DNA from: Spisula solida | Lineage: Eukaryota; Mollusca; Bivalvia; Venerida; Mactridae | Assembly (NCBI GenBank): GCA_947247005.1 | Contig: OX365945.1 | Coordinates: 15,816,501 to 15,880,500, forward strand | DNA: 64,000 bases | Reading direction: 5' to 3' | Shown: positions 1 through 64,000 of the stretch, piece by piece | Layout of the letters: each line of letters begins with the position of its first letter | How positions within the stretch are numbered: the stretch's first letter is position 1 | The notes under the pieces: generated by a model | What the model saw: only the letters and a program-made list of their open reading frames with translations | The model's database searches: none | Told to the model about the DNA's origin: nothing | Position numbers and translations under genes: made by a program

Positions 1-326
1 GAATGTTTAATTGTAGATGATAGAAGGGGACATTCAAGGCAACATGTTAATGCAGATACGGAATTCAAGAGTGTAAGGTGATCATGAACCAAAAAGATAG
101 TAAAAAATCAGACAGGGAAAGCAGCCCTCAACTGAAACAACCAAGCACAGAAACAGACAAAACACAGACCACAAACACACAGCAAAATGATGAACACAAG
201 ACTGAACGAGAAAATGAAACTAAACCACTACAAAAGATAATCATAAGTCGGGACTCAACTTCACCAGGCCAGCACAGAAAACATAAAAACATACAAGGCA
301 CAGAAAGTCCTTATTTCAGCTCTTAA

Positions 327-1900
327 AGTCAAACACCTCACTTTGACTTATACCACGTACCTATCGTATATGAACAGCAAGATTGAATTACACCTAGCTA
401 TCTACATTCATGAAGAATCTGACAGAAAGGTTGTCAGCGCTCATACAATATGGACATCTTGACATATCTAGTATTATACATCAGATAAAGTCACCCTACC
501 GCTTTCATTCTGTTTGATTTGAAGCAGGCATTGACCTTATCAAAATCTCAGATAAAGCAATTATTCCTAGGACAGCTAGCTCAAATAGTACTTATATCAA
601 ATACCAAAAACACCTTAGAGTCCTATTAAGCAGCCGAATGTCAACATCTAAACACACAGTGTCTTTATACTTGACACTCATTAAAACAGTTGAAAGGGTA
701 GCACAAAGACGCTCTTCTTTTAAATGTATTATTGACCTTTTCTCGAAAATAAGATTAATTAAATACAACCATCTATAACATCTAGGGTATCGGATGAAAT
801 GGTCATATTCTAATTTTCTAATTTAATTTTCTGACTATTCACTTATCCATCAAGTTGAAGTGATTTGAACCAAGGATAGGGACTAGAATGAAGATTGGGC
901 ACACCTGTGGTTTACAATACTGCAATATCGGCTGATTGACTCATGCAGAGACAATTGCGACGACTGCGACAACGAACTGCACAGTTTATAGGACTATCCT
1001 GTGCACCACCTATGGTTAACTGGAATCTAACAGAATTAAAAGATCAAACGTTAATACATTTTTAGTGATTTTATCAATGTGTTTCGGCTGAAATGACTGT
1101 CAAATGACACGTACACAGAACAACATTGTCCCTAAGTGGGATGTGTACTTACTAACTTAAACTGAAGAAGAAGGAAATATTTTATTCATTATAATTTTAT
1201 GAATAATTGTTAATTGTATATCATTACCTGTATTAAAGAATTTATTGAACTAATGTTTGATAATAAATCAAAGGTTAAAGTCACATCAACCTGATCAAGT
1301 TTCTATTTCAACAACATACCAGTATTAAAGTCAATTAAAACAGTAGAATGACATATGATACATACCATAGTATGTCAAGCACCTTAAAGTCCAAATGTCA
1401 CCACCCTATATGGGCTCAATTCAACACCACCACTGACAGTAACAGTAAGCTAGCCCAAATCACTGGTAATTAAACTCAGTTTGAGGTAGTGAAGAGTTAG
1501 TGTCCAGCTTATTTGCATAGATCCTTCAACAAGAAGTGGCTTTATCAGCCTGTGAATACACTAATTAATGCATTCTGCGGTCAGTTATGGTCAAGATGGT
1601 CACTTTTATCATCTGATACTTTCCCCCATCAACCCCATGCACAGGTTTTATTTCATTGATGAGTTATCTTCCCATTGAATACTCAAGATAAGGCACCAGT
1701 TTGTGAATTGAAAGAATTTTGAGTAATTGAAGGTTTGAATGGCCCTTGTATTAAAAGTCATTGAAACCTAGACAATGGAATCATCTGTATGTTAGATGGT
1801 CCAAAACTTTGTATGTCAATTACTTTCACCTAGAGATTTATAAGGAGGTATGTGACTGTATAGTACTCTAACAGCTAAATCACAAAATAAGAGAGATTAC
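327..1900. other. No gene recognised
   Basis: AT-rich unique-looking DNA. The hydrophilic open frame at 78-326 has low-complexity Lys/Thr/Asn content and no splice or start context that I trust. Confidence 0.6.
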
Positions 1901-1960
1901 TGTGACTGATAATATGAATGACCATGGAGCTCGTTGCCTATCCAAAATCACTACCAAAAA

Positions 1961-2200
1961 GCACCATCGAGTGCTATACTGCACCATCGAGTGCTATACA
2001 GCACCATCGAGTGCTATACTGCACCATCGAGTGCTATACTGCACCATCGAGTGCTATACTGCACCATCGAGTGCTATACTGCACCATCGAGTGCTATACT
2101 GCACCATCGAGTGCTGTACTGCACCATCGGGTGCTATACTGCACCATCGAGTGCTATACTGCACCACCAAGTGCTATACTGCACCATCGAGTGCTATACT
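1961..2200. repeat. 20-bp minisatellite, 12 copies
   Basis: The unit GCACCATCGAGTGCTATACT repeats 12 times in exact 20-bp register, with a handful of substitutions (CTGTACT, CATCGGG, CACCAAG). AGCAC-CATCGA-GTGCT within each unit is a perfect 5-bp inverted repeat with a 6-base loop, so each unit can form a small hairpin. The three overlapping open frames across it are produced by the stop-free repeat and are not genes. Confidence 0.97.
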
Positions 2201-2206
2201 GCGACT

Positions 2207-5100
2207 ATGCAATAACATGCTATAAACAACATCTACTCATGTTCTATCCTATACACCATCGAGCAGTGGCAAACTAGACATGCATAGCCTAGTATTGAAG
2301 TTTCAAAGCAATAGCTTTGATATTTAGGGAGAACAGTTGACCTAAACATAAAACTTAAGATATTTAGTTTTCCCAGTCCGAAATGGGCCATAATTCTTGC
2401 AAAAGGCAGGATGGAGTTATGGGTCTTGCTTTATAGACTCAGTTATTGGTGGTGATCAAGTTTTGCAAATTTCAAAGCCATTTGTTATAGAGAAATATGA
2501 CCTTTAACATAAAACCTAACTAAGGCAACTTCAATGTTGATCAAGCTTATCTTTTTTTAAAAATCTGACCAGCTAAAATGAAGTGTGCATACGCAAAATA
2601 TATCAGCAACCGCAAACGGAAGTCAAACAAGGCACATATCATGGATTGGTTTAATCAAATGGAACATGAACCTTTTTAATAATGATAAAGTAACAGGTAG
2701 CTATATAATTATTATGTGTATGAATCATGAATCATAACTCTCGCAGTCATATAAATAATGGATCTACTACATCTACCTACATGAGAGATTCATAACAATC
2801 TTAAACAGACATAAAAGAAGGTACTGTTCACTAGACATCACATTAAAATTGAATAAAAAACCTTTTACAATGCAATCTTAATGTCATTAGTAACACATTA
2901 TACTTATACCCATTGCTCACATTGACTATCTATTTTGAATCTATAACTTTGCTTCACATGGTTGCCCAACATTAACAAGAGTAAATTATAATTCAGACAC
3001 CTACGGGTGTAGCTGGATGTTAGTGCAGCATCCCGGACAGAAATTTTAAGTCCCGCAAACAAGGTGAGGCTAGGCAGAAACATAGCATCTAGACAGGAGT
3101 CACTTCTCTTACAGAATAGCGTTAACGAATATGAAACAAATTCATTTGATATTCGTTCCATATATTCATCACGGCAATGTTCGTCTCTAGGAAATTTATT
3201 TCAGAAAGGGTATACTAATCTCACCTCCGTATGTAGCTTGCCATAAACACAGTGACCCAGACAGATGCAGTTCCCACCTACAGAATGTGGTTGGACATAA
3301 ATACAACACCTCGATCAGACTAGGCACATAAATTCCAAATCTTTGTGTTCATCAAAATTTCAATCAGCAAGTCATGCCCTCATTGGACAGCCAATTAGCA
3401 AATCTATAATCGTTTAAAGGTTCAAAGACAAAGAATATCAATTTGTCATAGTACTGATGTTTAGTCATTATTTGGTAAGTCAGTACAAATTAATCATGAT
3501 AAATACAGTCACAGTGATCATGTTCAAATTGATTACAGTTAAATATACTCAATACCTGACTACCATAAGACAGATGTGATATCCTGACACCTGACACAGC
3601 TTATGGCTTTACTTGAAATTCACATGGTCTCAATTTTCTGTCTACTAGATAATATTGACTTGCAGCACTGAGATAAACTGGATCTATCAGAATAGTGAAC
3701 ATGTTACCAAAGCGAACCTAGTGACTGCCTTGACAGCTCTTTTTACTCAGACTCTTTGGGGTACAAACAGAAATTTAGGGTTCAAATCACTGCATTATCC
3801 CAATTTTCACCTTTAACTAAAAGGAACATCTTAGTTTAATGGCTATTTATCATGTAATAACTAGATTCTTAAGACCTCAAGTGTTAAGGGTACATTACAT
3901 ATAACCAGTGTGATCTCCGATGATATATGATAACCTGATATTAACATATGATTATCATTATCTCTACAGAACACCAGTAAAACCCATAGTAACACCTGTT
4001 AATGTGGCTGGATCTCTGATGTTGACACTTTCGATTTATAGTCATCTTGCACACAACCAGTGGAAACTGATCACACAATTCGCTGGCTTAGAATTAGAAG
4101 GTCGTTAGTACTACTAACAAACTTATAAGACTTGTGCATATTTGAAATCTGCATCATGAGGGGCGTCTTTTGAGCTTATTTTCATGAAAATCAGAACTGG
4201 TCATGTTGACCAAACTTAGAAGTTTAAAAAAGCTTGTTTTTCCATACGTAAAGAGTAGTTTCAAGATAGTTTTTTTGTTTTCTTAAAATATCAATCTTCT
4301 CATTCTAAGCCAGCAAATGATTCAAGTTTAATAAGAGAAAAATTCATTAATAGTTAATCAGTAATACTTTATTCTTATCATGTGCAATTTGTCCTAGATA
4401 CTGACTGTGAAATTTTATGTCTTATGCCGTTTTGTCTGACTGACTGTGCAATTCTAACCAGTTTTCCTGGCCAATATAATTCTAATAACCATGGCAGTGT
4501 ACCAACATCCCCTTCCACAAAGAACCAGCAACTTCTGCACATGTAGAGGAAAATAAGTTTTGTCAATTTTTTTTGGAAGGGTATGATCTGCCACAGCTAT
4601 AAAGATTATAAGAGTAACAAAGAAGTCCCAACAAGCAGGAAGCATCTTCAAGCATCTTTGCAGGTGTTCTAAGGTAATATTTTATTTTCATGATGTAAAA
4701 GGCTAAAAGCATAAAGAATTTAGTATGACTCTACGCAACATGCACATCTGCTGGGTGGGGGGGATATCCAGTTATCTAGGTATTCACCATCTCAATCAGT
4801 GCACGAAGATGACACAGTGACGAAATGCGTCATCTTGTGGTTAACACACATGCAAATCGACTCCTCTAATATGTCAGAGATAAATTTAACTTATTTAATT
4901 TAGATAATGTTACATCTGAACAACAGGACCAGAACACATCGGAAGCAATACCAGAAGTGACTGAAGTCATTGCATGAATCAGAGACATATGTCTCTAAAA
5001 ATAAATTTGAGGACTCAAAAATTACCGATGAAATTTTAAGGTTTTTTTTATTGAAATATGCTTAGTTAATGTACTTGATATTTCCTGGCTTGTTAGTCCC
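2207..5100. other. No gene recognised
   Basis: Apart from short incidental open frames I see no gene and no strong repeat. A purine/pyrimidine landmark CTGGGTGGGGGGGATATCC stands at about 4750. Confidence 0.55.
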
Positions 5101-5109
5101 TTAAACAGG

Positions 5110-5235
5110 ATGATGTATAGTTTGAACCTATATGGGATTCAAACCCATACCATATAGACTAATAGTCATACCATGCCTTCGCCTAGCAATGCAATGTACG
5201 AAAGCTGCAGTGAAGACCAATCGTTTAGCTCAACA
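5110..5235 (-). mobile_element. Possible tRNA-like SINE fragment
   Basis: The minus strand shows ATATGGGTTTGAATCCCATA, a B-box-like palindrome; a clear A box is missing. Confidence 0.35.
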
Positions 5236-5462
5236 ACGAGATGGATGTGGGACATCCAACAACCACAATAGCTCTATGCTTAGGTCAGCTACATATAAAG
5301 AGCAATAATTTGAAGAAAAGAATAAAAAGTGACCAATGATGTTCATAAGTTCACTGTGACTTGATTAATAAACCACTATGAATACATTTTAATACGGGTG
5401 TTGAACTCAATCTAAACTTTAGGTCAGGGTATTAAAGGATAATTGTAACTTTGTTTTGTTAT

Positions 5463-5897
5463 CAGTGACAGTGTAGCAATACCACGTGGCTTTTGACTAC
5501 AGTTACAAGTAGAAATTTGTAAACATTGAAACACAAATATAGCCATAAGTATTTTATTTCTTCATCGATTTCTATAAAATATACGCCACGCTAAGGGGAA
5601 AAGCATTTGCTTTCCATGAAATATAAAGTCTTTTTCAGGAGTATTACTGATTTTTCCATTACCCTGTGAAACCTACACGTTCCACGGTTTCACAAGGTAA
5701 TGGACAAAACGGCACTTTCGCTGAAAAAGATTTTATATTTCATGAAAAGCAAATAATTGTCTCCTTAGCGTGGTGTATATTTAATAGAAATCGATGAAGA
5801 AACAAAATATTGATGACCATTTTATTTTCCAATGTTTATAAATTTCTTCTTGTAACTGTAGTCAAAAGTCACGTGGTATTGCTACACTGAGTGACAA
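5463..5897. mobile_element. Foldback element, about 435 bp, almost entirely inverted repeat
   Basis: The left arm (GTGTAGCAATACCACGTGGC...TTACCCTGTGAAAC) is repeated in reverse complement by the right arm (GTTTCACAAGGTAA...CACGTGGTATTGCTACAC). The arms are about 210 bp each with a spacer of about 14 bases near 5680. Differences are scattered substitutions and a few indels. There is no coding capacity. Transcription would give a long hairpin RNA. Confidence 0.93.
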
Positions 5898-5899
5898 AT

Positions 5900-7685
5900 G
5901 AAACAATCTCTAGCGCATTCCGTTCAGCTTGACAGGTTATTGATAATGCCCAATCCTGAAAATGAGTCGCAAGTCTGTTTCGGGTGCCATTTGTACACAT
6001 CTCTACCACAAAACTCAGTATCAAACACGTTAAAGTTCAGCTTATGAAACTTCAAATGACCATAACTTAGTCAATTCTTTGAATTTTTTGCCAAAAAACT
6101 TTTTCTTCTGCAGAAAAGTTTATTCTTTCTAGTGCAATAAATCCCGATATCTGGATTATTCCGGATTGTAGGACCCCTGGTTCAGTAAACGAAACAATAT
6201 TAGTAAGTTACAGAAATTCAACAATTGTTATCAATATAAGTATAAGAATAAAAACAATAAGAGTAACATAAATATTATATGAACTGCATGAATGTTCAAT
6301 GTTGAATTACAGAACTACTGTGTTACCACTAGTTTTTAAATGAGAAGTTTTATTTTTTAAAGACCTTTTTATTGCTTTATTTTTATAACTTTGACTTAAC
6401 AAATTAGTTAGTTCATTAAAGATTTATTAGTCATTCAGGTCAAACAGTTCAAACTCCTATAGCTGTCCTTATTGTAATAGTGTATTATTTGACTGACTTA
6501 TCCTTGTTATTCAAATGTTCGACTTATCCTTGAATGTACTGACAATGTGCTTTAAGTAGCTTATCCTATTTTAGTACCAACAAGATTATCATTGAATTAG
6601 GCACTTTTCATACCGCAGTCAAGATATTATCAAACCAAACCATAATAAGCTTAGAGAAAGTCAAGTAAAAATACGACAAAGCCTATTAAAATCAACTTGA
6701 GAATACTTGTAGTGGTGGTCTTTTACTGAAAGTGAATGGTGTCTAAATAAAACAACACAATCTCCCAAGCTGTCTGTCTGGAGACTACAATACATTCAAG
6801 TAGTTTCCATAATACAATAAATACATACACAAAGGTCAACATCTCTTATAATATCTTTTTGTAAAATAAATATTTATTAATTTATGTCTGGCATTAGCTA
6901 TTAATCAACAATGACTGATGATGTCAGCAATCTACTGACTGTACGGGTTACACAGAGTCATACAATATGACAAACACTCATATCTACTATCACAATCTTA
7001 ATTCTAAATGGCTGCTGTTATAACACTGTGCAATACATTGCATTGGATTAAATCATCACTTTTGATGCAAAGGGAGATAAAAACTGCACAACTGTTTTTT
7101 CCTTAGCAAGGGAGAGAACAACAGTTTTGTTCACATATGATTTACATTTTACTGAGTTGCCTCCCTTGATAATACACAAAATCGATGAGGAAGGAAGGGT
7201 CTCTGATTTGGTTTAGACTACTAAATTTTAGGCCGTCAACAGCTCATGTATATGAATACATTTATATGAAATACATAAACTGCCTATCACTGAAAGTTTT
7301 GATAATTTTGATGGCCAAATATTATTGATTTTTCCATGTTATATAATAAAGGAAACAGTTCCAATAGTTAGTTCATACTAATTTATTTTAGGTCGATTGT
7401 GAAACAAGTTTTTCCAACTTATATTAATCATTCTCGACACCTCTTTCCTGATGTTATCAATTGCCACGAGGGTCTGAGAGAGAACCAATAGTTGCACTAT
7501 ATTATAACTGCAAGATAGATGATAACCTGACCGCATTAAACTGATACTACAGCTTCTGTTGTTCAAGTCTGTTGAGTCTAATATGGTTTACTAATATGGC
7601 TTACCGGTATAACAATACAAACGTCTATATATACCATTTTACACATCTTAAAGAGTTAATATACTTCATAAACATATGATTTAAT
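5900..7685. other. No gene recognised
   Basis: Contains GAGTTGCCTCCCTTG (about 7154), a word common in molluscan dispersed repeats, but no definable element. Confidence 0.5.
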
Positions 7686-7688
7686 GTA

Positions 7689-7949
7689 GTATAGCACAGA
7701 GAATTTGACATAATCCTGACCTTTATGCATGAATATATTACAAGGTGCTTGCATTGAATATATAAATTTCCGCGAGCAAATCGTGCAATATCGGTCCCTT
7801 AGATTTGTGTTGGTATTACACCCGAGCGTTTTCGTGATACTTTCCGCTTATGAAAACATACGACCGGGATTATAAATATAAACAATATATCAACTGTTAA
7901 AATATGCTAATTAATGGTCGAGAGTCGTGTCAAATTCTCTGGACTATAC
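7689..7949 (+). mobile_element. MITE with about 20-bp terminal inverted repeats
   Basis: The ends are GTATAGCACAGAGAATTTGA and TCAAATTCTCTGGACTATAC. Relatives in this window are an inverted, longer copy at 24240-24540 and a partial copy at about 15430-15590 (AGCAAATCGTGCATTATCG). Confidence 0.8.
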
Positions 7950-8104
7950 AGTCCGTTAAATTAGGTCTGTCACTTGTATACAAACATTGTAATATCATAT
8001 AGTGCGTTCAAAGTCAAACGAGAATCGTTATACACATAAACTCGCCTGACAGGTAAACTTTAAACGTGTCCGATATCAAATTGTGTTCAAAGCGCATCAC
8101 ATAC

Positions 8105-8205
8105 ACCAAAGGCCCTGTAGTGTGTTGGATACGCACTCTTTCTACAAGTTTCAATTTTATTCTGAGTTGTAGGTTCGATCCCCACAATTTCATTGATTTT
8201 TTTTT
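8105..8205 (+). mobile_element. tRNA-derived SINE head (B box)
   Basis: GGTTCGATCCCC is a canonical pol III B box / T-arm; upstream GCCCTGTAGTGTGTTGGATA resembles a worn D-arm region. Insertions separate the parts, so this is a degraded SINE or tRNA pseudogene rather than a working tRNA. Confidence 0.5.
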
Positions 8206-8689
8206 AAATTTTGTATCCATGTTATAAAGTCTCATATTATACTACTGCTTTAATGAATCGATACTTTTTATGTTATAGTGAATATAGTATATAATTGTAT
8301 GATCATTATACTGTACATAAAAATAAAATAATTGAAAAGCTACAATATATTGATAAGATAATAAATGAAAACATAACACACAAATAAATATGCATACTTA
8401 ACTACGTGTATTATATTAGTGACACATACACTATAAGGCACATGTAATAAGATAAAAAAGGTGTTTTATGTAACTTGGATGGGTGTTGAACCAGTGACTA
8501 GATTGAACAAAATTTCAATAAAATCAGTGGTAGTGTAAAGACATGCTTATCCACTCGACTAACGAGACGATGTGTAAAACTAGTTTTCAAGAATTATACT
8601 ATTGATTGAAGGTATCTCTTTTATTATATAGAACATAAGGCCCCCCTATACTTTTGAATGGGACAGTTCCCTCATTAGTATTACTTATT

Positions 8690-8890
8690 GAACCGACAGT
8701 AACATTGTAGTTTTAATGTTTTAAACTTTTTGATTGGAGAAAAAGGCAGTGAAAACCAATATATTATCCACTAAGCTACATACTAATACACATAATATCT
8801 ATTAAAATAAGACATTAATAAGAGAAATTGCAATATTTATGTACACAATGTTATGTAAACAAGTGACCAACCTAAATAATCCATTTATAC
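8690..8890 (+). repeat. Dispersed repeat shared with 21740-21925
   Basis: Both copies share GGCAGTGAAAA.CAATA, CATACTAATA, AATAAGAGAAA.TGCAAT.TTTAT and AACA.GTGAC..ACCT in the same order, about 60-70 percent alike. Sequence just before (7960, GGTCTGTCACTTGTATACAA) also matches 21701. Confidence 0.65.
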
Positions 8891-9375
8891 AGAGATTTAT
8901 GCAACTTTCATTGTTGAATAATTTCAACATTATGATTCAATGCAATCATATTTTATGATCAACATTATTTTCAGTGCTCTGTCAAATGACAGCACTGTGA
9001 AAGGCATGTTTTATAATAAACATGGTTCAACATATTAATGCTATACAGGAACACAAACTTATATAGCCCACCATTATACTAGCTATAGGTAAATTTCTAG
9101 GTTCTGCATGGTGTTGTACTTTAAACTATGAACTAATCCGATTAGAGGTATTCTATATATAAACACATTGGTTTTTACAGCTGTAATATATACCCAACAT
9201 GAATGCATGCCTCACCTTTTCAGAAGACGAGTCCGTGTTTGGATTACCAAAGTTAAAAATATACCTATAGCGTTGTATGCAAACAAAGATTAATAATGTA
9301 ACATGTTACCGACATCACTGCATTTTCGATCAATTTTGTACAGAACTATTTTTAAAGCATTTACACGTACACACA

Positions 9376-9462
9376 ATCCCTTAAAGTTGGAGGTCATTGG
9401 CCAATCTGGTAGGGAAAATCTGAATGACCATGCACATACGAATGTCTCAGTCAGACGCAAAC
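9376..9462 (-). repeat. Dispersed repeat R1, copy 1 (minus)
   Basis: The minus strand reads CTGACTGAGACATTCGTATG...CCCTACCAGATTGGCCAATGACCTCCAA. It matches copies at 10214-10300, 19965-20045 and 46383-46650. Confidence 0.75.
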
Positions 9463-9599
9463 AAACAACAAACATAGTACAGTGTATAACACACAATACT
9501 CAAAACAAGCTTTGTCTGTCCCATTAATTGTGTAGAAGGTAAGTATCATCATCAGCAAGCCACACCATAACCATCATCATGCTGACTGATTACAGTGTA

Positions 9600-9840
9600 T
9601 TCTGTACCCTAACTGGTCAGGAGCAGTAGCAAAGAGGTATGGATGGAGGAGTTTGATCCCCGTCTGCCCCATGTGCTGTGACTGCCATCAGTGCAACGTG
9701 CAAAAGCCGGCTTTTGACTCAATGATTTGGGGGTAAATACTTAGTCAGTTAAACAGACGCATGTCTGAAAATAAGACCTTACTTGGTACTTTTCTCTAAC
9801 CAAGCAAAATACCAAACACTGAGGTATAATAATTATGTTG
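9600..9840 (+). mobile_element. SINE-like element, plus orientation
   Basis: A B-box-like GGAGTTTGATCCCC follows a worn D-arm-like GCAGTAGCAAAGAGGTATGG; the body (ATCAGTGCAACGTGCAAAAG, then CCGGCTTTTGACTC and TTTTCTCTAACCAAG) is in the style of molluscan SINEs. Ends are not defined. Confidence 0.5.
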
Positions 9841-10213
9841 AGAGAGCGGGACATTATAAGTACATAACATGGTATTATAGTGGGACATGGTATATAATAT
9901 GATGAATGTGATCAATCATGATTATAACTGACACGATCATTAAAATCATATAAGATGCATGGATCATTGTTGTTCATATCAAACCCAGTAAGGTCATACT
10001 CAGTTCATTCAATGACATGCGTACATTCATCAGCAAAAATGATCAAAACAATTCTTATTTTTGCAACACTTTCATCAATGTTTACCTTTAGAGCATTTCA
10101 GAAAGAACCAAAGAACAAAAGCACTGTAATTATACTATTACCAGTATGTTCATTTAGCAGTAACAGTATGACTTGCCCTACATCAAAAAAAATATGTTGA
10201 AAAGTTTTTTTTT

Positions 10214-10300
10214 GCATTTGACTGAGACAGTCATAGTATGTGGCCATTTGGTTTTATCCCTGCCTAATTGGCCAATGACCTCCAGCTTCAAGGGCAAGGT
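10214..10300 (+). repeat. Dispersed repeat R1, copy 2
   Basis: TTTGACTGAGACAGTCATAG, TGGCCATTTGGTTTTATCCC and TGCCTAATTGGCCAATGACC then TCCAGCTTCAAGG, the most complete copy here. Confidence 0.8.
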
Positions 10301-10866
10301 GAGATATGAAAGGTTGGAACAATATTATTCATATTGGGTGGACAGTACTGTACATACTGGATGAACTCCTTAAATACAGGAGAAATGCTTCTTTTCATTG
10401 CACTTTCATTGCACTGTGTTGTCCCTTGAAGTTTGTTGACATTTGAATACATGGATAGGAAATAAACACATGAACACAAGATAACTAGACATGCAATATG
10501 GACATATGATAGCAGAGAGATTGCACACATTGTACGGTCAGGTTACACTTCAAACAAAAAAATATCTTCATGATCTTACAATACAGATACCGATACACAT
10601 TATCAACACACGATAAGAACACACATAGTTATATACTGGTAGTCTATGATTCATTTCCTAGTGTATTTTCAATTATAGGTGAGATGGTTAACTGCCTAAA
10701 AAAATGGCAACACAACAATGATGGCCACACATCAGGGGTCCGTTGCCTAAGCAAACAGCTACCGAGCGCCATTATTCAGTTACCTCCCGTTCAATTAAAT
10801 ATAGAAGGCATGGATTATCTCCCGTGGAAAGCACTACGTAATGCTCACTCATGTTAACGGTCTCCT

Positions 10867-11470
10867 GGTGTCCACATATTGGTGTCTATACATTGGTGTC
10901 CATACATTGGTGTCCACATAATGTTGGCCATACATTGATGTCCACATAATGGTGTCCAAACATTGGTGTCCATACATTGGAGTCCATACATTGGTGTCCA
11001 CATAATGATGGCCATACATTGGTGTCCACATAATGGTGTCCAAACATTGGTGTCCACATAATGATGTCCAAACATTGGTGTCCACATAATGGTGTCCACA
11101 TAATGGTGGCCATACATTGGTGTCCATACATTGGAGTCCATACATTGGTGTGATTACATTGGTGTCCATACATTGGAGTCCATACATTGGTGTCCACATA
11201 ATGGTGTCCATACATTGGTGTCCACATAATGATGTCCAAACATTGGTGGCCACATAATGGTGTCCACATAATGGTGTCCAAACATTGGTGTCCACATAAT
11301 GGTGTCCACATAATGGTGTCCAAACATTGGTGTCCACATAATGGTGTCCAAACATTGGTGTCCACATAATGGTGTCCACATAATGGTGTCCAAACATTGG
11401 TGTCCACATAATTGTATCTAATCATTGGTGGCCACATAATGATGTCCACATAATTTGGTGTCCACATACA
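10867..11470. repeat. 14-bp minisatellite, about 43 copies
   Basis: Units GGTGTCCACATAAT, GGTGTCCAAACATT and GGTGTCCATACATT alternate in exact 14-bp register from 10867 to 11454 (42 units with no net indel), then one shifted copy. The unit variants form higher-order blocks. All three minus-strand frames are open because the unit lacks stops; these long Trp-Thr-Pro-rich frames are artefacts. Confidence 0.97.
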
Positions 11471-11491
11471 ACAAGAATACTATGTTCTTAC

Positions 11492-11530
11492 CTGAACTTT
11501 GTGTCCACTCAGCATTTGTCAAATAATCCC
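11492..11530 (-). CDS. Possible 39-base exon on the minus strand
   Basis: A consensus donor (TTCAG|GTAAGA) ends an open stretch reading DYLTNAEWTQSS, with AG at the 5' side (TTACTTGAG). Phase 1 in and out matches the preceding candidate exons. It lies directly beside the 14-bp minisatellite. The pyrimidine tract is poor, so this stays speculative. Confidence 0.2.
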
Positions 11531-12509
11531 CTCAAGTAAATATATTCAGCAAAGAATTTATTCACAATTATATGTATAGTGCATGATATGAAAACATCAC
11601 AATTCACTTAAAAACTATATAACTATAAATTATGTAGCATCTATATACAGTTAACCAAGCGGAGAGTAATATCCTTGATTTCTCACACTAACAAGGCATC
11701 AGTGAAATTAGTATCTGTATGACTGGTAGTGAAAGGATTTAAGTAAATGTCAAATACAACAATTTGAAACCTCAATAATTAGGTCAATCTTCACTTAAAA
11801 AACTTTTGACCTCTATGCAGAAATTGAATAGCAGTAGTTTGGAAAGTTGTTGAAACATGAATGGTGAATGGTGAATGCCCAGGGCCAGTGATCATACCGA
11901 TACACAGACATTAATCTCACTTAATGATCATTTACGTCCATATAGGCATACATAACAGTATTCTGAAGTCAACTAAGCCACCCTAGCTGTCACATACAAA
12001 TATACATCATAATTATATGGAGGGTAATAAAATATAGCATATAACGTCAAGCTCAGTATTGGTATGTCTGAGTCCTATAATATAGGACTGTCCACACCAC
12101 GCTTTCACTGCCTGGTATTTATTAAATATTAAAATTAACTTATTTTAAATTTAATTTAAGTACTTCTGCTTATAGCGCTTCCTCTGGCAACAACACAGAC
12201 AGGATGGTATTGGCAGGGTGTTGTTGTCAAGAGGGTGTTGCTGAAGGAAGTGTCAATGATAGTTGTGGCAAGTGTCAATAATAAACATCATGTGTTATTT
12301 ATGTAATCTTTTTTGGGGTGTTGCAATGTCTAATTGCTTCAATACTTTACATTGCTATATGCACTGACACCATACAGCATTTCACTATAAGTACAAACTA
12401 TCTGTATATCTATGTATGTATGTACTCATTCTAGCTCATGTCCTATAAGAATAGAGCAGGACTGGTACAGTCATGTAATATGGAGTAAGAGGTTAAAGTT
12501 ATTATTGTA

Positions 12510-12674
12510 CAGTACAACCTCTGTTAAGGAACACCCTTTGGGAGCTACAAATAATGGCCATTTGTTAGAGATTGATGCTCTACATAGGTTAAGTTTATAG
12601 TAAATGTCATCTTAGGGAAATTTTGTTATAGAGGTTGTTGCTCTACAGAGGGCTGCCCTGGAGAGGTTGTGCTG
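12510..12674. mobile_element. Pogo/Tigger-like MITE, 165 bp
   Basis: It starts CAGTACAACCTCTGTTAAGG and ends GAGAGGTTGTGCTG, flanked by TA on both sides (12508-12509, 12675-12676). The CAGT.nnACCTCT end pattern is that of pogo-type mariner relatives. It has a sister copy at 23731-23888. Confidence 0.8.
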
Positions 12675-13537
12675 TAGTGTATTTTCTTATCATGCCATGA
12701 GAAAATAATATTTAAAAACATTGATTATATCTAAATGGAAAAATTAGTAACTTAAACCTTAGACTGTCACAAGGTGCCATACTTTCTCTAACAATGGTGA
12801 CTGGGGCAAAGGTTGAACACACAAAAAATGGTTTCTGTCAAGATAAAAACAAATACATTATATGTCTGGTTTGTATTCAATAAAACAAACTATGATTCCG
12901 CCAACATGACTACATAGTGCACCTGCATGAGACTGTCCTTGTATTTAACTTGTCAAATATAATGGATAGGAAATACACAAACATACATATTGGGAATCAT
13001 TAACCTAAAACATCTTGTCTTTCAAGTAAGAAATATCGGTCTCAAGTTTTGAAAAATGAGTTAATGTTTATATATATTTACAACTTTATATATAAATTAT
13101 GAAGTTGTTTGACTTATATTTATCAGAGCAAACTGAGGATTATTTATAATACACACTGCAAAGATTTGTCTTTTATATAGAGCAGTCGATGTTGAATAAT
13201 TAAGTTTTAATATACTGTTCATATTTTCTTAGTTAAGCAATTTTCATCAATGTTAACTGAAGAGGTCACAGGACCAAATGCAGTGGTAATGCACCAGTCA
13301 ATATTATGCCTGCCCAGGAGGGCGGCGGGGATACAGGGGAATTAGACAGACAAATCTTCCCGACAGGCAGGAATTAGACAACCTTATCAACTCCGAGTCC
13401 CGGGGAATAGACTTTGGTCCGGGAATTTCAACACCCGCAAAAGACACCAGTGATACTTTTATTCGTGTTTTTATTAAAGTACCCGGATAAAAAAACTATG
13501 CCCCACGGTGGGGATTTAGACAGTAAACATTGTCACC

Positions 13538-13585
13538 CGTGGGCATTTTGCATATGAATACGATGATCTCTCCCATTAAAGGGGT
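13538..13585. repeat. Fragment of the 42672/47267 MITE family
   Basis: GTGGGCATTTTGCATATGAA followed by TACGATGATCTCTCCCAT corresponds to the right half and end of the two complete MITEs; no left end is visible nearby. Confidence 0.55.
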
Positions 13586-13679
13586 GGATCTTAATTCAAT
13601 GCAATAAATACAATGTACAGTAGTTATTGCATTCTTGATTAGACTATGATACAAAACTGATAGAGAAACAAACACTTGA

Positions 13680-14190
13680 ATATCTATTTCAACTTTGTCG
13701 TATCCTTGTGTTTTCGATATTTCTCCATAACAAAGTGAAAATGCAACAAAAGATTGGCAACAATATGGCATAAAAAATGTGTTGTGTCTTTTTTGTGGTG
13801 AAAAAGCAACAATGCAACAACACAAAAAGTCAACTTTGTCGTGTTTACACAATTTCGTTTTATTGCATTGTCAACTTTTCAACAGGGTTAGATATGTATA
13901 CATTATAAACTGGGTGTATATCATTAGATATATATTAGACAATGCAGCAATGCGACAATGCAACAAAGCGATAATGTTACATTTTCGGTTCTAAGCAAAG
14001 GTACAACTGTCACAAATGTAATGCAAAAACAAGACACCTTTTTCATATCATTTTGCCACCCTTCTTTTGTTGTATGTTCGCTTTTTAGTCACAACAATGT
14101 AAAAATTGAAAAACACGAAAATACAACCAAATCAACTTTGTCCTATTTTCGCTTTGCCGTGGCGAAAAAGCGACAATATGACAAAGTGTG
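13680..14190. mobile_element. Degenerate foldback element rich in GTCGCATTGTTGC-type words
   Basis: The left half (GTCGTATCCTTGTGTTTTCG ... AACAAAAGATTGGCAACAAT) and the reverse complement of the right half (CAACAAAAGAAGGGTGGCAA, TTGTCGCTTTTTCGCCACGG) align over several hundred bases with many changes. Open frames on both strands within it are incidental. Confidence 0.65.
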
Positions 14191-14199
14191 AATCAGCCA

Positions 14200-16250
14200 C
14201 CATATTCGTTTGAGGTTAATGCACAATAACTTGCTATCCATCATAATCTAAATTATTTGAAACAATGGAAGTTCCTTAACTTTTAGAAATTTAAAACCTT
14301 CGAGAGATCTCATTGGTATGGTACAATGACTTTCTAAAGTCAAATTACACATGCTTTTAATGGCAGCTTTTATTCAAACTGTTGAATATCAAGGCAAGGG
14401 GTAAATTTCTTGTTGACATTTTTTGTTCTCGAACGATTTCCATTTTATTGTTATTGTACACAAATATTTCAGTAATTCATGCATAGATCTGAAGATAGTT
14501 GTTTGACATGCATTCATTATAGTGTCTGACTAGATCGTTTGGGTGTAGAGGAAAGTCTGCATGCTTTATATTGACAAAACATTTTATAACGCAGTTATTA
14601 GATAAACAATGTTTGAACGTATATGAACAAACTTATCTTAAGTAAACTGTAAATGTTTAACTTCTTACTAATGCTTGAATTCACATTGTAATAAAATTTA
14701 AATGACTTCATTCAAACACAAACAATTTAAGTATTTTTCTTTTAGTTCAAACAAGATCTATTTCAAGCATAAATACATGTATAGTGAAATACCACATTTA
14801 GAACTCTTCCCCTGCATGTCTGATATTGCACAAAATATTTTTTTTTTCAATTTTTTTTTTTTAATTTTGACTTAAGTCCCTCTGGTCAACAGCCTTATAT
14901 GGTGACTACATGACACATTATCAAGACACTGGTTGAAACACGAAACAGCAGTTACCTGCAACTTGAACTCAAACAAGGGAGATAATCATTATATCAGTAC
15001 CATTTCTAAAGACTTTGGTATGTCGCGGCCCAAAGGATCGAACCTGAGACCTCTCGCACTCTAAGATGCTCTACCACAAGGATATCAAGGTGGATTAGTA
15101 GTACTAAAGTAAGCTTAGAAGAAGTCAATATGATATCATATGTGTCCGCATGTCATTACATTTGTATTTCTAATGCTTCAGATCAGTTTTCATTATACAT
15201 ATAGAATGTAGTTATCATATTTCTCAAAGTTTAATAAACAGCTCAATATTACATTTGCCTCCTTATATACAGTCAGGCTTCGATACAACGACGCTGTTCA
15301 ACATAAATATGCTGACATCATTATCATGGGAACAAATGTTTGCAACCCAATCTGTATTAACTCCCAATACTATGACTTTTCCTTAATACAACAACCTTTT
15401 TCTTGGGAACATTATAATATTCTAGTATAGAATACATCAATTTCTCCAAGCAAATCGTGCATTATCGTTCCATAAGATTTAAGTTTGTATTACACCTTGA
15501 GCATATTCGTAACATTTTCTGCCACGAAAATTGAATGCAGAAAAGACATCAGCAGTTAAATTATGCTAATAGAAGGTAAGAGGATCGGTTCAATATTTTT
15601 GCAGTATACTATCAAAGGTCTAGAACTGTATATGATCTACATATTGGCGCTCACTCAATTCTTCGAAAATCTCGTATATCAATTTTGGCTACTTTTCAGG
15701 AGACAAAAAAGACTGAATAACTTTTTCCTTATAGTGATTTTTTATTTAATTCTTTGACACAAACATAGCATTTTTGTCTCCCCTCTGAATGCACGTAAAT
15801 TTACGTGTTGGCAGAACAAAAGAAAGTCCATACTTCTACTTTAAACTCGATTCTATGAGCTTTTGCTTTCAATTTCCTGTTAATATGAAGATCAGTTTAT
15901 AATGATACTAATCAAAATTACCAAAATGTGAATAGGATGTGTATAATGGTAAAAATAGATAATCATATTGTGCATGGAATGATTTATTGATCCCATTCAA
16001 AATATGAGCATAACCAGGCACACATGCGTGCCATAGTTTGCACATTTTACCATAATTCAGCTTACAGATGCCCCATCATAAGATTTCCTTCCTGTATGCA
16101 GACATAGCAGCATGCACGGATCCATCCAGAGGGGTACTTGGAATCCCGGACATCCCCTAAATGTTTGTCAAAACTGTGGTAATCTTATATACATGTATTT
16201 ATCATATACCCGTTTGATAGGGCTTAGAGTCAGATCAGGACAAGCCTCTT
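14200..16250. other. Mostly unassigned; short repeat fragments
   Basis: Holds a poly(T) tract at about 14838-14860, the SINE head at 15005-15080, a pogo-like half end (CAGTCAGGCTTCGATACAAC, 15271) and the partial MITE at 15430-15590. Confidence 0.5.
15005..15080 (-). mobile_element. tRNA-derived SINE head, minus
   Basis: The minus strand reads GTGGTAGAGCATCTTAGAGT then GCGAGAGGTCTCAGGTTCGA and TCC: D-arm remnant, anticodon region and a canonical B box. Confidence 0.6.
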
Positions 16251-16430
16251 AGAAAAATAGCATGTTGGACCCCCCTGAGCAAAATAGCTGGCTGGAATCC
16301 CTGAGCAAAATAGCATGTTTGACTCCCTCAGCAAAAGAGCTGGCCGAAATCCCTAAACAAAATAGCTAGTTGGACCCCTTCCAGAGAAAAAATAATTGGT
16401 TGGACCGCCTCTGAGAAAAACTTCTGGATC
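16250..16430. repeat. Degenerate tandem repeat of about 32 bp, 5-6 copies
   Basis: The block GGACCCCCCTGAGCAAAATA, then GCTGGTT, recurs with many changes (AATCCCTGAGCAAAATAGC, GACTCCCTCAGCAAAAGAGC, AATCCCTAAACAAAATAGC). Confidence 0.7.
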
Positions 16431-16807
16431 CACACATACAGTGATCTATCCTCCTGTCTGCATTGTGGTACAGATATCTTCATACAGGCATATCACAGGT
16501 GTAACAGAATCATACATATATCCTTTCAAATTTCATTTCACTCTAATTATACATTGGCAGGTTGTTTTAAAACAAGGTGGAGCTGCAGTGGTTTAAATAC
16601 CTAGAAATTCTCAGGTGCAAAAAGCAGGAAGAGCATGCAATAAAACTCAAACAGATTATTGCATTAATATTTATGACTATTCAAAACATGTTAAAAATCT
16701 TACATACAAGGATACTTTTTTTAGATTCAATTTTTGTAAAATATAAAGATACACACAGTCACTTAGCATCAAATCTTTTACATCTATTATACATGTAGCA
16801 AACAATA

Positions 16808-17845
16808 GGTATGACACTGCAGAAGTGGACTGATCCCTTCACACAGCAAACTTTGGGTATGAAACTGTAACACTGGACTGATCCCTTCACAGAGCAAACT
16901 TTGGGTATGAAACTGTAACAGAGGACTGATCCCTTCACAGACCAAACTTTGGGTATGAAACTGTAACAGAGGACTGATCCTTTCACACAGCAAACTTTGG
17001 GTATGAAACTGCAACATTGGACTGATCCCTTAACACAGCAAACTTTTGGTATGACACTGCAACACTGGACTGATCCTTTCACACAGCAAACTTTGGGTAT
17101 GAAACTGCAACATTGGACTGATCCCTTAACACAGCAAACTTTTGGTATGACACTGCAACAGTGGACTGGTCCCTTCACACAGCAAACTTTTGGTATGACA
17201 CTGCAACATTGGACTGATCCCTTCACACAGCAAACTTTTAGTATGACACTGCAAACAGTGGACTGATCCCTTCACAGTGCAAACTTTGGGTATGACACTG
17301 CAACAGTGGTCTGATCCCTTCACACAGCAAACCTTTGGTATGACACTGCAACACTGGACTGATCCCTTCACACAGCAAACTTTTGGTATGACACTGCAAC
17401 AGTGGACTGATCCCTTCACAGTGCAAACTTTTGGTATGACACTGCAACAGTGGACTGATCCCTTCACACAGCAAACTTTGGGTATGACACTGTGACACTG
17501 GCCTGATCCCTTTGCAGTGCAAACTTTGGGTATAACACTGTGCCACTGGACTGATCCCTTCACAGTGCAAACTTACGGTATGACACTTTGACACTGGACT
17601 GATCCCTTCACACAGCAAACTTTTGGTATGACACTGCAATAGTGGACTGATCCCTTCGCAGTGCAAACTTTGGGTATAACACTGTGCCACTGGACTGATT
17701 CCTTCACAGTGCAAACTTATGGTATGACACTTTCACACTGGACTAATTCCTTCACAGTGCAAACTTACGGTATGACACCTTGACACTGGACTGATCCCTT
17801 CATGGTGCCAACTTTAGGTATGACACTGCAACGGTGGACCTGTCT
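16808..17845. repeat. 48-bp minisatellite, about 21.5 copies
   Basis: The unit is AAACTTTGGGTATGACACTG followed by CAACAGTGGACTGATCCCTT and CACACAGC. It runs from the first TATGACACTG at 16810 to the last at 17819, which is 21 units plus one base. The left units favour GAAACTG, the right ones CAGTGCAAAC, so the array was built from spreading subtypes. 48 is a multiple of three, which keeps frames open on both strands; no promoter, start or splice context supports a protein. Confidence 0.97.
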
Positions 17846-18702
17846 GTCCAATCACAGTGGAAAGTTAACTGGACACTTTAATTCATAAATCATTTAACTT
17901 AATATAAGGATGATTAAAAATCAAATGTTCAATAATACTAAAATCTTACCTTATTAATACAAGGATGTGTGTTAACAATCCAGAGAGACAGAGAGAGAGG
18001 TCCAGTGAACTCATGTACACAATGTAGAACATTCACCAATTCACCACCAGGTTTGTATTCTATTTAGATTTCGTTTCACAGTAAAACAGCTATTTTAAAT
18101 CTTTTATCTCGTCAATCAATTGTGTGAAGTATTTTATCCCCTGCCTGTTTTATACAGACTATAGTTATACACTCCTGTGAATATTCTCATAGAAATCTCA
18201 AATAGATAATAACAATTCAAACTTAATTTGAATAAATGTATAATTACACAAGTATGTCAATCAAATTTAACATAAGTCGTAACTTGTATTATTGTTTCAC
18301 TCTTCAGTTTTCACACAGACATGTACACAATTAAATTATCCTGTTCACCTAATTTTCGATTCAAGCCAGTGTATGTAGGTAGATTATTACCTATCTGAAT
18401 GAACACAGCGATTGTAGTTTATATGTTATAAAGGCTCACTCAGGTGTTTCAATCTGTCTTTTTTTAACGTACCTATGTGTAGTTAAATCAAATTAAAGTA
18501 AACACACAGATCTCGAGTGTAACAGAAAAAATGGTTACATTTTCTATACAGAATTTCGTGGTACAAAAAAATATATGCTTTTGCAGTTTGTTGAACTTTT
18601 TAATGTTATAGTACGGTACATCGAATATTTTTTGCAAAGTTTTAATTTTCACTGTAATTTTTAATTTTGCGAATATACTTTCATAACATAAAGATCTATC
18701 CT

Positions 18703-18850
18703 GGGGTAGTATTCAATATTGATCTTACTTGACATAAGGATAAGGACAACCAATCTGATCACACCATATTAGATTCTTAGTCAGTAACAGGTGATATGAT
18801 TGGCTATCCTTATTCTCCAATTAAATAAGATCGATATTGAATACCACCCC
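18703..18850. mobile_element. MITE, 148 bp, arms of about 60 bp
   Basis: The left arm GGGGTAGTATTCAATATTGA, TCTTACTTGACATAAGGATA, AGGACAACCAATC is matched in reverse complement by the right arm (GATTGGCTATCCTTATTCTC ... GATATTGAATACCACCCC). Confidence 0.88.
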
Positions 18851-19590
18851 TGAACCATTCAATCCTTAATTAAATATATCTCCAACATAAGATTTTAATT
18901 TTGCAAATTGAGAATTTTGCAAATTCATAAATCAGCTTAAATATACATTTGTAACATAAAGACCTATCCTGGAACCTTGGAATGTGAATTCATGAATCCG
19001 CAAAAATATATCGTAAGTCAATTACTGAAATTGTAGAAATAAATATCATGCGAATATAAAGTGATTTACAGTATATTGTTAGAGATAACTGAATATAGTG
19101 CATGAGGTAGGCGAGCCTGAATCATCAACTATGTAAACATGTAATTTAATTACAGTCACATGCATTATGTAAACAATAGCTCACACATCATACAATTGGC
19201 ATGTTGACCAACACTGCACATATCACTGTAACCACCCTAACATGATCAACAGGCGGTAGTCAACAGGCAGTAGACAACGTGCATTATTTACTTTAAGAAT
19301 ATTCCTTTCGTAATAATTGACATTACGTCACTTGACAATCAAGTACTCCGTTGACCAATGATATGATTATATTTAAGCGTTAAATTACAACACATGATTC
19401 ATGATGAAATGAATTCTCTTGAATACCTTTGACAATGGGATCTTTGCATTGACATGACAAATAATAAGGCAGAGTGATATCAGCATTGGCGCAATGTCAA
19501 TTATTTAAAGTACATAGATCATTGTGAACAAATCAAGATGTCGGAAACCAAGACCAACTACCAATAATTGGTTGGAAGAAGATCCTTTAT
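18851..19590. other. No gene recognised
   Basis: A partial repeat of ACATAAAG.(T/C)CTATCCTGG occurs at 18686 and 18956. Nothing else is definable. Confidence 0.5.
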
Positions 19591-19964
19591 TACTGGATGC
19601 ATCATTGTAATGATCTAATACCTATAAAGGTACATGTCTGGCTTTCCCTGGACAAGTCATACAATATAATAGTCACTGGGTCTTGCAGAGACAGTTTGAT
19701 GTCAGTGAGGGACAGAGGAACAGACAGCCCACAGATAGGTCCTTCCAGACCAAGCTGTGAGGAGATATGTCAGCAACCTACAGAAGACGGTGCATTTCAT
19801 CACCACATCCAAACAGCCGTAAAAGATGGAATGCAGAGGAAGAAGAAGATACAATATATCAGTCAGGGACCACACAAAGCTACCCAGATTCAGGAAGTCA
19901 GTCTGTTTAGTATAGTGGTTAACTTTGTGGTTATGAACCAGACTAATGTTTGTTTGTTCGCATT

Positions 19965-20045
19965 CTTAACTGAGACTGCCATAAGTGTGTGGTCATTCCT
20001 ATTTTTTCCCTGCCATATTAGCTGATGACCTTCAGCTTCGAGGAA
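19965..20045 (+). repeat. Dispersed repeat R1, copy 3
   Basis: Shows TTAACTGAGACTGCCATAAG, TGTGTGGTCATTCC, CCCTGCCATATTAGCTGATG and ACCTTCAGCTTCGAGG. It supplies the 3' end of an open frame that starts at 19597, which argues that frame is not a real protein end. Confidence 0.75.
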
Positions 20046-20463
20046 AACCAGACTAATAAAAGGAGTATAAAATCAGGTAAATCATATGTTATTTCTAGCA
20101 ATACATGCCAGGGTTGATACAAAACTATCGTAAGTCAGAATTTTAAAGAGAAATAGTTACAGCAGTCATACAATTCTTCCATTCACAACCTTAACAAACT
20201 ATATGAGATTGAACTTATGACCTCAACCTTGGAGAACCAATATTGGCTCAGTGATTGGCCAATCAATACTGTCATATGATAGCCAATCATGACAGTAAAA
20301 CATGTCAATCTGGTAAGAAGTTTGTTTGGTAACTTGAGATTTAAATTGTCAATCTGAACTCACAGAACCCATGACAGTCTCAAGGACATGTATATAATCC
20401 AACGTCAACTCAAGGATTCATGTCTTGGGCAAATGCAGAAAACTGTAATAGTATGTAGAAAAC

Positions 20464-20724
20464 TTATATTGATTCAACAAGCAGGAAAAGAAATGTAAAC
20501 GTAAGTGCTAAAACTGCTATTACATAAATTGAAAAGGACATTGAAACAAGAGACAAGTTTGTACCCAGGTAGAAAGACAACATGAATATGATGTTAAAAT
20601 CAACCAAAGCAACAACTATAACAATCCCTTTGGGAACCAACAAGTTCATCAGCCAGATAATCGCATACACCATGTTTAAGGAGTACACAGTCATTTCAAT
20701 ACGAAAAGTAAAAACAGTAACCAA
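20464..20724 (-). CDS. Hydrophobic open frame, possible membrane-protein exon
   Basis: This minus-strand open frame of about 86 codons has no ATG at its 5' edge. It is strongly hydrophobic, with about three membrane-spanning stretches (AIIWLMNLLV; IVIVVALVDFNIIFMLSFYL; IYVIAVLALTFTFLFLLV). A small ATG-initiated exon upstream (21022-21051, reading MNERVSHQSL before GTAAGT) could belong to it. AT-rich DNA readily gives hydrophobic translations, so this may not be a gene; no family is recognised. Confidence 0.22.
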   Translation of the reverse strand: MVTVFTFRIEMTVYSLNMVYAIIWLMNLLVPKGIVIVVALVDFNIIFMLSFYLGTNLSLVSMSFSIYVIAVLALTFTFLFLLVESI

Positions 20725-21689
20725 TGCTCAATGCTCAACTTCGGAATACTGACTAATTTTAATTTCTGGGGTTCTTTCAAGGATCAATTATAACGGTTTC
20801 AGTAAAAATTTTGTTTACATAATAGAGATAAGTAAATTTCCTTTCATTAGTTTCAACATGACAAGTAAAGTGAGTATAATCATCACATGTTTTATATATT
20901 ACATGTCACATTGTAAGAACCCTAGAGTAAGTCATTCAAATGTAACATTGCCAAATACCCTGACTATGCATAAAAATTGCAGGGTCAATGAATATTTATC
21001 ACATAACTACAGTTTACTTACCAAACTTTGGTGACTCACACGCTCATTCATTGTTCAAAACAAGTTTCCGAATCAATGCTATAAACATTATTATGTTCAA
21101 TACACGGCTTACATCTTACATCAATGTAAATTGTAAATATTAAGAAAAGTAAACATTAAAGTTTATCTAGAGTAAAATATATCAAAGCACACAGATCACT
21201 AATTCTATGCCGAGAGTTGTAACCACCAGATGCAACTTCTTATGTTACAAATGACATTGAAATACTGTTAAATCACATATTTTCGCAGGTTTTTAATTTC
21301 GTGGTTTTCGCGGGGTAGTTAATTTGTGGATTACAAAACATAGAAGGGTAAAACCATGTTATGTATTTGGGAGTTCGATAAATATGGGCATTAGATTTCG
21401 TGGTCGAGTTTATAACAACAAAATCAACGAAAATTCAACTCCCTCGAAAAATAAGGATTTTAAAGTACCATTTAGTATGAAACGCAGTTGTTGAAAACAC
21501 ATTGAACTAAACACTAGTGTCACATTTAATGCTCACAGTATGGGGTCCTAGAATACAAACATGTTGACATTTGACTGTACTAGGAGTAGTGGGAAATGCT
21601 GAGACAATACAAGTATTAAAACAAGGAACTACGTTTTAAAAACATTTCAAATGCCAAATGTACAAATATGTCACGATTTCACCTATAGT

Positions 21690-21925
21690 CCATTTATTCA
21701 GGTCTGTCACTTGTATACAATCAATATAATGTAATATCAAAACAAAGCATTTTTATTGTTTAAAAAAATTTAAACCAATAAAACGGCAGTGAAAATCAAT
21801 ACCTTACGCTCCAAGCCATATACTAATATAATTATACAATTTTTGTAAACTAATAAGAGAAAGTGCAATGTTTATATATATACTCAGTGTCATTCAAACA
21901 GGTGACTGACCTGATTAAACGAGTT
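21690..21925 (+). repeat. Dispersed repeat shared with 7960-8000 and 8690-8890
   Basis: This second, shorter copy of the same family starts with GGTCTGTCACTTGTATACAA. The intervening piece present at 8000-8690 is missing here. Confidence 0.6.
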
Positions 21926-22528
21926 ATAATTGTGATCCAGGAGGTAGAATGGAGCAACAATTTTCTAAGAAAACAGGACAAATTTCCATCAACTGATAGT
22001 TGCTATAACATGTCTCGAATGAAAATAACATAATAATATAACATTTTCAGTATTCAATATTCCATAGTGTATTCAATAACAATGTTCATTATTTAAGTAG
22101 AGCTCACTGATAAACCATAAACAACAAATGTTCCCAGATTAGAGTATGATGATGATAAATATTAAACTCATTATAGATATTTTTGTAATTAACTCGTAAA
22201 ATAACAACTCGGTGCCAACGTCACAATAAAATAAGAGTGACTTTCTGACACGCAAATGGACAATAACATAAATATGCTAAGTATGACATATGATTTGAAT
22301 AATGATTTGTGATATAATTTTTAAGTTGTTGCAAAATATAAAGTAAATAGTTGCACGCCATTCTTTGCTTCGTACGGGGTAGGTACACAGCAAGAGCCTG
22401 TGGTACAGGGTAGATAGTGAATGTAATGTTTTGATGAAAAAAGTGTCTGTTTCTGCTGGTATGTCATCAATAGAATCATACAAACTGTTGCCTTTTTTGT
22501 CAAATTTATTAAACTAATAAAAACTTAC

Positions 22529-22552
22529 CTTTGAAGGAAGTTTGATTAGCAC
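22529..22552 (-). CDS. Possible 24-base microexon of the same minus-strand gene
   Basis: On the minus strand a CAATTGGGCAG acceptor, with a branch-like TACTGAC upstream, precedes 24 bases and a strong donor (AAAG|GTAAGT). Its phase would continue the exon at 25076 (FKG|ANQTSFKG). An alternative is a longer exon read in another frame through the same donor (...LDDILDTDLNRTITIGQVLI...), open back to about 22640 but lacking a good acceptor. Evidence is weak. Confidence 0.22.
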
Positions 22553-23429
22553 CTGCCCAATTGTTATAGTACGATTTAAGTCAGTATCCAATATGTCATC
22601 AAGTTTTACACCAAGCAGAAAAGTGCCAAACTTTACAAGTTTTTAATATTCTTCAGTTATTCCGTAGTATTATGAATATTAACATTTACATATTCAGTTT
22701 ATATGCCTTCTTTATATTTACATGTATATATAAAACTATATCTGCAAATACATTCCCCTGAGCTGAACAAATATTTATCCTCCAAATTTTAAACCCAGCC
22801 ACTTATTGTAGGCAAACTGAATTGTATAAATTGTATATGGCAAGGCTTTGTATAGTCAATAATCTTGCACAGTAAAGTCAATACTAAACAATATGTAAAT
22901 AGATAGCCTTGGTCAATTTTATGAATGAACAAGGTAACATATAAGTGACAACAAAGGGAGATCACTCTGATGTGTAGAATCTTCAGACAAAATGAACAAA
23001 AGGCATGCATGATAAACAAATAATAAAACATGGTTACAGGCCATAAACACCTTAAGTGTATTGTGATGTTATAGATCTAAATTATTTATTCTATTTTCCT
23101 CGACAGGGATAGTGGTGGTGATACCATTGGCAAAGACAATTTATTCTGGTGATGAAATTCAGCCGTTATAATGGTTCAAGTTGATTATAATATCTCCCCA
23201 GGATAGTATTATTTATCTGATAGTAACTTACTTAACATATCAACAAGTACAATAAAACACATCAAAATCGTGATATAAATGTTTATATATAGTTTCCATA
23301 AGGTGTTGTATGTGACGAATTTCCTATAATAATATAATATACCATTGTTTGAGACATCAACAAGTATATCAAGTGTTCAGCACAGCAAACAGCATACAAT
23401 ATTTCAAATATATAGATAAATAAATAGTT

Positions 23430-23475
23430 ATTATTATTATTATTACCATTCAATAATTATTATTATCATTATTAT
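23430..23475. repeat. (TTA)n microsatellite
   Basis: Runs of TTATTATTATTATTATTA are interrupted once by ACCATTCAATAA and then resume. Confidence 0.9.
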
Positions 23476-23730
23476 CAAAGCAAAGTATCTGATATGCTAT
23501 TTCAAGTCATACATTTGTTAAACATTTTCATATGTAAAGAAATACGTTCAATAATTCCATGTTTTATTCAATATATGGGTATACAGCTTAGTTTTGATAC
23601 TTTCCTTTTCCCACCTGCCTCATATTTCTATTGACCATGTCAACAAACAACAAATTTCTTAGGAAAAATACCAGAGACTATGATGCATAAAGACAAACAA
23701 AGACTATTATCTGTCCGACAATGAGGTATA

Positions 23731-23888
23731 CTGTATAACCTCTCTAGGGCAACACACATTGAGAAACACAAAGTTTGGTTGTTGTACAGAGGTTTTTGTT
23801 CTCGAGAGGAAAATTATGGAACAAAATAATTATGTTGCTTAAGAGAGGTTGTTGCTCTATGTAGGGCCATTCTGTAGGGGTTGCACTG
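23731..23888. mobile_element. Pogo/Tigger-like MITE, 158 bp
   Basis: It starts CTGTATAACCTCTCTAGGGC and ends GGGGTTGCACTG, with TA flanks. The internal TTAAGAGAGGTTGTTGCTCT matches ATAGAGGTTGTTGCTCTACA in the 12510 copy. Confidence 0.8.
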
Positions 23889-24239
23889 TACAGAAACATT
23901 GTTGCTGTCAGCGTGAAGTTTTATTAACATCATTCTCATCAGTATCAATGTACAAGAGACACACCTACTTTCCGTATTGTAAGATTGCTAACAGGTTGAT
24001 CAATAGACAGGGCAGAACTTGATTGGTATCACGTTTTTATACACACTTATATAATTATACTGTAAACAACATCTGATGCCAACATAATTATATGACAAAT
24101 ATTTTATTTGACATAAGTATATTCTAAAGAACACCTGATTCCAATAATAATTATACCACAATAACATATCCTGTATTTTATTTGACATAATTATACTCTA
24201 AAGAAACATCTGATTCCAAATAGAGTGTTGTGGTAGAAA

Positions 24240-24540
24240 GGAGATTTTAATGTGATCCTCGACCTTCTACTAGCATAACTTAACAGCTGGTTTATAACCC
24301 CAGTTGTATGGTTTCATAAGCGGGAAGTATCAAGAAGACAATTCGAGTTGTAATGCAAACACAAATTTTAAGGACCGATATATATATAGCATGATTCATC
24401 CTACCACTAAGCCTTATCAAGCCAAAATCGCCCTGTCGTGAAACGTTAGCTTTATTATGCTATTTAAATTTATATATTCACCACACAAGAACCTTGTAAT
24501 ATATCCATGCATAAAGGTCAAATTCTCTGTGCTATACATG
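24240..24540 (-). mobile_element. Second copy of the 7689-7949 MITE family, inverted
   Basis: Read on the minus strand it follows the 7689 copy (TATAGCACAGAGAATTTGAC, CTTTATGCATG.ATATATTAC, TCGGTCCTTA.ATTTGTGTT, ACTTCCCGCTTATGAAA) with an extra internal segment containing CCCTGTCGTGAAACGTTAGC on the plus strand. The right inverted end is worn. Confidence 0.7.
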
Positions 24541-24632
24541 CTACAAACAGGTAGATGGCTCTAACAAGCTTCCTGGTCCGAAGGAGGTTTGAGCCATCAA
24601 AGCCCTATGCTGAAATATGGCAGCCAGATGAA

Positions 24633-24707
24633 TGCCTCCACCCGTATTGTAACCCGGTGGTCGCCAGATTAGACAGCAAGTGCGCTAAGCATTGAGCTAC
24701 AGAGGCA
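24633..24707 (-). ncRNA. tRNA-like sequence, SINE head or tRNA pseudogene
   Basis: The 75-base minus-strand segment starts TGCCTCTGTAGCTCAATGCT and ends GGTGGAGGCA. The 7-base ends can pair as an acceptor stem and TAGCTCAATGC is an A-box-like D-arm. The D-stem, the anticodon arm and the B-box GGGTTACAATAC are defective, so it is not a working tRNA. It continues on the minus strand into a repeat body with GGCTCAAACCTCC. Confidence 0.55.
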
Positions 24708-25075
24708 CACCTAGTTTACATTGTTTTGTTTGAAGACACAGTACACACTTGATACCTTAAACGGCTTGGAACTTGGGAAGATATTTCAAGTAAACAGAAA
24801 TTCAACATAAGCATTCTGAAACTGCTATGTTCTTTGTAATAAAGATATATTCAAAACTTGTTTGATTCGTAATTTATGTATTACCCTATAAGGACAAGGT
24901 ATTTATAAATATAAGGTGACAGATTCACTTAACCAGTTTTCCTAGTACAAGTTAGGATAGCAAAGTCCAGGATAACTGGTTTTAGGTGAATCAGCCACTG
25001 TATAAAACTGAAAAAAAAGGTTGAGAAACGGTTTTCAATTCGAATTAACTGTATTGACGGAAGGGGCTAGCTTAC

Positions 25076-25148
25076 CTTTAAATAACTCTTCAGATTCTTC
25101 ATCGGAGCTATCAGACTGACTGCTGGGTTCTGATATCCTTGTCAGTGT
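25076..25148 (-). CDS. Candidate internal exon, acidic serine-rich
   Basis: On the minus strand a TTTATTTCAG acceptor precedes 73 bases ending at a GTAAG donor. The single open frame starts in phase 0 and reads TLTRISEPSSQSDSSDEESEELFK plus one base (24 codons; the run SDSSDEESEE is a typical CK2-type acidic serine cluster). Phase 0 agrees with the donor of the exon at 32042-32128. I do not recognise the gene. Short, low-complexity acidic exons can be chance, but both splice sites are good. Confidence 0.5.
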
Positions 25149-25802
25149 CTGAAATAAACAAAATTATGTTGTAAAATGTACCAACCAGAGATTAGACAAG
25201 ATTAATTTTATTTTCATGTCGGTAAGTTTGTACAATGAATTACATTAGCTCAGATAGGCTATGCCTTATACGCAACAAATGTAACAAAATTAATAATGTA
25301 CTCAAGAAGATTGATCATAGAATGATTTGTAGCACAAAAAATACATAGAATAATCTGTATCAAAAACAACCCTTTGATGTCGGACATGTAAAACAAATTG
25401 GTCTACACTTTATCACGCACCACAGCCTCACTTATATATACTTTATGTATGTTGTCTGTACTTAACCATTATTAAACAATGATTATAAATAAGAATAATG
25501 TTTTAATCCAAAGTTTTAGTATATACAAAGGGAGGCAACTCTTACAGAAACTGTTTATCAGAGTAGAATGGTGACACAAAGTTATAGTTCATGCTGTGAC
25601 TTAAACAAATGTGGCCATGGTTCATAAAGATTATGCTAAAATAGCAATCTCTAGTAGCAAATGTGGACAGACAACGGATGGTTGGAAAATGGACAAAGAG
25701 TGGTCACAAAAGCTCACCTTGTCACTGTATAAATGATAGGTGAGCTAATAAGAAAATGTTGTCACTTGTAAAACAGCCCACCTGAACAAAGGTTGCAATA
25801 CG

Positions 25803-27230
25803 GTATAAACTTTTGTCAAATAATGCTATCCAGACTGTGAGTCACATAATGCTAACCAGGCTGTGAGGGTATAACCTTTTGTCACATAATGCTAACCATG
25901 CTGGGAGAGTATAACCTTTTGTCACATAACGCTAACCAGGCTGTGAGTGTAAAACTTATTGTCACATAATGCTAACCAGGCTGGGAGGGTATGACCTTTT
26001 GTCACATAATGCTAACCAGGCTGTGAGGGTCTAACCTTTGTCAAATAATGCTATCCAGACTGTGAGTCACATAATGCTAACCAGGCTGTGAGGGTATAAC
26101 TTTTTGTCACATAACGCTAACCAGGCTGTGAGGGATAAACTTGTTGTCACATAATGCTAACCAGGCTGGGAGGGTATAACCTTTTGTCACATACTGCTAA
26201 CCAGGCTGTGATGGTATAACCTTTTGTCAAATAATGCTAACCAGGTTGTGAGGGTATAACCTTTTGTCACATAATGCTAACCAGACTGTGAGTGTATAAC
26301 CTGTTGTCACATAATGCTAACCAGGCTGTGAGGGTATAACTGTTTGTCACATAATGCTAACCAGACTGTGAGGGTATAACCTGTTGTCACATAATGCTAA
26401 CCAGGCTGTGAGGGTATAACCTTTTGTCACATAATGCTAACCAGGCTGGAAGGGTATAACCTATTGTCACATAATGCTAACCAGGCTGTGAGGGTATAAC
26501 CTATTGTCACATAATGCTAACCAGACTGAGAGGGTATAACCTGTTGTCACATAATGCTAACCAGGATGTGAGGGTATAACCTGTTGTCACATAATGCTAA
26601 CCAGACTTGGACGGTATAACCTTCTGTCTCATAATGCTAACCAGGCTGTGAGGGTTAAACTTGTTGTCACATAATGCTAACCAGACTTGGAGGGTATAAC
26701 CTTCTGTCACATAATGCTAACCAGGCTGTGAGGGTATAACCTTCTGTCACATAATGCTAACCAGGCTGGAAGGGTATAACCTGTTGTCACATAATGCTAA
26801 CCAGACTTGGTGGGTGTAACCTTCTGTCACATAAGGCTAACCAGGCTGTGAGGGTACAACCGTCTGTCACATAATGCTACCAGACTTGGAGGGTATAACC
26901 TTCTGTCACATAATGCTAACCAGGCTGTGAGGGTATAACCTTCTGTCACATAATGCTAACCAGGCTGTGAGGGTATAACCTGTTGTCACATAATGCTAAC
27001 CAGGCTGGAAGGGTATAACCTGTTGTCATATAATGCTAACCAGACTTGGAGGGTATAACCTTCTGTCACATAATGCTAACCAGGCTGTGAGGGTATAACC
27101 TGTTGTCACATAATGCTAACCAGGCTGGAAGGGTATAACCTGTTGTCATATAATGCTAACCAGACTTGGAGGGTATAACCTTCTGTCACATAATGCTAAC
27201 CAGGCTGAGAGGGTATAACCTTTTGACATA
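25803..27230. repeat. 40-bp minisatellite, about 35 copies
   Basis: The unit is GTCACATAATGCTAACCAGG followed by CTGTGAGGGTATAACCTTTT. A shortened unit (GTCAAATAATGCTATCCAGA, then CTGTGA) occurs at about 25815 and again at about 26040, about 225 bp apart, and multi-unit blocks recur near 27000-27180, showing segmental duplication of several units at once. If the tentative minus-strand gene is real, the array lies inside its first intron. Confidence 0.97.
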
Positions 27231-27795
27231 TTAACCACAACAGAGACAATGGATCAAACACAACACACGCCCACAATGGAGTATATACTTCCATCTCATG
27301 CTACATAACAATACTGGCCTGTAAGATAGGATCAGGTATGCACTTAAAATAGCATACAGTCAGCATGTACATATGCTTCATGGAGATATTATCTCTTAGT
27401 TTACATGTTTAATTCAAATAACCAGAGGGATAAGATTGAACAGTCCCATACATGACTCATATGTACCAAGGATTGACTCAATATTGTTCATAAACAAAAA
27501 ATGACTTGTCATAAACCACAAAACACATAAAATGTATATAGATCACCATCATTTGTAAACAACATAATAATGAGGACACCATGGCTTGAAGCCACACAAC
27601 AATGACAATTTTTCTCCACACGTTGAGAAGTTGCTGGATTCTTGTGGAAGAGTAAAATTGTTAGTTTTAACTAAGATACATTCCAGGTCAGGTGAATTGA
27701 CAGCTGTAAATAATTGAAACTGAAAAAATGTTGATAAATTTTTTTTAATGGTGTTAAACCCAAATAAACATAAACTCTAAAGATTTTTATATAGA

Positions 27796-27945
27796 AGGCG
27801 TCCATCAGTCTGTCATACACAAATTAATTAATTCTTCAAAAGGAAGGATACAGACTTGAAGCCAGGCAGAGATAGGCGTCTATCAGGCTGTGGTACACAA
27901 TTTTTCAAAAGGAAGGACATAGGCTTGAAGCCATGCAGAGATATG
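27796..27945. repeat. Imperfect tandem duplication, about 60 bp, 2-2.5 copies
   Basis: TTCAAAAGGAAGGA.A.A.ACTTGAAGCCA.GCAGAGATA occurs twice, preceded each time by a GGCGTC.ATCAG.CTGT..TACACAA block. Confidence 0.75.
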
Positions 27946-28337
27946 ATCTTCAATACAGAGATTTTCCTGGTATATAATCCTATCATGACAATAATCTTCA
28001 ACAGACAGATTCCTGGAAGCCTGCTATTACCAGCACTAAAAAATGTCTATGTGTTGTAACTTTTATACAATAACTAGCTTCATGCTAACCTGAGTCCACA
28101 TCGACACAAAGCAGGATCAATTATAGAGACCGATTTTTATGACCTTGCCTCATTCCTTGTTGGCTTGCCTTTTTGGCACCAAACTCAAACTGAACAGAAA
28201 CATGTCATGTGGGGGTTTTTATTCTTAGTTAGAACATTTCCTACAAGTTAGTGTATGATTTGATGCAAACTTCTCAAAAAAGTTGTTTTCACATTGGTAA
28301 TTTGGTATAAATAGTTCCAGTTTTGACACCAGATAAG

Positions 28338-28965
28338 CATTGAATAAATAGAATATTTGTTTGTTTTGATTGAATATGGATACGCGCTCTTGAAAATATT
28401 GAATTTTATCACTACACGATGAGATTATAAGAATCCATCATGAGCTTCGATGTAGGATAAGGATATCTGACCCGAGGGGTCGGATTTTAATCAGGGGCGA
28501 GGCTATACATATACTGGATATCCTTATCCTACATCGACTGGCTCATGGTGGATTATTTTTCTCTGACGTAATTTGAGAAAATGGGACTTTATAACATTAT
28601 TTAGCTTTCATTGCGTCAACATGACGTCATCATAACCTGCTGTTTGCTGTACGTTCTCATTCAAAACAATCATTAATAATAACGTAAATAAAGCGTGCGC
28701 TGTTGTGTTATGCTCAAGAATATGCTTTTTAAATGGTATAGAGCCTATTGGTGTTCGTCTTCATTAGCTTTATATCGCCATTAACGCGTAAATTCGAAAA
28801 CTAAGGTCGGAATAAAATCACGCGAGGTGGTCTCTCATGTAAGATAGATGTTGCTAATGTAAGATAGGAGTTTCTTATATGAGCTGAAAACCTATCTTAC
28901 ACCAGTTAAAGTGGGAGAAATAAACCATATTCAATCAAAACAAACATATCCTCTATTTATTACAC
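28338..28965. mobile_element. Foldback or DNA-transposon derivative, about 630 bp, with nested hairpin
   Basis: Outer inverted ends are TTTGTTTGTTTTGATTGAAT and ATTCAATCAAAACAAACATA. Inside, 28432-28470 (AATCCATCATGAGCTTCGAT, GTAGGATAAGGATATC) is repeated inverted at 28517-28551 around a GC-richer loop with TCTGACCCGAGGGGTCGGAT, itself a small palindrome. There is no coding capacity. Confidence 0.8.
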
Positions 28966-29739
28966 TATAGGGGAATGTTTTTTCAAAGCACTTCGACAAC
29001 TGCAAACTGGGGGCAGATATGGTTTGTAAGAGTTCATCATTTAACTGATTCATTATTAATATGACATATTCATGTATTGTAATTTGTAGTTGTTAAAGAA
29101 TTATGAAGAATTTAAAAATTTGAATGTAATTTTAAAATTCCCTTAAGTGCTTTGATAAAACAGCACCCTGACAGGCATATAATTAAAAAAAATGCCAGCT
29201 TTGATATCCAATTGGGATATTTGCAGACAAAAGTCGCCATAGACTCAGCTGATTATGACTTAAAATGCATGTCCAGTCAAAGATAACAAGTCAATGTTGC
29301 TTGCATCAAAGTTTTAGTATGTGCATATTTAACACATTATAAACACATTTAAGTTGTCACAAAATGCCTAAATTACTGTTCAAAACATACACATGCTCTA
29401 TATTATTTAATATTATGCACAGTTTTTGGCAGCTTAACAAAATTTATTATGTTGTGTTAGTGTTTAACATCATTATTCAGTTACATGTTGACCTTATTTT
29501 ATAAACCATTTTAATCGACAAGAGCTTTCAGAGAAGTTGCTGATTCAAATATTGGCTTTTCCTATTCAAGGACAAATTACAGTCCTTTGATGCAATGCAA
29601 CAGGTTGTTATCTGTTTAAATAGACACGTCTTCTTTATTTGCATATACCTGTATGGTTGACTGTGTACACAATAATGTGCATTTGGTGAAAATTTAGGTA
29701 GGAAAAGTTGTCATGTCATTGAAGTGGTTACATCTAGCA

Positions 29740-29960
29740 CTCCCCCCAGTTTGTGTGCAGCCAACATCGAGATACGGCGCCCAGGAATATCAAGCATGTA
29801 CAGAAACCGCCCTCACAGGTACCAATTGACACCTTGGTCGAGTGGAGCATTGTGGGTTATTCTTGCCCAGAGAAATTAAGCAGTGGCGCAGCAGGGATCG
29901 AACCTATGACCTCTCGATCCCAAAGGGGGCGACATACCTCTAGGTCATCGCTCCCCACAC
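29740..29960 (-). mobile_element. tRNA-derived SINE, minus orientation
   Basis: The minus strand begins GGGGAGCGATGACCTAGAGG (A-box region), then AGAGGTCATAGGTTCGATCC (B box), then a body CTGCTGCGCCACTGCTTAATTT that continues to the GGCGCCGTATCTCGATGTTG segment. An open frame on the plus strand through it is incidental. Confidence 0.7.
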
Positions 29961-30289
29961 TCCCATATGACATGCACATTTTATCAGATTAAAATCTGTG
30001 TATCAGTCATGGATATGATTGATAACCAAGCGTTTATTCGAAACATTATGTAGGAAACAATTGTCTACTCACAGGACCTACATACAAATGACATTACTGT
30101 TACACGTTTAATTCTTTCATTTCCTGAAAAATTACATCGTTATTATTGTTTTTATGCTAATGTCTCCTTCAAGCAACAAGAACATTAGAGAGGACATGAC
30201 CAGCACTTAAAACAAAGGTTTTCTGATAAAATTACAAGTGAACTTGAGTTTTAAGGTATTGTACCAGTGTGCATTATAAAAGCGTATAT

Positions 30290-30370
30290 AATTTGTTTCT
30301 GATATTGCTTTTTGCAGATGGTCACAGGTTTGAGCCCTGTATCAAGCTGCACATTTTTCTCTCCAATTAT
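30290..30370 (+). mobile_element. Partial SINE, tRNA 3' half plus body
   Basis: CACAGGTTTGAGCCCTGTAT, CAAGCTGCACATTTTTCTCT resembles the end of the array at 31331 (GGATCAAGTCCTGTATGAGG, CTGC), so both come from one SINE family. Confidence 0.5.
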
Positions 30371-30668
30371 ATTGCTCCCATAGTTGTGGTGGCTAGCCTT
30401 AGAATCCTAGAGCTAGAGAGAAGCAAAGGCTGGGAAAAGACAAAAGAATCCATGATTGTTTAGCAGAATATTTTTTCTGAAATTGTCTTTTTAGTGAGAA
30501 TTTCATATCCCGCCAGGAGACCGGGCAGAATACAGAAATACATGTGAAATTAATCCCACCTGGAGATATGGCATTCATAAAATGTCTTTTAAATTAACTA
30601 AAAATTAGAAATGAATGTTGCAGTGAGCATACAGTGTATATGATTTGCTTGTGACATTGATTATTTGA

Positions 30669-31345
30669 TTAGCTTAGTTGGTAGAGCATCTTGCAAGCAG
30701 AAGGTCGCAGGTTTGTGTCCAGTGGTCTGACTTGCAAGCAGAAGGTTGCAGGTTTGTGTCATGTGGTCTGACTTGCAAGAAAAGGTCACAGGTTTGTGAC
30801 CTTGTCACTGTGGTCTGACTCGCAAGGAGAATGTCACAGGTTTGTGTCCGGTGGTCTGACTCGCAAGCAGAAGGTTGCAGGTTTGTGTCCTGTGGTCTGA
30901 CTCGCAAGCAGAAAGTTGCAGGTTTGTGTCCTGTGGTCTGACTCGCAAGCAGAAAGTTGCAGGTTTGTGTCCGGTGGTCTGACTCGCAAGCAGAAAGTTG
31001 CAGGTTCGAGTCCTGTGGTCTGACTCGCAAGCAGAAAGTTGCATGTTTGTGTCCTGTGGTCTGATTCGCAAGCAGAAAGTTGCAGGTTTGTGTCCGGTGG
31101 TCTGACTCGCAAGCAGAAAGTTGCAGGTTTGTGTCCGGTGGTCTGACTCGCAAGCAGAAAGTTGCAGGTTCGAGTCCTGTGGTCTGACTCGCAAGCAGAA
31201 AGTTGCAGGTTTGTGTCATGTGGTCTGATTCGCAAGCAGAAGGTTGCAGGTTTGTGTCATGTGGTCTGACTTGCAAGCAGAAAGTTGCATGTTTGTGTCA
31301 TGTGATCAGACTTGCAAGCAGAAGGTTGCAGGATCAAGTCCTGTA
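30669..31345 (+). repeat. tRNA-like SINE head followed by a 41-bp tandem array of its 3' half, 16 B-box units
   Basis: At 30670 TAGCTTAGTTGG is a canonical pol III A box (tRNA D-arm), followed by an anticodon-like stem and a B-box position. From there a 41-bp unit (GTGGTCTGACTCGCAAGCAG, then AAAGTTGCAG and GTTTGTGTCCT) repeats to 31341. Two units have the canonical B box GGTTCGAGTCC (31003 and 31167, exactly four units apart) with a perfect T-stem GCAGG/CCTGT; others read GGTTTGTGTCC. Only the first copy has the A box. Minus-strand open frames through the array are artefacts of the 41-bp unit. Confidence 0.9.
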
Positions 31346-31589
31346 TGAGGCTGCTTAATATTCCTCTTCTATTACAATATGCATTTCTTGTTTTGTTTTG
31401 ATCCAGTTTTTTACCAGTTTTTAAAACAATGGAGTCATATACGGCAGTCGTCTAGCGAAACCATTATCCCGGAAATTATAGTTTGCACCTATAGTGGGAT
31501 TGAAAGCCAAACTGTATTGCGCCATTGCCTAGCAATGTTACAAGTATGCAAGCATTTGAATACTCGGTTACTGTACCAACCCCCCAGAA

Positions 31590-31730
31590 AGGTTGTGCAA
31601 ACCTACTCTTCAACTGACAAATTCTCCACAAGTGGAGGACATGACTAGCCAATGTAACAAAACAGACCTGGGAATCAAACCCAGAACAGGCAACACCAAC
31701 AGGTTACCAACTGAGCTAGCTAGTCAAGTC
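31590..31730 (-). mobile_element. tRNA-derived SINE, minus orientation
   Basis: The minus strand carries TAGCTAGCTCAGTTGGTAAC (A box) and TCTGGGTTTGATTCCCAGGT (B box and full T-stem), followed by a body with GTCATGTCCTCCACTTGTGG. The T-stem is intact; the anticodon region is not a clean tRNA arm. Confidence 0.7.
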
Positions 31731-32041
31731 ATATATAATGCTGGTTTATATTTAATTTATTGTGAGTTTTTTTATAATTTTTTAGACTTTCTAAGAATAT
31801 AAAATATAACAGTCAATGGTTTATTACTTTATGAGATTATTTCCTGGAAAACCAATGACACTATCTACCAGTTCATCAGTGATAATATTGTTTTCTTTAT
31901 TTACAGCGGAAAGGTAGGCTGAGTATATATATATTTGACATATTTGATCGACAGCTTGGATTGATGGATAACACGAATATGTGATAAATACTGATAAACC
32001 CAAATATGGAGTGTTGTATATTTGTAGTTTAGGTAACTCAC

Positions 32042-32152
32042 CGAAGATTGATCACCCCTTGGATAGTTTTTTCTTTTCATAGCTTTTCTTCGTTGTAGAT
32101 TCACTTTTTTATTCCTATCATCAGCCATGATTATATTTTCTTCTATTTTCAC
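32042..32152 (-). CDS. Candidate first coding exon of an unrecognised gene (MADDRNKK...)
   Basis: On the minus strand an ATG at 32128 (or in frame at 32152) opens a basic N-terminus, MADDRNKKVNLQRRKAMKRK, then NYPRGDQSS, and meets a good donor (TCTTCG|GTGAGT) at 32042 in phase 0. Length from the inner ATG is 29 codons. The phase matches the acidic exon at 25076-25148. I do not recognise the protein; the basic run could be a nuclear-localisation or nucleic-acid-binding segment. Support is codon content and the splice site only. Confidence 0.45.
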
Positions 32153-32159
32153 AACAATT

Positions 32160-34780
32160 TAAATCCAAAGTAACGATTCACAAACACAGGCACTGTATAA
32201 TATAGAATCTACTCCATTATCAAATAAATCACAAAATGAATTTCACTCCATGTATTTTATATATACAAGCTAAAATACTGATACGTACAGACACTCTATT
32301 TTTTCACTAAATCAAAAATTACAAATTGAATAAAAACACATTCCAAATACATGTATGTATAATTATACTTGTCAACATTCAAGGCAACCACTGTTCAGAT
32401 TGCATAAGATCTTAGTATCATCCCACACTGTATAATTATCAACACATATCTACACATCTAATCCATATTTCTTTAATGTATTTATGTTAACACACTTATC
32501 TACCACTGGATGAATGATTTTATCACTCCCTATATGCATACACCACAGCTATGTGGACAAAACGTATATCCTTAAAAAAAACTTAATTCAAAATTCATAA
32601 CATGAAAGGCATACAGTAGGCCGTAAATTAATCTCCTGGTTCAGATTGACTGTGACATTATACCGTACAATATGAAACTATGCATTTAATATGTTTAATA
32701 TTAAACAACTCCTAGGTTAGGCTCGTGAGGTTTTTTATCCTCAATTAGTCATAATGAGTTAAAACCCAGCCGAAACAAATATAAATAATTTACATCAAAG
32801 ATCACTCGATATAATTCAAACTATGACGCAAATAGCATCAAATTAAAGTAAAATATTTCGCCATAAACATAAGTTTACAAACATACCCGACATATTCTTA
32901 AGGTAATTTTATACATTTACCATATATTTTGTACAGAAGTCATTCATCCTGAAATGAGCATTTCTTTCATACCAGATTTGTACAACACCGGGTATATTAT
33001 ATTACATAGAAAGTACAACTTGTAAACTAACACCATTATAACTAAACTGTGAAGTCTGAAGTTTCCCCAACTATACCCTCATGTAGGTAAATTACTTGAT
33101 ATATGTTATAATTAGTAAGTTACACTCAGTTTGACCAATTTGTTACAATCAATCAGTGAATGCCCAATGGTCCATTTTAACTGCGTTTAGATTATTTAAA
33201 TACCTCATAAACATTCCAACAAAATGCACTTTAATTCCTTTCAGAAATGCGAAATCTTCACACACAAAAATTGACATTTACTCAGCAATACCCCAGGAAT
33301 ATTACATCCCAACCGTCACATCAGAACCATCACATCCGAACTGTCACATCCTAACTCCATCACATCCGAACTGTCACATCCTAACTGTCACCTCTCAACC
33401 ACATAACCATCCAGCTGCCACAAAACTCCAATCCCCCTCTTAATGATCTTAAATTAAACAAGCACAATAAATTATATTTCACCGAATTTCCAGTTCTAAT
33501 TTTCACACTGTCTCACCTTTCAATGTATCCCATTTCCAAGAAGGCATGCACTTGCTGTACAGATGTGAGCCGATCTTAAATTAAACAAACACAATTATTA
33601 CAATCTACAATTAAAATTCCAATTTCAAAATTTGTTCTGCATCATAATCGCTATTCAAAAACCTTTTGATGTTTCGGTATCGCAATGCCAAGAAGGTGTA
33701 CACTTAAATTCCAATTTCAGAATTCACTGGATATCATAATCTCCTTTCAAAACCAATCTCAATACCAAGAAGGCATTCACTTGCAACAACAGAGCATCAG
33801 GTATATATTTACACCATTTGCCCCATGTGACCCAGACACCAACAAGAGTCTCGCGTCTCTCTCAGCTATCTATGGTATGTCAAACTAATTGTACCATTTC
33901 CTGATACGTAGATATAACTATCTTGTACATGTGATTAATCATATAGAAATAAATAGCATATAAAACACATCTCTAACATACATACTGATAGTATTTCATT
34001 GATAACGTAACAAGTTAATGTGTTCATTTTGAGACAATTAAAAGGAATAAGAAGTTATCTTCATACTAATGCATAGTATCTGTGTATTTAATTATCAAAC
34101 CTTTTATTTTTATTACTTCATTTTATTACAAAATCATTTTAGGTATGACCTGTCTATCTTATAAAGTGTTGCTTTATTATACAAATGTATATAGTCATTA
34201 GTGTCACCTTAAAAGAACTCTAGTCAATGTGGCTTCTAAGACACGGTTTCTCCCGCATTGAAAACATAGAAAATGTGCATGTGTTTTTGTTCATAATTAG
34301 AATTTTATAGACTATTGATTAATACATACCGATAAAATGGTGATCATACTTCATATGACGCTGCATAAGATTTACTGTTTATAGTCGGGTCCTGAAAATA
34401 TGCATCATGTAAAACGGGTTATAACAGCATGTGAATCGCCCTGTTTATATACAAATTTTATCCTTTTATAACATGGGTAAAACAAGCAATAACAACAGTT
34501 TTTATGGCCGAATAATGTTTGACATAATCACCTGTAGTTACTCTGATCTCATTATCCTGAGTGTATAATCATTAACTGGACACTGGTCATTACCTGGCTT
34601 AAATGACTATGTGTTTACCTCACCATTAAGACAATTGGTATATCATTATTGTATAATGGACAAAATGTAATGATCCAACTTGATAGATATTGGACAATCA
34701 TGTAAAGGGACATTGATGATATTAAAATGTGCCCATAGCCAGGCCAATCACATAGAGTAGGTACACTTCACCTTCATCAT
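32160..34780. other. Upstream flank of the minus-strand candidate gene; no other gene
   Basis: AT-rich DNA that may hold the promoter of the MADDRNKK exon. Three loosely related blocks with AAATTAAACAA.CACAAT and CAAGAAGG.(T/A/C)..CACTT recur between 33445 and 33785. Confidence 0.45.
33300..33412. repeat. Short imperfect tandem repeat (CACATCC/AACTGT)
   Basis: Blocks of CCATCACATCCGAACTGTCA and CATCCTAACT recur two to five times in about 110 bp. Confidence 0.7.
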
Positions 34781-34792
34781 TAGTTAATAAAG

Positions 34793-36146
34793 AAATTCTA
34801 TGCTCAAACCCACCAGACACACAGAGGCAAAAGTGATGTAATTCTATGCTCAAACCCACCAGACACATAGAGGCAAAAGTGAAGTAGTTCTATACTCAAA
34901 CCCACCAGACACACAGAGGCAAAAGTGATGTAATTCTATGCTCAAACCCACCAGACACACAGAGGCAAAAGTGAAGTAATTCTATGCTCAAACCCACCAG
35001 ACACACAGCGGCGAAAGGGAAGTAATTCTATGATCAAACCCACCAGACATACAGAGGCAAAAGGGAAGTAGTTCTATACTCAAACCCACCAGACACACAG
35101 AGGCGAAAGGGAAGTAATTCTATGCTCAAACCCACCAGACACATAGAGGCGAAAGTGAAGTAATTCTATACTCAAACCCACCAGACACATAGAGGCAAAA
35201 GGGAAGTAGTTCTATGCTCAAACCCACCAGACACATAGAGGCGAAAGTGAAGTAGTTCTATGCTCAAACCCACCAGACATACAGAGGCGAAAGGGAAGTA
35301 ATTCTATGCTCAAACCCACCAGACACATAGAGGCAAAAGGGAAGTAGTTCTATACTCAAACCCACCAGACACACAGAGGCGAAAGGGAAGTAATTCTATG
35401 CTCAAACCCACCAGACACATAGAGGCAAAAGGGAAGTAGTTCTATGCTCAAACCCACCAGACACATAGAGGCAAAAGGGAAGTAGTTCTATACTCAAACC
35501 CACCAGACACACAGAGGCGAAAGGGAAGTAATTCTATGCTCAAACCCACCAGACACATAGAGGCAAAAGGGAAGTAGTTCTATGCTCAAACCCACCAGAC
35601 ATACAGAGACAAAAGTGAAGTAATTCTATGCTCAAACCCACCAGACACATAAGAGGCGAAAGTGAAGTAGTTCTATGCTCAAACCCACCAGACACATAGA
35701 GGCGAAAGTGAAGTAATTCTATACTCAAACCCACCAGACACACAGAGGCGAAAGTGAAGTTATTCTATACTCAAACCCACCAGACATACAGAGGCGAAAG
35801 TGAAGTAATTCTATGCTCAAACCCACCAGACATACAGAGACAAAAGTGAAGTAATTCTATGCTCAAACCCACCAGACACATAGAGGCGAAAGTGAAGTAA
35901 TTCTATGCTCAAACCCACCAGACATACAGAGGCGAAAGTGAAGTAATTCTATGCTCAAACCCACCAGACATACAGAGGCGAAAGTGAAGTAATTCTATGC
36001 TCAAACCCACCAGACACACAGAGGCGAAAGTGAAGTAATTCTTTGCTCAAACCCACCAGACATACAGAGGCAAAAGTGAAGTAATTCTATGCTCAAACCC
36101 ACCAGACACACAGAGGCAAAGTGAAGTAATTCTATGCTCAAACCCC
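34793..36146. repeat. 46-bp minisatellite, about 29.5 copies
   Basis: The unit is TGCTCAAACCCACCAGACAC followed by ACAGAGGCAAAAGTGAAGTA and ATTCTA, from 34801 to 36135 in 29 units. Variants (GGCAAAAG/GGCGAAAG, GTGAAG/GGGAAG, ACACAC/ACATAC/ACATAG) are arranged in mosaic blocks. The array ends 50 bp from the LTR retrotransposon. Confidence 0.97.
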
Positions 36147-36195
36147 ACTCAACATGTTTATGTTCAGATATCTATAAGTGTCACTTTTATCTATC

Positions 36196-37133
36196 TGTGA
36201 CCGGAGGTTGGGCGGAGGCGTCGACTGTCGCGCTATTTGTGGGGAAACTCGCTTAGTGTGTCTTAGTCGATCACCACCCGTAACCTTGTTGTTGTTGTAT
36301 TCCAAACCTCCAGTCGTGCAGTGTTCTCAAATGTTTAGCTTAAGCTAAAGTTGTGATGTTTGTTATAGTACATCAGTAATGGTTGATGTACTATGTTGTA
36401 TTCGCATCTCCAATGTGTATCGAGTAGTTCTCCAATGTTGCAATCTATATTGCATATGATAATATCAGTATCTCCAATGTTGATTCTTTCAACAATATTG
36501 TAACCATGTTATAATGTTATAACGACAAGTCCCATTTAAGTTTTCTTCATTTATTTCTTTACATGTATTCAACAGTTCCAATGATAACAACTTCTATTAC
36601 TTTAAAAACCAGATAAATTAAGTATTAGTAACCAGATGACTATAAGCTAACACCAATTAAGTAGATGTTAACTGTTCAATTCATAATTTAAGACTAAATT
36701 CAATAATCATTATTTTAAAATTACATTAAATTATTTCAACATACCTGATTGGTCAAGTGTTCTTAACCAATCAAAAGTCTCTATTTATTATATAAAATAT
36801 TAACATATTAAGTTTTGATAAAGATCATTAAGTGACAATTCTAAAGACTATAAACAATATATTTGACCATGGGCAGTTTCTAGGAACAATACTTGGTCTG
36901 CTCTTAGATGCTTATCAGTAGCCATTATGTTGCCATGTGTAATTATGGATCATAATTATTTAAAACCACAGATCTTATCTAATAAGAGTCTGACTTTCAG
37001 CTTTAGGCTATAAAGTGCATTTGGTGAAGTTAGTAATTAAAGTCTTATTAATATAGAAATTAATCTATATGATTTTTATAAAATATAGCATTGAAGTTTG
37101 AAAGCTAAATGCCGGTTCTTAAACCTTGTTACA
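36196..37133 (-). repeat. 3' LTR of the retrotransposon (left copy)
   Basis: It spans 938 bp, the same length as the right copy, and no difference was found by reading through both. In element orientation it starts TGTAACAAGG and ends GGTCACA. It carries CCAAT-type motifs in an inverted pair (GATTGG...CCAATC) and a TATATAATAAATA box nearby, as expected for a U3 promoter. Confidence 0.95.
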
Positions 37134-37149
37134 TGTCACCCTTCCTTCT
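37134..37149 (-). promoter_or_regulatory. Polypurine tract of the LTR element
   Basis: In element orientation AGAAGGAAGGGTGACA lies immediately before the 3' LTR, the usual position for the plus-strand primer in reverse transcription. Nothing comparable stands at the other LTR, which sets the orientation. Confidence 0.7.
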
Positions 37150-38452
37150 AAAAAGATTGTCCTCAATCTCATAGTAACAACAATTTATCAAAATGAAATT
37201 AACATAGCATCTGTAAAAACACTCATCATCTCTTATACATAAGTCTAGTAAGACAGAACTGCATACACAATTATAACAATAATAATAATAACAACAATAC
37301 CTGAAATAAACATATCAATTAGACATAATGTAACTTAATATTTCAATTCAATTATTAAAATATTTTCTTTTGCATGGTGTTGACTTCTCAAATGCATATT
37401 TCTAAAACTAATGACCCATTTTGGTCAAAATTTTCTTATTTAATACATTCTCAGACACGCACATCAAATACATTGTGCTAATTCCATAAATGTTAGAGTT
37501 AGAAACATAGTGTCCCAGCAAGGCTGAAACCAGAAAGTTTTGAAGTTTTCCAAATTTCAACAGTTCATTGTAACCATGTCCTAACATTCTGGATTTTTTC
37601 AGTCTGTAATGCTACCAATATATTCAAAGTGGCAATGTAAAATCTATTTAACTTTTTCTTTATCAAAGAACTGAGTAATCAACTCATAACCATTGGCAAC
37701 TGGTCAAAAGCCAATTAAACAATTCATTTGAAAATTCAATTGAATCTGATTAGCCAGTTCACAACTATTTGCCACTAGTCGTGAGCCAACCAAACAAACC
37801 ACTTGAAGTGATACCAAAATAACTTCTTATAAAATTATATGCATGATTATGATAGGTCAACCACATTTCACTAGCAATAATATCAATAATTATCAACAGT
37901 ATTATCAAAGCATTTCTTCACATACAAAAATCACTAAAATAGCCAAATTTCTTTTCTGGATCCATTATTTATATGCCTTATGTTTGAAGAATTTGCTCTG
38001 AAGCATATGGCTTTATGTGAAAATAAAAATTGTACTATCTAAATTGAAATTCACCTGCAATAATTATACATTAAGAAAAATGTAAAAGCAGTAAATAAAT
38101 AGTCGAACAATTATGACTTATGTTTATGAAAAACTGCATACTAGCTGAATGACTAAAATGTGAAAATCCAATGATCAGATAATGTACTTTATTAAAATTC
38201 ACCTGTATTTAACATACATTAATTACCAATGTACATACAGTCATGCCTATGCCTGGCATTAACAATCTATCTGATTGCATTCTTAAATAAACAAAAAGGT
38301 ATAGACATATTTAATAATAATAAACATAATATGAGTCTTGTACAATTGTAATAGTTTTGCTTTCTGCAACAACTCTGGCTAAACTGTGCAATATCTATTA
38401 ATTTCATAATTTCTATTACTGTTGCCTTTTGCAACTTTTCTCTGCCTTTTTC

Positions 38453-39000
38453 AACTTCTCGGATGAACTGCATGATCAAATCGAGTATTATGCAACCTTG
38501 GGGATCACCAGTATCATTACTTATTTTTTTTTTAATATACACTCTTTGTATACACACTATGTGCAACTTTTCGGACTAACTGACCAAATCTAGTATTATG
38601 CAACCTTGGGGGCCAGCAGTATCATTACCATATTTTGTTTTATCTCACCAATCATTCAACATGATTTTACTCATTTTTGCAACTTTTCGGACAACTGATC
38701 AATCTAGTTTTATGCGACATTTTGGGATCAGCTGTATAATTACCTATATATTTTTCCTACAATTCATCCATGATGATTGTACCCGTTTTGCAACTTTGCT
38801 GACAACTGATCAATCGAGTATTATTTGACATTATGGGATCAGCCGTATCATTAAACATATTTTTCTTTCACAATTCATCCATGATGATTGTACCCGTTTT
38901 GCAACTTTGTTGACAACTGATCAATCGAGTATTATTTGACATTATGGGATCAGCCGTATTATTATTTTATTCCAACTACCACATATATAATATCTAATTT
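38453..39000. repeat. About 110-bp tandem repeat inside the LTR element, 5 copies
   Basis: The block CAACTTTTCGGAC.AACTGATCAAT, then GAGTATTAT...GGGATCAGC.GTAT, recurs at about 38453, 38563, 38680, 38791 and 38901. The last two copies are the most alike. It lies where pol or a 3' region would be expected and is not obviously coding. Confidence 0.85.
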
Positions 39001-39695
39001 TTCTTTTATGCTATAACATGCAACTACTTTTGCAACCTTATTATGTCTCTGAATGATTTCATCTCATCATTCGTTTCATTCTCTCTTCATCACCTGTTCG
39101 TAATAACATTTCCATATGTTATTAATTATAATATCATTTCATATCACATTGTTCACAGCACAGCACAACACATATATTACTTCTTTGTAGGTCCAGGGTC
39201 TATAGAATCTGTTCATCTATCTAAATAAGTACCTTGAAATCACATTTAGTCAATTACTCAGCAATTACAATATAGTATGGTATTGTGAAAATCAAAACTC
39301 TATGAAACATCTTTACTTCTGCAAAACCACAGTTGCTATCTCTTATTTACTAATATCTTTGAAAATTTACTTTTAATAAAAGTGACCATAGGTAAATTGA
39401 TTGTTTCATCCATTTAACACAAGTTTGATACATAATGCTTATACATAACATCACTACTTCAAATTCAAGCAACATATGATGAAGCGAAACAATAATCTAA
39501 TATACTGCATACAACAATTTAAATCTGAATTCTAGGGTTATGAACAAATATTGAACCACTTTGACAAATTTTGGCACCAATTCTAAACAAGAATTGTTTG
39601 ACACACTTTATAGAGTTCGAGTAAAGGCCGTTGACCAATGCGTATTTAACAAACCCAAGTGAATGTCATGTCATCTCTGCATCAATAAATTGTAT

Positions 39696-40400
39696 CTATA
39701 TTGATGTCTTTGTGCCAAGGTATGTTCTGTGATTCTGATGTTCAAATAGCAACTTATGTTCTGTGCTGTGGAGGTAACCGTTTATTTTGTGAGTCTGGTG
39801 GTTCTGTTTGATGTTTTGGTGTTGCTTCAGTGTGTAATGTGGCTGGATCAACTGATGGTGGTAATGGGTTCTGATCATGACCATTAATGAGGGTTACACA
39901 ACCAAGCGCTCTGGCTTATCATGTTGGTAACAATTATCATCAATGTCAACAGAATTAATTCCCATAGTTTACCATTCTCAGGGTATGTATACCCTGAAAG
40001 ACCATCAGTATTTCCATTAAGCAGATAAAGAATTGTGGACAGTCTGGAATTTGTGGGATGCAGATGCAGTGCCCATCTACCATGGCGTCCACCAAATTTC
40101 TTAATCTGCTTTATCCACTTGACTGATAGGTGATCAGTATACACTGTGAATGGAGAGTTAGCAAGGTATGGCCGATACCATTGACAGCTTCAACCGGTGC
40201 CAACCCTACCATATTTAGTCATCTGGTTACTTGGCCATTTTACTCTCTGCCACCATAAGCTACCATATATTCCTTATACCACTATAATCAAATTGGGATG
40301 GCTTAAAGCCTACAGTCACCAATATGGGAAGATGGTAAAATTTTGGAAGGACAGGATAGGGGCAGACGTAAGGACCTTTTCGAGTCTTAAATGAGTCTAA
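39696..40400 (-). pseudogene. Decayed Gypsy pol fragment (RNase H region)
   Basis: On the minus strand a stretch reads RPYLANSPFTVYTDH, then LSVKW and GRWALHL, the pattern at the end of RNase H in Gypsy polyproteins (VYTDH..L..L, then GRW). Upstream sequence has stops in the same frame and downstream is a proline-rich remnant (39700-39890). There is no intact reverse transcriptase or integrase. It is a relic and is described only, not reconstructed. Confidence 0.75.
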
Positions 40401-41419
40401 AAATTTCAATCGTTCTTAAAACAGTTTCAGTGTATTACACTGCTTCTAAAGTTTCATTGATTTCCGGAGGACTTGAATACCTTGTAAACTATAATGTTTT
40501 CACTAACATAAGAGTTGTAGCTCCTGAATCAAATAGTCTAGGAGCACTAACTTGCTATCATATAGGTCTAAGGGAGACATTCAGGGAAACTGAGGGTTGT
40601 TCATATCTATAGTACGTACAGTAGAACAATTACTTGTTAAGAACACTGCCAATTCGTCTTACGTGGAGCCATTTTAAGCTGTTTTTCTCTAAAACACTTA
40701 ATAATTTAATTTGTTGAAAACTGTTATTTCTACGTATAAAACTAATTACTTGCAAAGAAGTATGTATAACTTCTCGAAAACTTACTGTTATCAATAATCT
40801 AATAATAATTACTTTGTACTATTGTAAGCAAAAACTTCAATTTTCCATGAAATTTATCAGAACCTGACAAAATTTTACTCTTGCCTTCAAGATATATACT
40901 TAATATCTGATATTCAATCAAAATTTTAACACAATGAAAATTTATGCGCAAAAATTTAATGAAAAAATTTGGTTTCTGTAAATAATATATAATTGGATGA
41001 AACAAAATTCACCTATATTGGACTATATTAAAATCTATAGTGATAACAAGTAAATAACAAGTGTATAACAGAAATTATACTGTATAACAGAAAACAACTT
41101 TTGTAAATAGCAACTGCTGAACCTTGCAACAATAAAGATATTAGCACAAAATAATGATTTCCACTTACCAACTGTGTGTGGATAACTTCAATAGCAACAG
41201 TTTATTCTATAGCACTTTTAATATTGGCAGTTCTTGGCTTCCTCTGTTCCACCGGATTTGGTTGTAATATGTACTTCTCACGAAAGGTTGTCCCTCATTC
41301 CACTGGTACATGTTATCGTATGCACCTCTCATCTAAATCGTCCCAAACGTTTCAATGTTGATATTCTTTAATTTTGGTTATTTGGCATCCCTCGATTTTG
41401 TTGGATCTTGTATACCGTT

Positions 41420-41432
41420 GGATTCTCCGCCA
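41420..41432 (-). promoter_or_regulatory. Candidate tRNA primer-binding site of the LTR element
   Basis: In element orientation TGGCGGAGAATCC starts 8 bases after the 5' LTR. The leading TGG would pair with a tRNA CCA end. The matching tRNA is not identified. Confidence 0.4.
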
Positions 41433-41440
41433 TAAACAGC

Positions 41441-42378
41441 TGTGACCGGAGGTTGGGCGGAGGCGTCGACTGTCGCGCTATTTGTGGGGAAACTCGCTTA
41501 GTGTGTCTTAGTCGATCACCACCCGTAACCTTGTTGTTGTTGTATTCCAAACCTCCAGTCGTGCAGTGTTCTCAAATGTTTAGCTTAAGCTAAAGTTGTG
41601 ATGTTTGTTATAGTACATCAGTAATGGTTGATGTACTATGTTGTATTCGCATCTCCAATGTGTATCGAGTAGTTCTCCAATGTTGCAATCTATATTGCAT
41701 ATGATAATATCAGTATCTCCAATGTTGATTCTTTCAACAATATTGTAACCATGTTATAATGTTATAACGACAAGTCCCATTTAAGTTTTCTTCATTTATT
41801 TCTTTACATGTATTCAACAGTTCCAATGATAACAACTTCTATTACTTTAAAAACCAGATAAATTAAGTATTAGTAACCAGATGACTATAAGCTAACACCA
41901 ATTAAGTAGATGTTAACTGTTCAATTCATAATTTAAGACTAAATTCAATAATCATTATTTTAAAATTACATTAAATTATTTCAACATACCTGATTGGTCA
42001 AGTGTTCTTAACCAATCAAAAGTCTCTATTTATTATATAAAATATTAACATATTAAGTTTTGATAAAGATCATTAAGTGACAATTCTAAAGACTATAAAC
42101 AATATATTTGACCATGGGCAGTTTCTAGGAACAATACTTGGTCTGCTCTTAGATGCTTATCAGTAGCCATTATGTTGCCATGTGTAATTATGGATCATAA
42201 TTATTTAAAACCACAGATCTTATCTAATAAGAGTCTGACTTTCAGCTTTAGGCTATAAAGTGCATTTGGTGAAGTTAGTAATTAAAGTCTTATTAATATA
42301 GAAATTAATCTATATGATTTTTATAAAATATAGCATTGAAGTTTGAAAGCTAAATGCCGGTTCTTAAACCTTGTTACA
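41441..42378 (-). repeat. 5' LTR of the retrotransposon (right copy)
   Basis: This is a 938-bp direct repeat of 36196-37133, followed on the plus strand by the TATC duplication and unrelated DNA. Its U3 has the same inverted CCAAT pair and TATA-like box as the left copy and would drive minus-strand transcription into the internal region. Confidence 0.95.
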
Positions 42379-42671
42379 TATCCATTAACTTATTGTAATT
42401 GAGACATTATTAAACAGATGCTCCTGGAATGTCTTTGACTTTACTACCAGCTAGACCCAAAATACTCTGTATTTATATTGCAATTAGACAGAAACATGTG
42501 TTCATTAATTTCATTTTGGTATCAGCAACAATTCTGTGATGTTCCAAATTGACAAGTCACATGACCTCAAGCTGGCTCACCACAGAGAGAATAGTTCCAA
42601 TAGCATTAAAAAGGAATTTTAATAACCTGTAGAATTAAATGATCATGTTACAAGTATAATTATACAGTATA

Positions 42672-42796
42672 TAGGAGAGATCATGCCCTGTGCCCAACAG
42701 CTAGCTACTGGTAAATGGCAGAATGTTATAGTTCAAGCATCCAATACTAGTAAACTGCTGGTGGGCATTTTGCATATGAATAGGTGATCTACCCTA
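42672..42796. mobile_element. MITE, about 125 bp
   Basis: The ends TAGGAGAGATCA and TGATCTACCCTA are inverted repeats with TA flanks. The right part GTGGGCATTTTGCATATGAA is shared with 47267-47409 and with a fragment at 13540. Confidence 0.75.
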
Positions 42797-43251
42797 TAGT
42801 TATTCAAGAACATGTCAAGTTAATGTTCTTCAATTAAGTCCAATAAAACATTCAGAAGTGTAACAATGTACACTATCGCTGAAGGTGAAGAATATCCCCA
42901 GTCACATAAAGTTATGATACCAAAATGTGCTGTCGATGTGCACAACTAGTATTGGTAATTATGAGTCTTGTTGAAATTTGACCAATACTAAGTCTTACCA
43001 AGGTATAGGGCAAACAAAATTTAGTCTACTGACAAACTTTCTAATGAGTGGAAACGAAATCTGCAATGACTGCATTACAGCCCCCATTTACTCTGTATTT
43101 TAAAAGGATAATAATATTAAACAGCAACAAGTCAGAGCTGTCCACGAACAGCGTGCTCCACTATTCGCAGCGCCATGCTAGGATAGTACAATCATTATAT
43201 GTTCAAATCAAAATGCTTCATAACAGCAGCATTACCCTCTGCTGTGTATAG

Positions 43252-44030
43252 GTTGGGGCTTCTAAGTCGAAAAAGTGGGATAATTTGGACAAATTATGCA
43301 GGACCGTTACCAACTCATGTGTAGGTCCTCTTCGTCATTGAAAGTAAACAAGTAAACATTTCTTAGTCCAAAAGGGGGCATAATTTCAACAAAATGCTAA
43401 AAAGTTATCATCTCCTGTGTAGGGGGTTGGGGGTCATGATGGTGAACAAGTATGCAAGTATCAAAGCAATATATCAATTCACTTTAAAGATATAAGGGGT
43501 TAAAAAACCTGTACCTAAACTTTAACATTTGCATTTCCAAGTCTAACAGGGGGCATAATTTCAACAAAATGCTAGATAGAGTTACCCACCCCTGTGTAGG
43601 GGTTGGGGTCATGATGGAGAACTAGTATGCATAGCATTATGTTAATGCACTTTGAAAATATTAGAGGTGAAAAAATCTGTACCTAAGTTGAAAAAGGGGG
43701 CATAAGTTCACCAAAATGCCTAATATAGTTACCTACCCCTGTGTATGCGTTGGGGTCATGATGGTGAACAAGTATGCAAAGTATCAAAGCAATATGTCAA
43801 TGCACTATGAAGATATTAGAGGTTAAATGACCCGTACCTAAACTTTAACATTTGCACTAAGTAGAAAAAGGGGGCATAATTTCAACAAAATGCCTGATAG
43901 AGTTACCTACTCCTGCATATGGGTTGGGGTCATGATGGCCAACAAGTGTGCAAAGTATGAAAACAACATCTCAAAGGACCTAAGAGAATATAAGAGGTTA
44001 AAAAACCTGAACTTAAACTTTAACAAAAGT
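43252..44030. repeat. Tandem array of a 150-175 bp repeat, 4-5 copies
   Basis: The landmark GGGGGCATAATTTCAACAAA recurs at about 43375, 43548, 43697 and 43870. Between landmarks lie GTTGGGGTCATGATGG, AACAAGTATGCAAAGTAT, CAAAGCAATAT and a run like GAGGTTAAAAAACCTGTACC. The first partial copy (43255) is more diverged. I know similar wording from bivalve genomes as a dispersed repeat; here it is head-to-tail. Confidence 0.8.
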
Positions 44031-45051
44031 GTTACGCCGACGCTCGGGTGACTGCAATAGCTCCCCTTATTCTACGAATAGTGGAGCTAAAAACTGCAAC
44101 AATTGTGTTCAAACATGTAGAAAATTGCAGACATTCAATCATAAATTCATATTATATTGCATAAAACTTGTTTTCAAAATTCAGCTATTTGTATGGCAGC
44201 CTGTTTTAAACCTTCACAGATAAGAATTTAATACAGGGCGTGCCATGGTATTAGAATAAAACAATATGAAATATGATTTTATTTTAGGAAAGTGAATTCT
44301 GATTTCTCTATACATACAGGTACACTGATAAGAAGAGTTTAAAGTTAAGTTTAACTATGATAAAAAGATTTATTTATCACTTGGCATCTAATCAGGATAA
44401 TACCAGGAAGAAAAGTTGAATAATACAGAGTTAAACTTTAATAAATTACCGTATGTCAATTTTTCTGCAGGTCAAAAAGTTTGCAAATTCTGAATTTCAG
44501 ACATTTGGTGTGCAGAGAATTTAGCAATTTTAAATTGTATATGATTGTAGAGATCCACAGCATATATAAACCTATTGGAAGACTATACAATTCAACTTGT
44601 ATGACTTATTGCAAGCAAAAGCATCTTTGATTTCTGATCACTGTATGACTTACTGGGAGACTTTATAATTATAACTTATTGCAATGACCGGAAGTTGACA
44701 TTAAATTTTATACACTATGTGAGCTCGTAGTAGGCAAAGATTTACGCTAAATGACATATTAGCGATTTTTGCTAATTAGGCAAATTTGCATAATTTGCCA
44801 ATTATTTCCACATTGCTAACTTCACCTCTTGTACGGTAATTGATACTTACCAACAAAAGCTTTGGACTTTAGAAACCTTTCTGATAACATTAATATTATA
44901 ATGTTGTAGACTGTGAAATTTGTGTTTTCTTTATACAATGCCACTTTTGTATCAAAAATGTACCTGAAATAGTGCAATTATAATACAAAATAAATATCAA
45001 TAAATCTAATCCATAATTCCTTTTTCACCAAGTCCAGCACTTAACTTTACA

Positions 45052-45124
45052 GATCACATTACATTACACTATGATCACATTACATTACACTATGATCACA
45101 TTACATTACACTATGATCACATTT
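45052..45124. repeat. 21-bp tandem repeat, 3.5 copies
   Basis: GATCACATTACATTACACTAT repeats at 45052, 45073, 45094 and partly at 45115, essentially without mismatch, so the expansion is recent. Confidence 0.9.
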
Positions 45125-45199
45125 CTTCATAGAAAAAGTTGAGTCATCCAGACCTAAATATACTATTCAATATGTATAGGATATCGACCGAGTAGGAGG

Positions 45200-45309
45200 T
45201 CTATCTGGGTAGGACAGACCTGGTCACAGTTTTCACATGAACACCGAGAGCACGCAGCGCTCGAGGTGTTTCGTGAATACCGTGACCAGGTCTGTCCTAC
45301 ACGGATAGA
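45200..45309. repeat. Inverted repeat, arms about 40 bp
   Basis: The left arm TCTATCTGGGTAGGACAGAC, CTGGTCAC...TTTTCACATGA is matched inverted by TCGTGAATACCGTGACCAGG, TCTGTCCTACACGGATAGA. The loop is about 30 bases and GC-rich (GAGAGCACGCAGCGCTCGAG). Confidence 0.88.
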
Positions 45310-45530
45310 ACGATGTACGAGGTTGTTATCTGACTTACACGCCATACGACCAATTGATATGTCGGACATGTCAGACGACTGCGACTCAGACAGTATGCTG
45401 TCACTGGTATTAGACTTAAATTGTGAAGAGTGTCGTGAGGAACAAGTAAATATAACGCTTTATAGTTAACTAAAATTAAAAACTAAACCTAATTTTAGAG
45501 CAATGGTTTAGCAACGCATGAAGCTTGAGG
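45266..45530 (+). CDS. Possible small gene or exon (…MSDDCDSDSMLSLVLDLNCEECREEQ…)
   Basis: An acidic open frame with a Cys-x-x-Cys pair runs to a potential donor (GAACAA|GTAAAT at about 45447). A downstream acceptor (CTAATTTTAG, about 45499) would add SNGLATHEA and a stop. The 5' part overlaps the right arm of an inverted repeat, so the upstream Met residues may be artefacts. A second open frame at 45572-45790 (MEHVCTSENYSTIQ...) follows about 100 bp later and ends in a hydrophobic stretch. This could be a decayed gene or transposon fragment; no family is recognised. Confidence 0.25.
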
Positions 45531-46103
45531 GCTTGCAGTATTTTGATTTGTAATCGTGATTTATTGCGCTCATGGAACACGTCTGTACGAGCGAAAATTA
45601 CTCAACAATACAGAATATTAAACAAGTCATTAAACAAGTAGCTTCTGCATTGTTAAATTATTATTGCGATGGTAAATGTAAGGTTCAATTACACCAAAAT
45701 ATCGACTGTTTTATAATTACCGAATCTACATTTACCCCTGTTCTTTTTCTGTTGTTTTCATTAGGTGGGATAGAGGAAAATCTATTGTAGGATAGTGCAT
45801 GTTTTTCAAATGTTTATTTCTTCAAATTGAAATGTATATGTATGTTGTCATGCACTGATGTGAAAAAACCTTAAATTATCAAATCGTTACTTTTAAGTTT
45901 GTATTGATATGACACATGTAGTTTTAGTTATTTTTCACTGTGTCGTATATTTTAATACACATGTTATCTTAGTTCCGAAAGTGCTTAATTGCTATTTCAC
46001 AGCAAATTACGCTTTTTGAAATGAACGTTGGCAAAATTCACAAAACGCAAACAAGTAACGATTACACAGTGTTTATACAAACGATAAACTCTGTTACACA
46101 CCA

Positions 46104-46286
46104 ATAGGTCTGTATCCTTTAGAAAGATCGGTATTATCAAAAGAATTACGTGCGCGGGTCTGTTTTAGCCAGTTGTGCACTTGGGCAGGTCTATTTTATT
46201 TCGAATATAGACCTGGTCAGCGTTAAACAGACCTGTGCACGAAATTATTTTATTAATACAGGTCTTTCTAAAGGATATGGACCTAT
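46104..46286. mobile_element. Foldback MITE, 183 bp
   Basis: The ends ATAGGTCTGTATCCTTTAGA and TCTAAAGGATATGGACCTAT pair; inner arms GTGCGCGGGTCTGTTTTA / AAACAGACCTGTGCAC and GCAGGTCTATTTTATTTCGA / ATATAGACCTGG also pair, so almost the whole element folds. Confidence 0.88.
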
Positions 46287-46382
46287 AACAAACAAAGGAG
46301 TAGGTGTGTAAAACAAGATGACCATAATGGCCCTATATCGCTAAACCAAATACAAAGGTCTAATCCAAAATTTGTTTTGATT

Positions 46383-46650
46383 ATGACTGAGACAGTCTAT
46401 AGTCCAGTAAGGATATTTTGACAGTAACGTTGCAGTTTATGTGTACGCAAAAAATCACAACCATTATCTAAACAGGTAGAGCAAAGTTTAGTATGTTAGT
46501 TTAGCATTGAAGTACTGAATAAGCCTTTATAATTGGTTTTACACCGTTATAGTGGACTCGACCGCTGCATCACTGGATTTTTATCCTGACTGGACTATAA
46601 GTGCATGGCTATTCGGTTTTATCCCTGCCTAATTTGCCAATGACCTGTGG
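46383..46650 (+). repeat. Dispersed repeat R1, copy 4, split by a MITE
   Basis: The left part ATGACTGAGACAGTCTATAG and the right part TATAAGTGCATGGCTATTCG, then GTTTTATCCCTGCCTAATTT and GCCAATGACC, are separated by an inverted-repeat insertion at about 46397-46598. Confidence 0.75.
46397..46598. mobile_element. MITE, about 200 bp, inserted in an older repeat
   Basis: Terminal inverted repeats are CTATAGTCCAGTAAGGATA and TATCCTGACTGGACTATAAG, with a TA-type duplication as in mariner/Tc1-derived MITEs. It interrupts dispersed repeat R1, so it is younger than that copy. Confidence 0.8.
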
Positions 46651-47266
46651 ATTTGAGGGAGTCCAATGCAAATTAAAGATGGCCTCAATATGCGTCATTC
46701 CTGTGAAAAGTTTGGTCCAAAAGTTTTTATGGGACTTGTTAATCTATACATGTACAATATCATGTATGAGGATTAGACAGACGGACGGACAGCAAATATG
46801 AAAACTCTTATAAGGTCTGACAGTTTTGGACAGAAAATGTTTGAAAGAGCTCATGCTCAGGTGAGCTAAAAAATGAACATCATGATGTTCACACAAAATT
46901 AAGAACTATTACCTTTTCAATAGTCATCTCTGGGTCGCATGATGAACATTTCTCTCAAACAAGTCACACTATAATGAAAATACCACAATAAACCGACCAT
47001 TTTAGGAGATATATTTCTGTTAATTCCTGTTTAACATCATTTCTGAACAATGTTTCAGGTAAATACAATGGGTTTGCTATATATAAGCTAACCAATTACA
47101 CAAATCAATTTATGTAGATGGGTAATAAAATGTCCATCCTGATACAAAGTTTCAATATGGTGATTACATGACCATCAATACATACCGCATAAACATATAC
47201 CACATAAACTCATACATCAAACATGTATACTTAACTTAGACAAGAAAAAGGAACCCCTCATCTTAA

Positions 47267-47409
47267 TAGGAGAGATCATGTTTGTATACAGAGGTATTCA
47301 AATGCAGATGAGCCCACTAGTTAGCTTTTGTTGAATGACAGGTTTGTATTGTCCATTCATCCAATAAAGTGCTGGTGGACACTTTGCATATGAATAGGTG
47401 ATCTCCCTT
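47267..47409. mobile_element. MITE, about 143 bp, sister of 42672-42796
   Basis: It starts TAGGAGAGATCATG and ends GTGATCTCCCTTA; the internal GTGGACACTTTGCATATGAA, TAGGTGATCT matches the other copy. Confidence 0.75.
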
Positions 47410-47539
47410 ATAGATTAACTCCAGAATTCAATGCAATCTGTTTTTTCCACATAAAATTCCTGGTACAAACAACTGTTACTGTTATCTGCACGGTCCTACA
47501 ATAAATATTCATTATTTGGACAATTGAAACAGGTATTAT

Positions 47540-47885
47540 TTATTTATATCTATCTATCTATCTTCCATTAATGTCAAACCCCTTGCGGGGACGTAGACAT
47601 TTGTCTAGGTAGACTTAAAATCAAGAGAAAGAGGTGTGATACAAGGAATCCAGGTGCTTTACCCTAGCTCATTTCGAATAGACTCCTTGGTTCTTTAACG
47701 TGCTCAGTGTATAGCATAGATACACGCGAGACTACCTCTGGGTTTCCAACCAGTTTCATCTCTAGTTAGGTGGGAAACACTATAAAGCATTTCATAAATG
47801 ACCAAGCGCCCCGGCCGAAATTCGAACCAGTGACCTCTCGATCAGTAGTCAAGCGTGTTACCACTCGACCAACTGTGCCACCATT
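47540..47885 (-). mobile_element. Full-length tRNA-headed SINE, minus orientation
   Basis: The minus strand begins GGTGGCACAGTTGGTCGAGT then GGTAACACGC (A box) and AGGTCACTGGTTCGAATTTC (B box), continues through a long body including TTAAAGAACCAAGGAGTCTA, TTCGAAATGAGC (a conserved central block as in widespread metazoan SINEs), and ends in a GATA-type repeat tail (plus-strand ATCTATCTATCTATC, 47548-47563). Length is about 340 bp. Confidence 0.85.
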
Positions 47886-48533
47886 AGCTGTGAATACAAT
47901 AAATATTATTTGTACCTCTTGCAAATTTGAGGAAAAACCCTAACATTGCAATTTCCAGATTACATCTATTAATTGTACACAATATGTTAACAGCAAACAA
48001 CAATTCCACACCCTTATCAGATCACAGACTCATCAGATTCCTGGTCGCTAAGACTTTTGTGATGGTGATGTAAGAAAACAACTACACATGGAGAAGTCAG
48101 TAGCATCTTATTTTCTGTTCTCTGCACAAATTTCTGTATGTATGTCTGTCATGCAAATGCTGAATATTTATCTTTCTGAAATGAAATTACGCATGGTCAT
48201 CCTGAACATAGCCTTATATCAATGCAATTTTGTGTAACAAGATAATTTTTTTGTATTAAAATTTTGATATGTTGTCCTTTCGGGCCATTGCTTTGGCCAT
48301 TGAACAACAAATTGGCAAAACTACGATGGTGAGAAGTCGAATATCATTGTCTTTTCACCGTCATAATCCTTTTTACTTTAATACCTCTGTAGTTTCGCAA
48401 TTTCGACATTGCACCAACGTTGTTTCACATCTTATTTATTTTTATGCAGTGATGGCTAGAATCATCATGTGAAGTTTAAGTCAATGGGACTAATGGTTCT
48501 CAAAATACCAAGCGTAAACGGATATAAACTATA

Positions 48534-48862
48534 GAACCCTTGTGACCTTGACCTTTGATACAAATATCAACAATACAACTCTTGTAACCTTAACCTTTGA
48601 TACAGATATCAACTACCGTATACAACCCTTGTGACCTTGACTTTTGATACAAATATCAACAATACAACTCTTGTGACCTTGACCTTTGATACACATATCA
48701 ACAATACGACCCTTGTGACCTTAACCTTTGATATGGATATCAACACTACAACCCTTGTGACCTTGACCTTTGATATGGATATCAACAATACGACCCTTGT
48801 GACCTTAACCTTTGATACAGATTTCAACTTTACAACCCTTGTGACCTTGACCTTCAATGCAG
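48534..48862. repeat. 42-bp minisatellite carrying nuclear-receptor half-sites, 8 copies
   Basis: The unit is ACAACCCTTGTGACCTTGAC followed by CTTTGATACAAATATCAACA and AT. The core TGACCTTGACCT is two TGACCT half-sites in direct repeat with no spacer; on the other strand TCAAGGTCA is the extended half-site bound by ERR and NR5A receptors. About half the copies have the full core; others have AACCTTAACC or a TTGACTTTT change. 42 is a multiple of three, so both strands show repeat-only open frames. Confidence 0.95.
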
Positions 48863-48869
48863 GGACCCA

Positions 48870-51800
48870 AAAAAAATCAGCCTAGGGAGCATCTTTTGAA
48901 AGCGGCAAATCAAATGAAGTTTGTAGTTATTATCAAGATTAGATATCTAGCAGAAATAAATTTCTTTGAGGCTCCTGAGACCTTTGCAGGAATTTTGGTC
49001 ATTTATCATGTCGCCATTGCATGATGTCACTTTGCTTTGTTGCACATCATATTGTCTTGTCATTTTATATTATCGCGATGTCACTTCGTGTTGACGCGTG
49101 TCGACCATTAAAACGCAACATTATCAAAAGATAATTTCATTTGATGCAAAGCAACATTTTCCTAACATTGTAGGTATATTGTGTCGCAGGTTAGCGTTTT
49201 GGTGGTCGTTATGCAAAGTGACGACCAAAAATGCGAAGCAGCATTTCCGTAATACCATATTGCATATCGCCTGTCTGGTGGTTTAAAAAGACATGATCTA
49301 ACTGCGCAATAAAAAGGAATTGACAATGATTCTATTAAAATAAAACATTGCGTCGTCTGCAGGTAAGTTTGAATGTGGCGGTGTCTCTTAGTCATTTGTT
49401 GACCTCGCAAACGCAATGCAATATTGACCCCAACAGGATTCTTCTTGACAGTTAAAATAAAACACATTTTGCCAAACTTTTAGGGGTCTGGTTGCCTCCT
49501 CTTGAAATCTAATACAGACAAACAGACTAAAAAAGACAGGCCTAAATATCAATCAAATACTAGGAAATTAATCAGACATTTCCAGATATAACTCCAATAT
49601 TGCAGACATCTTTTTCACCAGTCAAAGAAAAACTCCAGCCTCCTCCCCCATCTGTCTTGATCACACTACGCCCCAGCTTTAGTAAATATCACAGTAAGTT
49701 GTTCTTACGACGCCGCGCTGTAAGGTCAAGGACGATAAAAATACGTGCTGTTGTCTCCAAAATATCGTAAACAAACAGTTTTTTCGGCGTGTCAACCACG
49801 TTAGCAATCGTCTTTTGTACAGAAAAGGTATTGCATGCACTGGAACTATCCTCTGCAAGCTAAATATGTTTTGTTTTTGTCGGATTATTGGGAATAAATC
49901 CTAATTCAGTTTTGGCATTGCACCACGGGAACTAGGCACCACCTTTCCGCCCCTTCACACCTTATAATTGTTACTGAATTTTCTGCACTATAAGTTATTA
50001 GTTGCATTGAGATCAGATGTGCAAATATCACGAATATGTCACGTTGCCCTTGGCCAGACTGCTTGAAAACTGCCTGTCCTTTGCCATGGCTTTGGTCCAG
50101 GCATGAAGATGAACCTGAAAAATGGCAAACGTGAATCAGGTGCTTGATGCCTAACTAAAGCGCTACCAAGCGATTTTTTGGTAGCGCTTTACTAGATCTA
50201 TATAACAAATCACTTATCAGCGAGCAATGCTTGTGGATAGCATACCGTTTCTCAGTAGTTGCTAGGCAAGCGCTTTCTTATGCTATGGACCGCTTCGATT
50301 AATTAAGTAGCGCTTTGCTGTGCAAAGGTCTGCTATTTTTTGAAGCAAGCTGTTTTCCTAGCTTGGTGCTATTGAGTGTCGGTAGCGGTTTGGTTGGGCT
50401 ACAGGTGTGCAACAATGACAATATTAATAAATTGTAGTCGTAAATATCTACAGGTATACTAGCTGGCGACCACCTAGTTCTGGATACCATAACTAAATGG
50501 TCTTTTATTTACACTGACGTGTCGGCCTTTTAGTTATGGAATTACCCTCTTCAATAATCAACTGTTTAAGCTTAACGCCTAAAATGCATGTTCATTGTTC
50601 AAAAATCGCCCAAAAACTATAATTTACGTATAAATGTAATATTTTTCAAGTGTTTTGTCTTAAAACAGTCAATGTAACACCTACTGATAATCATATATTG
50701 CTTAAAGTTTGATCAGCTCCCGCGGCCATTTTGAATAATTAATTTATCGCAGGTGTGTGCGAGAGCCGTTTTCGAAAAATCCGTTATTTCTTGAAACATG
50801 GTCGAAAACGCCTTAAAATTAAACAAAACCTTTAGATATACCTTTACATAAGAAACAAACACGTTATTTTTGCTATAAATTTGAAACAATCGTCGGAATT
50901 AATGGTATTTCTTGCAAAACATTTTGTTTTTGGGGGTATACTGATAGAATATGCTCCAATTGATAGGGTGTCAATGATTATTTAGTTCCAAACGTGCGTT
51001 TTGTCATAAAACAAACGCGACTCAAACTGAGACATAGAGCTGTTAGGTTTCAAAGAACAAACGGCTTTGACGATGAAATGGAATGATCATCGTCAAAGAC
51101 CTTGGACTAGCGACCACCCATTCCGGATGACCACCAATCCGGACAGACTCAAAAACGCTTTATAGCGGCCATTAATTTTGATCATCTGTTGTCAATCAAT
51201 TTAACGCTCACTTTTTGTCAACACTACGAAGTAGCAACGATTAAAGTTAAATATTTTACCAGAAATGTCGCATTTATTTTCGAATGCACTCGCGAAGCTT
51301 GTTTACATCACTGGGGAAGTCGAAAATCGCATAACTGCACATGTGCAATTCGTCTAAGCAGCCCCGGCATGTAAACGACGGTCCTTAATGCTAAATATGT
51401 GGTTAGCCAATGCGATATTTTGTTCACAGTTAAACCAGGAAAATTTAGCTGTAGTGAATACGTGCAGAGTTTTAAAACATCGTAAAAAATTATTTTGTAT
51501 CAAAATGCCCGCTATGAAAAGTGAACGTTTAAAATTTTACCGCTTATCAGTTTCGATCGATTTTCCAATATTCACGGGAGATAAATCCTACAAAATTTTG
51601 TACAAACCGTTCATTGGTGCTCTCCTTTGATTCATTACACAGTTTATTACGATATTTAACGCCTTTTTCGTAATAAAAGCGCGACAACACGGTGTCAGGA
51701 TTGATGGTCCTGTCGGACTTAAAAATGAGGTGATCTGATGACCCCTACAACGACCCTCAGAAATACACTTGAGCTATTTTTTGAAGTAAAAAAATTAGCT

Positions 51801-52438
51801 CTTCAGTTCAGAGACGCCCCTAGCTTCGTTCAGGTGAAATTTCAATGACTTGATTTACACATTTCTCGAGTTATCGTGAAAAATTTGCCAAAAGTGTCTG
51901 AATGTAGGACGCTTGCCAGTACAGAATGAAATGCAAATCTTGATGGGTCCATTCATAATTCCTTTAAAGAAACGTGTCTCATGGCACAGCTCTCCCAATG
52001 GACTCCAGTCACTCCTTGGTTCTGTGTCTGTCACTAATGAAGTATTCACTCATTTCTGTCGATACTGTTGTTCAGTTCGAAAGTAAACTGATACCTATAT
52101 GCAAACGAAATGATAAAAGAATACATCTATCACGCTTTACCATTAAATTTATTGGATGAATCACCAAAACATGTGGTCAAGTGTTTGCGCGAGGTTGAAG
52201 AAAACACTCAATATATTTGGGTTACATAAAGTATTTCAATTTAATGATCGGAAGAAATTAAATGTGTTTAAATATTTGTGAAAGCGTACAAAGTGTATTT
52301 TCATTCACCTACTCTTTGACAGAACTTTGTTTATGCGACATCGACACAAAACCTCCCACCCAAATATCATTATTTTGAAATACAAATGCATAAACATTGG
52401 GACACTGCAGATGTTGTAGCATAAAAAGTAAATGTGTT
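48870..52438. other. Upstream of PCMT1; transposon-like words, no gene recognised
   Basis: 49000-49290 has GTCGC/ATGTCAC/GCAACA-type words like the foldback element at 13680. Around 50720 CCGCGGCCATTTTG is a YY1-like promoter word. Short open frames with no splice support occur at 51189-51630. Confidence 0.45.
50157..50190. repeat. Perfect 11-bp hairpin (AAAGCGCTACC/GGTAGCGCTTT)
   Basis: The stem is AAAGCGCTACC, the loop AAGCGATTTTTT. Words with AGCGCTTT recur at about 50265-50320, suggesting a worn repeat. There is no evidence of a gene terminator role. Confidence 0.7.
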
Positions 52439-52740
52439 CAGGCCCTTCCCCAGGGGCAGAAGGTGCTGTGGTACCCCAGCGCCTAAAAGCCAAAATCAGC
52501 TCTCCCCCAACGCCTTAATTCCTATAATGGTGTCTTTAAATCAGTATGGGTGTTAATATTTTGGTCTGCATTGTGTTATTTGAGTGATTATGGCTTGGTT
52601 TGTGTGAAAAAGTTCTTTAATTAGCCTTTAAATGAAGGATAAACATGCATTTATCACTTTTAAATTTTTTAGCCATGTTGTGGATCTGTGTAAGCTCAAA
52701 TCCTAGCAATACCCCAGCGCCTTTCTTGGGAAGGGCCTGG
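52439..52740. mobile_element. MITE, about 300 bp, just upstream of PCMT1
   Basis: The ends CAGGCCCTTCCCCAGG and CTTGGGAAGGGCCTGG are inverted; TACCCCAGCGCC appears near each end in the same direction. It lies about 70 bp before the putative PCMT1 5' exon acceptor. Confidence 0.75.
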
Positions 52741-52843
52741 TGTTAACCCTACAATATAGGGCCATGATTGTACTGGTTACTCTTACCATCATGGTGTATT
52801 CTGTTTCAGATTTGCTGGTGTATTGATAGTGTAACCACAACAC

Positions 52844-53000
52844 ATGCTTCCTGGGACATCAAGTATTGGTAGATTGTTTAAACCATCCACAGTCAGTGTA
52901 TTAGCCTTGTGCTCATACTATACTGGCTTCAGTCTTCAAGGTGTCATGGCTTGGAGGTCCAGTGGTAACAGCAATACAAATCTGATCGACAACTTACAAG
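52844..53000 (+). CDS. PCMT1: PCMT1 exon 1, with optional N-terminal extension
   Basis: The conserved start (MAWRSSG, human MAWKSGG) is the ATG at 52946; the exon ends at 53000 before GTATGA, after 18 codons plus one base. An in-frame upstream ATG at 52844, 12 bases after an in-frame TAA, would add 34 residues containing basic residues and a short hydrophobic core (VSVLALC). The exon may begin at a 3' splice site (CTGTTTCAG, ending 52810), which would make the preceding part 5' UTR. Mammalian PCMT1 also has a longer form with a hydrophobic extension directly before MAWK. Whether this extension is translated, and whether it targets the protein to the ER or mitochondria, cannot be decided here. 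Confidence 0.85.
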
Positions 53001-56000
53001 GTATGATTTTCTACTGTTTCTGTACATTGGACACCATTTCAAGCCTGTCAATTGCGCAAGTAGGTCAAAAGAGCTAAAAGTAGATTATAAAAGTGAAGAC
53101 ATTTGGTTTGTAGCATTATCAAATGGTGCTCACAAGATTGTTTAACTTGTCTTGTCGTTATGTAAAAACATTGCTGTCATATTGTGCCTTTGTTTCTCAT
53201 ATTTATATATATATGTATATAACTTAGAAACTAAAGCTTTTCAAAAACATTTTTTGAGCTTGATCCTGGTTCTGGATACTAATGATTATAGAAAAATGTT
53301 GGAGAAATAACTTCTATCCAAGCTTGTTAAAATATAATTATGTAAAAAAGTTCTTGCCCCATCGGATTGACACACATTATTTACAGTTATACTGTTTGTA
53401 CTCAATTTATGTCCTTCTATTGTATGCATTTAATATTTATTGATTATAGGCAATGGGATTATTAAGGCTGAGAGAGTTGCTGCTGCTATGAAGGCTGTGG
53501 ACAGAAAACACTTCTGTAAACATAATCCGTACGCTGATTCTCCTCAAAGTATCGGATATCAAGTTACAATAAGTGCACCTCATATGGTAAATATATGTTT
53601 CTTGCTACATATATCAATGAAACGACTTTATAAGTTTTTAATATACAGGGCTCTCATTTTACCAGTTTTGAGGCTGAAATTCGGCCCCATTCCCCTCCTA
53701 AATGAATGTAAATTTTTCCCTATTTTCTTAAAAAAAATCCCCCTTTTCTTTAAAATGATGCGAAATTCCCCTATCTGAGGACCCCTGGCCCCAGTCCTCA
53801 AAAGTGTCGTAAGGGCCCTGTTATATTTTTAAAGGAAATCTGTTCAGGAATGCTGTGAATGAGATCTATTAAATTGTCATTATTACTTAATTCCAAGTTA
53901 CCTATTCATGCTGGGGTTGCTAAATTTTATCATACAGGTGTAGCGGAATTATATCGGCATCTCTTTAAGTCAACCTTTGAGTTTGAGTTTTGGACTTAAG
54001 TCCAATTGTGATCCTGGGGACTGGACTTCATTTCTGACGTATGCTTTTATATTTTCAGCATGCACATGCTTTAGAGTTATTATCAGATCATCTAGAGGAA
54101 GGATGTAAGGCACTAGATGTAGGATCAGGTAGTGGGTACCTCACTGCTTGTATGGCATTAATGGTAGGTATAAGCTCAACATTCATCTTTGCTTCTGCTT
54201 TCCTCATTACAATGTCAAGTATTGAAATTTCAGCCACTGCCATTGTCCAGAAGTTGGCTGTAAACCAGTCATCCGGATTTGATTCCTAGCTGTGGTAGGT
54301 CTAGGGCTCTCGCTTCACTTTTGGGACTGGGGCCAGGGGCCCTTAGGTAGGGGAATTACGCGACGTTTTGAAGAAAAAGGGGAATTTTGTCTTTTATAAA
54401 TATCAATACTATTATAATAGTAATACATATCATCTGAACAAAAAGCCAATTTCAAGCTATAACAACAGATACAGCAATGGCTGACCAGCATTTACAAAGG
54501 CTCTTCATTGATTTAAAAAAAAAAAAAGGTTTTTTTTTGGAGGGGAATATTTTCAGAAAATAGGGGGAAAATGTATATTCATTTAGGAGGGGAATGTTAT
54601 GTCTTTCCTCAGTAGAAATCCAGCCATTGTCCAGAGAATAATGTGCTGGATTCGTAACCCAAGGACTTGATTCCCAATCGCAGCGGTTTATACCCATCCA
54701 TGAAAAATTTACAATTTTGTCGATGGAGAGGTGATTGGCTTGTTATTTTTTGTCAAAGGTTGTTTGTCAGGGTCCTCAAGTGAATTCATTGGACCATGTG
54801 CAGCTGTAATTAACTAGTATAATGTGTATTTATTGGTACTCTGTCAATGTCAATTCCAGGTCGGTTCTTCGGGTAAAGCGGTTGGTATTGATCATATCAA
54901 AGAATTAGTAGATGGTTCAAAAGACAACATAAATAAAGATCCTAAGTTAGGAGCATTGATGGAGACTGGACAGATAACGTTGGTTACTGGTGATGGTAGG
55001 AAGGGCTATGAACCTGAAGCACCCTATGATGCTATACATGTAGGTGCTGCGGCCCCCATATTACCTGAAGATGTAAGTACAGTATCTTACCATTTTTATG
55101 TCCCCGCACCAGTAATGCAGGAGGCATATAGTGATTGTCCTGTCCGTCTGTTTGTTTGTTCCATTGAAAACTCAAATATTTTCAAAGCCCAACAAGGCAT
55201 TGCTTTCCAACTTGGCATACTTGTTTACCATCATCAATATCTTACATTGTAAACGCCATGTATCACTAATGACTATCCAACATTTCTACAGAATTATAGC
55301 CCTTGATTGACTTAGCTAGCTATAATGGACAAGGCTTCCAGCAAGTTGTAGCCGGTTACTGCAGTTTTATTTTCAATTAAATTCAAAATAATCTATGATT
55401 TACATGTAAGTGTGTCATCAAGTTTAGTTATTCCCCTTTGTAATTTTTCAAACTTAATTCTTGTCTGGGCCATAACTTGAAGAATATTGGAGATATCATT
55501 TTGAAACTTCATAGGTGAATAGTCCTCATTGAGAGGATGTGCAGTGCCCAAGAACCATAACTTTTTATTCCTATTTTAGAGTTGCTCCCCTTTGTACTTT
55601 TTCATACTTAATTCTTGTCCAGGCCAGAACTCAAACAGTTTTGGATATATAAATTTGAAAATTCATAGATAAATAAATCTTATTATTACAGTGCAGTGGC
55701 AAAGAATAATAACATATTTTTTTAGCATTTTTTCTGTGACAAACGCCCCACGGGGAGCATAACCTGTCTGTGATGGCTCTTATCTAGAATTATTTGTCTA
55801 TGTTCTATGTCTGTCTCTTGCGTTGGCGGCAAGGCTTTGCCGCCGTTTCTGTGTGACTTTGGATTGTCTGTGCACTTAAACAGTATTTATGTAATTAAAT
55901 ACTAGTATGTTTAGCATGGATGTTTTGTTTTCAGTTAGACCTTTTGTCAGAATACAATGAAATAATACTTTACAAACGTTGAAAATATTTGTAAATGTAC

Positions 56001-58761
56001 TGAGTATAGTGTATCTAGTATGGATGTTGTGTTTTCAGTTAGTAGAACAGTTAAAGCCTGGAGGACGTCTTGTAATACCTGTATTTCTATGTATGGATGT
56101 TGTGTTTTCAGTTAGTAGAACAGTTAAAGCCTGGTGTGCGTCTTGTAATACCTGTATTTCTGTGTATGGATGTTATGTTTTCAGTTAGTAGAACAGTTAA
56201 AGCCTGGAGGACGTCTTGTAATACCTGTATTTCTATGTATGGATGTTGTGTTTTCAGTTAGTAGAACAGTTAAAGCCCTGAGGACATCTTGTAATACCTG
56301 TATTTCTATGTATGGATGTTATGTTTTCAGTTAGTAGAACAGTTAAAGCCTGGAGGACGTCTTGTAATACCTGTATTTCTATGTATGGATGTTATGTTTT
56401 CAGTTAGTAGAACAGTTAAAGCCAGGAGGACGTCTTGTTATACCTGTATTTCTATGTATGGATGTTGTGTTTTCAGTTATTAGAACAGTTAAAGCCTGGA
56501 GGACGTCTTGTAATACCTGTATTTCTATGTATGGATGTTGTGTTTTCAGTAAGTAGAACAGTTAAAGCCTGGTGTGCGTCTTGTAATACCTGTATTTCTA
56601 TGTATGGATGTTATGTTTTCAGTTAGTAGAACAGTTAAAGCCAGGAGGACGTCTTGTAATACCTGTATTTCTATGTATGGATGTTGTGTTTTCAGTTAGT
56701 AGAACAGTTAAAGCCAGGAGGACGTCTTGTAATACCTGTATTTCTATGTATGGATGTTATGTTTTCAGTTAGTAGAACAGTTAAAGCCAGGAGGACGTCT
56801 TGTAATACCTGTATTTCTATGTATGGATGTTGTGTTTTCAGTTAGTAGAACAGTTAAAGCCTGGAGGACGTCTTGTAATACCTGTATTTCTATGTATGGA
56901 TGTTGTGTTTTCAGTTAGTAGAACAGTTAAAGCCTGGTGTGCGTCTTGTAATACCTGTATTTCTATGTATGGATGTTGTGTTTTCAGTTAGTAGAACAGT
57001 TAAAGCCAGGAGGACGTCTTGTAATACCTGTATTTCTATGTATGGATGTTATGTTTTCAGTTAGTAGAACAGTTAAAGCCTGGAGGACGTCTTGTGATAC
57101 CTGTTGGTGGTGTTGGGGAGACTCAGATGTTACAACAGATAGACAAACATCCTGATGGTTCTGTACATAAGAAGAATTTGATGGGAGTTATTTACGTACC
57201 TTTAACAAGCAAGGAGAAACAATGGCCAAGGTTTCGATAAAACATTCTATTACTTCTCCACTGCATGACTCTAACCCAGGTGTTTATTTTCTGTCTGAGT
57301 GCAAACATTATTTAGCATGGGTAAAAGTTAGAAAGTTTGAAAATTCTGAAACTACTGTGGGGATGTCAATATTCCTACTTTATCTGGACGTCCGGATTAG
57401 TCTATATCCTAAAAGAGTTATGATTCCAGACAAAAGTAAAAGTTATTTTATGAAAATATCTAAAGAAATGGCAAGGTTATGGTCAATTTTATCTGCTCTG
57501 AAAGATTTTCTTTAATAATGGATATGATTATTAGAATTTACAATTTGGCTCTGTTAACACAGTCATCTAATACTGAGGAAATGTCTTTTAGCATAGGAAA
57601 AATTAAGAAAACAGACTATTATACACTAAAAATCCTGAAGTTCAGGAAAAATGAGGATAACTTTTACCCGTGATATAGTAAAGCTAGCTTGCTGTGTGCT
57701 TTATTGAGACCATGCATGTAGGCAATGTTAAAGCTTTGCAGTGACAATCATAGTGACCTTGACTTTAAAAAGGTTAGGTACTGTAGAACTTAAGTCCTGG
57801 TGACTTTGACCTCCTGACTTCAAAAAGGATAGGTGTTGTAGAACTTGTCATTGGCAAGTCACACACAAGGTTTGAAGTTGTAAGGTGGAAGCAACTTCAT
57901 TTTATAGGCAAGTTTAGTTTTGTGACAGGCATACTAGTAAACAGACAAAAAACAATACGCCCGATCAAAAATACTGAGAACTTTCTAAATGTTGTACATT
58001 AGAGGCGACATGGTATGATTGTTATCTGATTTTGATGAAGCTTTGTCACAATGTTTGCATGCCTCGAAAATGCGTCACCCAGAAAGTAAGTAATCTGTTC
58101 AAATCTCATTTTCAGCCATAATGGCTGTGTACTCGGGTGAGCAAGATGCCAATGTATAGCCTAATTGTTTTAGCACCTTCGTGACCAGGTGAGCTGCTTG
58201 GGTCATAAGTTGTCCATCCATCAAAAATAATTGAATCTTTTTTAGAGACCCTACCCAACCATGGACACAATGCATATTGCGACATAAAATAAATTATTAA
58301 CTAAACCTGTTTGTTAACTTAAAGACTTAATTTAGAGTTGTGGCCCTTGATTTGGTAACCATTTATTATGCCCCCCATCTTTGATGAGGGGGTATGTTGC
58401 TTTGCACATGTCTGTCGATCTGTCTGTCTGTATGTTTGTCGGTCGACAGGCCAAATGGTTTCAGTTCAATAACTGAAGAACACATTGCCCTTAGATCTTC
58501 AAACTTTACATGGAGGTTGGTCATAAGCACAAGATGACCCCTATTGATTTTGAGTTGAAGGTCACTGTGACCTTTACTATTTAATGATGATTTCTGCTAT
58601 TGGGCTGCCATGGGGCATACGTGTTTTACAAACATCTCTTGTTGAGAACATTATTCTATGCATTAAAAGTCATACATCATAATATAAATTATATTTATGG
58701 TTGAAAACTTTATAAAAGGATGGGCATTTTGGTTCATTTCAGATCGAAGGATGAGCTTTGA
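52946..58761 (+). CDS. PCMT1: Protein-L-isoaspartate(D-aspartate) O-methyltransferase, spliced gene
   Basis: The enzyme uses S-adenosylmethionine to methylate isoaspartyl and D-aspartyl residues in aged proteins, starting their repair; it is mainly cytosolic. Exons at 52946-53000, 53450-53586, 54059-54163, 54860-55072 and 57061-57240 join with GT/AG sites and compatible phases into 229 residues, against 227 in human. Visible motifs: N-terminal MAWRSSG; the substrate-binding stretch [16 protein letters not shown] at residues 49-64; SAM motif [10 protein letters not shown] at 84-92; GIDHIKELV at 108-116; GDGR at 143-146; [13 protein letters not shown] at 153-165; [11 protein letters not shown] at 175-185; and GVIYVPLT near the C terminus. 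No active-site residue appears lost and there is no frameshift. An alternative last exon at 58743-58761 gives a 232-residue form. Identification rests on recognising the family along its whole length. Confidence 0.97.
53450..53586 (+). CDS. PCMT1: PCMT1 exon 2
   Basis: The acceptor is TTGATTATAG ending at 53449 and the donor is GTAAAT at 53587. The exon has 137 bases: two complete the glycine codon split with exon 1, followed by 45 codons. It encodes the helix before the active site and the conserved [15 protein letters not shown] segment that closes over the peptide substrate. The phase joins cleanly to exons 1 and 3. Confidence 0.96.
53646..53825. repeat. Dispersed repeat in PCMT1 intron 2
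   Basis: It runs from CAGGGCTCTCATTTTACC to GTAAGGGCCCTG and contains CCATTCCCCTCCTAAATGAA and GACCCCTGGCCCCAGTCC. It is the inverse of the repeat at 54300-54605. Confidence 0.8.
54059..54163 (+). CDS. PCMT1: PCMT1 exon 3
   Basis: The acceptor is TTTATATTTTCAG ending at 54058 and the donor is GTAGGT at 54164. The 105 bases form 35 codons in phase 0. The exon carries SAM-binding motif I (DVGSGSGYL), the glycine-rich loop of class I methyltransferases. It is flanked in introns 2 and 3 by two oppositely oriented copies of the same repeat (see findings). Confidence 0.96.
54300..54605. repeat. Dispersed repeat in PCMT1 intron 3, opposite orientation
   Basis: It contains GGACTGGGGCCAGGGGCCC, AAAAGGGGAATTTTG, GGGGAAAATGTATATTCATT and TAGGAGGGGAATG, the reverse complement of the intron 2 copy with an extra insert. 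The pair flanks exon 3. Confidence 0.8.
54860..55072 (+). CDS. PCMT1: PCMT1 exon 4
   Basis: The acceptor is CAATTCCAG ending at 54859 and the donor is a strong GTAAGT at 55073. The 213 bases give 71 codons in phase 0. It encodes the strand with GIDHIKEL (the acidic residue that contacts the SAM ribose lies in this region in the family), GDGR, and [13 protein letters not shown]. The reading frame closes exactly onto exon 5 ([12 protein letters not shown]). Confidence 0.97.
55090..55800 (+). repeat. Bivalve-type repeat sequence in PCMT1 intron 4
   Basis: It starts near ATGTCCCCGCACCAGTAATG, GAGGCATATAGTGATTGTCC (with CTGTCCGTCTGTTTGTTTGT) and ends near ACGCCCCACGGGGAGCATAA. Between them lie two related blocks with TTCATACTTAATTCTTGTC.GGCCA.AACT and TTTGAAA.TTCATAG (about 55440-55680). 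Confidence 0.6.
55908..55950 (+). repeat. Diverged relic of the 73-bp unit's intronic part
   Basis: TAGCATGGATGTTTTGTTTTCAGTTAGA resembles the unit's TATGGATGTTGTGTTTTCAGTTAGT, about 100 bp upstream of the first regular copy, but continues into unrelated sequence after TTAGA. It may be an older duplication of the splice region. Confidence 0.4.
56010..57104 (+). repeat. 73-bp tandem array of the PCMT1 3' splice site plus exon 5 start, 15 copies
   Basis: Splice-site AGs are followed by TTAGTAGAACAG at 56039, 56112, 56185, 56258, 56331 and so on at exactly 73-bp steps to 57061, with no net indel over 1,022 bp. Copy 7 reads TTATTAG and copy 8 TAAGTAG at the start. Each unit is 44 bp matching the start of exon 5 (coding [14 protein letters not shown]), then 29 bp of intron end (ATTTCTATGTATGG...TTTTCAG). 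Copies 1-14 differ from each other by a few substitutions (GGAGGA/GGTGTG, CCTGG/CCAGG, TTGTG/TTATG). Because 73 is not a multiple of three, reading from any earlier copy reaches a TAG at the start of the third unit. Confidence 0.97.
57061..57240 (+). CDS. PCMT1: PCMT1 exon 5, last exon of the main form
   Basis: The acceptor TATGTTTTCAG ends at 57060; the exon encodes 59 residues from [15 protein letters not shown] to EKQWPRFR and a TAA at 57238-57240. The first 44 bases are the last copy of a 73-bp tandem array; only this copy continues into the GGVGETQM... coding sequence. A GT at 57231 (AAG|GTTTCG, a weak donor) offers alternative splicing two bases into the final Arg codon, to the KDEL exon at 58743. 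Confidence 0.96.
57746..57862 (+). repeat. Imperfect tandem duplication, about 58 bp, 2 copies
   Basis: TGACCTTGACTTTAAAAAGG, TTAGGTACTGTAGAACTT is followed by GACCTCCTGACTTCAAAAAG, GATAGGTGTTGTAGAACTT. It lies in the 3' UTR of the short PCMT1 form or the intron of the KDEL form. Confidence 0.75.
58369..58643 (+). mobile_element. ATGCCCCCC...GGGGCAT repeat element in the last PCMT1 intron
   Basis: The ends TTATGCCCCCCATCTTTGAT and CCATGGGGCATACGTGTTTT are partly inverted; the inner text (CACATGTCTGTCGATCTGTC, TGTCTGTATGTTTGTCGGTC, GTTTCAGTTCAATAACTGAA) is a common bivalve repeat as I know it. It carries a consensus ERE palindrome. Confidence 0.75.
58559..58573. promoter_or_regulatory. Consensus estrogen-response-element palindrome inside a repeat
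   Basis: AGGTCACTGTGACCT matches AGGTCAnnnTGACCT with no mismatch. It is part of the mobile repeat at 58369-58643; use by any receptor is unknown. Confidence 0.6.
58743..58761 (+). CDS. PCMT1: PCMT1 alternative last exon encoding a KDEL C-terminus
   Basis: The acceptor TTGGTTCATTTCAG ends at 58742. Joined to the donor at 57231 it completes an Arg codon and then reads Ser-Lys-Asp-Glu-Leu-stop (TGA 58759-58761). KDEL at the extreme C-terminus is the canonical ER-retrieval signal. Vertebrate PCMT1 makes a parallel isoform II ending in RDEL by the same use of a donor just before the isoform I stop. The equal position, phase and peptide argue strongly against chance; expression is not shown by sequence alone. 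Confidence 0.85.
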
Positions 58762-59424
58762 CAAGGACCATGTACCACATGTCCGACCGGTAACTCCAAT
58801 ACTTCACCACATTGTGAACGAGCATCTAACTGACCGAGATTTGATCCTCCTGACTCAAGTGCTTGACGCTGCAGTTATTCAAGCTTCCAGTGATGTGTTA
58901 AAGGATTGTTGCTAATGAACGTTTTGTATTATAAGCACCTGTTGCATAATTGATATGGTGTGCCTTTCAAGTCCCACAATGAATAGTTTAAGCCTAGGTC
59001 CCACTGAGCATTTTTTGCCTCGACGATGTACTTCCGATTGGACGAGCTATCGGGAACAGGTTCCTCGTGGTCTAGGGGAAGTCATGAGACAGTTTGTAAT
59101 ATCGGAAGGAATTGTGATAATCGGGTGGTTTCAGAAGAAATCGGGAGAACATCACCAATGTGGAAATTCTCAGTGGGACCTAGGCTTTATAAACATCTTT
59201 CTGTGATTGCTATAGTCTCTGTGTTTCTCACATGTTTTAATGTGTGTCACGTCTATGGTCTACGTTCATCATTTGTTTACTTACCCTATTAGGTGTAAAG
59301 GGTGTAAAGAAAGCTTGTCCCTGTCAGAAAACACGACAGTATTTAGGATTGTTGTTGGTATTGTTGAATGGCTGGCATATATTGTCCTTAGTTCATCAAC
59401 AGTTTCTTGTCTACAAACCGTCTC

Positions 59425-59650
59425 AATAGCAAAGTCTCAAAGTGGCATAGAGCGTCCACTTCAAATGTGAGAGGTCCCAGGTTTAATCCCAGGCCCCGAC
59501 ATAACCAAAGTCAATAAAGTGGTACTGGTATCTTCCTTACTTGATACTCATTATGACGGTAGTTTTAGGTAACTACGTGGTTCACCTGGTGTCAGGGTAA
59601 TGAGACTGAGTAGTCTCCATATGACTGAAATCCAGTGGGACTTCCAATAA
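59425..59650 (+). mobile_element. tRNA-headed SINE, plus orientation
   Basis: The head AGTGGCATAGAGCGTCCACT, TCAAATGTGAGAGGTCCCAG and GTTTAATCCCAGG (B-box position) is followed by the body ATAACCAAAGTCAATAAAGT, GGTACTGGTATCTTCCTTAC, TTGATACTCA, wording I associate with bivalve SINEs. Confidence 0.75.
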
Positions 59651-59998
59651 AAAAAGAAAAAAACTACACTTACACTCCTCTGAAACCAGTGAATAAATTT
59701 TGACCTAACTTCACAAGACGGATCATTATACCGGTATGGTCCTCTTTTCACGTTCTTTGAAAACCCAGAACAAACTTTCTGTACATAATTTATATATACA
59801 CAAATTATTAAATACAAATATTCATGATGCAGTTGTTTACGTTGTAATCTTATTAAGTCAGCAGTTAAAAGATGTTTTTACAAGCTGTAGTTTCATCACT
59901 TTCAGATGTATACTTTATAATCAAGCTTTTTTTAAACCTTTACTCCATAGACCTCCGAATGTATTTACATAACAGTATTCTGATAAGACACTAGATAC

Positions 59999-60095
59999 TA
60001 ATAACCAGAAGCGATCATTAGAATACCCTCATTATGCCATAGTCTTACTATTGATAACACTATGATTGTAAGTAATTATAGCTTCTGGTTATTTA
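59999..60095. mobile_element. Small MITE, about 97 bp
   Basis: TAATAACCAGAAGCGATCATTA and AATTATAGCTTCTGGTTATT pair as terminal inverted repeats over about 20 bp; no coding. Confidence 0.75.
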
Positions 60096-60099
60096 CCCA

Positions 60100-62440
60100 A
60101 GTGATATTGTATACATTATCGCCAAACTGGTTATTTGAAAATAAATGGTGATAAGTTGTTATTGAAATGGGTCTACAAGGTAACCCAGTAAACGTGTCAA
60201 AATGCAAGATGGGTGCGGTAAAATAGTTATCCTTGGAGTAAAGTGTTAACATGTATGATAGATGATACACTTTCTTGGTTGTCCGCTCTTACAGTGTTTT
60301 GTGAGTGCAAGCTTTGGAAAATATGATAGCTTGTACCTTTAATATCTTTTATATATTAATGTACTAGTATATGATATTGATAACCAGCCAGATTACATTA
60401 AAACTGATAGAGTGATGTCCCTTCCATCATGAGAAGTATTTTTGTTTTTCTCTAACTGCAGTATTTATTATTCTATCTTTACCAAACTGGTGCACAACAC
60501 TTAAGGACAGTATTCAGAATGCCTTGGTAAAGTTCAATAGCCCACTTGATGGCATTAAAACTGATCGAGTAATGCCTCCTTTAACATTGATGACCGATAC
60601 TTTTGATGGACCTATTTTGTGACAGTATCTCTGTGTAACCCTTGGAAGATTAGGGGTTAATTGTTTTACATTCAGTTGGTCTGTATGTAGACTATTAGTT
60701 TATAGTTGTTATAATGCTTTAAAAGCAAACGTAGAGCTGTGTGTATTTTATTCTGTACGCTCTCAAAACCAATACTTACCAATCACTACATGTACATAGA
60801 TCCCTGACATTTGGTTGATTCAACTTCTAGTTTCATGACATATGAATATAGTATATTGTACAAATTGTTCTTAATGAAGAAATATTAATTGAGTTAAATT
60901 ATATTGCATGTACTTTACTTTTGCTGCGTTTGCCCGTCAAGAAAAGCTTATTTGTGCATGTTTTTTAAATGTTTTTTGCCTGAAGTATGTTGTAGGGTAA
61001 GTTATTGCTTGGTAGATGATATACACTATCTCCTATCTAACAGACCGACTGTGTTTACCTTAGTTTGTTCAATCTCACTAAATATAAAGAGAGACATTGT
61101 TTATGGCTTGATGTTCTTGCTTAAAGTTTATATACTAAGTATGTTTACACCATAGCGATTTTCGATTGATTTGATACAAATTTTAATTTAATAAAATGTG
61201 ACACAGAGAAAAACTCCAAGGCCATCTGATAATGTAAAACTTGATACCCATAACCAATGCCATTGTGTCTTTCATGTTTTATGATTGACCACCTTGTTAA
61301 GGAAATTGATTAATATTGGACATGTTTAATGCAAAAAAGTCAAAATTTATTTATTGTCGGAAATTTGGTACAAATTTTGACTTCGATTTTTCTGTATCTG
61401 CGAAGGACTACATTGGTGCCTTAGAAGAATAAGGTTGTACAATTAGTGCAAAATATGCCGTTATGGGGAAACACACAAAAAACAGTCTGAAAACTACTCT
61501 TTAGTAGCTTAGGGAAAAAAAAGCTTTTATACAGCAGTTTGGTCAGCATGACTTCTTGATATGTTTACGAAAATAGGTAAAGATGCGCCTTGTGAAGCAG
61601 ATTTCGAATATGTTTGGGTGTTATACGGTCGTAAGTAGCATTTACGATCTTATTCATCTAAGGTGATGAGACATGGTCAGGCTTTAAGTACTGTAAACCT
61701 AGAAATTATGTCGCACGATTTAACTTCACGGAGTTCGCGAGTGGTAGAATTTCCCTAAAAACATAAATATTGACATTGCGAAAAACTTAAAAACACAAAT
61801 AAAAATTAGTAGCGAATAGGCCAACGATCAGCAAAATGCAAAAGTTAGTATTCGCGAAAGTAAATTGGTTTACAGTATGGCGCAGGATTATGTTGCTATG
61901 ATATTGAAGTATTGACATTGCATGGTGCCATTAATAGAGGAATATTGGCACTTATTATTGTTATTAATCTTTAATTAAATTTTTGTATATGATTGTATAC
62001 TTGTTTATTATAATTCCATGTTTACCTCTTGTTTATAATTATTATTATTAATAGTGCAGCTTGTACATTTATGTATTTGTTTAATACATAGAAAGCGTAT
62101 ATGCTCTGGTTTTGTTTTCAATAAATCTTGTGAGTGAATGTAAACTGTTGTTACTATTATTAGCTACTTGAATCTTAACATACAAATTGGGGTCCTTCAA
62201 AAAGCCGAAACGTTGGTCTATAATAAATTTGAATAACTTGGGTTACCTAAGGCTTTGACGACTTACTATATTAATAGCCATCATTCAAGAATTTAAAACA
62301 AGAGGGTCATGATGTACCTCACTCAGAGTATCGCTACTCTTCAATAAGAAAGTAGTGACCTGGCGATGGAGTCCAATTTGTGCTAGTATCTTAGTACAGC
62401 GCCATTAGGTAATGCCTGTCAATGGATACATGGGGACCCA
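60100..62440. other. No gene recognised; possible distal 3' region of PCMT1
   Basis: AT-rich; AATAAA words occur (for example CAATAAATCTTG near 62120) but none can be tied to a transcript. Near 62200 AAAAAGCCGAAACGTTGGTC resembles words often found in repeats. Confidence 0.45.
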
Positions 62441-62449
62441 AACAGCATT

Positions 62450-62660
62450 CCCTTGAACATTTGCGACATTGAAACTCCAAAACAGCTCATCAAGAATATT
62501 TCTGAGCCAGGCAGATTCCAGCAACTCATCAACAGCATTTCTGACCCTGGCAGATCCAAACAGCTTATTAAGAATATTTCTGACCCAGGCAGATTCCAAA
62601 AACTCCCTCCCTTGAACATTTCTGACCCAGGGAGATCCAAGCAGTTCCCCTGATCTGGGG
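62450..62660. repeat. 39-bp minisatellite, 4-5 degenerate copies
   Basis: The unit is ATTTCTGACCCAGGCAGATT, then CCAAACAGCTCATCAAGAAT with small changes. Both strands stay open because 39 is a multiple of three; I see no independent evidence of a protein. Confidence 0.85.
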
Positions 62661-62879
62661 CGATCCCACCTTAAACATTCAGTGTAAACATTTAAGCTTG
62701 GGCACTACCAGACAGAACAGAATAACAGATTGTACAATATTTCAAGTATACCACTTGCTGGTATTCTCGCGTTATATCTATTCTCGCGGTAATTTGATTT
62801 TTTACGAAGATCTGAGAACAGCGCCACCTATAGTATTCATAAGTGACCTACATAGATTCGGCAGTCTTTTGAATGACAT

Positions 62880-63080
62880 TTTACCGATATGAATGTAAAC
62901 AAAATGGCGCAAGGAACATTCGTTATGTAACGGCGCTTTTGATTGGACAAATCTAAAACACCTTGCGTAGTGCTCAGAAATACGCGATTTTAGAATTCTT
63001 AAATTAATAATGAAAACTTGCTCAAAATTGTAGTGCATTAAGGATGGTGGATCGGTTTAATGCGCATGCGTCATTTGTCA
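62880..63080. promoter_or_regulatory. Promoter-like patch with YY1-, CCAAT- and NRF1-type motifs
   Basis: Within about 180 bp: AAAATGGCGC (62897-62912 region, YY1-type), GATTGG (about 62941), and TGCGCATGCGT (63061-63071), a near-perfect NRF1 palindrome. CpG content is higher here than around it (ACGGCGC, GCGCATGCG, ACGTTAAGCGCC). Such clusters mark housekeeping-gene starts in animals; the gene it would serve is outside the window or not recognised. Confidence 0.35.
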
Positions 63081-64000
63081 TAGTACGTTAAGCGCCTTAT
63101 AAATGTAAAAATGTGTCAAAATAATCTAAAATAAATCAAATTGAACAGTTTTGATAAGTATTACGCAATAAAATTAGAAAATACTAATCGAAATGTCGGT
63201 TTCCATTCCGAGAAAAATATTACATTACAAAATAGGTGGGTGGGGTAAAAAAATAAAAATATTGCTATTTACGCCAATGACTTTTTTAGGAGTCAGGTTC
63301 GTTTGGTAATGTTTGTTTATTGTGTGTTGATGTGTTTTTGCGATATTTACATGTTCAATAAATTTTATTTTAAGCGTTTTCGTTGATTTTCTCAGCATTT
63401 TAGAAACATTTAACCAAAATAAAAACAAAAATTGCGAAAAAGATACCTCGGTGACATATATTTTTTATTGCATATGTTTGAAGATCTATGTCACTAGATT
63501 TATTTAACAAAATATTAAGAAAAGTTTAAGGTGAGTAAAAAAGTTATTAGGATTTTACCTAGGTGCTATTTTGCTGCATTAAATATAAAGTGGGTGGGGT
63601 AAAAGAGCAATATATTTTAGACCAAATTAAATATACCCTTTTTGGTATCTTGATCATGTATAACAATGTGTACCCAAACTATATTGAAAAATATTTTATT
63701 ATTTAGATCACAGACATCAAATAAAAATGTCAAATTTGAACACCACCACCAATTTACCAATTCCCATGGAATTATTAAAATAATTCATACACACTTCAAT
63801 CAGGGCTGATTACCCGAAAAACGAGTTCCGTGACCTAGTGTTTTTTCATCATATTTTGTGTCAGTATAGATTTCTTTACTTCCTGGCAAAATTTGAGCAA
63901 ATTCTGAAGGTGGGATCCTAAGCGCTCCAACATCCTTAAATGTTTAATGAATTGCAATAGATATTTTAAGACCCTAAGTTGTTTTCAAGTTGTAGAGTGT

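What the first reader, a model, noticed from the sequence alone, without database searches (positions are those of the whole stretch)
56010..57104. The 3' splice site and exon start of PCMT1 are tandemly amplified 15 times
Seen directly: fifteen copies of TTTTCAG|TTAGTAGAACAG at exactly 73-bp intervals, each made of 29 bp of intron end and 44 bp of exon 5. Only copy 15 continues into the real exon. A unit of 73 is 1 modulo 3, and reading from any earlier copy meets TAG at the start of the third unit; copy 14 also shifts the frame of the true exon. So 14 apparently complete acceptors precede the one that gives enzyme. Either the spliceosome reliably chooses the last copy, or the gene makes many nonsense transcripts. 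A VNTR built on an exon-intron boundary of a conserved housekeeping enzyme is unusual. The zero-indel register suggests recent expansion or homogenisation.
Basis: partly seen in the sequence, partly recalled or inferred. Interest (0 to 1): 0.95.

Follow-up and report, generated by a model that had tools for sequence, protein, structure and literature searches.

The report
Clam gene with fifteen splice acceptors
In a surf clam, the point where the last main exon of a protein-repair gene begins has been copied head to tail fifteen times, so the splicing machinery must pick one acceptor among many near-identical ones; such arrays are known from lancelets, and this one is a natural test of how splice sites are chosen.

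Summary
A 73-bp unit (29 bp of intron end, 44 bp of exon start) is repeated 15 times without an indel at 56010-57104, at intron 4/exon 5 of PCMT1. The gene is otherwise intact: five GT-AG exons code for 229 aa, and a sixth exon would give a KDEL-ending isoform. A Pfam search of the genome found no second PCMT1. The animal is almost certainly Spisula solida, whose HiFi assembly makes an assembly error unlikely. Only copy 15 leads into enzyme. A decayed acceptor lies 104 bp before copy 1. By a crude matrix all 15 acceptors resemble the gene's real ones. The kind is known: 'mirages', exon-boundary minisatellites of amphioxus genes, reported not to disturb splicing (PMC3087553, PMC3902484). About 10% of a small genome sample is minisatellite, so an array landing on a boundary needs no special cause. 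Most likely copies 1-14 are intronic passengers and copy 15 is mainly used because it alone yields a normal-sized exon 5. No RNA was available. Verdict: true, a new member of a known kind, and a good test case for acceptor choice.

The parts
56010..57104 (+). array of 15 units of 73 bp, each 29 bp of intron 4 end plus 44 bp of exon 5 start
57061..57240 (+). copy 15 continuing into the real exon 5 ([23 protein letters not shown]...QWPRFR stop)
52844..53000 (+). PCMT1 exon 1; ATG at 52844 gives a 34-aa extension weakly alignable to that of molluscan homologues (13 of 34 with Mactra); inner ATG at 52946
53450..53586 (+). PCMT1 exon 2
54059..54163 (+). PCMT1 exon 3
54860..55072 (+). PCMT1 exon 4, donor GAT|GTAAGT, phase 0
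55898..55938 (+). ghost acceptor: decayed older copy of the intron end, AG just before 55935
56000..56004 (+). CTGAG, branch-point-like, A at -36 of copy 1; lies outside the repeat unit; another AG stands 20 nt before the copy 1 acceptor
57021..57025 (+). GTAAT, the only NTNAN motif between -15 and -50 of the copy 15 acceptor, A at -37, in the exon-derived part of unit 14
56131..56139 (+). donor-like CTG|GTGTGC gained in copy 2 (same in copy 8, G at 56572, and copy 13, G at 56937)
56546..56554 (+). copy 8: TCA|GTAAGT, donor-like sequence overlapping the acceptor; the same change makes the first codon TAA
57228..57236 (+). alternative exon 5 donor AAG|GTTTCG, weak, for the KDEL isoform (inferred)
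58743..58761 (+). exon 6: CAG|ATCGAAGGATGAGCTTTGA, gives PRSKDEL as in Mactra antiquata
58288..58293 (+). AATAAA, possible polyadenylation signal of the RFR isoform

Best explanation
A mirage-type minisatellite: a 73-bp segment spanning the intron 4/exon 5 boundary of the PCMT1 gene of Spisula solida was tandemly amplified to 15 copies by slippage or unequal exchange, in a genome full of minisatellites (array shown; mutational route inferred). Copies 1-14 are now intron. The spliceosome mainly uses copy 15 (inferred), because only that acceptor makes exon 5 a normal 170-nt exon closed by its own donor, or a last exon that starts next to the unique exon body; the earlier copies would make it 243 to 1192 nt. 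Leakage, mostly to copies 14 and 13, would give frameshifted or truncated products.
For: Intact five-exon gene of 229 aa with all GT-AG sites, and a KDEL exon. Exon 5 is about as conserved as its neighbours: 53 of 59 identical residues with Mactra and 55 of 59 with Mya (41 to 55 of 59 over the nine homologues compared out of 120 fetched), so copy 15 must be used at least in part. No second PCMT1 found. Dead copies carry nonsense changes (copies 4 and 8). Amphioxus precedents with the same anatomy, reported not to disturb splicing. For identical tandem acceptors in a human reporter library, order gave no preference, and an optimal branch point did not in general change the choice, so wider context should decide. 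Exon sizes by acceptor. Minisatellites fill 20,065 of 200,000 bases sampled, with 8 arrays of at least 8 copies and 300 bp in 20 regions.
Against: No transcript was seen. The exon 5 donor is weak by the rough matrix (0.59 against 5.6-8.0 for the four other donors), and in the RFR isoform exon 5 is terminal, so exon definition may be feeble. Copy 15 has no better acceptor than the others (5.3, as in 6 of 15 copies; the other 9 have 6.27). The matrix itself discriminates poorly: outside the array, five more AGs in intron 4 and the ghost reach 5.3 or more. The branch-point-like CTGAG, and a strict TTTAC at -67, stand before copy 1, and scanning models favour the first AG after the branch point, which would predict early copies.
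Confidence: 0.65

Rival explanations
1. Decoy or poison acceptors: a large share of PCMT1 transcripts joins exon 4 to copies 1-14, giving nonsense mRNAs or, because exon 5 is terminal in the RFR isoform, stable mRNAs for a C-terminally truncated protein. The copy number of the array then tunes PCMT1 output.
For: All 15 acceptors score alike (5.3-6.3, within the 3.8-6.8 of the gene's four other acceptors). Identical tandem acceptors show no order preference in a human reporter library, so the naive share of copy 15 is near 1 in 15. Scanning from the branch point favours the first AG.
Against: Reported amphioxus mirages splice normally. Copies 2-15 lack a strict branch-point motif in the zone examined. 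A search for one read-through peptide (that of copy 11, residues 180-219 of the query) found nothing, but no transcript or protein of this species may be in that database.
Confidence: 0.2
2. Exon or intron birth: some units are used as microexons. Copies 2, 8 and 13 gained a donor-like CTG|GTGTGC 22 nt after their acceptor; with later acceptors this would create new introns from mirage units, as proposed for amphioxus globins.
For: Donor-like score 7.37 in 3 of 15 units against 5.6-8.0 for the donors of introns 1-4; published model.
Against: 22 nt is not a multiple of 3, so one microexon shifts the frame. The three copies share one variant, which is probably one event spread by duplication.
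Confidence: 0.08
3. Assembly error or a private non-functional haplotype.
For: One haplotype only was available here.
Against: Units differ from each other and both edges are unique. The published assembly is from 31-fold HiFi, QV 62.8, contig N50 15 Mb; such reads usually span 1.1 kb easily (recalled). The gene is intact and conserved.
Confidence: 0.04

Closest known systems
'Mirages' of amphioxus (Adh3; globins BflGb6 and BflGb9; troponin C; PGBD5)
   Same: [quoted passage not shown] BflGb6 is an acceptor-side array of intron end plus exon start (passages of PMC3087553 and PMC3902484).
   Different: Bivalve, not cephalochordate; 15 units against 6 and 3 in the two BflGb6 haplotypes; zero indels; splicing and instability not tested here. 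The copy number in Adh3 was not seen (original paper not held).
Internal tandem repeats at exon-intron boundaries of human genes in segmental duplications
   Same: Minisatellites at boundaries that can alter splicing; 27 intron modifications kept after inspection (passages of PMC2812944).
   Different: Variable repeats there average 30-bp units repeated 4 times, in duplicated paralogues; here a conserved enzyme gene with no second copy found.
Closely spaced tandem acceptors (NAGNAG and the like)
   Same: More than one AG competes for one donor (abstract opening of PMC3250501).
   Different: NAGNAG acceptors are 3 nt apart; here 73 nt apart with the whole exon start copied.

Membership tests
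[quoted passage not shown]
mirage minisatellite | unit length within the reported span (10 to about 160 bp) | tested here: met
   73 bp; reported lengths
mirage minisatellite | many units keep splice AG/GT signals | tested here: met
   AG in 15 of 15 units and in the ghost
mirage minisatellite | concerted evolution with array edges left out | tested here: inconclusive
   copy 1 has 7 differences from the consensus and copy 15 a private G; recombinant types present, but the repeated-block test gave p = 0.12
mirage minisatellite | regular mRNA splicing is not disturbed | not testable with these tools
   no RNA data; protein search with one read-through peptide empty
mirage minisatellite | length instability between haplotypes or tissues | not testable with these tools
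   an alternate haplotype, GCA_947247015.1, is published but I had no way to reach it
PCMT1, protein-L-isoaspartate O-methyltransferase | PCMT domain and full-length match to a solved PCMT1 | tested here: met
   PF01135 E 1.3e-80; 1i1n E 6.4e-96 over residues 2-228
whole-exon tandem duplication | complete exon copied | tested here: not met
   only 44 of the 180 coding bp of exon 5 are in the unit
NAGNAG-type tandem acceptor | acceptor AGs a few nt apart | tested here: not met
   spacing 73 nt

The most novel reading that the evidence does not exclude
The array is a length-variable splicing rheostat: its copy number differs between alleles or tissues and sets how much PCMT1 message is productive, or how much of the RFR and KDEL isoforms is made, by the number of decoy acceptors between exon 4 and exon 5.
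Probability: 0.08. Interest if true: 0.85.

Novelty: new member of a known kind. Interest (0 to 1): 0.5.

Why it matters
Fifteen acceptors, nearly alike from about -21 to +44, and one older ghost stand in a single natural intron of a conserved gene. Which one is used tests branch-point scanning, first-come choice and exon definition against each other, without engineered libraries. It also suggests that exon-boundary minisatellites reach beyond cephalochordates: among the titles and abstract openings listed by my searches I saw no molluscan case.

Tried and rejected
RNA structure as the selector: three 146-nt stretches of the array and its edges fold no better than shuffles (z 1.32 to 1.67). 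Rejected.

Selection on the acceptor part of the units: 2 variable states in 29 intron positions against 11 in 44 exon positions among copies 2-15, Fisher p = 0.063. Not claimed.

Higher-order block duplication: longest repeated run of unit types 3, permutation p = 0.12. Not claimed.

In-frame 33-nt microexons ending at CTT|GTAATA: donor score only 0.56. Rejected.

Survey of other exons in the same genome: 20 of the 50 DEAD-helicase places listed were fetched with 600 bp on each side. I picked them by hand among the first 34 rows, leaving out all rows with a stop inside and the long single-frame ones. Direct repeats of 25 bp or more touching the Pfam match or 60 bp around it were found in 1 of 20 (L038), a 34-bp array that by my reading starts inside the intron and holds no exon sequence. 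So 0 of 20 boundary-spanning arrays, against 1 of 6 PCMT1 exons in the same test. A Pfam match need not reach the exon's ends, so true boundaries can lie outside the 60 bp; the sample gives no rate.

Whole-genome DNA search for the 73-bp unit and whole-genome protein search with PCMT1: not completed, so I cannot say whether the unit occurs elsewhere or came from a mobile element. DNA of other bivalves was not searched; by their descriptions the collections hold prokaryotes, viruses, phages, plasmids and metagenomes.
Full report
What is there. Fifteen 73-bp units lie head to tail at 56010-57104 without an indel. Each is 29 bp of intron end and 44 bp of exon start. They lie at the last coding junction of a complete PCMT1 model: exons 52946-53000, 53450-53586, 54059-54163, 54860-55072 and 57061-57240, all GT-AG, 690 nt, 229 aa, with intron 4 in phase 0. 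The protein matches PF01135 (E 1.3e-80) and the solved structure 1i1n along its length (E 6.4e-96). Molluscan homologues printed have an N-terminal extension, which here would start at ATG 52844 (13 of 34 identities with Mactra), and Mactra antiquata ends in PRSKDEL; the matching exon here is 58743-58761. So the gene has an RFR form ending in exon 5 and, by inference, a KDEL form that uses a weak donor at 57231.

Which animal. The genome G000 has 931,988,947 bases in 36 contigs. The Spisula solida genome note gives 932.1 Mb in 38 scaffolds (passages of PMC11101916). Contigs C1-C5 measure 69.027, 65.063, 64.987, 58.713 and 58.363 Mb against 69.04, 65.07, 65, 58.72 and 58.36 in its table; the eight further contigs whose lengths I saw also have counterparts within about 20 kb. 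The sizes are close but not identical, so it may be another version. S. subtruncata differs (longest scaffold 75.87 Mb). The PCMT1 protein is 88% identical to those of Mactra antiquata and Mya arenaria (the best 120 of 7148 hits were listed).

Is it real and functional. The published assembly used 31-fold HiFi reads, QV 62.8. The units carry private differences, and both edges are unique. Exon 5 is about as conserved as its neighbours (53 of 59 with Mactra, 55 of 59 with Mya, 41 to 55 over nine homologues). A Pfam search of the whole genome found four exons of this locus and one more place, which is PCMTD-like at 32% identity. The enzyme therefore very probably comes from this locus, and copy 15 must be used at least in part.

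Anatomy of the units. Copies 2-15 differ by 3.2 of 73 on average; 3 of 91 pairs are identical. All four combinations of the sites at -10 and +20 occur, which speaks for exchange between units or repeated mutation. TTTTCAG is kept in 15 of 15. Copies 4 and 8 carry nonsense codons, so the exon part of the dead copies is not held to coding. An older ghost acceptor before 55935 shares 32 of 41 bases with the left flank of copy 1, counted by eye; against the unit it scores 47, with a maximum of 32 in 500 Markov-resampled flanks. The boundary was thus probably duplicated once before.

What the spliceosome sees. The matrix is weak evidence: five other AGs in intron 4 also reach 5.3 or more, one of them 8.35. 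In the AG-free zone plus 15 nt before each of copies 1-15 there is no strict YTNAY motif. Copies 2-15 have GTAAT (GTTAT before copy 7) at -37, inside the exon-derived part of the preceding unit, and GTTAA/TTAAA at -59/-58; copy 5 also has CTGAG at -50. Copy 1 has CTGAG at -36, with another AG 20 nt before the acceptor, and a strict TTTAC farther up at -67. In a human reporter library, identical tandem acceptors showed no order preference, unlike donors, and an optimal branch point did not in general affect the choice (section 7 of PMC6783452). Scanning models predict the first AG after the branch point (passages of PMC1431707). What sets copy 15 apart is exon geometry: 170 nt to the alternative donor, against 243 for copy 14, 316 for copy 13 and up to 1192 for copy 1. 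I therefore think exon definition selects copy 15, with some leakage to copies 14 and 13. This is inference; no RNA was available. The weak donor argues against a strong effect.

Fate of wrong transcripts. Copies 1-13 give 49 or 50 residues and then stop, except copy 4 (7 residues) and copy 8 (none); copy 14 is frameshifted and stops at 57153. In the RFR form the stop lies in the last exon, so junction-dependent decay would not act (general knowledge) and a truncated protein could be made. A protein search with the read-through peptide of copy 11 found nothing.

How ordinary is it. In 20 regions of 10 kb at round coordinates on five chromosomes, 20,065 of 200,000 bases lie in arrays (period at least 10, at least 3 copies), and there are 8 arrays of at least 8 copies and 300 bp; the window has 11.86%. 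Scaled up, that is some 37,000 large arrays. With 13,833 genes and an assumed 8 exons each, several hundred would overlap a boundary by chance if neutral. This is a rough inference, not a count. In a small hand-picked sample, 0 of 20 DEAD-helicase exons had a boundary-spanning array, and one had an intronic array close by; the test could miss boundaries beyond the Pfam match.

What is known. Tandem duplications of exon-intron boundaries were named mirages in amphioxus Adh3. They were then reported in globin genes (BflGb6: 150-160 bp units at an acceptor, 6 and 3 units in two haplotypes), and a later paper adds PGBD5 and cites troponin C. Adh3 data and globin RT-PCR suggested undisturbed splicing, and length and somatic instability were reported (passages of PMC3087553 and PMC3902484; the 2002 paper itself is not held). 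Human boundary repeats are in PMC2812944 (passages). Among the titles and abstract openings listed by my searches I saw no molluscan case; subscription papers are mostly not covered.

Verdict. Real, very probably in a functional gene, and a member of a known kind by the features that could be tested. It is new by phylum as far as I saw, has more units than the BflGb6 arrays, and is an unusually clean natural experiment on acceptor choice.

Noticed in passing
window 58743-58761 and 52844-52945: PCMT1 appears able to make an ER-type form: an N-terminal extension weakly alignable to that of other molluscs, and an alternative last exon ending in KDEL.
   Followed up: partly
window 36138-37013 and 41368-42258: A dispersed repeat of about 0.9 kb in two copies, seen as matching open frames; not aligned.
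   Followed up: no
window 39884-40189 (-): Open frame resembling a retrotransposon RNase H region (recalled resemblance, not searched), seen.
   Followed up: no
window 34790-36145 and L012:3055-10000: Two large arrays with 46-bp units, 29.5 and 151 copies; whether they are one family was not checked.
   Followed up: no
L038:840-1134: A 34-bp array of 8.6 copies that starts about 37 nt inside the intron after a DEAD-helicase exon (donor placed by eye), with a decayed start closer to the donor; near-boundary but not boundary-spanning.
   Followed up: partly
window 48521-48899: A 42-bp array with the motif GTGACCTTGACC, with open frames on both strands.
   Followed up: no
window 56549: Copy 8 carries GTAAGT overlapping its acceptor (TTTTCAGTAAGT), an acceptor-donor overlap inside the array.
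   Followed up: no
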